DNA of 64,000 bases from Acidobacteriota bacterium. GTDB taxonomy: Bacteria > Acidobacteriota > Blastocatellia > Chloracidobacteriales > Chloracidobacteriaceae. Within the stretch, counting starts at the first letter, position 1; each line of letters opens with the position of its first letter. The notes below the pieces were generated by a model. The model did no database searches and was not told the DNA's origin. It saw nothing but the letters and a program-made list of their open reading frames with translations. The translations under genes and the position numbers were made by a program. The DNA lies in contig JACQXX010000010.1 in NCBI GenBank assembly GCA_016208495.1, positions 1-64,000 of the forward strand. The letters are read 5' to 3'. Of this stretch, positions 1 through 64,000 are shown one piece after another.

Positions 1-1188
1 ATGGCAAAAGAGAAATTTGATCGCAGTAAGCCACATATCAATGTGGGAACAATTGGACACGTGGACCACGGAAAAACAACGTTGACGGCGGCGATCACGA
101 CCGTGTTGGCCAAGAGCAACACCAAGATCCAGGTGAAATCATACGCGCAGATTGACGCGGCGCCGGAAGAAAAGGCGCGAGGGATCACAATCAACACGGC
201 GCACGTGGAATACGAGACCAAAAATCGGCACTATGCGCACGTGGATTGCCCCGGTCACGCTGACTACATCAAGAACATGATCACGGGTGCGGCGCAGATG
301 GACGGAGCGATTCTGGTGGTGGCGGCAACCGATGGCCCGATGCCCCAGACACGGGAACACATCCTGCTGGCGCGGCAGGTGGGTGTGCCGGCGATGTGCG
401 TGTTTATGAACAAATGCGACATGGTGGACGACGAAGAGTTGCTGGAACTGGTGGAACTCGAAGTCCGGGAACTGCTATCGAAGTATGATTTTCCAGGCGA
501 CGACATTCCAGTGATTCGCGGGTCGGCGCTGGGAGCGCTCAACGGGGATCCGAAGTGGGAAGCCAAGTTGTTGGAATTGATGGAAGCGGTGGACAGCTAC
601 ATTCCGACGCCGGTGCGTGTGACGGACAAGCCATTCTTGATGCCGGTCGAAGACATTTTCTCGATTTCAGGCCGTGGAACAGTGGCGACAGGCCGCATTG
701 AACGCGGAATCGTGAAGGTCGGGGAAGAAGTGGAAATCGTCGGAATCCGGGCGACACGCAAGACGGTGGTGACGGGCGTGGAAATGTTCAAAAAACTGCT
801 CGACGAAGGCCGGGCAGGGGACAACGTGGGATTGTTGCTGCGCGGTGTGGACCGAAGCGACATCGAACGTGGCCAGGTGATCGCCAAGCCGGGATCAATC
901 ACGCCGCACACAAAGTTCAAGTGCGAAGTCTACATTTTGACGAAGGAAGAAGGTGGCCGCCACACGCCATTTTTCAAAGGCTATCGGCCCCAGTTCTACT
1001 TCCGGACCACGGACGTGACCGGAGTGGCGACGCTGCCGGAGAACGTGGAAATGGTGATGCCGGGCGACAACGTGGCCCTGGAAGTCGAATTGATTACCCC
1101 AATCGCGATGGAAAAGGGGTTGCGGTTCGCCATCCGTGAAGGTGGCCGCACCGTCGGTGCCGGTACGATCTCAGATATTCTTGAGTAA
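1..1188 (+). CDS. tuf: Elongation factor Tu
   Basis: EF-Tu is the cytoplasmic GTPase that delivers aminoacyl-tRNA to the ribosomal A site. The protein is 395 residues, the normal family length. It has the P-loop GHVDHGKT at residues 19-26, DCPGH at 83-87 and NKCD at 138-141, followed by the SALGAL guanine-binding segment and the two beta-barrel domains. The ATG is the first base of the window, so its ribosome binding site and any upstream fusA lie outside. It heads the tuf-rpmG-tRNA-Trp-secE-nusG series, a common bacterial arrangement. Codon use is noticeably more GC-rich than in the following genes, as expected for a very highly expressed gene. Confidence 0.98.
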
Positions 1189-1196
1189 GAAACGTG

Positions 1197-1286
1197 CATT
1201 TGTGATTTGCGATTTGCCACTTGCCATTGTGAATTCAACACGATGGCAAGTGGCAACTGGCAAGGGCAAATCGCAAAAAACAAATG
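1197..1286. repeat. Inverted heptamer-like repeat between tuf and rpmG
   Basis: The left arm (1197-1229) is built of 7-bp steps (TGATTTG, CGATTTG, CCACTTG, CCATTG). The right arm (1241-1286) is its reverse complement with about two extra steps. The RNA can fold into one long hairpin ending just before the rpmG ribosome binding site. There is no U-tract, so it is not a classical terminator; it may be a processing or attenuation hairpin. Confidence 0.75.
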
Positions 1287-1295
1287 AGGTGAGTT

Positions 1296-1448
1296 ATGGC
1301 TCGTGATAATGTGACGTTGCAGTGTCCGGAATGCAAAAACCGGAACTATGTGACCAATAAAAACAAGAAAACCACAACGGGACGCCTGCAGTTTTCAAAA
1401 TTCTGCCGCTTTTGCCGCAAGCATACTCCTCACAAAGAAACCAAGTAA
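1296..1448 (+). CDS. rpmG: 50S ribosomal protein L33
   Basis: Ribosomal protein L33, 50 residues. It has the zinc-binding form: C10-x2-C13 near the N-terminus and C37-x2-C40, both CxxC pairs intact. The basic core containing NKNKKTT and the ending KHTPHKETK match the family. The start ATG at 1296 follows GAGGTGAG, a good Shine-Dalgarno sequence. It lies between tuf and tRNA-Trp in the usual order. Confidence 0.96.
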
Positions 1449-1459
1449 GCATTGCTCAC

Positions 1460-1535
<76 letters not shown>

Positions 1536-1604
1536 CTTCATCCAATCGCAGCAGTGCGCCGTCCCTTTATTCAAAGTTGAACTTTTGAGGAGAGTAGAGT
1601 ACGT

Positions 1605-1856
1605 ATGAGTCAGGCTTCTGAGGTAGCACGCATGAGTGAATCCAACTGGTTGGCAACCAAATGGGCGGGCGTGACCCACTTTTATCGAGATGTGAAACAG
1701 GAGATGAAACGAGTCTCCTGGCCTTCAAAAAACGAAGTGCTCTCAACCACAGTGGTCGTTGTGGTAGCCGTTACCTTTTTTGGATTTTTTCTCTGGGTTG
1801 TTGATGTGTTAATCACACTCGGATTTGAACAACTCACCAAGTGGTTTACTCGATAG
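1605..1856 (+). CDS. secE: Preprotein translocase subunit SecE
   Basis: SecE is the small essential subunit of the SecYEG inner-membrane translocon. The protein is 83 residues with one C-terminal transmembrane helix (about residues 45-70). The conserved amphipathic stretch FYRDVKQEMKRVSWPSKNE precedes the helix and contains the family's VSWPS motif. GGAGAG upstream supports the ATG at 1605; a second ATG at 1632 is possible but lacks a comparable site. It lies 37 bp upstream of nusG and is probably co-transcribed with it. Confidence 0.95.
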   Translation: MSQASEVARMSESNWLATKWAGVTHFYRDVKQEMKRVSWPSKNEVLSTTVVVVVAVTFFGFFLWVVDVLITLGFEQLTKWFTR

Positions 1857-1893
1857 GAATACAAGGTTTCGCCGCGGCGAAAAGTGAATAGCA

Positions 1894-2457
1894 ATGGCAA
1901 AACGGTGGTTTATTATTCATACCTATTCCGGGTATGAAAAAAAAGTCAAAGAAAGCTTGCAAACACGCGTCAAAGCCTATGGGATGGAAGATGAAGTCCC
2001 TCAGGTGCTCGTTCCGACTGAGACCGTCTTTGAAATGCGTGGAAACAAGCGAATTGAAACGTCGAGGATGATCTTTCCTGGCTACGTTTTGGTCGAAATC
2101 GAGACAGATGACAAAACCGGTGAAATGTCAGATAAAGTCTGGCATATCATTAAAAGCACGCCCAAAGTGACCAGTTTTGTCGGAGGCCAAAAACCCACGC
2201 CGTTAACTGACGAAGAAGTCAATCAGATTATCCATCACGTTACAGAAGCCACGGAAAACCCCAAGCCGCGGGTCTCCTTTACTCATGGCGAAACTGTCCG
2301 AATTACCAGTGGGCCATTTACCGGGTTCACGGGCGTGGTCGAAGAAGTCAACCTTGATAAAAACACATTGAAAGTCATGGTGACGATCTTTGGACGGGCA
2401 ACACCAGTTGAACTGGATTTCACCGGGGTCAATAAGCTCTCGTTTTCTGAAGAATAA
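1894..2457 (+). CDS. nusG: Transcription termination/antitermination protein NusG
   Basis: NusG binds RNA polymerase near the clamp, increases processivity and couples to Rho and the ribosome. The protein is 187 residues. The NGN domain covers roughly residues 1-110, starting with the typical [22 protein letters not shown] domain occupies the C-terminus ([18 protein letters not shown]). The length is standard and no insertion is visible. It follows secE and precedes rplK, the common bacterial order. Confidence 0.97.
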
Positions 2458-2538
2458 TACACAGTTGGTTCAGGTAGCGACCGGCCCTGGTGTCGTGAGT
2501 TACCCGTTAGACTCTGAAGCACAGCACGAAAGACAACT

Positions 2539-2964
2539 ATGGCAAAGAAAATCACTGCGTACATCAAGTTGCAGATCCCGGCTGGGAAAGCCAATCCAGC
2601 GCCTCCAATTGGTCCGGCGCTCGGTCAACACGGCCTCAACATCATTGGCTTCTGCAAAGAATTCAATGCCCGCACCGCCAATATGGGAGACCTGAAAATC
2701 CCGGTGGTGATCACGGTATTTGCTGACAGATCCTATACCTTTATTACCAAAACGCCGCCGGCGGCTGACCTGTTGAAAAAAGCAGCAGGGATTTCTTCCG
2801 GTTCGGCCAAACCCAATCGCGACAAAGTTGGCAAAATCACAAGTAAACAATTGCGCGAAATTGCAGAATCAAAAATCCAGGATATGAATTGCGGTTCAGT
2901 CGAAGCAGCGATTCGAACTATTGCGGGCACCGCTCGCAATATGGGCCTTGAGATTGTTGACTAA
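2539..2964 (+). CDS. rplK: 50S ribosomal protein L11
   Basis: L11 is a component of the GTPase-associated centre of the large subunit. The protein is 141 residues, full family length. The N-terminal domain has the [20 protein letters not shown] signature. The C-terminal rRNA-binding domain has the family's [13 protein letters not shown] segment and the helix near [18 protein letters not shown]. It starts the rplKAJL ribosomal stalk cluster and is separated from rplA by a terminator-like hairpin. Confidence 0.97.
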
Positions 2965-2981
2965 TTTCAGTTGCATTGATG

Positions 2982-3015
2982 ATCACCCTCGATTTTGCCA
3001 CCGGGGGTGATTTTT
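2982..3015 (+). terminator. Terminator-like hairpin between rplK and rplA
   Basis: The stem ATCACCC (2982-2988) pairs with GGGTGAT (3005-3011), followed by TTTT to 3015. It lies 17 bp after the rplK stop, inside what is normally one operon. It could be a partial terminator or attenuator that adjusts rplA expression. Stem length is modest. Confidence 0.55.
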
Positions 3016-3112
3016 CATTCCAGGCAACCTCTTCGTTTGGGTGCTTCGATGAGCATCCAGGGAGTAGTTCCGGCTGCGAGGCCGGCTACGTTTGTACCTG
3101 AAAGGACATTAT

Positions 3113-3808
3113 ATGGCAAAGGTTGGAAAAAAATATAAAGCCGCAACGGCGCAGATTGATGCCACCAAATTGTATCAATTGCCCGACGCGCTGCAGTTGG
3201 TCTCAAAGATTGCCTTCGCCAAGTTTGATGAAACCGTGGAAGTCACCATGGTGCTTGGCGTTGATCCGCGAAAAGCGGATCAAATGGTGCGCGGCACGGT
3301 TGTGCTGCCCAATGGGCTTGGAAAATCAAAACGGGTGTGTGTGATTGCCACTGGTGAAAAACAGCGCGAAGCTCGCGAAGCCGGTGCTGAAGAAGTCGGC
3401 GGCGAAGAACTCGTTGACCGGATCAAAGGCGGCTGGCTTGATTTTGATGCGGTGATTGCAACTCCGGACGTGATGAAACAGGTCGGGACGCTCGGTAAAA
3501 TTCTTGGGCCACGTGGGTTGATGCCAAACCCGAAGACTGGCACTGTGACCTTTGATGTCGCCAAGGCAGTTCAAGAAACCAAGGCTGGGAAGGTGGAATA
3601 CCGCGTTGATAAAACCGGTGTGATCCATGCTCCAATCGGCAAAGTTTCCTTTGGCTCACAAAAGCTGTTTGAAAATGCCAAGGTGCTCATTGATGCGGTC
3701 ATCAAAGCCAAACCACAGACTGCCAAGGGGCGCTATGTGAAAGGAATGCACCTCTGCTCGACGATGGGGCCGAACGTGCGTTTGGATGCGGCCAGTTTCC
3801 ACGTCTAA
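3113..3808 (+). CDS. rplA: 50S ribosomal protein L1
   Basis: L1 binds 23S rRNA at the E-site stalk and in many bacteria represses its own operon by binding mRNA. The protein is 231 residues from the ATG at 3113, starting [11 protein letters not shown], the usual family start. The signature [15 protein letters not shown] is present. A TTG at 3092 in the same frame would add seven residues; AAAGGA at 3101-3106 sits correctly for the ATG, so the ATG is preferred. Only 21 bp separate it from rplJ. Confidence 0.96.
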
Positions 3809-3829
3809 AGGGAGTGAAAAGAAAAGCCT

Positions 3830-4372
3830 ATGAATCGGACTGAAAAAAACCAAGAGCTTGAGGTATTGGCCAAAAGCTTTCAAAGCACCCCACACGCATT
3901 CCTGGTTGGATTTCAGGGATTGACCGTCGGGGTGGATACCAGCTTGCGCGCGGAAATGCGCAAAGCCAACATTACCTACAAAGTAGTAAAAAACACCCTG
4001 GCCCGACGTGCCGCGAAAGGCACGGCGCTGGAAGTGGTTGAAAAGGACTTTGTCGGCCCAACGGCAGTTGCCATTCATCCGGAAGACCCGGTGACCACCG
4101 CCAAATTGCTGCAAAAGTTTTTCAAAGAAAACCCGAAGTTTGTTTTCAAAGCCGCTGTGGTTGAAGGCCGTGCGATTCAGGTGACTGAACTCGACGAACT
4201 GGCCAACATGCCATCCCGTGAAGAATTGCTGTCCAAGCTGTTGTTTGTGCTGAATTCAGGTGCTCAGCGCCTGGCATCCGTTACCAACGGTGTGGCACGC
4301 AACCTGGCGATTGTACTCAACCAGATTCACGAACAGCGGGCCAATGCGGAAACCCCAGCCGCTGCCGAGTAA
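3830..4372 (+). CDS. rplJ: 50S ribosomal protein L10
   Basis: L10 anchors L7/L12 dimers to the ribosomal stalk base. The protein is 180 residues. The N-terminal rRNA-binding domain includes [17 protein letters not shown], and the C-terminal helix that binds L7/L12 dimers is present. Because only 21 bp separate it from rplA, there is no room for a separate L10-leader hairpin directly upstream, so autoregulation, if present, must act elsewhere. Confidence 0.95.
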
Positions 4373-4572
4373 TTGCGCCGGGGATTCGCCTAAAGTCTTT
4401 ACTTTTATTGTTTCAAACAACGCCGCGGTCTGTCAGAGGCGCGCGTTGGGAGCCTGGACGTAGCCTTTCGAGGAGATGCACCTTCGGAGACGCGTTCACT
4501 GGCGGTATACACCACAACCGCTGGGAAATCTGGAATCTTACGTGTTTTGATCGTTTTTTGGAGGAAGAGATA

Positions 4573-4950
4573 ATGTCTGAGAAATTAGAAGCTATTTTAT
4601 CAAGTGTTGAATCCTTGACCTTGTTGGAAACTGCCCAGTTGGTCAAGATGATGGAAACTCGCTTTGGCGTATCCGCTGCCGCTGCCACTGCCGCTGCTGC
4701 ACCGGTTGCTGCTGTGGTTGCTGCTCCGGTCGAAGAAAAGACCGAATTTGACGTGATCTTGACCGGCGCCGGCGCCAACAAGATCAATGTGATCAAAGTG
4801 GTCCGCGAATTGACCTCACTCGGCCTGAAAGAAGCCAAAGACCTGGTGGAAGGCGCGCCCAAGGCTGTCAAAGAAGGCGTCAACAAGGACGAAGCCGAAG
4901 CCGTCAAGAAGAAATTGGTCGATGCTGGCGCAACCGTCGAAATCAAGTAG
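4573..4950 (+). CDS. rplL: 50S ribosomal protein L7/L12
   Basis: L7/L12 is the multicopy stalk protein that recruits translational GTPases. The protein is 125 residues from ATG 4573, preceded by TTTTGGAGGAAGAG, a strong ribosome binding site. The N-terminal dimerisation domain is followed by an Ala/Val hinge ([19 protein letters not shown]) and the C-terminal domain [17 protein letters not shown]...[12 protein letters not shown]. The frame stays open upstream to 4408, but that stretch has no family similarity. The 200-bp gap after rplJ is longer than usual and shows no clear promoter. Confidence 0.96.
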
Positions 4951-4960
4951 TTTCCCTGCG

Positions 4961-5014
4961 GTCACTTTACGGCTTGCCATACCTGGTTTTCGGCCAGCAA
5001 TGCGGTAAAGTGAC
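4961..5014 (+). other. Long-looped stem after rplL
   Basis: GTCACTTTAC (4961-4970) is perfectly complementary to GTAAAGTGAC (5005-5014), 10 bp with a 34-nt loop. It lies 10 bp after the rplL stop and just before the terminator hairpin. It may be an RNase III-type processing site, since processing hairpins are known between rplL and rpoB in E. coli; this is inference. Confidence 0.5.
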
Positions 5015-5045
5015 TTGCACTTCGCCGGGCAACGCCTAAGCTTAA

Positions 5046-5071
5046 AAGGGGGAAGTGCATTCTTCCCCCTT
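5046..5071 (+). terminator. Terminator-like hairpin after rplL
   Basis: A perfect 9-bp stem AAGGGGGAA (5046-5054) / TTCCCCCTT (5063-5071) has an 8-nt loop. The sequence after it, CAGTTCATTTTAATCC, is only weakly T-rich. It probably reduces, rather than stops, read-through from the rpl genes into rpoB. Confidence 0.65.
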
Positions 5072-5773
5072 CAGTTCATTTTAATCCTGGATCGCAGAAT
5101 GTGTCTCTGGCAGCGTTCATTCAGAGAGGATCGCCACCATCCTCACTGGAACTGTTCGAAGGACACGCCATAACATCTCTGTTTTTCAAACCTCTGATAA
5201 TCATACTTTTTCAGAGGAGGGCCCGCTGACCTCACAAAATTGTCAGCTTCATGATTTCCAAAATAATATGGTAGTGCTCCAAATCCGACCTGGAGTACCC
5301 GTTTCTGGCCAGTTCTGGCAGATTCGACTGATTCCGATACGGGATCTTTCATCAGGTTGGGGCATTGGTTGCTTTTAGTTCTGAAACGCGCTTGAAGAGC
5401 GTGCTGAGAAACGTGTCTCAGTACGGTCTTCCATTTTGTGTTTAAGCCGCTTTTTTGATTTACATTCGGTTGATTGACTTTCCCCGGCACTGCGAGCGGC
5501 GAGTTGGTAAGCCTAATCAACCAGTCGAAGGTTGTTTCCTTGGGCAACACCTTTATCCTGGCTTTTCTGGATGATCCGCTCCAATCGCCAATCACTGGCC
5601 CCAGTACCACCCCAGTTTGATCAGCCATGTGGGACAATATCGCCATTATGTTTCTTCATTTCCTGCCACAGCACACCGTCCGGCTGGCTGGATCACTCCT
5701 TCGCCGTTCATCCGATTTTCCAACTTACAGTTTGGCGCACCAGCGCACATGCAAACAGAGGTGAAACGCTGCT
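5072..5773. other. Long non-coding leader upstream of rpoB
   Basis: About 700 bp without a recognisable plus-strand gene. Together with the hairpins just upstream, the rplL-rpoB spacing is 823 bp. A minus-strand reading frame of 167 codons (5143-5646) has no recognisable family and is not called. I see no convincing sigma-70 promoter by eye, though a promoter or RNA leader for rpoBC is likely in this stretch. Confidence 0.5.
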
Positions 5774-10189
<4,416 letters not shown>

Positions 10190-10192
<3 letters not shown>

Positions 10193-10347
10193 ATGAAGGA
10201 TGAAGCAGAATGAAGAATGAAGAGTGAGGTCACATGAAGAATGAAGAATGAGGAATGAAGAAAATAAGCTGGTAGGCTTAAATTCTCATTACTCATTCTC
10301 CGCTCTTCATTCTCCGCTCTTCATTCTCAATTCTTCATTCTCCATTC
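10190..10347. repeat. Paired heptamer arrays between rpoB and rpoC
   Basis: The left arm (10190-10262) consists of AATGAAG-type units beginning on the rpoB stop TGA. The right arm (10282-10347) is the reverse complement type (CTTCATTCTC and variants). The two arms can form a long hairpin in the rpoB-rpoC mRNA. The right arm ends directly before the rpoC ribosome binding site. Confidence 0.85.
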
Positions 10348-10365
10348 GATGGGGAGGGTATAAAC

Positions 10366-13300
10366 GTGTTCAGGATGTATGACAACAAAACAGTTGCCCC
10401 GGATTTTGAGGCAATTCGAATTTCATTAGCTTCCCCGGAAAAGATTCGTTCCTGGTCACACGGGGAAGTGACCAAGCCTGAAACCATCAACTACCGCACG
10501 TTCAAGCCAGAGCGGGATGGTCTTTTCTGCGCGCGAATTTTTGGGCCGGTCACTGACTGGGAATGTTTGTGCGGCAAGTACAAACGCATGAAGCACCGTG
10601 GGGTGGTGTGCGACAAGTGCGGCGTTGAAGTCACGCTTTCTAAGGTTCGTCGCGAACGCCTTGGGCACATCGAACTGGCCAGCCCGTGTTCCCACGTGTG
10701 GTTTTTCAAAGGATTGCCATCACGCATCGGCCATCTGCTCGATATTCCACTCCGTGAGCTGGAAAAGGTCCTTTACTTCGAGTCGTACATCGTGGTGGAT
10801 GCGGGCGACGTGGCTGATATCAAGGAAAAAGACCTGCTGAGCGATGAGCAATATCGCAAGCTGATGCAGGAATTCCCAGGCCGATTTGTGGCCAAGATGG
10901 GTGCCGAAGCGATCAAAATTTTGTTGGAAAAAGTGGAAATTGATGACCTGGCGGTTGAACTGCGCCAGCGCATGAAAGATGAAACGTCCCAGCAAAAGAA
11001 ATTGAAATACTCCAAGCGATTGAAAGTTGTTGATGCCTTCCGACGCTCGGGGAACCATCCGCAATGGATGATTTTAGACGTTATTCCGGTGATCCCACCT
11101 GAATTGCGGCCACTCGTGCCGCTCGATGGTGGGCGTTTTGCGACTTCAGACCTCAACGATCTGTATCGCCGTGTGATCAACCGCAATAACCGGTTGAAGA
11201 AACTGCTGGAACTCAAAGCCCCGGAAGTGATCGTTCGCAACGAAAAACGCATGCTGCAGGAAGCTGTTGACGCGCTCTTTGACAACGGACGCCGTGGCCG
11301 CGTGTTGCGTGGGGTCAATAACCGCCCGCTCAAATCGCTGTCAGACACACTCAAAGGAAAGTCAGGCCGCTTCCGTCAAAACCTGCTTGGAAAGCGCGTG
11401 GACTATTCCGGTCGTTCGGTGATCGTGGTTGGTCCGGAACTGAAATTGCACCAGTGCGGACTGCCCAAGAAAATGGCGCTCGAATTGTTTAAACCGTTTA
11501 TTTACAACCAGCTTGAACGTCAGGGCCATGCCGCGACCATCAAGCAGGCCAAGGAAATGGTCGAACGCCAGGATCCAGCCGTGTGGGATATTCTCGAAGA
11601 TGTCATCCGCGAGCACCCGGTGCTGTTAAACCGCGCTCCGACACTCCACCGATTGGGGATTCAGGCATTTGAACCGGTTCTGGTCGAAGGGAAAGCCATC
11701 AAAATTCACCCGCTGGTCTGTACTGCATTCAATGCTGACTTCGACGGTGACCAGATGGCCGTGCATATTCCGCTTTCACACGAAGCCCAGATCGAAGCCA
11801 CTGTATTGATGCGGGCCGACAACAACATTCTGTCGCCAGCCAACGGTCAGCCAATTGCCGTTCCAACCCAGGATATCGTGTTGGGCTGTTACTATCTGAC
11901 CACTGAACGGCCACATGATGAAAAGGCAGGGCGAATTTTTGCGAGCAAGGAGGATGTGCTGCTGGCACATGACTCCGGTATTGTGAGTACCCAGACTCCG
12001 GTCAAACTGGCCTTTGAAGGTCGGATTATTGATATGGAGCAGGAGCGTGACAAACAGGATGTGCTCCGGGCAACGGTGCGCGAAATCAAACAGGTCATCA
12101 ACACGACGGTGGGTCGCGTCATTCTCAACGAGCATCTGCCCGTGGAAATGCCGTTCATCAATGGCGTGATGAAGAAGAAGGGGCTGCAATCACTGGTAAA
12201 CTACTGCCAGCTTTGCTATTCGCACGAATTAACAGTCAAAATGCTCGACGCGCTGAAGGCAATTGGTTTCCTCTATGCCACCAAGGCGGGGATTTCCATT
12301 GGTATTGATGATCTGGTGACACCTGATAACAAAGTGGATCTGGTGGCGAAAGCCGACCAGGAAGTCGCCGAATTCCAGCGCCAGTACGAAGAAGGCACCA
12401 TTACCAATGGCGAACGCTATAACAAAGTCGTTGCCATCTGGTCTCAAACCACCGAAGCCGTCGCCGAGCAGATGTTCAAGGCCATGAAGACCCGCGAAGA
12501 GAAGTTTGGCGAAATGAACCCGATTATGGTTATGGCTGACTCTGGGGCGCGCGGTTCAGCTCAGCAGATTCGCCAGTTGGCCGGGATGCGCGGTTTGATG
12601 GCCAAACCATCCGGCGCGATTATCGAAAAACCGATCCGGGCCAATTTCCGCGAAGGTCTGGACGTGTTGGAATACTTCATTTCAACCCACGGCGCACGCA
12701 AGGGGTTGGCGGATACGGCACTCAAGACGGCTGACTCGGGCTATCTGACCCGGCGTCTGGTGGACGTGGCTCAGGACGTGATTGTGTCGGAAGATGATTG
12801 CGGCACGATTCGCGGCATCTGGGTCGAAGCGATTACCGAAGGCGGCGAAGTCATTGAATCGTTGCGCGACCGCATCATTGGGCGGGTGGCGCTAGAAGAC
12901 GTGATTGACCCGGTGACGGGCGAAACGATTGTGGCCGCTAATTCAGAAATTTCAGAATTGCTGGCGGCTGAAATTCAGGATGCTGGCGGGATTGAACGCG
13001 TGAAGTTGCGTTCGGTGTTGACCTGCGAATCACGGCGCGGCATTTGTATCAAGTGCTATGGCCGGAACCTGGCCACCGGGAAGATGGTCGAAATGGGTGA
13101 AGCGGTTGGTGTGATTGCCGCTCAATCAATCGGTGAACCTGGAACCCAGTTGACGATGCGGACTTTCCACATCGGTGGTGCCGTTTCGGGGTCATCCGAA
13201 CAGTCATCTCACGAAGCCCGCAAGGGTGGCCGCGTTCGCTTCTTTGAACTCAACACTGTCCAGAATCGCGACGGCAAGCTGGTTGCCATGAACCGCAACG

Positions 13301-14556
13301 GGTCAATTATTGTGATTGATGAAAAACGCAACAATCGCGAAATTGCCCGCTATCAGATTGTGTATGGCGCCAAATTGCTCGTCAATGATGGTGATATGGT
13401 TGAGGAAGGTCAACCACTGGCCCAGTGGGATCCATACACGTTCTCAATTCTCACCGAAGTTGAAGGAACCATTCACTTTAAAGACCTGCTTGACGGTATC
13501 ACGATCCATGAGGAAGTTGATGAACACACCGGCAACCGCAGTATGATCGTGATGGAATCAACCGATGAAAAACGGCAGCCACGGATTGAAATTCTGGCAC
13601 CAGATAGCCGGAAAGTACTGAAGAGCTATCAAATGCCAATCCGGGCCAACTTGACGGTTCGGGACGGCGACAAGATTGCTCCGGGCGATATCATTGCCAA
13701 GATTCCGCGCGAATCAACTCGTGCCAAGGACATCACCGGCGGTTTGCCGCGGGTGGTCGAACTCTTTGAAGCCCGCCGACCACGGGAAACCGCGGTGATG
13801 GCTGAAATCAATGGCCGGGTTGAATTTGGGAATGTGACCAAGGGGCAACGCAAGATCCGGGTCGTTGGGGACGACGGTGAAGTTCGCGAGTATTCAATCC
13901 CACGCGGCGTGCACCTCAATGTGCAGGAAAGTGACCGCGTGCGGGCTGGCGAACCTTTGATGGATGGACCGCTCAACCCACATGACATTCTGGCGGTGCA
14001 GGGAATGGACGCATTGCAGAAATACCTCGTGAATGAAATTCAGGAAGTCTATCGTCTGCAGGGCGTCAACATTAACGACAAGCATATCGAAGTCATTGTT
14101 CGCCAGATGCTGCGGTGGGTGAAAGTCAAAGAAGTTGGCGATACGGAATTCCTGCTCGAAGAACAGGTTGACCGGTTCCGCTTTGAAGACGAAAACAAAC
14201 GGGTTCTGGAACAGGATAGCCAGCCGGCGATTGCCGAGCCGCTGTTGCTTGGAATCACCAAAGCCTCGCTTTCAACCGAAAGTTTCATTTCGGCTGCCAG
14301 CTTCCAGGAAACCACCCGGGTGCTCACCGAAGCCTCAATCTCAGGTCGCACTGATTACCTGCGCGGCTTGAAGGAAAACGTGATTATGGGCCGGTTGATT
14401 CCGGCTGGAACCGGAATGGAATTTTATCGTCGGTTCCGCCTGATGAACGAATCTCACATTGAGGATAACCATATGACCATGCGTGAAACTGAGGAAGTCC
14501 TTGACACAATGGTCAGCCACGAAATCAGTGCTCGTCAGGCAGCAAAAGAAAAATAA
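10366..14556 (+). CDS. rpoC: RNA polymerase beta' subunit
   Basis: The beta' subunit is the catalytic large subunit of RNA polymerase. The protein is 1396 residues. It has the N-terminal zinc site ([20 protein letters not shown]), the catalytic NADFDGDQM at about residues 455-463, the second cysteine cluster ([11 protein letters not shown]), and the trigger-loop [13 protein letters not shown]. The length fits a lineage with a large insertion after the trigger loop. The start is GTG at 10366: GGGGAGGG lies 7 bp upstream, while the ATG at 10375 would be too far from it. A rho-independent terminator follows. Confidence 0.98.
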
Positions 14557-14620
14557 CGCCGGTTGATATCTGGTTGAGTTGATACAATCCGAGTTCCTTC
14601 GAGGACTGAAAAAATGATCG

Positions 14621-14658
14621 GGGCGGATGAAATTACCTTTATCCGCCCTGTTTGTTTT
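14621..14658 (+). terminator. Rho-independent terminator of rpoC
   Basis: The stem GGGCGGAT (14621-14628) / ATCCGCCC (14641-14648) is perfect over 8 bp and is followed by TGTTTGTTTTG. It lies 65 bp after the rpoC stop and closes the large cluster. Confidence 0.85.
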
Positions 14659-14789
14659 GCATAATCCCTGATTTTGAAAAAAAACTCAAAGAAAGTATAA
14701 ATCTAACTAGAAAAGCAGGTTATCTGCGGAAATCTAACGGGAAATTGCTATAAATCTGTCAGGAAAAGAGAAAAAAGAAAAAAGAGTTG

Positions 14790-14817
14790 TTGACGACAAA
14801 AAACAATTGATTATGAT
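14790..14817 (+). promoter_or_regulatory. Sigma-70-type promoter for the lipoprotein gene
   Basis: TTGACG (14790-14795) and TATGAT (14812-14817) are separated by 16 bp within an A/T-rich stretch. Transcription would start near 14824, giving a leader of about 160 nt before the lipoprotein start at 14983. Confidence 0.7.
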
Positions 14818-14982
14818 GCACGTCCATAGACACTCTCTCAGGACCAAAATCACCTCTTACATCTCAAAAAAACACTGGTTCCCAGTGGAAGAACTGGACG
14901 CATGTGTGTCCGGTTTGAACTTCACTTGTTCCAGAGCATACCTGCCGCATCATCACTCGAGAAAAACAGGAAGAAAACACCT

Positions 14983-15660
14983 ATGAACCGCAAGACCATG
15001 ATTACCGGTTTGTTAGCTATAAGTGTGACTTTTGGAGGAATGGCCTGCTCGTCACCACCTCCCGCAGCCCCCGCAAAACCCGCAGCCCCCGCCGCTCCGG
15101 CGAAACCGAAACCGACGTCCACCAAACCCGCACCGGCACCAAGCAAGCCACCTGAACAGCCCAAGAAAGAAATTCCAGCCGCCACCAAAGTAGCGGTTCC
15201 GGCTGATTGGGATACCTATTGGGATAGTGAAAAGGGATATCAGTTTGAAGTTCCAACTGGGACCAAAGCTGAATGGGTAACGGTTGAAGGTGTGGATTGG
15301 TTTGAGGGGACCACCCCATCAAACGTTCAGGTAAACGTTGCAGCGTATAAAGATAAAAGTGCCTCGAAAGAAGATTTATTAGCGCTTGCAAAACAATTTT
15401 GCCTTCAGGACGGCGATACGGATGTTGTGATTGGTGAAGCCAAGGAACTCAGTGGCGATTATTCCCTGGCTGAAGGGAGCGGCACCTTAAAAGATGGAAA
15501 GAAATACAAAATGAAGATTTTGGTCGCAACGGATGTGACAGATAACTACATCGTGATTCTGTGGACAGACGTTGATAAGTATGATGCCAATAAAGATATC
15601 ATTGATGGTATCTGGGGCAGCTTCTCAATGTACAGCGGTGGGTTTACTGGCGAAAGTTAA
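14983..15660 (+). CDS. Predicted lipoprotein with Pro/Ala/Lys linker
   Basis: I do not recognise a named family. From ATG 14983 (AGGAAG 8 bp upstream) the protein has 225 residues. A signal peptide ends in a lipobox-like FGGMAC, so the cysteine is probably lipidated. A low-complexity linker rich in A, P and K follows for about 45 residues. The C-terminal 150 residues form a globular domain starting VPADWDTYWDSEKGYQFEVP, resembling small envelope proteins that follow a Pro-rich spacer. The frame is open upstream to 14902, but that start would destroy the signal peptide. It has its own promoter and terminator, so it is probably monocistronic. Confidence 0.8.
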   Translation: MNRKTMITGLLAISVTFGGMACSSPPPAAPAKPAAPAAPAKPKPTSTKPAPAPSKPPEQPKKEIPAATKVAVPADWDTYWDSEKGYQFEVPTGTKAEWVTVEGVDWFEGTTPSNVQVNVAAYKDKSASKEDLLALAKQFCLQDGDTDVVIGEAKELSGDYSLAEGSGTLKDGKKYKMKILVATDVTDNYIVILWTDVDKYDANKDIIDGIWGSFSMYSGGFTGES

Positions 15661-15686
15661 ACCCAACCACTCGACAGTTGGTTTAC

Positions 15687-15733
15687 AATAGGGGCGAAAA
15701 GGGGTGAACCTTTTTCGCCCCTATTTATTTTTT
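15687..15733 (+). terminator. Rho-independent terminator after the lipoprotein gene
   Basis: AATAGGGGCGAAAAGG pairs with CCTTTTTCGCCCCTATT with one bulge, followed by TATTTTTTC. It separates the lipoprotein gene from aroC. Confidence 0.85.
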
Positions 15734-15752
15734 CATCAAACAACGAGGTGCT

Positions 15753-16946
15753 ATGTTCCGATTCACAACGGCTGGCGAATCACACGGCAAGGCATTGGTG
15801 ACCATTGTCGAAGGAGTCCCATCCGGGTTAACCATCGAGACCAGCCAGATCAACCACCAGCTCTGGCGGCGTCAGCAAGGGTATGGCCGCGGCGGACGCA
15901 TGAAAATTGAAACCGACGCGGTGGAAGTTCTGTCCGGCATTCGCCATGGCAAGGCGCTGGGCTCACCGATCACCTTGCTGATTCCCAATCGGGATTTTGC
16001 CAACTGGCAGACCGTGATGGCCTCCGACGCCATTCCTGAGTGGGACGCCATCGAGGGCGATACCAAAAAATCACGCCAGGTGAAACGTCCACGTCCCGGT
16101 CATGCCGACCTTTCAGGCGGTGTGAAATATGCAACCCGCGATTTACGCAATATTTTGGAACGGTCAAGTGCGCGTGAAACAGCGGCTCGGGTGGCAGCCG
16201 GGGCGGTGGCCAGAGCCGTACTCGCTCCGTTTGGCATTGAACTGATCAGTCACGTTACCGTGCTGGGTGGAATTCCGTCAGATCAGCGTCTGACGAGTGC
16301 CACCTGGGAACAAATTGCCGCCATTCAGGACAACACGGTCATGCGATGTGTAGACACTGATCTTGAGCGGCAAATGGTCCTGGCCGTTGATCAGGCACGC
16401 CAGAGTGGCGATACCCTCGGTGGCACCTTTGAGGTCGTGGTCCGTGGCCTTCCGGTTGGTTTAGGCTCGCATACCCGATGGGATACCCGGCTGGATGCCC
16501 GACTGGCCCAGGCGCTGATGTCAATCCAGGCGGTGAAGGCAGTCGAAATTGGAGTTGGTGTGGAAGTCTCCCGCTTGCCCGGCTCGCAGATTCACGATGA
16601 AATTGGATATAATTCCGAAACTCAGCAGTACACACGTCTTACGAACCGGGCTGGTGGACTTGAAGGCGGAATGACCAACGGCCAGGAATTGCGGGTTCGG
16701 GGTCACTTAAAGCCGATTTCCACACTCCGAAAACCACTCAAAAGTGTTGATATCGAAACCAAAGCCGAGGTCGAAGCAGCTTTTGAACGCTCTGACATCA
16801 CGGCTGTTCCCGCGGCTGGGGTGATTGGTGAAGCGATGGTGGCGCTGGTGCTGGCTGAGGCAATGCGTGAGAAGTTCGGCGGAGATTCAATCCAGGAGAT
16901 GCAGCGAAACTTTAACACCTATGCCGACCAGGTGGCCGCTTATTGA
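15753..16946 (+). CDS. aroC: Chorismate synthase
   Basis: Converts 5-enolpyruvylshikimate-3-phosphate to chorismate, the last step of the shikimate pathway, using reduced FMN. The protein is 397 residues, typical length. Signatures seen: [13 protein letters not shown] at the N-terminus, [11 protein letters not shown] near residue 45, and [20 protein letters not shown] around residue 115. GAGGTG precedes the ATG. The def gene starts 32 bp downstream and is probably in the same transcript. Confidence 0.96.
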
Positions 16947-16978
16947 TCGGTCGGTTGAACTCATTTCAGAGGAAGACT

Positions 16979-17482
16979 ATGAAGTTGAATATTGTAAAAT
17001 TTGGAGATCCAATCCTGCAGCAGAAAGCTGAGCCAGTCACTGAGTTCAATGCAGAATTGAAAGAACTGGTCGCCAATATGTTTGAGACAATGTATGAAGC
17101 GCCTGGAGTTGGACTGGCCGCTCCACAGGTCGGCGTTTCGAAGCGGTTGTTTGTGATGGATTGTTCGAAAGACCGTAGCCGGCAGTTTGTGTTTATCAAT
17201 CCAGAGATTCTTTCAAACGAAGGGAAACAAAAAGGCGATGAAGGCTGCTTGAGTTTTCCTGGAATCTATTTTGCAGTGGAACGCCCGGTGCGAGTGGTGG
17301 TTTCAGCCCAGGATGTTGACGGAAAGAAATTTACCGTTGACTTGATGGAGCTTGAAGCCCGCTGTGCAGTGCACGAAACCGATCACCTTGACGGAGAACT
17401 CTTTATCAATCGAGTCGGCCCGCTCAAACGCGACATTATCAAGGGTCGCATTAAGAAGATGATGAAAGCCGGGAAATGGTAA
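16979..17482 (+). CDS. def: Peptide deformylase
   Basis: Removes the formyl group from the initiator methionine of nascent proteins. From ATG 16979 the protein has 167 residues; GAGGAAG sits directly upstream. An in-frame ATG at 16943 would overlap the aroC stop and add 12 residues, and is less likely. All three catalytic motifs are present: GVGLAAPQ (43-50), EGCLS (88-92) and HETDH (132-136), giving metal ligands C90, H132 and H136. The last base pairs run into an octamer repeat array. Confidence 0.94.
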   Translation: MKLNIVKFGDPILQQKAEPVTEFNAELKELVANMFETMYEAPGVGLAAPQVGVSKRLFVMDCSKDRSRQFVFINPEILSNEGKQKGDEGCLSFPGIYFAVERPVRVVVSAQDVDGKKFTVDLMELEARCAVHETDHLDGELFINRVGPLKRDIIKGRIKKMMKAGKW

Positions 17483-17567
17483 GGATGACAAGGTGACAAG
17501 ATGACAAGGTGACTGAAAACTCAGGACTATCACGCTGTCATCTGGTCACCTTGTCATCTTGTCATTT
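17480..17567. repeat. Paired octamer arrays after def
   Basis: Four 8-bp units (GGATGACA, AGGTGACA, AGATGACA, AGGTGACT) start directly after the def TAA at 17483-17514. The reverse-complement array (TGTCATCT, GGTCACCT, TGTCATCT, TGTCATTT) runs at 17536-17567. The arms can pair, and the structure lies between the convergent def and CBS genes, so it may act as a bidirectional 3' end. Confidence 0.85.
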
Positions 17568-17576
17568 GCTCACTCA

Positions 17577-18005
17577 TCAGGCGGTAATATAGTTTTCGAG
17601 TTGTTGAATAATAAATTTCTGCTCAGAAATAATGGCTTTCACCACATCCCCAATTGAAATCATTCCCACCAGCTTCTCACCTTCCAAAACTGGCAGGTGA
17701 CGGATGCGTTTGTCGGTCATCAAGGCCATACATTCATCAATGGATGTTTCTGGTCGAATTGTGATGAGTTTGTCGGTCATAATTTCCCGGACCCGAGTCT
17801 CCTTTGACGCTTTTCCTTTCAAGATCACCTTTCGGGCATAGTCCCGTTCAGAAAGCAGGCCGACCAGTTTCGACCCTGACAGAACGACGAGCGCTCCGAT
17901 TTCCTTTTCAGCCATGAGTTCAAGTGCCTGGAAGACAGAGGCTTCTGGGGTAATTGACCAGACATTCATTGGTTTGGATCCTAAAAGCTCTTTGACGGTT
18001 CTCAT
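17577..18005 (-). CDS. CBS-domain protein
   Basis: A stand-alone pair of CBS domains, 142 residues. The first covers about residues 8-62 and the second about 75-130. Each carries the typical alternation, for example GALVVLSGSKLVGLLSERDY and IRHLPVLEGEKLVGMISIGD. CBS pairs usually bind adenine nucleotides and regulate a partner. No catalytic or transport domain is attached, so the target is unknown. It is read toward def and is separated from arginase by an intergenic hairpin and a repeat. Confidence 0.9.
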   Translation of the reverse strand: MRTVKELLGSKPMNVWSITPEASVFQALELMAEKEIGALVVLSGSKLVGLLSERDYARKVILKGKASKETRVREIMTDKLITIRPETSIDECMALMTDKRIRHLPVLEGEKLVGMISIGDVVKAIISEQKFIIQQLENYITA

Positions 18006-18156
18006 GTGACGAACTTCCTTTCTCTGTGGCAGGACACAGATTGGATAAGGTAGGAGTAGGTAAAGTCGTGACGGTTGCCCAGAAAAGGAGGGAGGGAAGT
18101 GAGGTGGAGGCGATTTTTTGATTACTTACTGAGTCGGTTTGTGGCGACTGAACGCA

Positions 18157-18192
18157 AAGGAGCAGGGTAAAGAAGCCTGCTCCTTGTTTTTT
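18157..18192 (+). terminator. Plus-oriented terminator-like hairpin
   Basis: AAGGAGCAGG (18157-18166) / CCTGCTCCTT (18176-18185) forms a perfect 10-bp stem followed by GTTTTTTG on the plus strand. Both flanking genes are on the minus strand. It therefore either ends an unannotated plus-strand transcript or stops read-through antisense to arginase. Confidence 0.6.
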
Positions 18193-18266
18193 GTGAGGAA
18201 AACCAGCTCAAAATCATGACTTGACGCTGGACTGATATTATCTCATTTTGAACTTATCTCTTTCTG

Positions 18267-18333
18267 TTAGAAAACAGTCAAGCTATTTGATCAAATGGAG
18301 TTAGCGAACTACTGACTACTGACTACTGACTAC
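18267..18333. repeat. Dispersed 70-bp element, copy 1, with CTACTGA array
   Basis: It contains GAAAACAGTCAAG and TTAGCGAACTACTGACTACT, and ends in about 3.5 exact heptamers CTACTGA (18309-18333). The array ends 9 bp from the arginase stop codon. Related copies are at 21746-21814 and 53597-53655. Confidence 0.8.
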
Positions 18334-18342
18334 AAACTGCAG

Positions 18343-19278
18343 TTACATGATTTTCAGTCCAAGGGCGGAAAGAATCAAGTGGGCGCCAAGTTCGCCAGTT
18401 CGGTTGGCTTCGTCGAGCACGGCGTTGATTTCCACCATTTCAACCGAAAGCATTCGGCCTGAATCGTGAATCTTTTCCATGGCCAGATGACTTTCGCGAT
18501 AGGTGCCGCCACCCGGTACTGGGGTACCAACGCCCGGCGCGTGCTCTGGGTCCACAAAATCCATATCAAACGTGGCGTGAAACCCGATGGTGTAGCGAGA
18601 TGCGTGTTCAATGGCTTCGTCCATGACCCGCGCCATGCCTTTTTCGTCAATATCGCGCATGGTATAGACCTTGAGTCCAAGCTTGCGAGCCAGATCACGC
18701 TCACCCTGGTCAATTTGACGTACACCAACGATCACGGTGTCTTCCGGTCGAACCTTTGGACAAAATCCGCCGATGTCGGTCAATTCCTTTGGACCAACAC
18801 CTAACAGAGCCGCAAGCGGCATTCCATGAATATTGCCGGAGGGCGAAGTATCAGGCGTGTTGACATCGGCATGGGCATCAATCCAGATGATCCCAATCCG
18901 TTGATTTCGACGACGGTAATAAGCGGAAATTCCCGCCACGCTTCCAATCGCAATTGAATGATCGCCTCCCAGGATGATTGGCAAGGCTTCCTGTTCTAAA
19001 ATCCATTCGACCCGTTCGGCCAGAATTTCGGATGATTTGACGACCTGAGCCAGATATTTATGACGCCGGTCGGTTTCACCGACTGTGAGTGTTTCCGCCA
19101 GGTCAACTGGAACATTTCCAATATCTTCAACTTCATACCCCATTTCCTGGAGTTTGGCGCTGAGTCCTGCAATGCGCACAACCGAGGGGCCCATATCAAC
19201 CCCGCGTCGGTCTGCTCCGAGGTCCATCGGCGCGCCCACAATTTTCAGTTTTCGGGCTGATACCTTAGGACTTACCAT
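18343..19278 (-). CDS. rocF: Arginase
   Basis: Hydrolyses arginine to ornithine and urea. The protein is 311 residues. The binuclear manganese motifs are present in order: [19 protein letters not shown] and FDMDFVDP. The [10 protein letters not shown] segment after the second motif fits true arginase rather than agmatinase. A short basic N-terminal extension ([12 protein letters not shown]) precedes the first strand. No urease genes lie in the window. The 319-bp region upstream shows no obvious promoter by eye. Confidence 0.92.
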
Positions 19279-19597
19279 AAAAATTTCTCCTCAAATAAAT
19301 TCGGAACGATAAATCAGGCAAATGAATCTGCAAAGACTGCTCGACTTAAGGCAGCCACGATGTCTGTCTGCCCAATTCCTCGTGTATGGTTTCAATTGGA
19401 TAAAAAGGGTAACTGTGCATGATGCGTGCAACGATGATCTATGGATATATTGCGGCTCAAAGCGAGAGAAAGCAACCAAAACCGGCTTGTAACGAATAAG
19501 TTACAGTAAGCGACTTTGTTGCAGGCGGCGAAATGTGACTTGTGGGAATCTGGATGTTTTCTGACCAGCTCAAATGTGGAAGAGATGTGGTGTTGGG
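19279..19597. other. Intergenic region between arginase and the S26-like gene
   Basis: It should contain the arginase promoter on the minus strand. I see no confident -35/-10 pair, no tandem array and no strong hairpin here. Confidence 0.4.
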
Positions 19598-20083
19598 CTA
19601 TTTGGGAGTTGAAAAAACCGTCCGACGGAGTTGCCAGCGCATTTTTAAACCCAACAATCGCGTGCGAACTCGTTGCCAGAATGTCGTCAAATCCGTTTTC
19701 TGGCCGTTATGCTCAATATGGCTGATGCGTCCAAGGACATGTGAGAGTGGAACCGGAACATCAAAGTACTCGGTTGAATCACCACGCGTCAAAACATACG
19801 GTGGGTCTTTGGTGAAATCGAGCCGGATTAATCGGTGAATCATGGCGGTTTCACTACTGGTTACCAGGAGCACAATATCGCCAGCTTTGAGCGTGCCAGG
19901 TTTGATGGGTTCAATTGTAATCCAATCACCATTGTGGATCGTGGGTCGCATGGTGTTGCCACTCAGGCGCATCCGGAAGGTGCGGTGACGAGCCAGCTCA
20001 GCTTGAGCCAGTTTGAGGATTTCAGGTGATGCCAAAGTGAGTTCGGCGGTAGATCGAACCTTGGTTTTGCTCTGAATGCGCAT
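19598..20083 (-). CDS. S24/S26-type peptidase homologue with altered nucleophile
   Basis: 161 residues. Residues 36-110 follow the S26 signal-peptidase fold: RLSGNTMRPTIHNGDWITIEP matches the nucleophile box, GDIVLLV follows, then MIHRLI and RGDS. The histidine at H83 is typical of SipW/ER-type signal peptidases, in which His replaces Lys. At the position of the serine nucleophile the residue is T44 (codon ACC). No transmembrane segment is visible, so it is not an ordinary leader peptidase. It could be an inactive homologue, a threonine variant or a regulator. It lies downstream of tyrS on the same strand, beyond the tyrS terminator. Confidence 0.75.
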   Translation of the reverse strand: MRIQSKTKVRSTAELTLASPEILKLAQAELARHRTFRMRLSGNTMRPTIHNGDWITIEPIKPGTLKAGDIVLLVTSSETAMIHRLIRLDFTKDPPYVLTRGDSTEYFDVPVPLSHVLGRISHIEHNGQKTDLTTFWQRVRTRLLGLKMRWQLRRTVFSTPK

Positions 20084-20254
20084 AGCGTGGGGTCACCCGT
20101 AACGCTGAAAAATCACTGAGCGGGAGGCTCCGCTCAATCATAACGAGCAGGTTGAATTGTGCAAGTCCTGGATTGAACAACACTGGAATTTGCGTCTGGT
20201 TTTTAGCTTGCTGAAAAAACAGGTGTGGTTCCCAAACGATGATCTCTTTGCTCT

Positions 20255-20288
20255 GGGTTTCAGGTTTGGGAACGCAAACCTGAAACCC
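20255..20288 (-). terminator. Hairpin after tyrS
   Basis: A perfect 14-bp stem GGGTTTCAGGTTTG (20255-20268) / CAAACCTGAAACCC (20275-20288) with 6-nt loop GGAACG lies 15 bp beyond the tyrS stop. There is no long U-tract on the minus strand, but strength and position fit a transcript end. Confidence 0.7.
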
Positions 20289-20303
20289 GAAATGGAATGA
20301 GAA

Positions 20304-21581
20304 TTATTCGACCTCGATCCGCACCAGATGATAATTTTTGACCCCTTTGCGAAGTACTCCGTAGCGACCACTCACAAAACGCTCTCGCGAAATGCGTTCC
20401 TGTGGTGCTGCAACACGAACGTTGTTGAAATAAATCCCGCCTCCCTGGATCGTTCGTCGGGCTTCGCCTTTTGACGGTGCCAGACCTGCCGCCACCACCA
20501 GGTCAACAATGCTCGCTTCGCCATCGGCAAACAACGAGGCTGAGATGTCAGACGACGGTGTGTCTTGAAAGATGGTGAGCAAGGTTGATTCACTGATATC
20601 AGTAATGGCTTCGCCAAACAAAATCCGGGATGCCTGCAGGGCCTGTTCCAGGGCTGTCGGACCGTGAATAAACGCCGTCAATTCAGCCGCCAGTTTCTTT
20701 TGGGCGGTTCGCTGGTCAGGATGCGCTTGAAGTTCGTGTTCCAGGGCGGCAATTTCTTCCTGACCGAGGAAGGTGAAGCATTTCAGGTACCGGACCACAT
20801 CCTGGTCATTAGTGTTAAACCAGAATTGATAAAACTCATAGGCCGAAGTCCGGTCTTCGGTCAGCCATACATTGCCCTGCTCAGTTTTCCCAAACTTGGT
20901 GCCGTCAGCTTTGGTTACCAGCGGGAATGTGACGCCATAGGCTGGCTGCGAGCGCATTCGGCGAATTAAGTCAATTCCGGCAGTGATATTGCCCCATTGA
21001 TCGCTGCCGCCAATCTGGAGCGAGCAGCCATACTGATCAAAGAGTTCAAGATAGTCACGTGCCTGGAGCAATTGATAGCTGAATTCCGTGTAGGAAATGC
21101 CGGTTTCAATTCGCCGCTGAACTGACTCTTTGCCCATCATGGCATTGATCGTAAAGTGTTTACCGACTTCACGTAAAAATTCCAGAATCGAAATTTCCTT
21201 GAGCCAGTCAACATTGTTGACCAGTTGGGCGGCATAAGTGCCTGAAAAGTCAAGATATCGTTCCAGAATCCGTTTGATACCTTCTGCATTGGCATTGACC
21301 TGTTCAAGCGTGAGAAGCTGACGTTCGGCGGATTTCCCGCTTGGGTCGCCGATCAGGCCCGTTCCTCCGCCAGCCAGAGCAATTGGTTTATGCCCGGCTC
21401 GTTGAAATCGAACCAGCCCCATAATCGGCACCAGGCTGCCGACGTGCAGGCTATCCGCCGTCGGGTCAAACCCGGCATAAAGCGTCAATGAATCTTTGGC
21501 GAGTGCCTCCACCAGGCCAGGGGTAAAATCATGGACCTGACCGCGCCAGGTCAATTCATCAAGGATAGTGTGTGTGGTCAT
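20304..21581 (-). CDS. tyrS: Tyrosyl-tRNA synthetase
   Basis: Charges tRNA-Tyr. The protein is 425 residues, the usual bacterial length. The class I HIGH-type motif is in FDPTADSLHVGSLVP, and the KMSKS-type motif is KFGKT. The tyrosine-binding residues lie in SYTEFSYQLLQARDYLEL and GGSDQWGNI. The C-terminal S4 RNA-binding domain occupies roughly the last 65 residues (KGEARRTIQGGGIYFNNVRV). No T-box leader is recognisable upstream. Confidence 0.96.
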   Translation of the reverse strand: MTTHTILDELTWRGQVHDFTPGLVEALAKDSLTLYAGFDPTADSLHVGSLVPIMGLVRFQRAGHKPIALAGGGTGLIGDPSGKSAERQLLTLEQVNANAEGIKRILERYLDFSGTYAAQLVNNVDWLKEISILEFLREVGKHFTINAMMGKESVQRRIETGISYTEFSYQLLQARDYLELFDQYGCSLQIGGSDQWGNITAGIDLIRRMRSQPAYGVTFPLVTKADGTKFGKTEQGNVWLTEDRTSAYEFYQFWFNTNDQDVVRYLKCFTFLGQEEIAALEHELQAHPDQRTAQKKLAAELTAFIHGPTALEQALQASRILFGEAITDISESTLLTIFQDTPSSDISASLFADGEASIVDLVVAAGLAPSKGEARRTIQGGGIYFNNVRVAAPQERISRERFVSGRYGVLRKGVKNYHLVRIEVE

Positions 21582-21745
21582 AGATTTTGGTTATTTTGGC
21601 AAACTCGTCAGTAGAGCAAATAGTGAATAGCGAAATTGCGAAGTAGAAAAACCACCTGAACAGAGTTTCATTGTTGACAGCAATGAGCGAAGGGTAAAGC
21701 TTGCTATTTCACCAGTTCATATCAATTTGCAATGAAACGTTTGTG

Positions 21746-21814
21746 CTGGAAAACAGTCAAGTGATTCAACCAAATAAATTTAGCGAACTACTGACTACTG
21801 ACTACTGACTGATA
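21746..21814. repeat. Dispersed 70-bp element, copy 2, overlapping the rluB stop
   Basis: It shares GGAAAACAGTCAAGTGATT and TTTAGCGAACTACTGACTAC with the copies at 18267 and 53597. The CTACTGA heptamers run 21788-21811 in exact register. The rluB stop codon (TAG, minus strand, 21802-21804) is the start of the third unit, so the repeat supplies the end of the gene. Confidence 0.82.
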
Positions 21815-22785
21815 TCACTATTCTGCCCCTTCACCCCATCACGTTTGATACTTCGCTTTTGGGCATTTGGGCGCTTTCCATATTTGCTGGCGGGATCTTT
21901 CCCAATCGTGTGAGTGAGTCGTTTTTTCTGTTTAAATTTGGCGACTCCCTGCGGTTTGGGTTTTCCAAGTTTTTGGGGACGGGCCGTGAGGTCTTCGACA
22001 GTGATCGGGGCGGTTTCAACCGGTGCCTTCCCAGTAGCTTTTTGGCGGGCGGTCTTTCTGGCTTTCTGGAAAAATCGTTCGACTTCCTTTTGAGTCAGTT
22101 CGCGAACCATTCCGATTGGAAGCTTTTCATCGGTCAAATGACCAATTGCAACCCGGCGAAGCTTGACGACGGAATGCCCGATTTCGTCAAACATTTTGCG
22201 AATCTGGTTATTTTTCCCTTCGTGCAGGGTCAGTTCAAACCAGGTATTGGCCGCGTCGGTGATTTCCAGTTTGCCCAGCTTGGCGATTTTATACAGTTCG
22301 CCTTCAATCATCATTCCGCGCAAAATTCGCCCAAGTTGTTCCTGGGTCGGGCTTCCCTTGACCTTGACGTGATAGACCTTCGGGCAGTGACTGCCGGCTT
22401 TGGTAATCAGATTGGTGAGGTCGCCATCATTGGTCAGGATCAAGAGCCCTTCCGTGTTGAAATCAAGCCGTCCAACCGGATACACCCGAGGCATTCCGGT
22501 TGGAATAAATTCTGTCACCAGCGGTCGGTTTTGAGGGTCTGAAAGGCTGGAGAGGTACCCTTTGGGTTTATTCAGCAAAAGGTACACTTTGGCGGAGTTT
22601 TCAAGCAGCGGGTTGATCAGTTTTCCGTTGACTTTGATATGGTCCTGGGTCGGATCGGCTTTGGTGCCGAGTTCGGTCACCACCTGGCCATTAATGGTAA
22701 CCAATCCTTCCTGGATGAGTTCTTCAGCTTTGCGCCGTGAGGCAAGGCCGGCATTGGCAATAATTTTTTGAAGTCGTTCGAGCAT
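21802..22785 (-). CDS. rluB: RsuA/RluB-family 23S rRNA pseudouridine synthase
   Basis: Isomerises uridine to pseudouridine in 23S rRNA. The protein is 327 residues. An N-terminal S4 domain (residues 1-60, LASRRKAEELIQEG) is followed by the catalytic domain with GRLDFNTEGLLILTNDG, containing the catalytic aspartate. The C-terminal 85 residues form a basic Lys/Arg/Pro-rich tail, common in this group. The last residues Ser-Gln-stop are encoded by a CTACTGA repeat. It sits directly downstream of scpB, a conserved arrangement. Confidence 0.93.
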   Translation of the reverse strand: MLERLQKIIANAGLASRRKAEELIQEGLVTINGQVVTELGTKADPTQDHIKVNGKLINPLLENSAKVYLLLNKPKGYLSSLSDPQNRPLVTEFIPTGMPRVYPVGRLDFNTEGLLILTNDGDLTNLITKAGSHCPKVYHVKVKGSPTQEQLGRILRGMMIEGELYKIAKLGKLEITDAANTWFELTLHEGKNNQIRKMFDEIGHSVVKLRRVAIGHLTDEKLPIGMVRELTQKEVERFFQKARKTARQKATGKAPVETAPITVEDLTARPQKLGKPKPQGVAKFKQKKRLTHTIGKDPASKYGKRPNAQKRSIKRDGVKGQNSDISQ

Positions 22786-22841
22786 AAGTACAAAAAAATC
22801 AAGAAGTAGGGGCGTCGCTGTTGTGAACTGCGCCCAGGGAT

Positions 22842-23378
22842 TTAGGTCGTAGCCGACAAATCTTCAAGGTCTTCAATATTGGGCAGTCCCGTCAAATCTT
22901 TGAGTCCAAACTGAAGCAGAAAATCTTTTGAGGTGCCATACATCATTGGCCGGCCTACGCATTCCTTGCGACCTTTGGGAACGATCAACTTGCGATCCAG
23001 CAGCGTCTTGATGGCGGAAGATGACGAAACCCCACGAATCTCCAGAATTTCGGGAATCGTGACGGGTTGTTTATAGGCAATGACCGCCAGTGTTTCCAAC
23101 GCCGCCAGCGAAAGCCGCGATGAAGGTTTGGATTTGGCATACCGCCGCAAATATTCATGAAACTCTGGACGGCTGGACAACCGCCAACCACCAGCAATTT
23201 CCCGGAGTTCAAGACCAGAGCGGCGTTCGCGATAGTCCGATTCCAGATGTTGAAGGGCGACTTCGATATCTGCCGGGCTGGCCTCGTCAATCAATTCAAT
23301 GAGTTGTTTGAGGGTGATTGGCTCGTCTGAAACAAAAATCAACGCCTCAATTACAGATTTTAATTCGTCAAAGTGCAT
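22842..23378 (-). CDS. scpB: Segregation and condensation protein B
   Basis: ScpB is the winged-helix (kleisin-interacting) subunit of the SMC-ScpAB condensin complex. The protein is 178 residues. It contains the typical RPEFHEYLRRY, LSLAALETLAVIAYKQPVTIPEI and IRGVSSSSAIKTLLDRKLI segments. The bases directly upstream of the ATG, where a ribosome binding site is expected, consist of a CTACTGA heptamer array. No Shine-Dalgarno sequence is visible, so translation may be unusual or weak. scpA lies 428 bp upstream, an unusual gap filled by a long palindromic element. Confidence 0.94.
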   Translation of the reverse strand: MHFDELKSVIEALIFVSDEPITLKQLIELIDEASPADIEVALQHLESDYRERRSGLELREIAGGWRLSSRPEFHEYLRRYAKSKPSSRLSLAALETLAVIAYKQPVTIPEILEIRGVSSSSAIKTLLDRKLIVPKGRKECVGRPMMYGTSKDFLLQFGLKDLTGLPNIEDLEDLSATT

Positions 23379-23380
23379 AA

Positions 23381-23408
23381 AGTAGTCAGTAGTCAGTAGT
23401 CAGTAGTG
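23381..23408. repeat. AGTAGTC heptamer array abutting the scpB start
   Basis: Four units of 7 bp in exact register, the last with one change, begin 3 bp from the scpB start codon. On the scpB sense strand they read CTACTGA and occupy the whole ribosome-binding region. Confidence 0.9.
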
Positions 23409-23412
23409 CCAG

Positions 23413-23657
23413 TTAAGAGTTGAAGCCGTTTTGGTGCTCAGCCCTGGAACTGGGCGCCGGCTTGTAGCCCAGGGCGAGTCTTCGAGCCCTGGGAATCTGG
23501 TCATTCCCCACCTTTCCCCCGCCCGGCCAGCCGCCGCCTACGGCGGCTGGCCGGGCGGGGGCGGGTAAGGAGGCAAATTTTCCCAGGGTTAAAACCCTGG
23601 GCTACATGCCTTCCGCCCAGTTCCTGGGCTCAAATCCGTTCTTTTTTCAACTCTTAA
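23413..23657. repeat. Long inverted-repeat element in the scpA-scpB gap
   Basis: Outer arms TTAAGAGTTGAA (23413-23424) / TTCAACTCTTAA (23646-23657) are perfect. Inside lie imperfect complementary blocks around GGAACTGGGCG and TAGCCCAGGG, and a 21-bp perfect GC-rich stem (23516-23536 / 23541-23561) with a CCTA tetraloop. The 245-bp unit carries no gene and looks like a non-autonomous palindromic (REP/MITE-like) element. It is bounded by heptamer arrays on both sides. Confidence 0.85.
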
Positions 23658-23778
23658 TTCGCATCAGTAGTCAAGTGTTGGGATTCTGGGATTGGTGTCA
23701 AATGTATTTGGTTCTATTCGAGTCATTTAGGAACAATTCTTCTTAAGAATTCGACAAACTTAACTATCCAGGTTTTAT

Positions 23779-23809
23779 CTACTGACTACTGACTAAATTC
23801 TACTGACTA
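23779..23809. repeat. CTACTGA array at the scpA stop
   Basis: Heptamers at 23779-23792 and 23800-23809, interrupted by 4 bp. The scpA stop codon (TAG on the minus strand, 23807-23809) is the first three bases of a unit. With the array at 23381 it forms inverted boundaries of the scpA-scpB gap. Confidence 0.85.
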
Positions 23810-24592
23810 TCTGTTCGATTGTCGTTTGACAAGGATGTCGCCAAAGGTTTTTTCCTGCACGATCAACAATGAGTACTCTTTGACTAACTCCAGCAGGGCC
23901 AGCAGGATACAAATCATTTCACGTTTTGAGCGTGAAGCTTCAAACAGGGAGCGAACATTGATGGCTTTCTGTTTGGAAAGCAGGGAACGCAATTCAATCA
24001 GTTTTTGGGCCTGAGTGACTTCATCCCGGGCAATTTCAATTTCGACTTTTTCGCGGCGGCGTTCCACGACGCGGCGAAACGTTTCCAATAAATCGAAGAC
24101 GGTGGCGACCACTTCGCTGTCGAGTTCGTCTTCCGGAATGGGTCGAGTAAATACTGCCTGTTCGACTTCGGCCCGTGACCAGAGCATATGGGCAGCCGTT
24201 TTGTATTTTTGGTGTTCAAGCAACCGGCGAACCAGTTCTGAGCGGGGGTCTTCGGTTTCGTCACCGGCTTCAATGCTTGAAGCCGGTGCTTTGGGTAAGA
24301 GCATTTGCGATTTGATTTGAATCAAGGTCGCGGCCATCACTACAAACTCGCCAGCCAGATCAATATCAAGTTCTTGCAATTCTTGAATATAAATCAGGTA
24401 TTCTTTCGCGATGCGAGCTATCGGGATGTCATAAATATCAATTTCATCCCGTTTAATCAGGTAGAGCAACAAATCAAGCGGACCCTCAAACGTGGCCAGT
24501 TTGATTTTGTAATCGTATTCCGAATTCTCCTTGATAAAAGCAGCTTCCAGATCAATTGGTCGTTTGGATTCAACAGGTTTTGGTGTTTCCAT
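23807..24592 (-). CDS. scpA: Segregation and condensation protein A
   Basis: ScpA is the kleisin subunit that bridges SMC heads for chromosome segregation. From ATG 24592 the protein has 261 residues. The family signature TFEGPLDLLLYLIKRDEIDI is near the N-terminus, followed by IAKEYLIYIQELQELDIDLAGEFVVMAA. The C-terminal winged helix contains MICILLALLELVKEYSLLIVQ. The frame is open further upstream into the M50 protease gene; ATG 24592 leaves a 17-bp gap and starts close to the usual position. Confidence 0.93.
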   Translation of the reverse strand: METPKPVESKRPIDLEAAFIKENSEYDYKIKLATFEGPLDLLLYLIKRDEIDIYDIPIARIAKEYLIYIQELQELDIDLAGEFVVMAATLIQIKSQMLLPKAPASSIEAGDETEDPRSELVRRLLEHQKYKTAAHMLWSRAEVEQAVFTRPIPEDELDSEVVATVFDLLETFRRVVERRREKVEIEIARDEVTQAQKLIELRSLLSKQKAINVRSLFEASRSKREMICILLALLELVKEYSLLIVQEKTFGDILVKRQSNR

Positions 24593-24609
24593 AGTTGCTG
24601 AGGCTACCT

Positions 24610-25275
24610 TTACAAACCGAGGAGAAAGACCAATCCAAGCGTCACGATTTTGAATACCGGAGCACAAATCATGTTCAGAAGGCCAGTGACAATCCCGATC
24701 AGCAAAATGACGAACCCATATTCGCGCAGACCTTCATAGGCATCCATCAGTGTTGGTGAAATCACACTCAACAGGCTGGAGAGAATATGGCTTCCATCCA
24801 AAGGTGGAATTGGAATCATATTAAATACTGCCAGACCAATATTGAGCATAATCATAAATCGCAGCAGAAATCCGATTGGCTCCTGTAATCCAGCACCGGC
24901 CAGATTGGTCCAGAGTCCAGTCATCAACAAGATTTTAAACAGTGCGCCAGCGATAAAAGCCAGGATTAAATTGCTCGCTGGTCCAGCTCCTGAAACCGCA
25001 ATGTTTCCCCAAAAGTGGTCTCTCCAGCGTGATGGATTGACTGGGACTGGCTTGGCCCAACCAAAATAGATCGTTCCAGCCGTCAACAACGTCATTAAAG
25101 GGAAAAGAATGGTTCCAAACAGATCAATGTGGACGGCTGGATTGAGTGAAACCCGGCCCATCCACCGCCCTGTGTCATCGCCAAATTTTTCAGATGTCCA
25201 GGCGTGTGCCGCCTCGTGAATGGTGAGCGAGAACAAAAACACCACAAAAGCAATGGCAGCTTCACCAAGATTCAC
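24610..25275 (-). CDS. Site-2 protease family (M50) membrane metalloprotease
   Basis: An intramembrane zinc protease homologue of 221 residues with about five transmembrane helices. The zinc motif H20-E-A-A-H24 lies in the first helix, and the third ligand motif NMIPIPPLDGSHIL lies near residue 150. It is the short SpoIVFB-like form without PDZ or CBS domains. Substrate unknown. It heads the M50-scpA-scpB-rluB minus-strand set, an arrangement common in many bacteria, although no direct functional link is established. Confidence 0.92.
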   Translation of the reverse strand: MNLGEAAIAFVVFLFSLTIHEAAHAWTSEKFGDDTGRWMGRVSLNPAVHIDLFGTILFPLMTLLTAGTIYFGWAKPVPVNPSRWRDHFWGNIAVSGAGPASNLILAFIAGALFKILLMTGLWTNLAGAGLQEPIGFLLRFMIMLNIGLAVFNMIPIPPLDGSHILSSLLSVISPTLMDAYEGLREYGFVILLIGIVTGLLNMICAPVFKIVTLGLVFLLGL

Positions 25276-25336
25276 AACGTACCTCTTTCTTGAGAAACCG
25301 ACTGGGAGTATTTCTTGATCCAGTCGGCGTGAGTAT

Positions 25337-25434
25337 GTTCCGGGTTCCGGGTTCTAGGTTCTGGGTTCTGGGTTCTGGGTTCCGGGTTCCGGGTTCCGGG
25401 TTCCGGGTTCCGGGTTCCGGGTTCCGGGTTCCGG
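25337..25434. repeat. GTTCCGG heptamer array, 14 units
   Basis: Fourteen consecutive 7-bp units in exact register. Ten are GTTCCGG, three GTTCTGG and one GTTCTAG. The array sits upstream of the M50 gene start and downstream of the NHL gene end. Confidence 0.95.
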
Positions 25435-25460
25435 GTTTTTCGAAAATATGAGGAATTCTG

Positions 25461-25536
25461 TCACCTTGTCACTTTGTCACCCTGTCATCTTGTCACCTTG
25501 TCACCTGGTCATTCTGTCACCTTGTCATTGAGTCAC
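25461..25536. repeat. TCACCTTG octamer array overlapping the NHL gene end
   Basis: Nine and a half units in exact 8-bp register. The last 20 bp (25517-25536) are coding on the minus strand and give the end of the propeller protein, Asp-Ser-Met-Thr-Arg-stop. The TGA stop is the first three bases of a unit. Confidence 0.93.
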
Positions 25537-26581
25537 TTTCATCCAGCCAGGGCATATAGCCTTTCACGCCGAGCGGGGCACGATACACTTCACCCGTGGT
25601 GGTCAAAAGAGCATTTCCCTGGTCATCAAAGGCCAGCCCGACCAGATTATTTCCAGCCAGTACCCGTTCAGGAGAACCTCCGGCGGCTGGGATTTTGAAG
25701 ATGCCTCGCAGACCATCAAGACTTGCCGCGACATACAGATTCCCATCTGTGTCAAACGCCAGCCCCTGTGGACGTCCAAGGCCAATGTGAAACGGTTTGA
25801 CCTCACCCTCAAGTGTAATCTCGGAAATGACTTCGCGACTTCCGCCAGTGGTGGGGCCGGTGACATACAGGTTGCCGTTTGGACTGAAGGCCAAATGATA
25901 GGCGGCAACGCTGGGCTCTAACATTGCAAATTTATGTGCTTTACCCAGTTCATCAATGCGATAGACAATGCCCTGGCGATCACCAACAAATAATTCACCT
26001 TTGCGGTTAAAAATGATTCCAGTGGCAACGCCTAAATCTCGAACAAAGGCTTCCGATTCACTAAAGGGAGACACGCGGTAGACATTCCCGTCATAGCGAC
26101 TGGAAATGTAGAGCGTTCCTTCCTGGTCAAAAGCCAGACCGGTCGGATTGATAATATCTGAGAGGAATTTCGAGACTTTTCCGCTTGAAGAAATCTTCCA
26201 TACCGAGACTTCGACTTTTTTCCCCCGCGCACCCGACAACGTGGTGTAGATATTGCCGCTATCTGGGTCAAACGCCGGATTGGCAACCGGATGCAGGTCA
26301 CTGGCCAGTAATGCCCCAACATGAAAGGCCGCTACATTGCTTTCCTGGTGATTGGCTTTTAACCGAATTCCGGCTGAGAGGTCATCGTCGGCGCTGATTT
26401 CAGGAATGCCAATCACCACCCGTGTGGTTGAAGCACTGATGATTCGAGCCCGGGTCGAGCCAATAAAAGCCTGACATTGGGTGAAATTTGAGGTATCGAA
26501 ATCCTGACAGGTTACAATAACTTCGCCGCCAGGAATTCCAACCTGTGGATGAACATGTGAAATTTGAGGTTTGAGCGCCAT
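25517..26581 (-). CDS. IPT/TIG-domain NHL-type beta-propeller protein
   Basis: 354 residues, no signal peptide visible. Residues 1-85 look like an IPT/TIG Ig-like domain (ISHVHPQVGIPGGEVIVTC). The rest forms repeats typical of NHL/SMP-30-like propellers: INPTGLAFDQEGTLYISSR, VATGIIFNRKGELFVGDR, YHLAFSPNGNLYVTGP, PQGLAFDTDGNLYVAAS, LVGLAFDDQGNALLTT. It is probably a binding or scaffold protein, and no catalytic residues can be claimed. The last codons and stop lie inside an octamer repeat array, so the natural C-terminus may have been replaced. Confidence 0.85.
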   Translation of the reverse strand: MALKPQISHVHPQVGIPGGEVIVTCQDFDTSNFTQCQAFIGSTRARIISASTTRVVIGIPEISADDDLSAGIRLKANHQESNVAAFHVGALLASDLHPVANPAFDPDSGNIYTTLSGARGKKVEVSVWKISSSGKVSKFLSDIINPTGLAFDQEGTLYISSRYDGNVYRVSPFSESEAFVRDLGVATGIIFNRKGELFVGDRQGIVYRIDELGKAHKFAMLEPSVAAYHLAFSPNGNLYVTGPTTGGSREVISEITLEGEVKPFHIGLGRPQGLAFDTDGNLYVAASLDGLRGIFKIPAAGGSPERVLAGNNLVGLAFDDQGNALLTTTGEVYRAPLGVKGYMPWLDESDSMTR

Positions 26582-26813
26582 TCGCTTTCAGTATCAGAAT
26601 GAAAATTTAAGGTTGAAGATGACGCCTTACCTTCAGTCTGGAAAGGCGTGGACAATCAAAATGTTTTGAACCTGTTGAGCATAGCACATTTGGGGAACAA
26701 GCTGGAAAGTCCCTCCCGTATCAGCCACCCCGAAGCGAAGTTCAACCAAAGTGTTGCACTTTTCAAAAAAGCATCTGGACAGACCACTTTACCGAAGCGT
26801 AAACTACCTTTCT

Positions 26814-27356
26814 ATGCCTCTCTTTTTCACTTCACATCACAAATTAACGTCCTCTGTAATCGCTGCCGGATTAGCCCTCTGGCTGAGCGGTGTCGGGTGT
26901 TTGTTGTGCTTGATGTGTTGCTGGAATCAGGGCTGTTCCGAACTTTCAGGTCAGTCGTGTCAGGCTGAGACCGAAATCGTCGTTAGTGGTGACAACACCG
27001 AACCGGAATCGTGTCATTCACAGGCTGAGTCACCAGCGTCGCATTGTTCGGCTTCAGGTGGTGGCTGTTGCGCCTCATCTGAAGAATCGGCTGACGATGA
27101 TCAAGAGGACCCTGGTACAGTCGAATCGCTGGTGGCTATTGATACCAATCAAAGCAACTGCGAATGGTGCGCCTGTGAAGGAAAAATCGAACTCCTTCCA
27201 GCTTCCCGGCCCTCTGATACCCCGGTTGCCCAGCTACCTGCCAAAAAAGCTCCATCCGTTTTTACTCTTTCCCTGACAGCATTTGCACCTGCCCCTCAAG
27301 TCTACCTGCCAAACCGGGGACATACCTACCTGAAATGCTGTGTCTTCCTGATTTAA
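26814..27356 (+). CDS. Cysteine-rich membrane-anchored protein
   Basis: Family not recognised. From ATG 26814 the protein has 180 residues with 15 cysteines. A hydrophobic segment (about residues 13-35) leads into a CLLCLMCCW cluster. A polar, acidic, Cys/Ser-rich stretch follows (CHSQ, SHCSASGGGCCASS, NCEWCAC), and the C-terminus is hydrophobic with KCCVFLI. It is probably exported or membrane-anchored and could bind metal. A GTG at 26751 in the same frame is possible. No clear ribosome binding site is seen for either start. A second Cys-rich exported protein follows 109 bp downstream. Confidence 0.65.
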   Translation: MPLFFTSHHKLTSSVIAAGLALWLSGVGCLLCLMCCWNQGCSELSGQSCQAETEIVVSGDNTEPESCHSQAESPASHCSASGGGCCASSEESADDDQEDPGTVESLVAIDTNQSNCEWCACEGKIELLPASRPSDTPVAQLPAKKAPSVFTLSLTAFAPAPQVYLPNRGHTYLKCCVFLI

Positions 27357-27465
27357 ATCTTTGTTGATCAAGCACTTTTGCCTTTGTATGACTGGGTCTG
27401 TGAGGCTCAGTGTGTCTGACAACAAACTTTATCCGGGTTTTTACCCACATCTCAGGAGACTTTGT

Positions 27466-27828
27466 ATGAAAAGCATTCATGTGATCATTTTAGGATTTGG
27501 TCTGGTTCTGGCTGGTTTGCTGTATTCAATCCCAGGTGCCGCGGCAGCGGAAAACACCAAAGCCGATTGCTGCAAGCAAAAGGAAGCCTGCTGTGCGACG
27601 CAACAGGCTGGCTGCTGCAAAGCTGGTGAGCAGGCCAAAGCTGAAGGCTGCTGTGCTGCAAAGAAAGAATGCTGCACCGCCACGGAAAAACCAGGCTGCT
27701 GCAAAGCTGAGAAAGCAGATGCGGCCAAAAAACAGGCCAGTGCAAATGCAGACAGTGGATGCTGCTTCCCTGGTTCGCCATGCTGCACGCCCGGTTCCGC
27801 TTGCTGTGGCAATAAAGCCGTAGCCTAG
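27466..27828 (+). CDS. Exported CC-pair protein, metallothionein-like
   Basis: From ATG 27466 (AGGAG upstream) the protein has 120 residues. A signal peptide ends near AAAA-ENT (about residue 28). The mature part carries nine Cys-Cys pairs (residues 35-36, 42-43, 50-51, 62-63, 69-70, 78-79, 99-100, 106-107, 113-114) separated mostly by five to seven residues of Lys, Ala, Glu and Gly. There are no other cysteines and no aromatic residues between them. This suggests a periplasmic soft-metal (Cu, Zn, Cd) binding or thiol-redox protein; the function is inference. The frame is open upstream to 27361, but the signal peptide and ribosome binding site fix the start. Confidence 0.75.
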   Translation: MKSIHVIILGFGLVLAGLLYSIPGAAAAENTKADCCKQKEACCATQQAGCCKAGEQAKAEGCCAAKKECCTATEKPGCCKAEKADAAKKQASANADSGCCFPGSPCCTPGSACCGNKAVA

Positions 27829-27904
27829 CTTGTGAATGTCTGGTGCCTGGTGCCTGGTACTTAGAATCAATACTTTCCAAGTCCAAAGCCCCAAGCTCTC
27901 ATTG

Positions 27905-27946
27905 AAGGGTGAATGCCTGACACATCAGGTATTCACCCTTTTTCAT
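27905..27946 (+). terminator. Rho-independent terminator after the Cys-rich genes
   Basis: AAGGGTGAATGCCTGA (27905-27920) pairs over 16 bp with TCAGGTATTCACCCTT (27925-27940), one G-T pair, loop CACA, followed by TTTCATTTTTC. A short TGGTGCC heptamer run (27838-27858) lies just upstream. Confidence 0.9.
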
Positions 27947-28024
27947 TTTTCAGGGAACCTTTCAGCACCCGTCGAGACAATCAACACCATACACCACATC
28001 AAATTTTCGGAGTGCATCACGTTT

Positions 28025-29662
28025 ATGCCAAAGTCAAACCGTACGTTGCTCATGGTCTTGTTTTTGACAGGGTTACTCTTTGCTCAAGGTTGTTACATGG
28101 GAAGGGCGCCGTCTTCTCAAGAAAGTAAAGATAAGACTCGCCCGACATCACCTGTGACCTCGGCGCCTGCTCAGCGGCCATCCGGCAATGGGGTCCCGGC
28201 ATCACCGCCGCCGTTTGCCGCCAAAGAAGCTGGCTCAAGTATGCCGGTTGACGCTGATCAATCCAACACTGAAGACTACCGCGACTATGGCGTAAACCAG
28301 ATGATCTCGGCGAAAAAGGACCCACTCTCAACCTTTGCCATTGATGTTGACACCGCTTCGTACACCATCACCCGCCGAAAATTAAATGAAGGCCAGCTTC
28401 CACCACCAGCGGCAGTGCGCGTCGAAGAATTCATTAACTACTTCAATTATAATTATCCTCAACCAGCCACAACCCATCCCTTTTCAGTGACACTCGAAGC
28501 CGCACCCTCGCCATTTCAGGCCAACCGGCATCTGATGCGGGTCGGGATTCACGGCAAAGAGATTCCTGTAACCAATCGGCCCCCGGCTCATTTGACCTTT
28601 CTGGTTGATACCAGTGGCTCAATGCAATCGGCTGACAAAATCGGATTGCTCAAGCAAAGCCTGAAATTACTGGTCGAAAACCTGAAGCCGGGTGATACGG
28701 TCGCCATCACCACCTATGCTGGTGGCACCAGCACGGTCCTGACACCGACTGGTATTGATCGTCGCCATGAAATTCTGGCAGCGCTGGATCGGTTGGAAGC
28801 TGGTGGTTCAACCGCGATGGAGTCTGGAATTGACCTTGCCTATCGTCAGGCGGCCTCGGTCAATCGTCCGGGTATGATCAACCGGATTGTGATTTGCTCA
28901 GACGGAGACGCCAATGTTGGCCGAACCAGCCCTGACGAAATCCTCAAAACGATTGAAGGCTATGTCAAAGAAGGAATTACCGTCAGCACCATCGGGTTTG
29001 GAATGGGGAACTATAAAGACACGATGATGGAGCGGTTTGCCGACAAAGGAAATGGGAATTACTTCTACATTGATACTTTTGATCAGGCCCGGCGGGTATT
29101 TGTGGATGAATTGACCGGCACACTCCAGGTCATTGCCAAGGATGTAAAAGTTCAGGTCGAGTTTAATCCAGCCGCCGTTTCACAATATCGCCTGATTGGC
29201 TATGAAAACCGTGATGTCGCTGACGAAGATTTTCGCAATGATCGGGTTGATGGTGGCGAAATCGGCGCGGGTCACCGCGTGACAGCTCTGTATGAATTGG
29301 AATTGACCAATAATCCAGCGCCAAAACTGGCGACGGTTCGGCTGCGATACAAACAGCCGGAAGGCCAGAGTTCTCAGGAAGTTCTGGCCGAATTTGCCAC
29401 TTCACGCATTCCAGCCCAGTTTGTTCAGACATCAGAGGATTTTCGGTTTGCCGTCGCGGTGGCTGCTTTTGCCGAAGTGTTGCGCGGCAGTGAGTTGGCT
29501 CGGAACTGGTCGCTTCAAACCGTTGCCCAACTGGCCCGTGAGTCGTCATCTTCTGACAATGCGGAACGCCAGGAATTGATAGGGTTGATTGCCAAAGCCC
29601 AAACTTTGCAGGATCGCAGCAAAACTGCTCCGGTGTCCCCGTCAGGGTATCCACTGCAATAG
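28025..29662 (+). CDS. VWA-domain lipoprotein, YfbK-like
   Basis: 545 residues from ATG 28025. A lipoprotein signal peptide ends LLFAQGC with C23 as the lipidated residue. A Pro/Ser/Thr-rich linker follows. Residues 85-185 match the conserved region preceding VWA in YfbK-type proteins (DPLSTFAIDVDTASYTITRR). The VWA domain holds the MIDAS motif DTSGS (195-199) and CSDGDAN. The C-terminal 170 residues match the DUF3520-type domain. Role: envelope protein-protein interaction, partner unknown. The frame is open upstream to 27836, but that part covers the terminator and a repeat. Confidence 0.9.
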   Translation: MPKSNRTLLMVLFLTGLLFAQGCYMGRAPSSQESKDKTRPTSPVTSAPAQRPSGNGVPASPPPFAAKEAGSSMPVDADQSNTEDYRDYGVNQMISAKKDPLSTFAIDVDTASYTITRRKLNEGQLPPPAAVRVEEFINYFNYNYPQPATTHPFSVTLEAAPSPFQANRHLMRVGIHGKEIPVTNRPPAHLTFLVDTSGSMQSADKIGLLKQSLKLLVENLKPGDTVAITTYAGGTSTVLTPTGIDRRHEILAALDRLEAGGSTAMESGIDLAYRQAASVNRPGMINRIVICSDGDANVGRTSPDEILKTIEGYVKEGITVSTIGFGMGNYKDTMMERFADKGNGNYFYIDTFDQARRVFVDELTGTLQVIAKDVKVQVEFNPAAVSQYRLIGYENRDVADEDFRNDRVDGGEIGAGHRVTALYELELTNNPAPKLATVRLRYKQPEGQSSQEVLAEFATSRIPAQFVQTSEDFRFAVAVAAFAEVLRGSELARNWSLQTVAQLARESSSSDNAERQELIGLIAKAQTLQDRSKTAPVSPSGYPLQ

Positions 29663-29680
29663 GGGCCAGGCTGAGATTTT

Positions 29681-29815
29681 GACCAAATGACAAATGACAA
29701 GAGGACAGGGGAACAGGAGGACAAGCGGACAAGGGGACAGAGTGACAGGGTGACAAGGTGACAGGGTGACAGGGTGACAAGGTGATAGAGTGACAAGGTG
29801 ACAGAGTGAGGGACT
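29681..29815. repeat. GACAAGGT-type octamer array after the VWA lipoprotein gene
   Basis: About 16 degenerate 8-bp units (GGTGACAG, GGTGACAA, GCGGACAA and variants). An inverted counterpart (TTGTCCCTCTGTCCCTCTG and neighbours) lies at 29985-30028, so the two can pair around a 170-bp A/T-rich loop. Confidence 0.85.
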
Positions 29816-29984
29816 GTCCAAATTTTTCTGTAACCAGTCAATTTAACCTGGAAAAACCAGGTGATCGGCTCTTTCTTTAGCCATTAAGTATTGAATATAA
29901 ACAGTTTATCTAAGCTTAAAAAACGAGCTAAAAATCCAGTTTAGCCATTTACACAAAAAACTGAAAAGTCTCTACTTTGATAGT

Positions 29985-30028
29985 CACCTTGCCCTTGTCC
30001 CTCTGTCCCTCTGTCCTCTTGTCATTGA
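29985..30028. repeat. Inverted octamer counterpart
   Basis: Units CACCTTGC, CCTTGTCC, CTCTGTCC, CTCTGTCC, TCTTGTCA, complementary in type to the array at 29681-29815. Confidence 0.75.
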
Positions 30029-30042
30029 GCCATCGGTTCAGG

Positions 30043-30091
30043 GGGTTGCAAGTTGGGCACCGGCCCATATAACTTGCAACCCTCTTTTTTG
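30043..30091 (+). terminator. Terminator-like hairpin upstream of the enoyl-CoA hydratase
   Basis: GGGTTGCAAGTT (30043-30054) is perfectly complementary to AACTTGCAACCC (30071-30082) and is followed by TCTTTTTTG. It probably ends transcripts coming from the VWA gene or the repeat region. It could also be an attenuator for the next gene at 30160. Confidence 0.75.
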
Positions 30092-30159
30092 TACTGCTTC
30101 CACACCTGGCGCTTCGGTTCCTGTCTTCCCAACGTGATGTCGTTGTTTGGGGTGTTTTT

Positions 30160-30978
30160 ATGGCGAAAGAATTGATTTTGCTTGAGATTGAAAACAAGGT
30201 TGCCGTTCTCAAACTGAATCGGCCAACTGTCCTCAATGCCCTCAACCTGGAAATGTGGAAAATCCTGGATGCAAGCCTGAGTGAGTTGGAACAACTCGGA
30301 GATGAAGTCCGGGCGGTCATTATCACTGGGGTTGGTGATCGTGCCTTTTGCGCTGGACTGGATCTGTCACCAGATAATCCGATTGTGTGGGACCTTCTGA
30401 GTCAGGCCAACCATGATCGGCGTGCCCAAATTGCTGACGAACTGAACTGGTTGCGAGATACCTTCAATCGGCTGGCGGACCTGCCCATGCCGACGATTGC
30501 GGCGCTCAATGGGTTAGCCTACGGCTCCGGATTGGAACTGGCGATGTGCTGTGATGTGCGAATCGCGGCTGAAAACATTCAGTTATGCCTGCCTGAAGTT
30601 TCAGTTGGTGTGATCCCGGACAAGGGTGGAACACAACGCTTACCGTGCTTGATTGGGTTGGCGAGAGCTAAGGAGATGATTCTGACTGGATTGCCGGTGA
30701 CCAGTGATGAGGGGGTTCGCATCGGACTGGTCAATCGGGTGGTGCCAGCAGATCAGTTGATGCCCGTCGCCGTCGAGTACGCCCACCGGATTGCCCACAT
30801 GTCACCGCTGGCGATTCGGGCGGCCAAACAGGCGCTCAACCAGACCCAATCCTTGCCGCTGGCTGATGGATTTCGCTTTGAAAATCGGATGGCGTTGGAA
30901 GCAATTTTGTCTGAAGACCTGGCCGAAGGCATCCGGGCATTTCAGGAAAAGCGGCCACCAGTCTTTCGAGGAGTGTAA
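30160..30978 (+). CDS. Enoyl-CoA hydratase/isomerase family protein
   Basis: 272-residue crotonase-fold protein. The oxyanion-hole elements AFCAGLDLS and ALNGLAYGSGLELAMCCDVRIAAE are present, as is the catalytic glutamate region LPEVSVGVIPDKGGTQRLP. These fit a water-adding hydratase of fatty-acid or amino-acid degradation. The exact substrate cannot be told. It stands alone between non-metabolic genes. A second crotonase homologue lies at 52697-53467. Confidence 0.9.
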   Translation: MAKELILLEIENKVAVLKLNRPTVLNALNLEMWKILDASLSELEQLGDEVRAVIITGVGDRAFCAGLDLSPDNPIVWDLLSQANHDRRAQIADELNWLRDTFNRLADLPMPTIAALNGLAYGSGLELAMCCDVRIAAENIQLCLPEVSVGVIPDKGGTQRLPCLIGLARAKEMILTGLPVTSDEGVRIGLVNRVVPADQLMPVAVEYAHRIAHMSPLAIRAAKQALNQTQSLPLADGFRFENRMALEAILSEDLAEGIRAFQEKRPPVFRGV

Positions 30979-31233
30979 CCAGGGTCAACTCAAACTCTTT
31001 TCCTTCAAAAAATAAAAGATAGACAAAACCAAAATTGTACAGTAAAGAAACACTGTTCCTCACCTGTGTTTCAATTCTGAAGAAAGGGTTTAGCCGTACA
31101 GCGCGCGCCGTCTATGACGAGTAACCCTCAAGAAAAGCGCGTTTGGTGAGCGAAATCGTTCATTTTCGTACTGATAGCCAAGCTTTATAGTGAGATGGGA
31201 ACCAGGGATGCGCCTGCTGTACGCCTGATTGCT

Positions 31234-32259
31234 ATGTCTGAAAAAGCCTGTTTTTCCTGTGGCAGAATGAACTCCGAAAGCGCCGACGTGTGCGTATTTT
31301 GCCGGGCTTCATTCAATACAATTCCATTTGAACCGGTTCCAGTACCTGAGCCTGATGAGCCCGTGGCCAGCCCCCGGCAACCATTCTTTCTACCAGTTTC
31401 AGCCATGAGTGAGCAGTATTACCACAGTAGCGGGAAAGCCTCCTTTTCTGGGGTCGCACTCAGCTTGATGGGTGGTGCGACGGCTGGTTTTGTCCTGGCG
31501 GCGATTTATGCCTATTTCATTATTTTTGTCCCCTTCATTTACGTGCGAATTCTCGGAACCGTGGGCCTTGGCTTTGGGGTTGGATGGGCAACGGCTTATG
31601 CCCTCAGCCTGGGCAAGATCCGAAATATGAAGGTTGCTTACAGCCTCATTGGCGCCGTGTCACTCATAACACTTTATAGCGCCTGGGTGATGTGGATATA
31701 TGGTTTGCTGGATCGGGAAGGGGAAATGGTTTCATTTTGGGCAGTGGCACTTCAGCCCTGGGTGGTGTGGGATATTATGCGGTCACTCAATACCACTGGT
31801 GTCTGGTCATTGAAAGGCACTGAGGTTTCAGGAGTGGTTCTGTGGGTAGTATGGGCTATTGAGGCTTTGATCATCCTTGGTTTTATTTTTGTGAACGGGG
31901 TCAAGGTCATTGACGGGGTTCCGTTTTGTGAGACCTGTCTGACATGGTCATTGCGTGACCCGGCGGTATTGGAACTGAGCGGATTGGGAAATCCAGAGTT
32001 GCTATCCCGAGTGCGGGCAAAAGATTACGCATTTTTGAGAGCCGCACCCAGACGCCGGGGCGATGATGTAAGCTGGGTCCGGTTTGATGTGTTTCGATGT
32101 GAACACTGTTCTCAACTCAATGTGTTGAAGGTCAACGAGGTTATTTTCACCGTTGATAATCGGGGGCAGACCTGGGAAAAATCCTCGATCATCCTGGACA
32201 ACTTGCTCATCAGCCCATCTGAGCTTGGTGTTCTCCAACAAATTAGTAGCGGTAGGTGA
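31234..32259 (+). CDS. Membrane protein with two zinc-ribbon-like cysteine pairs
   Basis: Family not recognised. 341 residues from ATG 31234, which places CFSCG near the N-terminus; an in-frame ATG at 31195 would add 13 residues, and neither has a clear ribosome binding site. An N-terminal four-cysteine ribbon (CFSC...CVFC) is followed by a Pro-rich linker, then about five transmembrane helices (roughly residues 70-235). The C-terminal part carries CETC and CEHC pairs about 70 residues apart, suggesting a second zinc site on the same side of the membrane as the first. Confidence 0.75.
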   Translation: MSEKACFSCGRMNSESADVCVFCRASFNTIPFEPVPVPEPDEPVASPRQPFFLPVSAMSEQYYHSSGKASFSGVALSLMGGATAGFVLAAIYAYFIIFVPFIYVRILGTVGLGFGVGWATAYALSLGKIRNMKVAYSLIGAVSLITLYSAWVMWIYGLLDREGEMVSFWAVALQPWVVWDIMRSLNTTGVWSLKGTEVSGVVLWVVWAIEALIILGFIFVNGVKVIDGVPFCETCLTWSLRDPAVLELSGLGNPELLSRVRAKDYAFLRAAPRRRGDDVSWVRFDVFRCEHCSQLNVLKVNEVIFTVDNRGQTWEKSSIILDNLLISPSELGVLQQISSGR

Positions 32260-32356
32260 AAGAGTGAGCGGCGAGGAGTGGAATAGCGAAATAGTGAAAG
32301 ACAAAGAGTTTATGGGTTAAGAGAACCCGCCTGAGACGCAACGCTGAACTCCTTGG

Positions 32357-33154
32357 CTACTTCTGCTGTTTGGGTTCAAAGGGCAGGGAGCGATGCGGAG
32401 GATCTGGACGATTGGGGGGAGGCCGCCGCGACAGTCGCCCACGTCGCCGGAATTTGGCGGCGAGTGTTTCGCGGATAGGTGGGAATTTCCTGACTTCGAT
32501 CTGGTCGCGCACCCCACCATAGAAGTCTTTAAAATAGTTATACATGGACCATAGTGACGACACGACCACGGTCCACATCACCGCCCGCCCCAGCCCAAAA
32601 GCCAGAACCTGCAAATGATTGCCGCTAAAATCCCATTCCAGCAGGATGTTCAAGGCTTTCATCACGGCGAATCTTGATGTTGGTTCATCCAGTTGAGGCG
32701 GCCCACCATTCTGACTGCCCAGCATCAGCAGCGTAATGGCCACCACCTGGGACATCATTTTGAACTTCCCCATTTTGGAAGCTCCGATGGCTAATCCTTG
32801 TTGTGAGGCAATCGTGCGCAGTCCCGAGACGGCAAACTCACGTCCAATGATAATCACGACAGCCCACCCTGGCGCGAGTTTGTTTTCGACTAAAGAAATT
32901 AAAGCGGCTGAAATCAGGAGTTTATCCGCAATGGGGTCAAGCAAGGTTCCGAGGGTTGTCACTTCGCCACGGCGGCGGGCGAGATACCCATCAAGCAAAT
33001 CGGTAATCGAAGCCGCCACAAATAAAATAACCGCTGGAATCTGGCGGGGGATGCCGAACCAGTACTCAGAGATCTCGGTCATCAAGATCACCACCAGCAC
33101 CGGAACGATAAAAATGCGTGACAGCGTGAGTGTATTGGGAAGATTCAAACTCAA
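32357..33154 (-). CDS. pgsA: CDP-diacylglycerol--glycerol-3-phosphate 3-phosphatidyltransferase
   Basis: Makes phosphatidylglycerol phosphate at the inner membrane. The protein is 265 residues with several transmembrane helices. The CDP-alcohol phosphotransferase motif is complete: D52, D55-G56, A59-R60, G69, D73 and D77. The C-terminal 50 residues are a cytoplasmic Arg/Pro-rich tail (RRRGRLSRRPPPNRPDPP), longer than in the typical enzyme. It is divergent from the cytochrome gene at 33524. Confidence 0.92.
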   Translation of the reverse strand: MSLNLPNTLTLSRIFIVPVLVVILMTEISEYWFGIPRQIPAVILFVAASITDLLDGYLARRRGEVTTLGTLLDPIADKLLISAALISLVENKLAPGWAVVIIIGREFAVSGLRTIASQQGLAIGASKMGKFKMMSQVVAITLLMLGSQNGGPPQLDEPTSRFAVMKALNILLEWDFSGNHLQVLAFGLGRAVMWTVVVSSLWSMYNYFKDFYGGVRDQIEVRKFPPIRETLAAKFRRRGRLSRRPPPNRPDPPHRSLPFEPKQQK

Positions 33155-33523
33155 ACCTCTCGCTCGGGAAAAATGGGGTTTTGCATCTGAACAGTCGGGG
33201 TTGGGAATTGAGTTCTAAACCTGCGAGCCAAATAAGCACCAGGCGAGAAGGGAGTCAACAAGTGAGCGAATTGTTTTATGAAATAACCTGAATCAATATA
33301 GTGGGCTTGGGGCTTGGGAGTTGTCAACTGTCCCTCCGAAGACCCTGGAGAATGAAGAATAAAGAATGAAGAAAAGGAAGTTCCCCTGGTTTGTTTTCGG
33401 CATTCTTCAGGTTTGGTGTTCCTCATTTCTCAACCAGAGGTGCTGTTCTTGGCTTCAGACTGCTTTTTCTGGTACTTTCCTGCGCATTTCCTATTCTCTT
33501 CAGATTTCAGACACACAAACAAC
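33155..33523. other. Divergent intergenic region pgsA / di-heme cytochrome
   Basis: It holds a GGGCTTG heptamer pair (33303-33316) and a short AATGAAG-type array (33350-33371). The promoters for both divergent genes should be here, but no confident sigma-70 match is seen. Confidence 0.45.
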
Positions 33524-33811
33524 ATGGCCTTTCGAAAGCAAGATTGGATATTTGTCGGAATTGTGGTGGCAGTGGTTTTCATCCTGGCCGCACTTTCGTA
33601 TTTTGGACCTCATCCACCGGCGGTTCCGCCAATTCCGGCGCACCAAAGCCTGACATCGCAAACCACGCGTGTGGAATGTCTTGTCTGCCACGACCCTGAA
33701 AAAGGGCAGCCGCCTTCTGCTCGTCTAACCATCCGCCATCCCCAAAAATGGCGTGACGAAAAATTTTCCTGTTTAGGTTGTCATAAAATTCAGCGAGCCA
33801 CTGCAAAATAG
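33524..33811 (+). CDS. Small membrane-anchored di-heme c-type cytochrome
   Basis: 95 residues from ATG 33524. One N-terminal transmembrane helix (about residues 8-26) acts as signal anchor. A Pro-rich linker precedes two CxxCH haem-attachment motifs: CLVCH (52-56) and CLGCH (83-87). The sequence ends eight residues after the second. It is probably periplasmic and electron-carrying, but no oxidoreductase partner lies next to it. The frame continues upstream to 33413 with no relevant similarity. The final G of the stop codon is the first base of a GGGCTGA repeat. Confidence 0.82.
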   Translation: MAFRKQDWIFVGIVVAVVFILAALSYFGPHPPAVPPIPAHQSLTSQTTRVECLVCHDPEKGQPPSARLTIRHPQKWRDEKFSCLGCHKIQRATAK

Positions 33812-33907
33812 GGCTGAAGACTCGCCAGCTCGGGGCTGAAGAAGACGGTCTGAAGAAGGCGGGCTGAAGACTCGCCAGCTTGGGGCTGAAGAAGACGGGC
33901 TGAAGTT
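33811..33907. repeat. GGGCTGAAG repeat cluster
   Basis: Repeats of GGGCTGAAGACTCGCCAGCT and GGGCTGAAGAAGACG. The module GACTCGCCAGCTCGGGGC recurs with small changes here and at 62706-62723, and in reverse orientation at 35960-35985 and 47240-47263. Confidence 0.8.
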
Positions 33908-34079
33908 TAAAAAAATCAATCTGTTCGACCAGGAGTCAGAAACTGGGAACCAGGCGCATTCTTCATTCTTCCTCATTCATGTCGCGAAATTTCAAAAAAT
34001 TCACTATAGTGGCCGGTCTCTAATTTTCTTCATTTTCATCTCGAAATCTTCATAAGTTTTCATACTCAGGAGGAGTGCC

Positions 34080-35633
34080 ATGGCGAAAGCCAAAGCTGAA
34101 ACCAGCAAAACTGCAAAATCCACGACCGCAAAGACTTCGCAAACTGGACCTGCGGAATACAAAAACTTTATCGGTGGTCAATGGGTGCCCGCCACCAATG
34201 GCGAGACATTTGAAAACCGCAACCCGGCGGATACCCGCGATGTGGTTGGTGTATTTCCGAATTCGACGGTCGAAGACGTCAATCGCGCGGTTGATGCCGC
34301 TCGCGACGCCTACAAATCATGGCGGTTGGTCCCAGCCCCCAAACGCGCCGAAATGATTTTCCGGGTGGCTGATATTTTGGTTCGTCGCAAGGAAGAAATT
34401 TCCCGCGATATGACCCGCGAAATGGGCAAAATTCTGAAGGAAACCCGTGGGGATACTCAGGAAGCCATTGATATGGCGTACTTTGTGGCTGGCGAAGGCC
34501 GTCGGCTGTATGGTCATACCTCTCCTTCGGAACTGCGCAATAAATTTGCCATGTCGGTGCGCGATTCGGTTGGGGTGTGCGGCATGATTACCCCGTGGAA
34601 TTTCCCGATTGCAATTCCGTCGTGGAAACTCCTGCCAGCATTGTTGTGCGGCAACACTGCCGTGATCAAACCGGCTGAAGATACACCGCTTTCAGTCGTC
34701 AATTTCATGAAGGCGTTTGAAGAAGTTGGCCTTCCACCGGGTGTGGTCAATATGGTGACCGGATATGGAGCCACGGCTGGTAATCCACTGGTCAATCATC
34801 CCACGATTCGAGTTATCTCGTTTACTGGCTCAACCCAGACTGGTCGGGTGATTTCCACGCAAGCTGCCGCCAATGGCAAACGCTGCAGCCTCGAAATGGG
34901 TGGCAAAAATGCCATCATCGTGATGGATGACGCCAATCTGGACCTGGCGGTTGATGGGGCACTCTGGGGCGCGTTTGGAACATCAGGTCAACGCTGCACC
35001 GCTTCATCACGGCTGATTGTCCACAAGAAAGTTGTCAAAAAGTTTTCCGCCGCGCTGGTTGAGCGTGTCAAAGCGTTGCGAGTTGGCCCAGGACTTGATG
35101 ACCGCAGTGAAATGGGACCCGTTATCAACCAGAAGCAAATGGAGAAGGTGCTCGGATATATCGAAACTGGCAAAACCAAAGACAAAGCCAAACTCCTGTG
35201 CGGTGGCGAACGCCTGACCGAAGGCGATTTGCAGTACGGATATTTCATCGCTCCGACGGTGTTTGGCGAGGTTGATGCCAAAGCCACGATTGCCCAGGAA
35301 GAAATTTTTGGTCCGGTCACGACCATTATTCCCTGCGACAGCTTTGACCATGCCATTGAGATTGCCAACGGAGTTGAGTATGGATTGTCATCCTCAATCT
35401 ACACTGGTGATGTCAACCGTGCATTTTCAGCCCTGCGCGATCTGGAAACGGGCATTTGTTATGTGAATGCCCCAACGATTGGTGCTGAAGTCCACCTGCC
35501 ATTTGGCGGTACCAAGGGCACGGGCAATGGTCACCGCGAAGGCGGTCTGGAAGCGTTTGATGTGTACACCGAATGGAAGTCCATTTACGTTGACTTCAGC
35601 GGTGTCCTGCAAAAAGCCCAGATTGAAGACTAA
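34080..35633 (+). CDS. NAD(P)-dependent aldehyde dehydrogenase
   Basis: 517 residues. Catalytic cysteine C306 lies in [10 protein letters not shown], with the general-base glutamate in [12 protein letters not shown]. The cofactor site GSTQTGRVI and the N-terminal [12 protein letters not shown] segment are present. The pattern resembles aldehyde dehydrogenases of the alpha-ketoglutarate-semialdehyde/ALDH7-like groups; the substrate is not determinable. A 25-residue Lys/Thr/Ala-rich extension precedes the catalytic domain, which otherwise begins at [19 protein letters not shown] supports the ATG. The gene is followed by GGGCTGA heptamers 6 bp after the stop. Confidence 0.93.
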
Positions 35634-35639
35634 AACCCA

Positions 35640-36010
35640 GGGCTGAGGGCTGAGGGCTGAGGGCCATAAGCGGCAGGATAAGGGAACAGAGCCCAATCTG
35701 GACAGGGGACAAGGGGACAAGGGGGACAAGGAGAAAAAATATTCTCCCGCTCCCAACGTCGGTCGGAGGATCTCCTTGTCTCTTTGTCTCTCCTAGCTCC
35801 TTGTCTCAAACAGGCCCACATTTCCTTATCCTGGCGCTTATGGGGCTGAAACCTTCGGGTGGAAGACAACGGGCTGAAGAAAGTGGGCTGAAGAAAGTGG
35901 GATGAAGAACTGGTTTTATTTCATCCCTCATCCCTCATCCCTCATCCTTCATCCCTTCGATTGCTCCGAGCTTGCGAGTCTTTCTGCCCCAAGCCCCAAG
36001 CCCTGGTTCT
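35640..36010. repeat. Composite repeat region between aldehyde dehydrogenase and M61 peptidase
   Basis: Four kinds of array lie in order: GGGCTGA (35640-35663), GACAAGGG-type (35700-35732) with its inverse CTCCTTGTCTCTTTGTCTC (35769-35810), GGGCTGAAGAAAGT (35870-35905), and TCATCCC (35930-35959). A dispersed segment CATCCTTCATCCCTTCGATT follows (from 35943) and is repeated at 47221. No gene is seen in this 520-bp gap. Confidence 0.85.
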
Positions 36011-36155
36011 TTATTTTCCTTCCTGCACGTTCCTTCCAGTTTGTTGGCTGTTCCTGCCTTTTGATGGGTCTCTGCTGCCCAGGCCGCACGTGGATTTCGG
36101 AAAGTACCGTACTTGCCGAAAACACAAATCACGATACATTCTTTGAGGTTTTGAT

Positions 36156-37967
36156 TTGAAACCGGTAGTCCATGCCTTTGTTTTCTCGATTTTGACTCTG
36201 GTGATGGCGATGACGATTGAAGCTGGCCAGAATGGCCGAACCATTGAATATGCACTCACCCCAGGCGTGCCAAATTCGCATTTGATCGAAGTTCAAATCA
36301 CTTATACCCCACCGACAGCCGTGGCTTCGGTTGATTTTGCGATTCCCGCCTGGCGGCCTGGACGATATAAAATTCAAAACTATGCGCGCAATGTGCGGGA
36401 GTTTGCCGCCGTCAACGAACGCAACCAGCGGCTCAAAACTGAGAAAATCGACAAAAACACCTGGCGGGTGAATGGTCAAACATTCAAGCAAATCACGGTT
36501 CGCTATAAAGTCTATGCCAATGTGTTTGATGCCGGTTCAACGCTTCTCAACGAAGACGAGTTGTACTGGAATGGGACCAACCTGTTGATGTATGTGGTTG
36601 GGCACAAGGATCAACCGACCCGGTTGCAAGTCAATGTTCCTCCTTCCTGGCGGATTGCGACTGGTTTGCAGAAGACTCGTGAACCCAATGTGTTTCTGGC
36701 GGCCAACTATCACGTGCTGGCCGATGCGCCTGGAATTGCCAGCCCAACCCTGGAGGTTGTGTCATTTGACCATGACGGTGCCCGATATTTCCTGGCTTTT
36801 CAGGGAGAGGTGGAATATGACAGGCGGGAGCTGGCAGATAATCTGAGGCGAACCGTGGTGGAAGCCCTCAAAATCTTTGGAAAAGCGCCATTTAGTGAAT
36901 ACTGGTTTCTGTTTCATGTTTTGCCGGATGCCCGCTATCACGGTGTTGAGCATCTGAATTCAACTTCGATTACCGTGCCGTCGGCGACCTTTACCACCGG
37001 GTGGGGACTCAATCGGTTTTATTCAATCAGCACCCACGAATTCTTCCACGTCTGGAATGTTAAACGCCTTTATCCGCAAGTCCTTGCCTCGATTGACTAT
37101 TCACAGGAGATTTACACGCGCAATCTGTGGTTTGCCGAAGGCATCACGACCTATTATGACGACTTGCTCTGCAAGCGGGCCGGATTGGTCACTGTCGCCG
37201 GGTATCTGGATGGGCTGGCCGGCAATATTACGACCCAGCAGAATTCGGTCGGACGCAAACTTACTTCGGCGGCTCAAGCCAGTTTTGACGAATGGCTGAC
37301 CCCGGATGATGCCGCCAATGTCGAGACTGACATTTACACGAAGGGGGCGCTTCTGGGGCTATTGCTCGATATGGCGGTGCGGCATCGAACGGATAATCAA
37401 AAAACGCTCGATGATGTGATGCGCTACCTGTATGCCACCTACGCCCAGAAGGGAATTGGATTCCCGGAAGACGGAATCCAGAAAGCCTGCGAAGCCGTGA
37501 CCGGCAGTAGCTTCGCTGAGTTTTTTGAAGCCTATGTGGCTGGTGTCAAGGAATTACCCTACAGAGAATCACTCGACATTGCCGGGGTTGATGTTGTTGA
37601 AGGTCGAACCATAGACACGGCTGAGAGCGTGTTTGGCGTAACTTTCGGAGGGGATGAAAAACAGGTCACACTGGCCCAGGTTCGACCAGATGAAGCCGGA
37701 TTTCGGGCTGGATTGGATAAAGGGGACATCCTGGCTGCGATTGAGTTTGAACAAGTTACAGCCGCATCACTCCCAGTGCTCTGCCGCAAGCATAAGCCGG
37801 GTGAGCAAGTCAAAGTTCATGTCTTTCGTCGTGGGCGCTTACGCGAACTCAGCGTTACCTTGCAGGAAAGCACCAGTCTGCGGTATGAAGTTCGGGTGCG
37901 ACAAAATCTGACCACCCGACAACAAAAGGTTTTCAATTCGTGGCTCAATGAGCCGTCAAACAAATGA
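36156..37967 (+). CDS. M61 glycyl-aminopeptidase-family protein with PDZ domain
   Basis: 603 residues. The start is TTG at 36156 with GAGG 7 bp upstream; it preserves a signal peptide (MKPVVHAFVFSILTLVMAMTIEAG), so the protein is probably periplasmic. The N-terminal beta domain is followed by the gluzincin motif H294-E-F-F-H298 and the downstream glutamate in WFAEGITTYY. A PDZ domain occupies roughly residues 490-580 (VRPDEAGFRAGLDKGDILAA). Family members are zinc metallopeptidases. The stop codon lies inside an AATGAAG heptamer array. Confidence 0.9.
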   Translation: MKPVVHAFVFSILTLVMAMTIEAGQNGRTIEYALTPGVPNSHLIEVQITYTPPTAVASVDFAIPAWRPGRYKIQNYARNVREFAAVNERNQRLKTEKIDKNTWRVNGQTFKQITVRYKVYANVFDAGSTLLNEDELYWNGTNLLMYVVGHKDQPTRLQVNVPPSWRIATGLQKTREPNVFLAANYHVLADAPGIASPTLEVVSFDHDGARYFLAFQGEVEYDRRELADNLRRTVVEALKIFGKAPFSEYWFLFHVLPDARYHGVEHLNSTSITVPSATFTTGWGLNRFYSISTHEFFHVWNVKRLYPQVLASIDYSQEIYTRNLWFAEGITTYYDDLLCKRAGLVTVAGYLDGLAGNITTQQNSVGRKLTSAAQASFDEWLTPDDAANVETDIYTKGALLGLLLDMAVRHRTDNQKTLDDVMRYLYATYAQKGIGFPEDGIQKACEAVTGSSFAEFFEAYVAGVKELPYRESLDIAGVDVVEGRTIDTAESVFGVTFGGDEKQVTLAQVRPDEAGFRAGLDKGDILAAIEFEQVTAASLPVLCRKHKPGEQVKVHVFRRGRLRELSVTLQESTSLRYEVRVRQNLTTRQQKVFNSWLNEPSNK

Positions 37968-38004
37968 AGAATGAAGAAAGTGGTTAGTGGTTAGTGGTTA
38001 GTAA
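37963..38004. repeat. Heptamer array with changing unit, overlapping the M61 stop
   Basis: Six units in one unbroken 7-bp register: AATGAAG, AATGAAG, AAAGTGG, TTAGTGG, TTAGTGG, TTAGTAA. The unit sequence changes but the spacing does not. The TGA stop of the peptidase is inside the first unit. Confidence 0.92.
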
Positions 38005-38088
38005 TTGGTTCTTAGGGACTGTAAAAAATCAACTTCCCGTTTTCGTTTGGGAATCAGGCATTTGGATTGAGCATCCCGGAGGGCTGCA

Positions 38089-38270
38089 GTTCGGATAGCC
38101 GGTGGTTGCTCGGCTACAAGGAGCTACCACCGGGAACAGGTTCGTTCTCTCCAGTGCTCCCCCGCTTCGCCCGCGCCCCTGCGGGGCGCGGGCGAAGCGG
38201 GGGAGCAACAAGGGGTGGCCTTTGGATCCGGTGGTAGGCCCAAAGCGGCCAACCGACCGGCTATCCGAAC
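38089..38270. repeat. Long inverted-repeat element next to the AtuA-like fragment
   Basis: Outer arms GTTCGGATAGCCGGT (38089-38103) / ACCGGCTATCCGAAC (38256-38270) are perfect. Inner arms CTACCACCGG (38124-38133) / CCGGTGGTAG (38228-38237) match. The core is a perfect 25-bp GC-rich stem (38155-38179 / 38183-38207) with loop TGC. A further small hairpin ACCGCTTCGCGGT follows at 38274-38286. No coding capacity. The architecture is like that of the element at 23413-23657. Confidence 0.88.
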
Positions 38271-38291
38271 GGCACCGCTTCGCGGTGTGCG

Positions 38292-38555
38292 TTGCGGCCT
38301 GAATTTTATCCTGTTTTGTGCCAGGAAGTGACGGCTGAACGGGTCAAGCAGCATTTTGATGGAATCTGTTTGGGGGAGGTCGAACGATTTGAGCTGCCAA
38401 ATCTCGAAGCATTGAACTTTCTCCTGCATCATTCGCTCGGGGGGGGTGGAACGCTATCGCTCAAGACGGACGCCCAGGGGAAGACCTATAGTTCGGCACT
38501 CTTGCGCATGGAAATTGAAGTACCGGAATCGCTGGTTGAATTGATTCAATCATGA
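38292..38555 (+). pseudogene. AtuA-like C-terminal domain, truncated at the 5' end
   Basis: The 87 codons from TTG 38292 match the end of the small AtuA-type ferredoxin-fold domain: ELPNLEALNFLLHHSLGGGG, then SLKTDAQGKTYSSALLRMEIEVP. Family members start with a conserved AHARSGDKGD-like segment about 35 residues further upstream. That segment is missing, and the position is occupied by the long inverted repeat ending near 38286. The frame is open only from 38238, inside the repeat, and no ribosome binding site is present. It is probably a remnant; the downstream part keeps an intact frame, so the loss may be recent. Confidence 0.7.
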
Positions 38556-38953
38556 GGATTTGGGCACCGAAAAACGGGTACAAATTTTTGTCTCGCTCTC
38601 TGCATTTCTGGGGAAGTTGTGGTAGAGTGTGCTGCTTTCACGGCAGCAGGTGTATTTCCATCCAAAGCCACATTTCCAAACGCAGCCATACCTGACGGCT
38701 GAAGCTGTGGCCCGGACACGCCCTTCCAGAAGGCATCACTCAGCACTCATGTCAGGCGGACACCTTCAACGCATCAACTTGATCGAAAAGGGGAACGCCT
38801 GGTAATTGGCACATTGCTCTCATCTCAACACGTCTTGATGGTTTAGCCATTGGGTGTCCTGTCGAAATTACGTGTCCGTCACACCATAATTCCGGAGAGG
38901 GGCGGCGCTCCTCCTCGACCTCAGGGCCGAGGGTCTCGCGCCGAAGAAATTTA
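38556..38953. other. Intergenic region before the helix-hairpin-helix gene
   Basis: 398 bp with no recognisable gene, tandem array or strong terminator. It probably carries the promoter of the gene at 38954, but no confident match is seen. Confidence 0.4.
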
Positions 38954-40594
38954 ATGAACCGGCTCAGCAATCTTGAACACTTTATTGTCGATATTGAAGA
39001 CAGCACCACCTTGCTGAAGCTTTACCTGGATCGGCTCAGACGTGCTCCCAGTAAAGCCGCAACCTACTGCGAGGCGATTTGCCAGCATAGCGAGGAAATC
39101 GCCCAGGCGGTGCATCTGCTCAAACGTGAGCTCTATACCCCTGACGGTTCACTTTCTCCGGGCATTTCATTTCATCTGGCTGCCAGTATCGAGAGTTTGT
39201 CGGACCTGGCGGAACTGATTCAGTACTCAGCCTTGCGGTTAGCCACCCAGCAGGTAACCAACCCTGGGGAAGTAACCGATTCGGTAACCCAGGCAACATC
39301 CTGTTTTGAAGGTGTGGTGCGGAGTTTAAGCAATATCGAGGTGCCTTTTGACCTGAGCCAGGTCAACCGAATTACCCACCATTTGCGGACGTTGCTCAGT
39401 GCCGGTTCCATCTCGGCCCAGGCCAACGCGACCGGTTCGTTGCAGGGGCCTTCGACGCTGTCTCCGCCGCCACCGCAGGAAGCCGAAGTTTTATTCAGTG
39501 CGGAAGATGATCCGTTTGATGAACTGGCCCTGGGCGAAGACTTTTTCGATGATGTAATTGGCGGGCTGGATAATGCACTCGATAGTGCCCTGCGTGGATC
39601 GGCTGAAAGCGACGGCTTTGATGTCCATGCGATGACCACCGGGGAACTCTCCGAGGCCGCCGCCGCCGAGATGTTGACTGGCAGCGGTCATGGGTTTGGC
39701 CATCACGAAGAATATGCGATTGAAACCCCAAGCGATGACCTGCGAGACTTGTTTGCCAATATCGCTGCGGCCTACGTCCAACCAGTCAAGGAATTTATTG
39801 CTGAATTGCGACGCGGGAAGGTTTCAAAGGAATGGCTTGAAATTTGTCGTCCTTCGGTGCAGAGCATTGGTCGGGCGGCAGAGTCAATGGAATACTTTGA
39901 ATTGTATCGTCGGTTGCGATCCTTTGATGAATATCTGGCGGGTGCCCAGCAGGAACCTGACAACCGGGCGATTAAGTCCAACTGGCAAGCCAAATTGATG
40001 AAGGCGTATGCCGACCTTGAAGAATTCCTGCCGCAAACCTTCCAGATTCCAGAAGATTCAGAGTCACCCGAAGGCATTATCATCAATTCTTTGTTGAAGC
40101 AGGTTAAAGGCGTTGGTCAGGGCACCATCAAGAAGTTGTTCTCAATCGGTATGACCAGCCTGGATGTCTATTTTGTCGCTTCGCCTGGTGACATTGCCGC
40201 GGCGGCGGGAATTAAAGTCTGGCTGGCAGAGCGCATTTGCGACCGCTTCCGTCAGTATCAACAGCAGCTCCAGCAACTGAGCGAAGCCGGGAACCAGGAA
40301 AGCAAACGCCTGAACGAAATTGGTGAATGCCTCGAAGAACTCAAACGCCAGCAGTTCCTCTTCAAACGCGCCACACTGGAAGACTGGTACAGTCAAAGTG
40401 AGTCATCCGAAAAGAAGCGTTTCCGCAAAGACCGCCAGCAGGTCATGTGGCGGCTCAACGTCTTGCTGGCCGAACTTGGCCAAATGGAACTCATTCAGGA
40501 AATTAAGAATCTGGTCTTCGAAAAACGCATTGAGCGTCTCCAGGAATATTTAGATGCCCAGCAAGGCGCCAACCGTGCGGCTGGGGAAGCCTGA
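38954..40594 (+). CDS. Helix-hairpin-helix protein with helical N-terminal region
   Basis: 546 residues, no signal peptide. Residues 1-150 are mainly helical. Residues 150-260 are acidic, Pro/Ser-rich and probably disordered. Residues 260-360 are helical (DLRDLFANIAAAYVQPVKEF) and resemble phosphotransfer or chemotaxis-type bundles. Residues 383-435 form two helix-hairpin-helix units (KGVGQGTIKKLFSIG, PGDIAAAAGIKVWLAERIC). A coiled coil follows (residues 435-540). Specific function unknown. The neighbouring DUF4388/receiver protein suggests a signalling pair, which is inference. A GCGAGTA heptamer array follows the stop. Confidence 0.8.
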   Translation: MNRLSNLEHFIVDIEDSTTLLKLYLDRLRRAPSKAATYCEAICQHSEEIAQAVHLLKRELYTPDGSLSPGISFHLAASIESLSDLAELIQYSALRLATQQVTNPGEVTDSVTQATSCFEGVVRSLSNIEVPFDLSQVNRITHHLRTLLSAGSISAQANATGSLQGPSTLSPPPPQEAEVLFSAEDDPFDELALGEDFFDDVIGGLDNALDSALRGSAESDGFDVHAMTTGELSEAAAAEMLTGSGHGFGHHEEYAIETPSDDLRDLFANIAAAYVQPVKEFIAELRRGKVSKEWLEICRPSVQSIGRAAESMEYFELYRRLRSFDEYLAGAQQEPDNRAIKSNWQAKLMKAYADLEEFLPQTFQIPEDSESPEGIIINSLLKQVKGVGQGTIKKLFSIGMTSLDVYFVASPGDIAAAAGIKVWLAERICDRFRQYQQQLQQLSEAGNQESKRLNEIGECLEELKRQQFLFKRATLEDWYSQSESSEKKRFRKDRQQVMWRLNVLLAELGQMELIQEIKNLVFEKRIERLQEYLDAQQGANRAAGEA

Positions 40595-40599
40595 AAAGA

Positions 40600-40627
40600 G
40601 CGAGTAGCGAGTAGCGAGTAGCGAGTA
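40600..40627. repeat. GCGAGTA heptamer array, left member of an inverted pair
   Basis: Four exact units start 6 bp after the stop codon at 40592-40594. The inverted counterpart (TACTCGC, TACTCAC, TACTCGC) is at 40875-40895. Confidence 0.93.
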
Positions 40628-40649
40628 GTCAATCCTTTATTTCTCAGTG

Positions 40650-40752
40650 CCTTGTCATAAGCTTTTCAGAGATAGTGGACCTGGTAAGTGTTTGATTTTT
40701 CTGCATTTCTCTTCGTGGTTAAAATGTCTGGAATTTTTCGATAAGATACTTA
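40650..40752. repeat. Dispersed 110-bp element, copy 1
   Basis: It shares CTTGTCATAAG, GTAAGTGTTTGATT, CTTCGTGGTT, AAAATGTCT and GGAATTTT in the same order with the reverse complement of 55573-55685. No coding capacity. Confidence 0.75.
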
Positions 40753-40874
40753 GAAATTATCTCAAAACACCAATTTAGCCAGGCTAAGTGTTGAGAACAG
40801 ATTTTATTTTAGCGATTTGAGATAGTCTCTTAGGGGTATGCATGTTCTACGCTCCTCTATAAAATCTACCTGAC

Positions 40875-40912
40875 TACTCGCTACTCACTACTCGCTTTCA
40901 GTTCGCTATTTC
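40875..40912. repeat. TACTCGC heptamer array, right member of an inverted pair
   Basis: Three exact units plus two degenerate ones (TTTCAGT, TCGCTAT) end 28 bp before the next start codon. Complementary to the array at 40600. Confidence 0.88.
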
Positions 40913-40940
40913 GCTAACTCTCTTTAAAGGTTCAATTGCC

Positions 40941-42575
40941 ATGGCCTTACTGGGTGCCATCCGTCCAGGTACAATCGCAGGGTTAATTCGCCTCTTGTCG
41001 CAGGGAGAAGCCGTCGCCACGTTGATTTGCGAGCGCGGTCCGACACGGGTTGATTTTCACTTCAGTAATGGCAAGATCGAGAGCATGGAAGTGAATCAGC
41101 TCCCGAGTGATCGAGGGTTAGATATCGTCACCACCTGGGAAACCGGCGTGTATCGGTTGATCAAAGGTCGAATTGAACGCGGGTACGGACTTTTTGAATC
41201 CAGTGATCGCGGGGCCGGGGCCCGAGGCCATGTGTTGATTTTATCGGCAGATGTCGGCCTTACGGGAATGGCTGAAAACACACTCGAACAAATCGGATAC
41301 CAGGTCAGTGTGGCGCCAAGTTCAGCTCAGGCGGTTGAAACCCTGGCCCAAATTTCCCCAACTCTGATTATTCTGGACACCGAACCCGGAGACGGCGAGT
41401 TAGCGGCGGCTGAACAGCTCCGCGACCACGATCATGGTCGAGAATTGCCAATTATTGCCCTGACCCGAACGCCGGATGCCTCTCTGGCACGTTCGCTCCA
41501 TCTTTTGGGATTGTCCTCAATTACCAAGCCCGTTTCTCCTGAAGCCCTGGTGAGTGTGGTACAGCAGGAAATCCAGATGTATCACGTGCGAAGTTCGCGT
41601 GACTGGTCGGCGCTGGCAGTCCCAGCCGAAACTCCTGAAATTGCAGCGGATATCGTTGATTTGTTGTTGTTTGAGGAGGTGATTCCCTCACTTGACAGCG
41701 TGTTTGACAAGTCTTCCAAACTGGGGATCAAAATTGCCCTTGGCGAAGCTGCGCCGGAAACGGTGGCATTGTTTGACTTATTTGATGGCCGGAACTCACT
41801 CCGGGAAATCATTGCGGCGAATCCGAAGCTTGGAAAGAAAGTCAAATTTTTAGCCTCCTACATGGTCAAAACCGGGTTGCTGGAAACGGTGGCGGATGCA
41901 CCGAAGACCCAGACGGTCATTGATGAAGAAACCGGTGAAATCTCTGAAGTTCCGCTCCCAAGCCTGGCCAAGCCGGCGCCTCGCGAACGACCGGATCAAC
42001 CCTACTTTACCGCCGTCGAAACACTGGATCTGGCAGATGCGCTGCGTTCAACCTATGGATCTGACGCTCAGTGGGCCAAATTGCTCTCGCTTGGATTGCC
42101 GCCAGCGTATCGGGGGGCCTTTGCCGATACCCTGCGTTTTATTTCCTCCGTTCAATCAAATTTCATCAAGCGTGGTGCCTCGGTGGCCATTCCAGCTTTA
42201 CCTGAATATGAAGTGGCCAGAGTTTTAATGCGTTCTGATTTGTTGATGAGTATCCATGATGTCGAAGATGAAAGCCGATTGATTGATGTGACGCGGTTGT
42301 TAGGCGGAAATATCTGGGGCTTTGTCTTTTTTGTCAGCATGCATCAGCGTTCGGCAATGACGTATCTGCGCTCGCTGGTCCATTCAGTCACCCGAAGTTA
42401 TCAGCGACCCTATGTGGTCAACCTCCTCAACGTTGGTGCCTCGGTTGAGGCCGATGCCATTCAACTGGTTGAAGACACGCTCGAACTTGACCGCAAGGGT
42501 GTCGTCGGCGTCTGGAATATCCAAAAACCAGAAGCTGTGATAAAAATGATTGATCAGTTGATTCAACTCAGCTAA
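40941..42575 (+). CDS. DUF4388/receiver-domain signalling protein
   Basis: 544 residues. Residues 1-88 resemble a DUF4388/PATAN-type domain (GAIRPGTIAGLIRLLSQGEAVA). Residues 92-212 resemble a response-regulator receiver: the phosphoacceptor aspartate is in LIILDTEPGDG and the conserved lysine in TKPVSP, but the N-terminal acidic pair is reduced (LILSAD). A small winged-helix-like region follows at about 230-310. The C-terminal 190 residues, ending YVVNLLNVGASVE...MIDQLIQLS, recall the second half of a Ras-like GTPase but have no P-loop. Membrane segments are absent. It is probably in one signalling module with the gene upstream. Confidence 0.75.
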   Translation: MALLGAIRPGTIAGLIRLLSQGEAVATLICERGPTRVDFHFSNGKIESMEVNQLPSDRGLDIVTTWETGVYRLIKGRIERGYGLFESSDRGAGARGHVLILSADVGLTGMAENTLEQIGYQVSVAPSSAQAVETLAQISPTLIILDTEPGDGELAAAEQLRDHDHGRELPIIALTRTPDASLARSLHLLGLSSITKPVSPEALVSVVQQEIQMYHVRSSRDWSALAVPAETPEIAADIVDLLLFEEVIPSLDSVFDKSSKLGIKIALGEAAPETVALFDLFDGRNSLREIIAANPKLGKKVKFLASYMVKTGLLETVADAPKTQTVIDEETGEISEVPLPSLAKPAPRERPDQPYFTAVETLDLADALRSTYGSDAQWAKLLSLGLPPAYRGAFADTLRFISSVQSNFIKRGASVAIPALPEYEVARVLMRSDLLMSIHDVEDESRLIDVTRLLGGNIWGFVFFVSMHQRSAMTYLRSLVHSVTRSYQRPYVVNLLNVGASVEADAIQLVEDTLELDRKGVVGVWNIQKPEAVIKMIDQLIQLS

Positions 42576-42679
42576 CCGTTTCAAATCCAATCTGAAAAAA
42601 GAGCATCAAACGACGTTCACTCTCACCCAGAGTTGAGTGATTTCAGGTAACTTCCGTTTGGTGAACACAATCTTTCGAT

Positions 42680-42922
42680 ATGTCTGAAAACTCTGTTCCT
42701 ACCTCACCGATTGATGCCATTGTATGGAGTAAAGAAGTCGAAGTGCGAGGCTTATCGCTTCCACTCCAGCTTGAATATGAAAAGCGCGGCGCCTTTTGGG
42801 CCACTCGTGGGTTGCGTATGACCGACGGGCTCTTCTGTCAGCTTGAGAGAGAGCACCCGGAACTCACGTTTGTCAAACGCGAATGGATTGAACCGAAGAA
42901 AAAGGATGATAAGGCAGAATGA
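42680..42922 (+). CDS. Small hypothetical protein
   Basis: 80 residues, family not recognised. It has a mixed alpha/beta composition (WSKEVEVRGLSLPLQLEYEKRG...) and ends in a Lys/Asp-rich tail. Start ATG 42680. It follows the signalling protein by 104 bp and may be in the same transcript. Its stop TGA is inside an AATGAAG heptamer. Confidence 0.65.
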   Translation: MSENSVPTSPIDAIVWSKEVEVRGLSLPLQLEYEKRGAFWATRGLRMTDGLFCQLEREHPELTFVKREWIEPKKKDDKAE

Positions 42923-43212
42923 AGAATGTAGTTAGTGGTTAGGGACCCAGAAGAAAATAAAATCCCACTGAAATCGGGTTCAGGGTTCAGGGTTCAGGGT
43001 TTGGGTGATGAATTGACTGATCCCACTCAAGATAAGTGCTGAGAAACCAGCAGGTACCATTCAAGTTGGATGATCCTGCCCTGAACCCTGAACCCTGGCG
43101 GTATGATATTTCCATCCGACTCCCTTAGTGGTTAGTGGCCAGTTTTTGGCTCTTGGTTCTTCTTCGAAAGTATTGGTTTCTAACCACTAACTACATTCTC
43201 AATTCTTCATTC
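42917..43212. repeat. Nested inverted heptamer arrays between two small genes
   Basis: Outer arms AATGTAGTTAGTGGTTAG (42925-42942) / CTAACCACTAACTACATT (43180-43197) are perfectly complementary. Inner arms GGGTTCA x3 (42976-42999) and CCCTGAA-type units (43079-43098) are complementary. A further TTAGTGG pair lies at 43125-43138. The whole 300-bp gap is thus a two-level hairpin, starting at one gene's stop and ending 14 bp before the next gene. Confidence 0.9.
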
Positions 43213-43225
43213 AAAAAGGTTTCCT

Positions 43226-43540
43226 ATGTCTCAGTCGCGAATTGATGCCCTGGCAAAGATGCTGGCTGGCGATCCTTCCAATGTGATGGTGCGCTATGGT
43301 CTGGCCAATGAATACTGGAAAATGGCCAACTATGAAGCGGTTATTGAACAAATGACTGCCTATTTGAAAGCCACCGATGATCAAGGGGCCGGCTATCGCA
43401 TGTTGGGTCAGGCATACCACAAGCTTGGAAACCTGACTGAAGCCCGTGCCGCCTGGCTGGCTGGTCAACAGGCCGCCGAAAGTCACGGTCACCCCAGCAT
43501 GGCGGATGAAATTTCACAAATGATTGAAGACCTCGATTGA
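43226..43540 (+). CDS. Tetratricopeptide-repeat protein
   Basis: 104 residues consisting of about two to three TPR-like helix pairs: VMVRYGLANEYWKMANYEAVIEQMTAYLKA and GAGYRMLGQAYHKLGNLTEARAAWLAG. It has no signal peptide or other domain and is probably a protein-interaction adaptor. The DinB-like gene follows 27 bp downstream with a strong ribosome binding site, so the two are probably co-transcribed. Confidence 0.85.
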   Translation: MSQSRIDALAKMLAGDPSNVMVRYGLANEYWKMANYEAVIEQMTAYLKATDDQGAGYRMLGQAYHKLGNLTEARAAWLAGQQAAESHGHPSMADEISQMIEDLD

Positions 43541-43567
43541 CGGATGATTCATCGAACGGAGGACTGA

Positions 43568-44110
43568 GTGAACTCAAAAGCGATTATGGAATTTAGCCAT
43601 CGCGTTCACTCAAACCTCTTCAGTGAAGTTGAGCCGCTTTCTGATGCTGATTTGTACCGTCAGCTTACCCCTGGCACCTGGTCAATTGCTGAAGTCATCG
43701 AGCACCTGCGGCAGGTTGATGCCTTATTGCTCAAGCTCTTTCGCCGGGTCGCCACGGGACAAAAACCCAGTGAGCGCCGCTTGAGCCAGCGTCTCATTGC
43801 CAGGATTGGCCTCCTGGCTGGTCACTGGATGATTGCCCGACCACTGTTTAAAGTCAAAGCCCCCTCTTTTGTTGCACCACTTTCCACTCCCCCTCGACAC
43901 GAACTGATTGCCGGTTTGAGGCAGGTACTCGACGACCTTGCCCAATGTGAGCAACTGTATTCCTCTGAACAATTAACCCAGCTCTATATCAAACATCCGG
44001 GTGTTGGTGCGCTCAATTTCTATGAATTAATGTTGATTGATACCTATCATTTCCAGCGCCATTTGCTTCAGATTCAGGCATTGAAAGAAAAACTCAGATC
44101 AGGTGCTTAG
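43568..44110 (+). CDS. DinB-like four-helix-bundle protein
   Basis: 180 residues from GTG 43568, with CGGAGGA 5-6 bp upstream; an ATG six codons later lacks a site. The pattern PGTWSIAEVIEHLRQVDALLLKL and the C-terminal ELMLIDTYHFQRHLLQI, with histidines in the expected helices, fit the DinB/YfiT superfamily of metal-binding bundles, often thiol-dependent transferases. Specific reaction unknown. Confidence 0.82.
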   Translation: MNSKAIMEFSHRVHSNLFSEVEPLSDADLYRQLTPGTWSIAEVIEHLRQVDALLLKLFRRVATGQKPSERRLSQRLIARIGLLAGHWMIARPLFKVKAPSFVAPLSTPPRHELIAGLRQVLDDLAQCEQLYSSEQLTQLYIKHPGVGALNFYELMLIDTYHFQRHLLQIQALKEKLRSGA

Positions 44111-44292
44111 TGCCAAAGAACAACCAGGCAGTCACCAGGACCAGGAACCAACCACCAGTTATACCATTCTGGGATGAAATTCTCGCATTCAGGAAATGCT
44201 AAAATATTGAAAATGTTGTGTTTCCCTCAGCCCATAGCCCAATACCCTCAGCCCAAATTGGTATTACCAACCCGCCTCAACGAAACTGTTTT

Positions 44293-45789
44293 ATGGGAAA
44301 TTTAAGTAAACCAGCGACCCTTGGAGAACTCAGGCAGAGCGCCTGGAGTGAAAGCCGTTTACGCCATCGCTCCGTCAAGGATGAAATGCGTGAAAATCTG
44401 ATCCGGAAACTCGAAGCCGGTGCCCCCCTCTTTCCAGGAATTGTGGGCTATGAAGATTCGGTCATTCCACAGTTGATCAATGCTGTTTTGTCACGTCACA
44501 ACTTTATTTTGCTTGGGCATCGAGGTCAGGCCAAAAGCCGGATTTTACGCTCACTCGAAAACTTGTTGGACGAGGAAATGCCCGTGATTGCCGGTTCTGA
44601 AGTCAATGATCATCCCTACAACCCGATCAGTGCCTATGGCCGGCAAACAATTGCAGAAAAAGGGGATGATACCCCAATTGCCTGGATGCCACGCCACGCC
44701 AGATACGTGGAAAAACTCGCCACCCCCGATGTCACCATTGCTGATATTTTGGGAGATGTGGACCCGATCAAGGCGGCAAAAAGCGGCTATCTGCTTTCGG
44801 ATGAATTGACCATTCACTATGGGCTGTTGCCACGTGCTAACCGTGGGGTTTTTGCCATTAACGAATTGCCGGATCTGGCTGGGAAAATCCAGGTTGGACT
44901 GTTCAATATCATGCAGGAAGGGGATGTTCAGATTAAAGGCTATCCCATTCGGCTTCCGCTTGATGTCCTGATTGTTTTTACCGCCAACCCGGAGGACTAC
45001 ACCGCTCGCGGGAAAATCATCACTCCACTCAAAGACCGCATCGGGTCAGAAATTGTGACCCACTATCCGACTTCGGTGGCGGAGGCAATTAAAATTACTG
45101 AACAGGAAGCCTGGATCGAGCGCCCACAAACCAAACAGGTTCAGGTGCCGCGCTTTATCAAACAGATTGTCGAACAAATCACCTTTCTGGCACGCGAAGA
45201 CAGCCGAATTGACAAACGGTCAGGCGTCAGTCAGCGCCTGCCAATCTCAGTTCTGGAAAATGTCCTGAGCAATGCCGAACGCCGGGCGCTGATGTGCCGC
45301 GAAACCGTGATTGTGCCTCGAATTAGTGACATTTATGCCGCCATTCCTTCAATCACTGGCAAAATCGAACTTGAATATGAAGGCGAACAGGTTGGGTCTG
45401 AGCGAATTGCCCGTGATTTGATCCGGCAAGCCTGTGGCAAAGTGTATCTGGAATACCTGGAACTGGCTGAAACTGGAAAAATTACGGACTGGTTCAACCA
45501 GGGACATCATCTAAAGCTGTCCGATATGATTCCGGCAGACCAGGGACTGCGGCAGGTTCAGAACATTCGAACACTGCTTGATGTCGTTTGGCTTGGAAAC
45601 TTTGCTGAAGGCACAACCTCAGCCCATCTGGTTGCCGCCGCTGAACTTGTTCTCGAAGGACTCTATGCCCAGAAGAAAATCAGCCGGAGCGAAGAACGCG
45701 GCTACGGAAAGGTTGCCCCCGAACGCCGTCGGCGTGGCGGAGACGCCGAAGGATTTTATGACTGGACCGACACCGGGAACGTGAACTGA
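44293..45789 (+). CDS. MoxR/magnesium-chelatase-type AAA+ ATPase
   Basis: 498 residues from ATG 44293. Walker A is GHRGQAKS and Walker B-like is GVFAINELPDL, with Asn before the Glu. Sensor region FTANPEDYTARGKIITPLKDR and arginine-finger segments follow. The type is the AAA+ partner of VWA proteins, acting as a chaperone-like remodelling pair. A GTG at 44218 would add 25 residues without similarity. The partner VWA gene follows at 45879, separated by a palindromic element. The C-terminal tail is rich in Arg and Gly. Confidence 0.9.
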   Translation: MGNLSKPATLGELRQSAWSESRLRHRSVKDEMRENLIRKLEAGAPLFPGIVGYEDSVIPQLINAVLSRHNFILLGHRGQAKSRILRSLENLLDEEMPVIAGSEVNDHPYNPISAYGRQTIAEKGDDTPIAWMPRHARYVEKLATPDVTIADILGDVDPIKAAKSGYLLSDELTIHYGLLPRANRGVFAINELPDLAGKIQVGLFNIMQEGDVQIKGYPIRLPLDVLIVFTANPEDYTARGKIITPLKDRIGSEIVTHYPTSVAEAIKITEQEAWIERPQTKQVQVPRFIKQIVEQITFLAREDSRIDKRSGVSQRLPISVLENVLSNAERRALMCRETVIVPRISDIYAAIPSITGKIELEYEGEQVGSERIARDLIRQACGKVYLEYLELAETGKITDWFNQGHHLKLSDMIPADQGLRQVQNIRTLLDVVWLGNFAEGTTSAHLVAAAELVLEGLYAQKKISRSEERGYGKVAPERRRRGGDAEGFYDWTDTGNVN

Positions 45790-45795
45790 GTCTAT

Positions 45796-45866
45796 GTCAG
45801 TACCACCTGCGTCAGCGGGTGGGTTCTCACAAGCAACTCCCACCCACTGACGCAGGTGGTACTGAC
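45796..45866. repeat. 28-bp inverted repeat between MoxR and VWA genes
   Basis: Left arm 45796-45823 (GTCAGTACCACCTGCGTCAG, then CGGGTGGG) and right arm 45839-45866 are complementary except for one position; the loop is 15 nt. It starts 6 bp after the MoxR stop and ends 12 bp before the VWA gene. It is probably a REP-like element or an intraoperonic mRNA hairpin. Confidence 0.88.
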
Positions 45867-45878
45867 TTCTGAGGGGTT

Positions 45879-47144
45879 ATGAAATTCACCAAATATGGCA
45901 AATGGAGTGGTATTGATTGGGATTCATTCGATCTGGGCAAGCTCATGGACCGGCTGTCGGATTTTTTGCTCCAGAGCGGATTTATGGGTGGATATACCCG
46001 GCGGATTCGAGACATTGATACCTCGGTTGAGGCGTTGCGCGAAGCCATCCGCCAGCTCATTATGCGTGGTGAATTGATTGATGAAGATGACCTTCAATCC
46101 CTGATGGATGAAAATGGGTATATGAGTCCGGAAAAGCTGGATGAGTTGATTGACGAAATCATCCAGCGGTTGACTCAATCCGGGTATATCAGCACGCAGT
46201 CAGCCGAGGATGGGCAGATCGGACCCGCGCCGCCGGATGCCACCGGGCAGGGAAAAGCCGAAGCCTCGAAACCAGTCAAGCTGGAATTTGAAATTACCTC
46301 GAAAGGGCTTGATTTCCTTGGGTTTAAAGCACTTGGAAAGTTGCTTGGGGCAGTTGGGAAAAGTAGCTTTGGTCGCCACGATACCCGGTTTCTCTCAACC
46401 GGAGTTGAAGCCCACGAATCCAGCAAACCCTATGAGTTTGGCGACACGATCAATCTGGATGTCAATGCCACGTTGCTGTCCGCCATTCGTCGCGAAGGTC
46501 TGGGCGTCCCGCTCAATGTTGAATACAAAGATTTGATGGTGCATCAGTCGGAATATTCCAGTTCGTGTGCCACCGTGGTCATGCTCGATTGCAGCCACAG
46601 CATGGTGCTGTATGGTGAAGATCGCTTCACCCCGGCCAAAACCGTGGCGCTGGCGTTGACCCATTTGATCCGGACGCAATATCCAGGCGATTCGATTCGA
46701 CTGGTTCTCTTTCATGATTCAGCCGAAGAAGTTCCCCTTGCCAAACTCCCTCGGGTCAAGGTCGGCCCCTATCACACCAACACTGCCGAAGGACTGAAAC
46801 TCGCCCGTCGGATTTTGACTGCCCAGCGCAAGGATATGCGGCAGATCATTATGATCACTGACGGTAAACCATCAGCCTTAACTATGCCAGGTGGAAGGAT
46901 TTACAAGAATCCAATGGGGCTTGACCGGTTGATTATGGACGCCACCTACCGCGAAGTGGCCGCCTGCCGTCGCAGCAACATTATGATCAACACGTTTATG
47001 CTGGCGGATGACTATTACCTGGTTGATTTCATCAAGAAAGTGACCGAGATTGCCCAGGGCAAAGCGTATTTCACCACAACCTACAATCTCGGGCAGTATG
47101 TGATGATGGATTTTCTCAAGAAGAAAACACAGAAGGTGCATTAG
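45879..47144 (+). CDS. VWA-domain protein, partner of the MoxR-type ATPase
   Basis: 421 residues, no signal peptide. The N-terminal 130 residues are helical and acidic. The C-terminal VWA domain has the MIDAS motif DCSHS (237-241), the downstream threonine in [16 protein letters not shown], and ITDGKPSAL. Together with the ATPase at 44293 it forms the frequent MoxR-VWA pair, which assembles or activates metal-dependent or multiprotein complexes. The target is unknown here. Confidence 0.9.
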
Positions 47145-47148
47145 AACC

Positions 47149-47315
47149 GGGCTGAAAACAACGGGCTGAAGACATTGGGCCAGGGGCTGAGGGCTGAAGA
47201 AGTGGTTTGATTTCATCCCTCATCCTTCATCCCTTCGATTGCCCCGAGCTTGCGAGTCTTCAGCTTGGTGTCTTCAGCCCCAAGCTCCAAACCCCAGGCC
47301 CTGGTTTTCTCAGCC
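47149..47315. repeat. Composite GGGCTGA / TCATCCC repeat region
   Basis: GGGCTGAAG units (47149-47205) are followed by TCATCCC units, the shared segment CATCCTTCATCCCTTCGATT (from 47221, also at 35943), and inverted CAGCCCCAAGC units (47275-47290). The left and right parts can pair. It starts 5 bp after the VWA gene stop. Confidence 0.85.
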
Positions 47316-47462
47316 TGTTCCCAAAGGTGGACAACCAAACTGCGAATAGGGTAGGGTAGCCCCTTTTTGAGATTCGGCCTGTGGTTGACTGGTATCCAGT
47401 GAGTGATCGAGGTGTAACCTTGGGTGATCTCTCATCCTGAAATTATCCTAAAGTTGATTCCC

Positions 47463-48587
47463 ATGAATGTTCCCCTGCTTGATCTGAAAGCGCAGTTTGC
47501 GACGCTTCGTGCTGAACTTCTCCCTGCAATTGAAACCGTCTTTGAAAACCAGGCTTTTATCCTGGGTCGTGAAGTCGAACTCCTGGAAAAAGAAATCGCC
47601 GAGTATTGTGGTGTTCCACACGCCATTGCCTGTGCTTCCGGTTCGGATGCACTGCTGCTGGCGTTGATGGCACTCGATATCAAACCCGGCGATGAAGTCA
47701 TCACCACTCCCTACACATTTTTTGCCACCGCCGGCTCGATCTCCCGCCTGGGTGCCATTCCGGTTTTTGTTGATATCGAACCTCACACCTTCAATCTTGA
47801 CCCCACCCAGCTTGAACAAAAAATCACGCCCCGAACCCGTGCCATCATCCCAGTTCATCTGTTTGGCCAATGCGCGGATATGGACGCCATCAATCAGATT
47901 GCCTGTGCCCACGACCTGCCGGTGATTGAAGATGCCGCCCAGGCCATTGGTGCTGAGTGGAAAGGGAAGCGGGCTGGTTCAATGGGGTTGATCGGGTGCT
48001 TCAGTTTTTACCCAACCAAAAATCTGGGGGCGGCAGGTGATGCCGGATGCCTCACCACGCTGGACGCTGGGTTGGCAGCCCGGCTGCGGGCGCTCCGGGT
48101 TCACGGTGAAACCACCAAGTATTATCATCGCTATGTTGGCTTTAATAGTCGCCTTGATGCGCTCCAGGCCGTGGTACTGCGGATCAAATTGCGTCATCTG
48201 GATGCGTGGAGCACGGCTCGGGCGAACAATGCTCGCCACTATGCGGAACTCATCGCGGCACACCCAGGGCTGGCCGACAAGATTCACTTGCCGACGGTTT
48301 TGCCTGACGTGCGACATATTTTTAATCAATTTGTGATTCGAGCCACCAACCGCGATGCCCTGCGGAAGTTCCTCAGGGAGCAGGGCATCGGCACTGAAGT
48401 CTACTATCCACTTTCACTCCATCAACAGGAATGCTTTGCTGATTTAGGCTATTGCACGGGTGATTTTCCTGAATCTGAACGCGCCGCGCTCGAAACACTG
48501 GCACTTCCAATCTATCCCGAACTCACCGCTGAAATGCGTCAATATGTAGTTGAAAGCCTGGCAGGTTTCTACGCTCAAATGCCCTGA
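47463..48587 (+). CDS. DegT/DnrJ/EryC1/StrS-family aminotransferase
   Basis: A PLP enzyme that usually aminates keto-sugar nucleotides for polysaccharide or glycan synthesis. 374 residues from ATG 47463 ([12 protein letters not shown], the typical start). The catalytic lysine is K186 in [16 protein letters not shown]. Other conserved segments: [24 protein letters not shown] and [13 protein letters not shown]. No other sugar-nucleotide genes are next to it, so the substrate is unknown. A start 13 codons upstream is less likely. Confidence 0.93.
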
Positions 48588-48959
48588 AATTCAGATTCTC
48601 AAAGATCTGAAGAATTGGATTTCACCTATGGAAATTTGGATTTTTGTGCAACGGCGTCAAGGAGTTGCAGGAAGTGTACCCTAATGTCGGAAAAGGCTAG
48701 ACAAGAACTAAACCTTGTGTAAATCTTCCTTTGACTCGTCAAATCCTAAACTATAATCCAGCCGTAGCCAGCTTTTGTGCAGTGAGTTTGCCCACACACT
48801 TGGATATCTTCGCCTTCAGTGTGCTTAGGAATCAGGGGAAGGTGCGGCCTTCTGGTCAATTCCCCGAGATTTCATTCACATTGAACGGAGGTGCCATCGC
48901 CGGGCATTCCAACCATCATCGTTTGCAAGAGTCCAGAAAATAAAAGGAGAGTTTGCTAC
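48588..48959 (+). other. Leader and promoter region of the TonB-dependent receptor
   Basis: 372 bp without a gene. Apart from the promoter at 48731-48757 it implies a 5' untranslated leader of about 195 nt, long enough for RNA-based regulation. No known riboswitch is recognised by eye. Confidence 0.45.
48731..48757 (+). promoter_or_regulatory. Sigma-70-type promoter of the TonB-dependent receptor
   Basis: TTGACT (48731-48736) and a perfect TATAAT (48752-48757) with a short 15-bp spacer. Transcription would start near 48764. The spacer is shorter than ideal, so an activator or extended contacts may be needed. Confidence 0.65.
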
Positions 48960-51900
48960 ATGTTCAACCAACTCATACATCTGGCTGTAGCTCCGAAGAA
49001 GAAAAGGCTGGGCGAACGCGAAAAGTCAATCTTTTCAACTGCCGTGTTTTTCTTGGCATTCGCTCTGTGTCTTTTCCCAACCGTTGCTTGGGGCCAGGCC
49101 GCAACCGGGCAGCTTCGTGGTACGGTCACGGATCCATCCGGGGCAATACTTGCGGGGGCTACGGTGACCGTCACCAACCAGGATACAGGGGTCAGCCGTG
49201 ATGTGACCACCAATGAATCCGGTGACTATCTGGTCACCCTTCTTCCGCCAGGAACGTACCGAATTGAGGTCAAGATCGAAGGTTTCAAACAGTTTACGCT
49301 TGACAATGTTCCGGTACGCATCACCGAAACCACGGTGGCGAACGCCAAACTGGAAGTCGGTGCCGGAACCTCGGAAATTATTACCGTCACCAGTGAAACA
49401 CCACTGGTGCGAACCGATTCAGCCACGGGCGGGCGGGTGATTGAAGAACGCAGCCTGCGTCAATTGCCACTGCCAACCCGCAACTTCCAGCAATTGTTGA
49501 CGCTGTCGGCTGGGACCTCCAGCAACATCACCAACACTTCAGAAGTGGGTCGTGGCGACACTGCCATCAACGTAAACGGTCAGCGTACAACCAGCAATTC
49601 AGTGCTGATCAACGGGATTGATGCCAACTCAATCGGAACTGGCTCAACTCCCAACCTGGCGGTACCAGCCACCGATGCGCTGCAGGAATTCATCGTTCAA
49701 ACCAGCCAGTTTGATGCGTCTCAAGGACGCAATGCCGGCGGGATTGTGACGGCGGTGACCAAATCAGGCACCAATGAATTTCACGGCAACGCGTACTACT
49801 TTATTCGCAATGAAAAGCTGAATGCCAACAACTTCTTCCTCAACGGACAGGGAGTTGATCGGCCCAAGAACAATCGCCACCAGTTTGGCGGAACCTTCGG
49901 TGGCCCGATTGTCAAAGATAAAGTGTGGTTCTTTGGTTCATACCAGGGAACGCGTGAAACCAACGGTACTTCATTGACCAACAGTCTGGCGACGGCGTTT
50001 ACATCACCAGATTTAACCGATGACCGGTCATTGACGGCACTGGCCGCCTTATCCCGGACCCGGGCGCCACTCTTTGGTGGATATGTCAATCCAGTCTCGA
50101 TTGGATTGCTGCAAGCCCGATACCCAAATGGAGACTTTCTGATTCCTTCTGGAAATGGATTGTCGGTTCGGACCTTGACGTCAGAGTCAACTTTTGACGA
50201 AGACCAGTTCAATGCCAACGTGGATGCCCAGGTCAACAGTAACAACCGGTTGGGCGTCAAATTCTTCTTTGCCAACAATTCACTCGATCAAGGATTGTTT
50301 AGCCAGTTTGGGTTGGCGAATGCCTTGCAAACGCCGGGGTACCCGGTGGCCACCACTGCCGACAACCGCTTTTTGTCAGTGGTTGACACGCATGTGTTTG
50401 GGGGCGGGATCGTCAACGAATTTCGGTTTGGCTACAACGCCATTCCGACCACCGCCATTCCAGAAGAACCGTTCACTGCGGCTCAATTTGGAATCAACAC
50501 TCCCAATCAGGGGAACTTCAGCGGGTTGCCGGCGATTGCCCTGTTGAACCAGTTTACGGTTGGTCCATCAGGATTTTCGCAGAGCGACAACCAGGCCGAC
50601 ACCCTGTCATTTGGTGATACGGTAACCTGGACCAAAGGCCGACATTCGATGAAGTTTGGCGGCGAATACCGCTACAACCGGGTGCGCCTCGACTTTGATA
50701 TTTTCGCCCGTGGTTCGATCACCTTCACGGGTGGTGTGGCGGCGGCGCTGGCGGCCAGCCGTCCAGGTTCGATTACCCGTCCGGACGCCTTTACCGAATT
50801 GCTGGTGGCCCCAACGCTGGCTTCAAATGGTCAGTTGTTTGGGTTGCCGAGCATCTTCTCAATCATTGGTCCTGGTTCAGCCCAGCGTGCGGTTCGTTCA
50901 CATGACCATGCGTTTTTCTTCCAGGATGACATTCGAGTCAATAACAAGCTGACCCTGAATCTGGGCATTCGGTATGACTACTACGGTGCCTTCTATGACA
51001 CTGAAGGTCGGTTTGTGACCTTTGATGACACGGTGCCAGGAGCTGGCCGGATAGGAACGCTCACCGGGTTCTTCCAGGCTGATAATGCTGAAACACCGCT
51101 GGCTGGGATTCCAACCCTGCGCAAATCACTGGTTGATCCAGACCGGAACAACGTTGCGCCACGGTTTGGGTTTGCCTTCACCCCGTTTGATGCTGGAAAG
51201 TTTGTGATTCGTGGCGGATATGGTGTGTATTATGATCGTCCAAATGCCCGTGCGGCCAATAACCAGGGGTTGAGCTTCCCGTATTACACGATTGCTTCAA
51301 TTCTGCCTGGCACGCCATTCTCACGACCATTCAGCAGCCCGTTTGCTCCGATTCCACAGTCCTATCCATTGAACCTTCAGGATCGCACCAACTTCCCAAC
51401 GGGTGGCCTGCCATTCTTCGCGGGTGGCGTGCCGATTCCGGTTCAAGGGATTTACCCTGGACTGCATGCGTCACGGACGCCGTACATTCAACAGTACACA
51501 TTAGGCTTCCAGTGGGAGTTCGTTCCAAATACCCAGTTGGAAGTGACCTATGTCGGCTCGCAAGGCCGCAAATTGTCACGGCTGCGCAATGTCAACACCT
51601 TGCGTGGGCCAAACCTGGTTCAAACCGGACCGTTCTCACCCTCGCTGTCTGAAGTTGTGATTCAGGGATTTGGCGTGCATTTGACCGAAAACACGGCGCG
51701 ATCCAACTACAACTCACTGCAGGTGAGTTTGACCCGGCGGTATGCCAATGGGCTGCAAGGGTTGGTGGCGTACACCTACTCACACGCCATTGACGAATAC
51801 TCTGGTCAGGGATCATCCAACGGAACGAGCGATGTGTCGGCTGACTTCGGAAACCAGGGGAACTTTGCTGGGAACCGGGCCTCGGCTGATTTCGACCGTC

Positions 51901-52433
51901 GTCATCGCCTGGTGGTCAGCATGGTCTATGACCTGCCCGCTGTCTACAAAGGTGATAGTGTTGTCGGCAAATCGTTGCTCAACAACTGGCAGATTTCAGG
52001 CGTCTTCACCCGTCAGGCTGGATCACCGTTTAGCATTATCAACACGGCTGGTCTCTTTGACTCGTCACGTGCCAGCTACAACCCGTTGTTTGTCGGCGGC
52101 GATGCCAACGGCAGCGGACCAGATAAAGAACGGCTGAACCGGTACTTCAATACCAGTGCCTTTGTTTTCTCGAGTGGTGCTGGAAACTTTGGTAACACCG
52201 GTCGTAACATTTTGACCGGCCCTGGCCAAACCAACACTGACATTTCAGTTGTGAAATTCATCCCGATTAAGGAACGTCACAAAGTTGAGTTCCGGGCTGA
52301 GTTCTTCAACGCGTTCAACCAGACGAATTTTGCCAACCCGGTGAATGTTCGTTCCAACCCCAACTTTGGACGGATCGTGAGCTCTTCAACTGGCCCGCGT
52401 CTGATCCAGTTTGCGTTTAAGTACAGCTTCTAA
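48960..52433 (+). CDS. Oar-like TonB-dependent receptor with carboxypeptidase-regulatory domain
   Basis: 1157 residues from ATG 48960, preceded by GGAGAG. A Lys-rich start and a signal peptide end near VAWGQ. A carboxypeptidase-regulatory-like Ig domain follows (about residues 50-135, LRGTVTDPSGAILAGATVTV). A plug domain follows (RQLPLPTRNFQQLLTL, VNGQRTTSNSVLINGIDAN), then a large beta-barrel (KSGTNEFHGNAYYFIRNEKL, FFFQDDIRVNNKLTLNLGIR) ending in the aromatic QFAFKYSF typical of outer-membrane barrels. This type is greatly expanded in Acidobacteriota. Substrate unknown; no TonB or ABC genes are adjacent. Confidence 0.93.
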   Translation: MFNQLIHLAVAPKKKRLGEREKSIFSTAVFFLAFALCLFPTVAWGQAATGQLRGTVTDPSGAILAGATVTVTNQDTGVSRDVTTNESGDYLVTLLPPGTYRIEVKIEGFKQFTLDNVPVRITETTVANAKLEVGAGTSEIITVTSETPLVRTDSATGGRVIEERSLRQLPLPTRNFQQLLTLSAGTSSNITNTSEVGRGDTAINVNGQRTTSNSVLINGIDANSIGTGSTPNLAVPATDALQEFIVQTSQFDASQGRNAGGIVTAVTKSGTNEFHGNAYYFIRNEKLNANNFFLNGQGVDRPKNNRHQFGGTFGGPIVKDKVWFFGSYQGTRETNGTSLTNSLATAFTSPDLTDDRSLTALAALSRTRAPLFGGYVNPVSIGLLQARYPNGDFLIPSGNGLSVRTLTSESTFDEDQFNANVDAQVNSNNRLGVKFFFANNSLDQGLFSQFGLANALQTPGYPVATTADNRFLSVVDTHVFGGGIVNEFRFGYNAIPTTAIPEEPFTAAQFGINTPNQGNFSGLPAIALLNQFTVGPSGFSQSDNQADTLSFGDTVTWTKGRHSMKFGGEYRYNRVRLDFDIFARGSITFTGGVAAALAASRPGSITRPDAFTELLVAPTLASNGQLFGLPSIFSIIGPGSAQRAVRSHDHAFFFQDDIRVNNKLTLNLGIRYDYYGAFYDTEGRFVTFDDTVPGAGRIGTLTGFFQADNAETPLAGIPTLRKSLVDPDRNNVAPRFGFAFTPFDAGKFVIRGGYGVYYDRPNARAANNQGLSFPYYTIASILPGTPFSRPFSSPFAPIPQSYPLNLQDRTNFPTGGLPFFAGGVPIPVQGIYPGLHASRTPYIQQYTLGFQWEFVPNTQLEVTYVGSQGRKLSRLRNVNTLRGPNLVQTGPFSPSLSEVVIQGFGVHLTENTARSNYNSLQVSLTRRYANGLQGLVAYTYSHAIDEYSGQGSSNGTSDVSADFGNQGNFAGNRASADFDRRHRLVVSMVYDLPAVYKGDSVVGKSLLNNWQISGVFTRQAGSPFSIINTAGLFDSSRASYNPLFVGGDANGSGPDKERLNRYFNTSAFVFSSGAGNFGNTGRNILTGPGQTNTDISVVKFIPIKERHKVEFRAEFFNAFNQTNFANPVNVRSNPNFGRIVSSSTGPRLIQFAFKYSF

Positions 52434-52464
52434 TCAAACGACTTCGTTTGTGATTGGAAATGTG

Positions 52465-52500
52465 AAAAGGGAGACAGTGGTTCACTGTCTCCCTTTTTCT
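52465..52500 (+). terminator. Rho-independent terminator of the receptor gene
   Basis: AAAAGGGAGACAGTG (52465-52479) / CACTGTCTCCCTTTT (52483-52497), perfect 15-bp stem with a 3-nt loop, then TCT. It lies 31 bp after the stop. Confidence 0.93.
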
Positions 52501-52652
52501 GTCTGGGCTGTGTGTTTGACAGGTCCAGATAGTGATAGCAATGTGGGCTGATACCCTCAGCCCAAATTGCTATAGTTTTTCAGATAAATATTGCCCTGGT
52601 GTTTTTGGTGATCATCGTTCAGAAACCATTGAAAAATTTGGCTTTCTTTTTC

Positions 52653-52680
52653 GTGTAGTTCGTGTGTTTCGTGGTTTCTT
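52653..52680. repeat. TTCGTG-type short repeat
   Basis: TTTTCGTGTAGTTCGTGTG and neighbouring TTTCGTGGTT form a degenerate 9-bp periodic run. The reverse-complement type (AACCACGAAACACACGAAAT) is at 55608-55637. Confidence 0.65.
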
Positions 52681-52696
52681 TATCTGAAATTCTATA

Positions 52697-53467
52697 TCAG
52701 TTCTTCTTGAGAAACTTGGCGACCCCAGCCTGACAATCTTCAGTGCTTCGACTGAGCACATTTCCGTCAACGCCGCTTCGAACTGCTGATTCAAACGTCA
52801 TTCCATCCATGTGATAGAGCAGGCGCTTCATTAAATAAAGGGCTGATGCACTCCGTGACGCCAGTGTGGTGACGTATGCCAGGGCTCTGGTTTCAAATTC
52901 AGCATCTGGATAGACGTGAGTGACCAGTCCATAATTTGCTGCTTCCTGGGCTGAAAGTGGGTCGCCAATCGCCATCCAGTCAAACGCCCGTTTCTCGCTG
53001 ATATTGCGGCGTAAAATCGCCATCACCATGGCTGGAATAAACCCAATTTTGACTTCTGGATAGCCAAACTGAGCGCTTTCAGCCGCTAAAATGACATCAC
53101 AGGCCGATGCCAGTCCGCATCCTCCGGCCAGGGCCCGGCCTGTCACCTGAGCAACAATCGGCTTGGATAGATATCGCATCTGGATAAAAAGCTGCATAAA
53201 GCCTTCGGCATCGCTGATATTTTCAAGTGTTCCAGCCTGGGCAATTTTTTCAAGGGCTGATAAATCGGCGCCAGCGCAAAAATCTTTTCCGGCGCCTTTC
53301 AAAAGAACCACCCGCACTGCCGGATCAGCCCCGGCAACGGCAACTGCCGTTCGTAGTTCGTGGAGTGTCTGATCATCCAAAGCGTTTCGTTTGTCAGGAC
53401 GATTGAGCAGAATCGTTGCCAGCGGTGCCTCGACTTGATAGCGGATGCGTGAAAATTCGGTAGTCAT
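52697..53467 (-). CDS. Enoyl-CoA hydratase/isomerase family protein (second)
   Basis: 256-residue crotonase-fold protein. Oxyanion-hole elements DFCAGADLSALEK and GRALAGGCGLASACDVILAAE are present; the catalytic region is FGYPEVKIGFIPAMVMAIL. The pattern is similar to methylglutaconyl-CoA hydratase-like members of leucine breakdown, but assignment by eye is not safe. It is followed by a gap containing TTCGTG-type repeats and converges with the receptor gene. Confidence 0.9.
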   Translation of the reverse strand: MTTEFSRIRYQVEAPLATILLNRPDKRNALDDQTLHELRTAVAVAGADPAVRVVLLKGAGKDFCAGADLSALEKIAQAGTLENISDAEGFMQLFIQMRYLSKPIVAQVTGRALAGGCGLASACDVILAAESAQFGYPEVKIGFIPAMVMAILRRNISEKRAFDWMAIGDPLSAQEAANYGLVTHVYPDAEFETRALAYVTTLASRSASALYLMKRLLYHMDGMTFESAVRSGVDGNVLSRSTEDCQAGVAKFLKKN

Positions 53468-53474
53468 ATCTTTA

Positions 53475-53506
53475 GGGCTTGGGGCTAAGGGCTAAGGGCT
53501 GAGGGA
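53475..53506. repeat. GGGCTAA/GGGCTTG heptamer array
   Basis: GGGCTTG, GGGCTAA, GGGCTAA, GGGCTGA in 7-bp register, starting 8 bp from the start codon of the minus-strand hydratase gene. Confidence 0.85.
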
Positions 53507-53596
53507 AATACAGACCTTTCAACCCTTTCGCCGGTTAAGAACACAAGGTGGGATTTCAAAGTGAAAGAAGGTTGTTTGGAAGTGAACCTTTTGTGA

Positions 53597-53655
53597 TGAA
53601 AAATAGTCAAGTGATTCTATAAATTGAATTTAACGGGCTACTGACTACTGACTAC
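53597..53655. repeat. Dispersed 70-bp element, copy 3
   Basis: It contains AGTCAAGTGATTCTATAAAT and GGCTACTGACTACTGACTAC. It ends 9 bp from the stop codon of the phosphatase gene, the same position relative to the gene as copies 1 and 2. Confidence 0.8.
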
Positions 53656-53664
53656 GAACTGATG

Positions 53665-55434
53665 TTATTTTTTCTTTTTGGATGGGGCTACAGTTGGTTC
53701 CAACGCTTCGGTCAGCACCCGACCGACTGATCCGCTCGGAGGTTCAATCCCAAGGATTTCAGCCAGCGTGGGTGCAATGTCGGAAGGCGAACTCAGGGCT
53801 GGGTATTGACCTGGGCGCAGTCCTTTCCCCATCAAAATGACGGGGACGTGCGTGTCATAACTATATGGAGACCCGTGAGTCGTGGCCAGAAAATAGTCTT
53901 CTTCGAAGAAAAAGTACGGCTGGGCAATCAGATACACGTCGCCGCTTCGTTGTGGATTAAACGCGGCGGCAACTCGCTGTGAGAGGTCATTGGCTGGTTG
54001 TGGGCCGTTAATCAGTTGGGTTCGGGTAAAGTAGGTCGCCACCCCTGGAATATTCATCGCGGCCTCGCCTGCCACACGCTCGACCTCTAACCGATTCAAT
54101 CCCTTTGATTTGATCACTTCCTGGTTGAGGTAAATTGATTCGTTGGAACTGCCGGCAATCCAGGGCGCGTCACCATATTTTCCGTTGAGTGTCTGGCTGA
54201 TGATTTCATAGAGAGCTTTTTTCGAAACCCGTCCGCCACCTAACTTCTTTGCCTGCGCATATTCCGGGACCGGCGCCACACCGTGGTCAGCCGAAAAGAC
54301 CACCAGCGTATTGGCCAGTCCAACTCGCTGATCAATGATTTGAAAAAACCGTTCAAGTGTGCGGTCGGTGCGGATCACCATGTCCTGCATTTCCTGACTG
54401 TACGGGCCAAAGGCATGCCCCATAATGTCATTGGCTGAAAAACTGACGGAGAGCAGGTCCGGATATTCGTCTTCCCCCAGATGTTCGTTCTCAATCGCCA
54501 GTTCGGCAAAATCCACCAGATAGTCGTTGGCCCAGGGGGTTCGGGTGAAATCATCATAAAATTTGGGGCCTGCCTGCGTGCCGCCGCCATTGATAACGTG
54601 TGGAAACGTCTTCACTCCTGAAAGCCCAGTTTCATAGGGTGCATTGTCCTGGTCTGAGCGCGCATATTCACTATGTGGAAGCAACCGATCCCAGGTTTTT
54701 CCAAAATACCCGAATGGAATTTTCTGATCATTAAAAGCTTTTACCCACGCTGGAAGCTGGGGAAGATAATAGCTGCTGGTCTGCATCTGCCCTTTGGCGG
54801 TGTCAAACCAGTAGGCCGCATTGGCACTTTTTCCCGCGGGAAGAATTGCGCTCCGATCCTTGAGCGAAATCCCAATTGCCCGTGACCGAAAATTGTTCTG
54901 CAGGCGGAGTTGGTCACCAATCGTTGTACTCATCATTTTCCGTGGGCTGGCGCCGCGGCCTTCGGGAACGCCAACATAATCGGCATCACTCACGCTGGTG
55001 ACCTTAAAGCCTGATTCGCGGTCCACCCATTCATTCCCAATAATTCCTGTAATGGCCGGAATTGATCCAGAAAGCAAAACTGAATGTCCACAGGCGGTAT
55101 AGGTGCAGGCGTGCAGGTAATGCGACGACGTAAAATAGGCTCCCTGATTGAGCATCCGTCGAAATCCACCCGTTCCAAACAAGTCTCCAAACCGGGTCAG
55201 GTAATCGGGGCGAAACTGGTCAACCACAATTAAGAGAATTAGTTTGGGTGGACCGGCTGATTTGGCTGGCAAAGGACGTGGGGTTCGTTTTTGTGCCGCA
55301 ACGGCCAAACCTGGCCAAATCAGAACCAGACAAACCCAGATCAACAGATATCGCCGAAGGTGGGCAGAAGTAGCAAAAATGCGGGAGCCGATTGTATGTG
55401 ATGGTGATGTGGAGGGAGAAACAGAATTGATCAT
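53665..55434 (-). CDS. PafA-like alkaline phosphatase superfamily protein
   Basis: 589 residues with a long N-terminal region and signal peptide (hydrophobic stretch about residues 28-46, ending AVAA). The metal-binding aspartate D72 is in IVVDQFRPDYL. The probable nucleophile is T113 in CTYTACGHS, where classical alkaline phosphatase has serine, as in PafA-type enzymes. VVFSADHGVAPVPEY supplies later metal ligands, and THGSPYSYDTHVPVILMG the last. It is probably a periplasmic phosphomonoesterase. The C-terminus is a Lys-rich tail (KKKK). Divergent from the Fic-like gene. Confidence 0.9.
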   Translation of the reverse strand: MINSVSPSTSPSHTIGSRIFATSAHLRRYLLIWVCLVLIWPGLAVAAQKRTPRPLPAKSAGPPKLILLIVVDQFRPDYLTRFGDLFGTGGFRRMLNQGAYFTSSHYLHACTYTACGHSVLLSGSIPAITGIIGNEWVDRESGFKVTSVSDADYVGVPEGRGASPRKMMSTTIGDQLRLQNNFRSRAIGISLKDRSAILPAGKSANAAYWFDTAKGQMQTSSYYLPQLPAWVKAFNDQKIPFGYFGKTWDRLLPHSEYARSDQDNAPYETGLSGVKTFPHVINGGGTQAGPKFYDDFTRTPWANDYLVDFAELAIENEHLGEDEYPDLLSVSFSANDIMGHAFGPYSQEMQDMVIRTDRTLERFFQIIDQRVGLANTLVVFSADHGVAPVPEYAQAKKLGGGRVSKKALYEIISQTLNGKYGDAPWIAGSSNESIYLNQEVIKSKGLNRLEVERVAGEAAMNIPGVATYFTRTQLINGPQPANDLSQRVAAAFNPQRSGDVYLIAQPYFFFEEDYFLATTHGSPYSYDTHVPVILMGKGLRPGQYPALSSPSDIAPTLAEILGIEPPSGSVGRVLTEALEPTVAPSKKKK

Positions 55435-55572
55435 GCCAGTTTAGCTCGGTGGAAAAGTAAGGTTGGGCATCGGGAGTCAGCAGGCGGAAAGGCTGTTTGG
55501 GAAACAGGCTGCCTACTCTAACGGAACATGGTCAGATCCGTCCACCTTGTTTGTATTTTGTACCTGGTGACT

Positions 55573-55685
55573 GGTAAGTACCTTACCGAAAATTCCAAGA
55601 CATTTTGAACCACGAAACACACGAAATACACGAAAAGAATCAAACACTTACTCAATCCAATATCTCAGGAAACTTATGACAAAGT
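55573..55685. repeat. Dispersed 110-bp element, copy 2 (reverse orientation)
   Basis: Reverse-complement relative of 40650-40752: AAAATTCC, AGACATTTT, AACCACGAA, AATCAAACACTTAC and CTTATGACAAAG occur in matching order. It carries an additional CACGAAA run. Confidence 0.75.
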
Positions 55686-55695
55686 ACTTACCTGG

Positions 55696-55815
55696 TTTCG
55701 AAAACCCGGAATCCGGAACCCAGAACCCAGACAAGATGACAGGGTGACAAGGTGATTTTTTTCATCCCTCATCTTTCATCCCTCATCCCTTAAAGAACCC
55801 GGAACCCGGACTTAC
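55696..55815. repeat. Composite short repeats upstream of the Fic-like gene
   Basis: GAACCCA/GGAACCC heptamers (55700-55730 and 55795-55811) flank GACAGGGTGACAAGG and TCATCCC-type units (55763-55790). The 453-bp divergent gap 55435-55887 holds no other visible feature. Confidence 0.75.
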
Positions 55816-55887
55816 CGGAAGTTGGAATTGGTGATTTGCCCGTTTCAGTTTTAAATCGGGAAAACCATATATGGAGAAAACCCGGTT

Positions 55888-56682
55888 ATGCTTCCGATTT
55901 TGCCAAGTTACAGTAATTCCTATCATCCTTCTTCTGATTGGGCGAACCAGTTGGCTGCCAAACAAAGGCTCTGGCAAACCCAGGTGGAGGCAAAGGGTAC
56001 GGTGATTGAACACGTGACAGCCTGGACTTTGAACGAGTGGGTTTTGACTGAACTCCAGTTTGACTATCCGGATCTGGACCGTGATCAGGCAACAGCCTGG
56101 CAGACAGAAGCTGATCAATCACAACCCACCGATCCGATTCAGCGTGAACTCGTGAGTTTCTCCCAGGCGGCGAACGCTGTTTTCCAGCGGGCCAACACGC
56201 TACCAACCACTGAGCGTGATGCCCTTGGCAAGGAAGACCTGATCCATAGTTACCGCCTGGTGACTGGCAATCCAGTATCTGGCTGGAACGAACTATTTCG
56301 TCGGGCCGAAGCCGCTCCCCAGGTTCCAACTCATCAACCAGCCGCGCCTCAGGCATTACCGGTTCTGGTTGAAATGGCGCTTGACTGGTTTACAACTGAC
56401 TCGTTTGCCGAAATGCACCCGGTTGAAAAGGCCAGCCTCTTCCATTTGCGGATGCTGGATTTACAGCCATTTGCCAGCCACACCAATCGGCTGGTGCGTC
56501 TTCTGGCCAGTTACTATTTGCTTCGTGACGGGTTGCCGCCCTTGATGATTTCCGCTGAAAATCGGCCAGCCTATTTTGACACCCTTGGGTTTTCATTTCA
56601 GATGATCACTCAACCCGGCGTGGAACTCTTTGCCCGACTCCTGGAGCAAACTCTGGACCAGTGGCTGGAGATGACCAAATGA
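55888..56682 (+). CDS. Fic-domain protein with degenerate active site
   Basis: 264 residues. The C-terminal third follows the Fic fold closely: HPVEKASLFHLRMLDLQPFA, then SHTNRLVRLLASYYLLRDGLPP, then RPAYFDTL. In active Fic proteins the motif is HPFxxGNGRxxR. Here the catalytic His is Gln (Q193, codon CAG at 56464-56466) and GNGR is replaced by H198-T-N-R201. P194, F195, R201 and R204 are kept. AMP transfer is therefore unlikely; a binding role or another chemistry is possible. The last four codons and stop lie inside an octamer array. Confidence 0.75.
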   Translation: MLPILPSYSNSYHPSSDWANQLAAKQRLWQTQVEAKGTVIEHVTAWTLNEWVLTELQFDYPDLDRDQATAWQTEADQSQPTDPIQRELVSFSQAANAVFQRANTLPTTERDALGKEDLIHSYRLVTGNPVSGWNELFRRAEAAPQVPTHQPAAPQALPVLVEMALDWFTTDSFAEMHPVEKASLFHLRMLDLQPFASHTNRLVRLLASYYLLRDGLPPLMISAENRPAYFDTLGFSFQMITQPGVELFARLLEQTLDQWLEMTK

Positions 56683-56865
56683 TAAGATGACAAGGTGACA
56701 AGGTGACAAGGTGACAGGGTGACAAGGTGACAAGGTGACAAGGTGACAGGGTGACAGGGTGACAAGGTGACAGGGTGACAGGGTGACAATAGATCATTCT
56801 GTCACTGTGTCAGATGTCACTGTGTCATTTGGTCAGATGTCACCCGGTCACCCTGTCATCTGGTC
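56670..56865. repeat. GGTGACAA octamer array overlapping the Fic-like stop
   Basis: Fifteen units in perfect 8-bp register (56670-56789). The first two encode the last residues of the Fic-like protein and its TGA stop. An inverted set (GTCACTGTGTCAGATGTCAC, CACCCTGTCATCTGGTCAG) follows at 56798-56865 and can pair with it. Confidence 0.95.
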
Positions 56866-57091
56866 AGCTTTGCATTTTGCCTCAAGTCCTCTAATATTAA
56901 CCTTTCCAAAAAACCTTCTCTCACTCTCGCCATCGAAAATTGCAGATGTAAACCAATTCCAGGTGTCCGGCATGCATTTTTGAGGCAGGATTTTGCCCTG
57001 TGCTGGATGTGGCTTTGGAACAGAGTGCGAAGAATGAACTCGAAGTTAATTTCCCAGGGAACTTCTAAGTTTGAAGATGAGGAGTCTTACT

Positions 57092-58777
57092 ATGCAGCGT
57101 CTTTTGACGAGAGGAATCGTCTTTTTTATGGTCGGTATGTTGGTGGCAGGTTTCCCGCTGGTTGCCAATATTGCCGCTGATACCGCTGAAACCAGACAGT
57201 CAACTGCTCCGCCAGCCCCAACCAATTTGCAGGCAATCGTGACTGGGAGCAGTGTGAATCTCAGTTGGGATGTCCCACCTGCCTTGCCGCCGACCAGTAC
57301 TGTGGTTGTCAAACCCGCTGGATTGGACCCAGACAAGCCGGTCTTTGACGACCTTGAAACCGGGATCCGGGCACAACAAAGCATTAAAAATCTGGTGTTT
57401 GGTGAACAGATTACCCCACCAGCCTATCCAGCCACATTGAAAAGCGTATTGTATTTGTCAATCAGTAAAGCTTTTGACGAAACCTTTCCCTTGACGGTTG
57501 GTGCCAATTTCAAATTATGGGTGTTTAATGCCCCGACTGGGGCCGCGCTGGGACAAACCCCGCGTTCAGATGTGCGAACCTATAACGTGAGCATCAGCAA
57601 GGAGCCAGTTGGTTCGGCACGGGAATATGAAGATTTTAATGAGTTTACTCTTCCAGAAAACTACACTATTACCTCTGGTAGTTTCTTCGTTGGATTGCAG
57701 TGGGTTGATAACGGGACCAGTCAGATTAATCCAGATGGATCGCAAAATTACTATATCGGGTTTGACCGCACGCCACCGTCAACCGCGATCATTTCAACCG
57801 ATGGTGGAACCACATTTAACGGAGTCAGTATCCAGGTATTTACTCCCAGTACTGGTTCGGTGACGGCTGATTTTCCAATCATTGGGCGGATGGAAGTTGT
57901 CAATCCGACGCTTACGGTCACGGGCTATAAGCTCTACCGTTCGACTGCTTCGCCAGTTGCGATCAAACCTGAGAATTTGATTGCGACCCTTCCCGCCGGC
58001 CAAACCACATATGCCGATTCACCTCCGATAGCTGATGGGACAGTCCAATATTTTTATGCCTTGAGCGCAACGTATAACCCGACCACCGAAAGCGCCCTCT
58101 CAAATGAGGTTGCTGCCACACCAGGAGTCAATGACACCACGGCACCGGTGGTTGAAGTCTTTACCCCCAATGGTGGAAGTGTCGTGACGATTGGCGATTT
58201 TTTGGAAGTGACCTGGAGTGCGGAAGATAATGTCGGTTTGGCCAGCCACGACATTGATTTGTCAACCGACAGTGGGGCGACGTTTAATGTGTCAATTGCC
58301 ACTGGTCTCGAAGGTGACCTTCGATCCTTCCAGTATGAAGTTCCTGATTCCGTGACGACCCGGACGGCCCGGATTCGCGTAACGGCCAAAGATGGGGCCG
58401 ACAATGCCGGGTCAGATAGTTCGGATGCCGATTTCATCATTCGGGTGCCGGATTCGACTCCGCCGACGGTTCAGGTGGTTTCGCCAAATGGCGGCGAAAA
58501 ACTCAAATCCGGAGTCGCGTTCAACATTACCTGGCAAGCCACTGACGAATCAGGGATTGAAAGCCAGGATGTCCTGCTGTCAACCGATAGTGGCGCCACT
58601 TTCCCGACCCAACTCGCCACTGGACTGGCGGGAGGGACATTGTCCTTCAGCTTTACGCCAAACGTGACGGGCAAAGTCAAAACCGCCCGTGTTCGAGTGG
58701 TGGCTTTTGACACGGCTGGAAATTCTGCCCAGGATGACAGCAATGGTAATTTCCAGATCAAAGGCAAAAAGAAGTAG
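57092..58777 (+). CDS. Secreted fibronectin/Ig-like repeat protein
   Basis: 561 residues from ATG 57092, with GAGGAG upstream; an in-frame ATG at 57071 lies before the ribosome binding site. The signal peptide ends near VANIAA. A fibronectin-III-like segment begins PPAPTNLQAIVTGSSVNLSW. A central region is of unknown type (residues 90-260). Two C-terminal Ig-like repeats are clearly related: VEVFTPNGGSVVTIGDFLEV and VQVVSPNGGEKLKSGVAFNI, each followed by LSTDSGATF. It is probably a cell-surface or secreted adhesion protein. The C-terminus is Lys-rich. Confidence 0.82.
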   Translation: MQRLLTRGIVFFMVGMLVAGFPLVANIAADTAETRQSTAPPAPTNLQAIVTGSSVNLSWDVPPALPPTSTVVVKPAGLDPDKPVFDDLETGIRAQQSIKNLVFGEQITPPAYPATLKSVLYLSISKAFDETFPLTVGANFKLWVFNAPTGAALGQTPRSDVRTYNVSISKEPVGSAREYEDFNEFTLPENYTITSGSFFVGLQWVDNGTSQINPDGSQNYYIGFDRTPPSTAIISTDGGTTFNGVSIQVFTPSTGSVTADFPIIGRMEVVNPTLTVTGYKLYRSTASPVAIKPENLIATLPAGQTTYADSPPIADGTVQYFYALSATYNPTTESALSNEVAATPGVNDTTAPVVEVFTPNGGSVVTIGDFLEVTWSAEDNVGLASHDIDLSTDSGATFNVSIATGLEGDLRSFQYEVPDSVTTRTARIRVTAKDGADNAGSDSSDADFIIRVPDSTPPTVQVVSPNGGEKLKSGVAFNITWQATDESGIESQDVLLSTDSGATFPTQLATGLAGGTLSFSFTPNVTGKVKTARVRVVAFDTAGNSAQDDSNGNFQIKGKKK

Positions 58778-58811
58778 TTCTCACCCAAGACGCAAGTGAT
58801 TATTGACGGTA

Positions 58812-58856
58812 CAAAAGAGGGAATAAGCCAACCGGGTTTATTCCCTCTTTTGCGTA
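58812..58856 (+). terminator. Rho-independent terminator before recF
   Basis: CAAAAGAGGGAATAA (58812-58826) / TTATTCCCTCTTTTG (58838-58852), perfect 15-bp stem with an 11-nt loop, followed by only a weak CGTATTTG tail. Confidence 0.82.
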
Positions 58857-58996
58857 TTTGGGACATATTTTTCTGGCGGATCCAGGTCAAAATTTGTCCC
58901 GGTCTACCCCCAATATCTTGTGTTTTTGAAGTCTCCGACTGGACACAATTGGCCGTGTCTGGTAGACTGGTATTTCATTTACAATCAAGAATTTGT

Positions 58997-60121
58997 ATGT
59001 ATTTATCTCAAGTAGAATCAATTGGGTTTCGCAACCTTTCGGGACATCTTTTCGGGGATGCGGGCGTAAACATTTTGTGGGGCCAAAACGGGCATGGAAA
59101 AACCAGTTGGCTGGAAGTGATTGCATTGCTAGGTAATACGAAATCCTTTCGCACGCATCAGTTAAGTGAAGCCATCAATTTTCAGGAGACTGCTGCCCGG
59201 GCGATTGCCCAGGTGATTCACAAAAGCCGGACCATCACGCTGGAAGTTCACCTGAAAGGCTCGCAAAAGCAGTTGCTGGTCAATGGCAAACGCGTCCCGG
59301 TGAGCGAATACCTGGGAATTCTGGATGTCTTTGTCTATTGCCGCGAAGAGTTAAGCATTGTCCGGGGTGAACCATCTGAACGCCGCCGGTTTCTCGACCG
59401 CGGCGTCCTGAGCCTCAAGCCGGGCTATGTGCAAACGCTGGCTGATTACAATCGGGTCCTCAAGCAAAAAAACGCGCTATTGAAGTCAATTGAAGAAACG
59501 GTTCCTCCGCCGTCTGAAATTTTCGAAATGCTTGATGTGTGGAATATCCAGCTTGTCGAGCACGGCACGCAGATTCACAACGCCCGGACAGCCTATGTGG
59601 AGCGCCTCAACCAGACCCTGGAACGGCGGTTTTTTGGGGCCGAAGCGATGACGGTTCGGTATCGCTCCTCCCTGGAAGGGAAAGGCAATCTGACCCACTA
59701 TGCGGACCTGCTGGCAGAACGCTTGCGGGTGCGCCGTGAAGCCGAACTGGCTGCCGGTCACGCCCTGGTTGGCCCGCACCGGGATGATCTGGATATTTTA
59801 ACCGATGGGCGTGAAGTCGCCCGATTTGGAAGCGCCGGTCAGCAACGTAGCGCCTTGCTGGTGCTCGAACTGGCCCAACTGACCATGTACCACCAGGAAC
59901 ATGACGATTTCCCGGTTTTTCTGCTGGATGACATTGATGCCGAACTGGACCGTGACCGGATTCGCACCGTGTTGGATTTTCTCCAGGGAAAAGCCCAGGT
60001 TTTTGTAACGACTTCAAAAGCGGCGCTGGCTGAGGAATATCGCCAGCGGGCCCGGCTCAGCCAGATTCTGAGCGGAACCGTCGTGCCACAGCCAGAGAAG
60101 GCGTTGAACGCAGAATTTTGA
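58997..60121 (+). CDS. recF: DNA replication and repair protein RecF
   Basis: An SMC-like ATPase that loads RecA at gaps in DNA. 374 residues from ATG 58997. Walker A is GQNGHGKTS (29-37), followed by LGNTKSFR, the ABC-type signature in FGSAGQQRSALLVLELAQ, and Walker B FLLDDIDAELD. The frame is open upstream to 58796 across the terminator and is not coding there. recF next to gyrB is a conserved neighbourhood near replication origins in many bacteria, although dnaA and dnaN are not in this window. Confidence 0.95.
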   Translation: MYLSQVESIGFRNLSGHLFGDAGVNILWGQNGHGKTSWLEVIALLGNTKSFRTHQLSEAINFQETAARAIAQVIHKSRTITLEVHLKGSQKQLLVNGKRVPVSEYLGILDVFVYCREELSIVRGEPSERRRFLDRGVLSLKPGYVQTLADYNRVLKQKNALLKSIEETVPPPSEIFEMLDVWNIQLVEHGTQIHNARTAYVERLNQTLERRFFGAEAMTVRYRSSLEGKGNLTHYADLLAERLRVRREAELAAGHALVGPHRDDLDILTDGREVARFGSAGQQRSALLVLELAQLTMYHQEHDDFPVFLLDDIDAELDRDRIRTVLDFLQGKAQVFVTTSKAALAEEYRQRARLSQILSGTVVPQPEKALNAEF

Positions 60122-60183
60122 GCAGCACCATTTTGACCGTAAGGGTTCGAACTATATTCACAACGTGATCGAGGTTTGATTGA

Positions 60184-62655
<2,472 letters not shown>

Positions 62656-62660
62656 TTTTT

Positions 62661-62857
62661 TGGGGCTGAAAAATCCTCGGGCTTAGGGCTCAGGGCTTGG
62701 GGCTGAAGACTCGCAAGCTCGGGGCTGAAGAAATCGGGTTGAAGACTTTGGGATTTTGTCTTGAACTCGATGTTCCTCAACCCCAAGCCCGTTTTCTTCA
62801 GCCCCAAGCCCTGGTATTTTCAGCCCCAAGCCCTGAGCCCTGGTATTTTCAGCCCGA
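62661..62857. repeat. Inverted GGGCTGAAG / CTTCAGCCC repeat after gyrB
   Basis: The left part (62661-62752) has GGGGCTGAA, GGGCTTA, GGGCTCA, GGGCTTG and GACTCGCAAGCTCGGGGC units. The right part (62780-62857) has CCCCAAGCCC, TTTTCTTCAGCCCC and TTTTCAGCCCG units in reverse orientation. The arms can pair over more than 60 bp, starting 5 bp after the gyrB stop and ending just before the next start. Confidence 0.9.
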
Positions 62858-62862
62858 ACAAA

Positions 62863-63825
62863 ATGACTGAAGTTACCTACTTTGTACCTGAAGAAGAAGC
62901 GTATGCCCGCCTGGACGAGTTTATCCAGCGGCATGATTTCTCATTTCCAATTTCGGCCATTCGAAAAGCGATTGAAGACGGCAATGTTCGCATCAACAGT
63001 AAAGTCCAGACGGCTGGCTGGCGATTGCGACAGGGTGACAAAGTCACGGTCAAGCTTGAAGGGTATCGTGGACAGGCGCTCGAAGCTGAAAATGTCCCGC
63101 TTGAAGTCTTGTATGAAGATGCGTTTTTGATTGCCGTCAACAAGCCGCCGGATATGTTATCGCACCCGTCAGTCAAAGAACGCAGCGGGACGCTACTCAA
63201 CGCACTGCTTGGCTATTATCAGCAAAAGAAAGATGTTGAGGCACTCAGGATGTGGCCGGCGCTGGCTCATCGCCTGGACCGGGATACGTCAGGAGTAATC
63301 GTGGCGGCAAAACAAGAGCGGGCGGTGGAAAAGCTCTTTGTTGCTTTTCGTGACCGCAAGATGAAAAAAGTCTATCAGGCGATTGTATTTGGCGTTCCCG
63401 AGGCGGAACAGGGAATCATCGAAGCACCGATTGGCCGCCATCCGGTGCTCTGGCCACGCTGGCGGGTGATGGATGACGGAAAATCAGCGAAAACCGCCTA
63501 TCGAGTCACCGGGACCAAAAATGGATTTTCACTCATCGAATTGGAACCGCTCACCGGACGCACGCATCAGCTTCGAATTCACCTGGCCCATATCGGACAC
63601 CCGATTGTCGGAGACCATACCTACGGACGAGCGTTGAACAAAGCGTTTGCGCAGTCACACCCCGAACTCAAAGTCAAACACCACTTTCTGCACGCTGCCA
63701 AATTGAGCTTTACCCACCCCATGCGCCGTGAAGAGATTCATCTGGAAGCGCCAATGCCCCAGACAATGAAGGGATTTTGGGACGGTGGAATCGTGAACAA
63801 GGATTCTGAGCTTCAGGGAAATTGA
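62863..63825 (+). CDS. RluA/RluD-family pseudouridine synthase
   Basis: 320 residues from ATG 62863. The N-terminal S4 domain (about residues 10-72) contains RLDEFIQRHDFSFPISAIRKAI. The catalytic domain has HRLDRDTSGVIVAAK with the active-site aspartate, and GRTHQLRIHLAHIGHPIVGD. It modifies rRNA or tRNA uridines; the exact site is unknown. The frame is open upstream to 62761, but that stretch is made of repeat units. It ends before a bidirectional terminator. Confidence 0.92.
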   Translation: MTEVTYFVPEEEAYARLDEFIQRHDFSFPISAIRKAIEDGNVRINSKVQTAGWRLRQGDKVTVKLEGYRGQALEAENVPLEVLYEDAFLIAVNKPPDMLSHPSVKERSGTLLNALLGYYQQKKDVEALRMWPALAHRLDRDTSGVIVAAKQERAVEKLFVAFRDRKMKKVYQAIVFGVPEAEQGIIEAPIGRHPVLWPRWRVMDDGKSAKTAYRVTGTKNGFSLIELEPLTGRTHQLRIHLAHIGHPIVGDHTYGRALNKAFAQSHPELKVKHHFLHAAKLSFTHPMRREEIHLEAPMPQTMKGFWDGGIVNKDSELQGN

Positions 63826-63884
63826 CAAACGGCATTTGAACAGCAGGGGGTTGTAAAGAGATTTTGTTTTGAACGTATCGCCCA

Positions 63885-63928
63885 CAAAGAAAAACGGGAG
63901 CTTTTCAGCTCCCGTTTTTCTTTGAATG
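63885..63928. terminator. Bidirectional terminator
   Basis: CAAAGAAAAACGGGAGC (63885-63901) / GCTCCCGTTTTTCTTTG (63908-63924), perfect 17 bp with loop TTTTCA. T-runs lie on both strands, so it serves the pseudouridine synthase gene (+) and the tRNA-Asn gene (-). Confidence 0.93.
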
Positions 63929-63930
63929 TG

Positions 63931-64000
<70 letters not shown>

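Follow-up and report, generated by a model that had tools for sequence, protein, structure and literature searches.

The 64-kb window belongs to an acidobacterial genome (G000) of 8.38 Mb in 177 contigs, whose RpoB shares 70% identity with the nearest named records. It carries rpoB and rpoC, and Pfam confirms def, an RluB-like pseudouridine synthase, ScpA, NHL, M61, and Fic among its genes. A heptamer array of two units lies at the end of the M61 peptidase gene.

37963 to 37978, + strand: (AATGAAG)2.3, outer part of the left arm of element E1; the M61 peptidase gene ends (TGA, 37965 to 37967) within the first unit.
37979 to 38002, + strand: (AGTGGTT)3.4, inner part of the E1 left arm, directly after (AATGAAG)2.3.

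The signature of this AATGAAG-AGTGGTT composite, GAAGAAAGTGGTTAGTGG, occurs in 57 exact copies across G000. An outer flank, GAATGAAGAA, lies beside 36 of the 56 AGTGGTT arrays of this genome, and an inner core, AAATCAATACTTTCGAAGAA, is found in a share of them. Judged by these matches, the array at 37963 to 38002 is the left arm of a dispersed element, E1. We found no right arm complementary to 37979 to 38002 in the same gap, and the predicted RNA fold of the array shows no excess over shuffled sequences (z = −0.37). The original prediction had seen in this array a change of unit with the 7-bp register kept. This does not hold as a rule, since the junction is one copied composite and neighboring arrays of different units are in phase in 13 of 52 cases, with 7.4 expected.

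A second element, E2, is ∼110 bp long, has terminal inverted repeats (TTATACCA...TGGTATAA), and houses part of the AGTCAGT arrays of G000, where its core motif is present in ∼156 copies (control, 3). It is the sole family that combines terminal inverted repeats with many copies, as MITEs do. The ends of E2 show TTA/TAA, which may belong to the repeat rather than to a target-site duplication, and no transposase matching the MITE-like elements was identified. Two of its copies contribute arrays to the window.

18308 to 18333, − strand: AGTCAGT array of an E2 copy, beside the stop of an arginase-family gene.
21787 to 21810, − strand: AGTCAGT array of an E2 copy; it runs over the end of the RluB-like gene, whose TAG stop it provides.

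Right behind the 37963 to 38002 array, GATAGCCGGTGGT and a long palindrome, CCCCGCTTCGCCCGCGCC, mark another repeat-like stretch at 38090 to 38290. Other gaps of G000 (C28 and C17, for example) have similar sequences of the ACCACCGG/GATAGCCGG kind, which suggests a REP-like family.

Exact arrays of 7 to 9 bp number 33 in the window and are spread over 15 of its 41 gaps. TRF with indels allowed adds further ones, including those behind rpoB and def, and Rfam at gathering threshold returned only two tRNAs in the window and no match to the arrays. The other loci are as follows.

10193 to 10365, + strand: rpoB-rpoC intercistronic inverted repeat (fold, −70.9 kcal/mol; z = −7.2), with an AGAATGA-type left arm (∼10199 to 10262) and a TCATTCT-type right arm (∼10282 to 10347).
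17481 to 17565, + strand: inverted repeat of the octamer TGACAAGG immediately after def (left arm, 17481 to 17513; right arm, 17536 to 17565; fold, −47.4 kcal/mol; z = −7.3).
23381 to 23407, + strand: AGTAGTC array on the left side of a gap; its partner array, CTACTGA, is at 23779 to 23795.
23779 to 23795, + strand: CTACTGA array near the scpA stop, with its C-rich strand on +.
25337 to 25437, + strand: GGGTTCC array of 14.4 copies.
25459 to 25536, + strand: TGTCACCT array with its G-rich strand on −, overlapping the stop of the NHL-repeat gene.
29684 to 30023, + strand: GACAAGGG/TGACAGGG octamer left arm (29684 to 29809) and CCCTTGTC right arm (29987 to 30023).
35639 to 36003, + strand: composite of AGGGCTG (35639 to 35664), GGGGACAAG (35700 to 35731) with CTCCTTGTC (35771 to 35807), and GGGCTGAAGAAAAC (35862 to 35909) with TCATCCC (35921 to 35956) and GCCCCAA (35986 to 36003).
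40599 to 40896, + strand: AGCGAGT left arm (40599 to 40628) and ACTCGCT right arm (40874 to 40896).
42976 to 43097, + strand: GGGTTCA and TGAACCC as left and right arms, enclosed by AGAATGAAGAATGTAGTTAGTGG / CCACTAACTACATTC...CATTC.
53474 to 53655, + strand: AGGGCTA array (53474 to 53505) and CTACTGA array (53638 to 53655) beside a gene stop.
55703 to 55810, + strand: short mixed arrays (AACCCAG, GACAAGGT, TCATCCC, and GAACCCG) in a divergent gap.
56680 to 56866, + strand: TGACAAGG array of 13.8 copies over the stop of the Fic-like gene, with a TGTCAC right arm.

A further dispersed family, GGGCTGAAGA(A/C)... with GACTCGCAAGCTCGGGGC, is present at 33811 to 33905, 35862 to 36003, 47148 to 47278, and 62680 to 62855 and dominates BLAST matches between different gaps of G000. 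Arrays of 9 bp of the TTCGTGTAG / CACGAAACA type, recurrent in G000, are found at 52650 to 52673 and 55611 to 55635.

We extended the analysis to ∼1.60 Mb of G000, including a first set of 863 kb and a held-out set of 400 kb, and to 0.92 Mb of a genome from a related genus (G051). Genes were called with a home-made Markov caller rather than a published tool, array numbers were compared with Markov simulations, and stop proximity was compared with random placement of each array inside its own gap. In 148 kb of intergenic DNA from G000 there are 291 exact arrays of period 7, 81 of period 8, and 37 of period 9, against 1.0, 0.3, and 1.0 in the simulations, so the 7- and 8-bp arrays predicted throughout the window prove to be a feature of the sampled genome. 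Other periods are close to background except for the unit multiples 14, 16, and 24. Arrays are depleted from coding DNA and rarer in divergent gaps, and their units form a limited set of families, numbering dozens, in which 7-, 8-, and 9-bp periods coexist.

The association with stop codons is real but moderate. In the window, eight gene 3′ ends have an array starting no more than 10 bp from the stop. Arrays within this distance number 76 in the first G000 set (43.4 ± 5.7 by random placement), 28 in the held-out set (17.6 ± 3.7), and 56 in G051 (27.8 ± 4.5), an excess of ∼1.6- to 2-fold over random placement within the same gaps. Positions are therefore not random with respect to stops in any of the three samples, as the original prediction implied. 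Counted per gene end, an array within 10 bp is seen at 17% (3′) and 5% (5′) in G000 and at 24% and 9%, respectively, in G051; only about one array in five is as near as 10 bp to a stop. Start codons show no excess at the same distance (25 versus 32 in the first set, 6 versus 10 in the held-out set, and 23 versus 23 in G051). At 88 start codons of G051 an array ends 0 to 29 bp upstream, and Shine-Dalgarno-like motifs were seen at 16 of these 88 array-bearing starts; they are likewise rare at the array-bearing starts of G000 (11 of 92).

The prediction also held that most units carry a stop codon and that, with periods that are not multiples of 3, consecutive units close all frames, which would make the arrays cassettes ensuring termination in every frame. 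In G000, the G-rich strand of 18 of 32 families has a stop in its unit against 12.3 expected (p = 0.005); in G051, only 2 of 6 families have one and there is no enrichment. Stop-bearing units of G000 are also commoner at 3′ ends (177:72 over stop-free ones) than at 5′ ends (81:71; p = 0.0004), as frame closing would have it. However, the arrays nearest to stops hold fewer stop codons, with a stop-bearing to stop-free ratio of 60:41 there versus 117:31 at 11 to 60 bp. The common families GGGTTCA, GGGTTCC, and GGGTTCG, which have no stop codon on the G-rich strand, follow the same rule, and the same arrays occur upstream of starts and in divergent gaps. A stop-codon role is thus very improbable.

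What the arrays have in common is their layout. Gap sequences typically have an array with its G-rich strand on the left and the complement of that array on the right, so that the two form the arms of an inverted repeat. Same-family inverted pairs have the G-rich arm first in 63 of 64 cases in the first G000 set, in 18 of 18 in the held-out set, and in 33 of 33 in G051. In enlarged samples the counts are 109:1 for G000 and 88:0 for G051, i.e., 197 of 198, and all four gap types agree. The order persists (12:0 in G000) where each of the two arms is over 60 bp away from genes. The two arms across one gap share their unit family in 40 of 87 and 52 of 77 cases (46 to 68%), with 0.07 and 0.17 expected by chance. 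A gene-cassette layout, with arrays flanking genes, was rejected, since families match across gaps and, across a gene, in 3 of 29 and 4 of 36 cases. Many arrays, including that at 37963 to 38002, have no detectable partner. The RNA folds of the window inverted repeats between rpoB and rpoC and behind def lie far below those of shuffled sequences.

The same polarity is seen from the side of the genes. Within 60 bp of 3′ ends the G-rich strand is sense in 156:17 arrays of the first set, 64:10 of the held-out set, and 74:7 of G051, and within 60 bp of starts it is antisense in 91:10, 27:2, and 42:14, respectively. Unpaired arrays obey the polarity up to 40 bp from a 3′ end (124:10) and not beyond (29:30 and 12:27). 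Whereas array inverted repeats are G-first by 189:6 and 131:5, intergenic inverted repeats from 75 loci of other bacteria are balanced (74:76). Because the polarity is found in divergent gaps too, the direction of transcription alone does not explain it. Generic strand skew was discarded as its source, being of the same sign and, at 0.07 to 0.14, too small for ratios of 20:1. This mild G-over-C skew was measured in array-masked gap flanks of both genomes, reading away from genes at 3′ and 5′ ends; it perhaps reflects decayed repeats.

Polarity and position are the same as those of the Xanthomonas GGGAATC repeats, for which G-quadruplex formation has been proposed (PMC4692102), and the GGGTTCN and GGGGCTT families do contain G runs. 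Since families without GGG behave alike, with the G-rich strand sense near 3′ ends in 112:9, 46:6, and 54:5 arrays, quadruplexes are not a general explanation, and we regard them as the basis of the rule with great skepticism.

We propose, with a probability of roughly 55%, that most of the arrays are arms of inverted repeats between genes and that these, as mRNA hairpins, act or are tolerated much as REP/BIME elements are, rather than as frame closers or obligate terminators. A left arm sits just behind one gene boundary, its complement, the right arm, shortly ahead of the next, and a loop separates the two. On both sides the strand richer in G than in C reads away from the gene, so either RNA strand would meet the G-rich arm first. 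The arms may lengthen and shorten by slippage; no positive correlation was seen between the lengths of the two arms in one gap. Once transcribed, pairs would be expected to form long hairpins immediately after a stop or between two cistrons, where they could serve, or simply be tolerated, as 3′-end or intercistronic structures of the mRNA. That the arrays are transcribed, fold in vivo, and influence mRNA is presumed in this proposal.

Hairpins at gene ends could also stand in for intrinsic terminators. Such terminators are fewer at array-bearing 3′ ends in the first G000 set (12/165 versus 42/236; p = 0.003), in the combined G000 sets (p = 0.007), and in G051 (p = 0.047), and the rarity of arrays in divergent gaps fits as well. 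The deficit is absent from the held-out set, however (odds ratio, 0.89; p = 1). Moreover, rpoB and rpoC normally form one operon, and the strong inverted repeat between them speaks against an obligate terminator. By eye, the right arms at the window loci have no clear T tract, and of the 236 array-bearing ends in the two G000 sets together, a T-tract terminator scan marked only 18. The polarity is also the same in divergent gaps. We therefore consider a terminator role unlikely.

A stronger competitor, possible although we lean against it, is that the arrays are neutral or selfish repeats without function, which spread and slip, acquire paired arms by inverted copying, and are positioned by tolerance to insertion. 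Lineage-specific units, the MITE-like terminal inverted repeats of E2, and the depletion from coding DNA all agree with this, as does the lack of arrays in the 80 kb sampled from a compact genome of the same family that, by its size and layout, is probably Chloracidobacterium-like (G086; 3.7 Mb, with chromosomes of 2.66 and 1.00 Mb). So do the arm lengths of G051 pairs, which are uncorrelated or negatively correlated (−0.09, −0.14, and −0.45); a matched hairpin is therefore not tightly maintained. Against neutrality, a stop-side excess is also seen in the convergent gaps of G000, which have no promoter zone to displace arrays toward one side: 65 arrays are no more than 20 bp from a stop, versus 38.8 ± 4.7 expected; the 23 arrays in convergent gaps of G051 show no clear stop-side excess. 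Neutral spread also leaves the near-absolute polarity without explanation, and the rpoB-rpoC gap repeatedly holds inverted repeats made of different units.

Comparison with relatives bears on both the hairpin reading and the neutral one. Units are lineage specific: three copies of TTAGTGG in tandem occur 340 times in G000 and otherwise give 1 to 4 matches each in a handful of the 297 genomes of the phylum that were searched, and three copies of TGACAAGG occur 166 times in G000 and 14 times in G051. G051 uses mostly different units, the abundant ones being GGACTGA, GAGAATT, and GGGAGTCTT, with GGGTTCA common to both genomes, and obeys the same layout and polarity rule. Between rpoB and rpoC the arms are built of AATGAAG in G000, of GAGAAGT/GAGAATT in G051, and of GATTTTG in Acidobacteria bacterium 28-1; other genomes have plain hairpins there or none. 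The gap between the aldehyde dehydrogenase and M61 genes, site of the 35639 to 36003 composite, has AGGGCTG and other units in G000, AGGACTG in G051, and GACGCAAG in a third genome (G297). We compared 19 syntenic gaps: both genomes have arrays in 6, neither has any in 8, and only one does in 5 (p = 0.07). In no doubly occupied gap do the two genomes use the same unit. Conservation of array presence at these gaps is only suggestive, because the p value moved from 0.015 at 17 gaps to 0.07 at 19 after sequence was added. In 24 kb of Acidobacteria bacterium 28-1 we noted three heptamer/octamer inverted repeats, all with the G-rich arm first (14398 to 14478, 24048 to 24122, and from 3711 onward in L051); that between rpoB and rpoC has a mirrored variant unit.

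We raise tentatively, and with considerable doubt, the idea that a hairpin-forming layout, built of repeats, G-rich arm first, and anchored at gene boundaries, is kept at places including rpoB-rpoC in several acidobacterial lineages while the unit is replaced wholesale between genera, so that selection would act on period and polarity and leave the sequence almost free. The predicted maintenance of spacing rather than sequence survives to the extent that spacing and layout persist across genera with different units; the in-register junction on which it was built, a copied composite, does not support it.

No shared loop or core was found in the arrays of G051. There, 44 of 51 GGACTGA arrays start in one register without shared flanks, as might result if a telomerase-like reverse transcriptase added templated repeats at both 3′ ends of a break, giving G-first pairs and fixed registers. 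With ∼2 reverse transcriptase genes in G000 for dozens of unit families, ordinary dispersed arrays near some of these genes, and unique loops between arms, this origin is barely credible.

For decades heptamer repeats have been recorded in bacteria, and no cause or role has gained acceptance. The two related genomes, with different units and one rule, indicate that period, polarity, and position matter and that unit sequence and G runs do not, which argues against quadruplexes and stop codons as general explanations. The system is directly testable, and repeat elements would account for part of the intergenic DNA in large acidobacterial genomes. In the literature searched, which leaves most subscription journals outside, we found no description of such arrays in Acidobacteriota.

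Several known systems resemble these arrays. Eukaryotic foldback elements have repeat-built arms around variable loops, and MITEs resemble E2 in their terminal inverted repeats, whereas most families here have no shared core or loop. The STRRs of Calothrix and other cyanobacteria comprise several heptamer families dispersed in intergenic DNA. The comparison with STRRs made in the original prediction is borne out as a similarity; they belong to another phylum, and the paired-arm layout and polarity are not described for them in the literature examined, where they are mentioned as heptamer repeats (PMC4692102). REP/BIME elements are palindromes in many intergenic copies with proposed roles in termination and mRNA stabilization (PMC3733652). 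REP units are single palindromes of 20 to 40 bp, whereas the units here are nonpalindromic, of 7 to 9 bp, and the arms are tandem arrays. Array pairs flank none of the best 7 of the 9 PF01797 (Y1, RAYT transposase) matches in G000, each inspected in a locus of 2 to 3 kb; at the far end of one of these loci there is a GGGTTCA array.

In Beggiatoaceae, TAACTGA direct repeats are intergenic, their forward units close all three frames, and some overlap upstream stops (MacGregor 2015, PMC4679880). Our arrays share the intergenic location and the overlap with some stops. The TAACTGA repeats, however, have a single unit, lie mostly just upstream of start codons, and form one indirect versus 169 direct sets (PMC4679880), whereas here there are dozens of unit families and pairing is inverted. 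A close parallel is the GGGAATC heptamer of Xanthomonas (Rehm et al. 2015, PMC4692102), which is intergenic, with its G-rich strand sense at up to 50 bp from stops or overlapping them, on the noncoding strand upstream of starts, and rarer between divergent genes; two genomes have 70 and 75 convergent (inverted) pairs (PMC4692102). The GGGGA(T/C)T heptamers of Nostoc PCC 7120 follow the same position rule with few inverted pairs (PMC4692102). Heptamer over-representation, stop/start polarity, and convergent pairs are all found here as in Xanthomonas. The stop-linked arrangement, thought unfamiliar in the original prediction, is therefore real but already published (PMC4692102 and PMC4679880): the position and polarity rule and the convergent pairs are known from Xanthomonas, and the position rule is known from Nostoc. 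In those organisms one quadruplex-forming family was studied in each, whereas here there are dozens of families, pairing is the rule, and most families have no GGG and, judged from their sequences, cannot form G-quadruplexes. What is new is this multifamily variant in Acidobacteriota.
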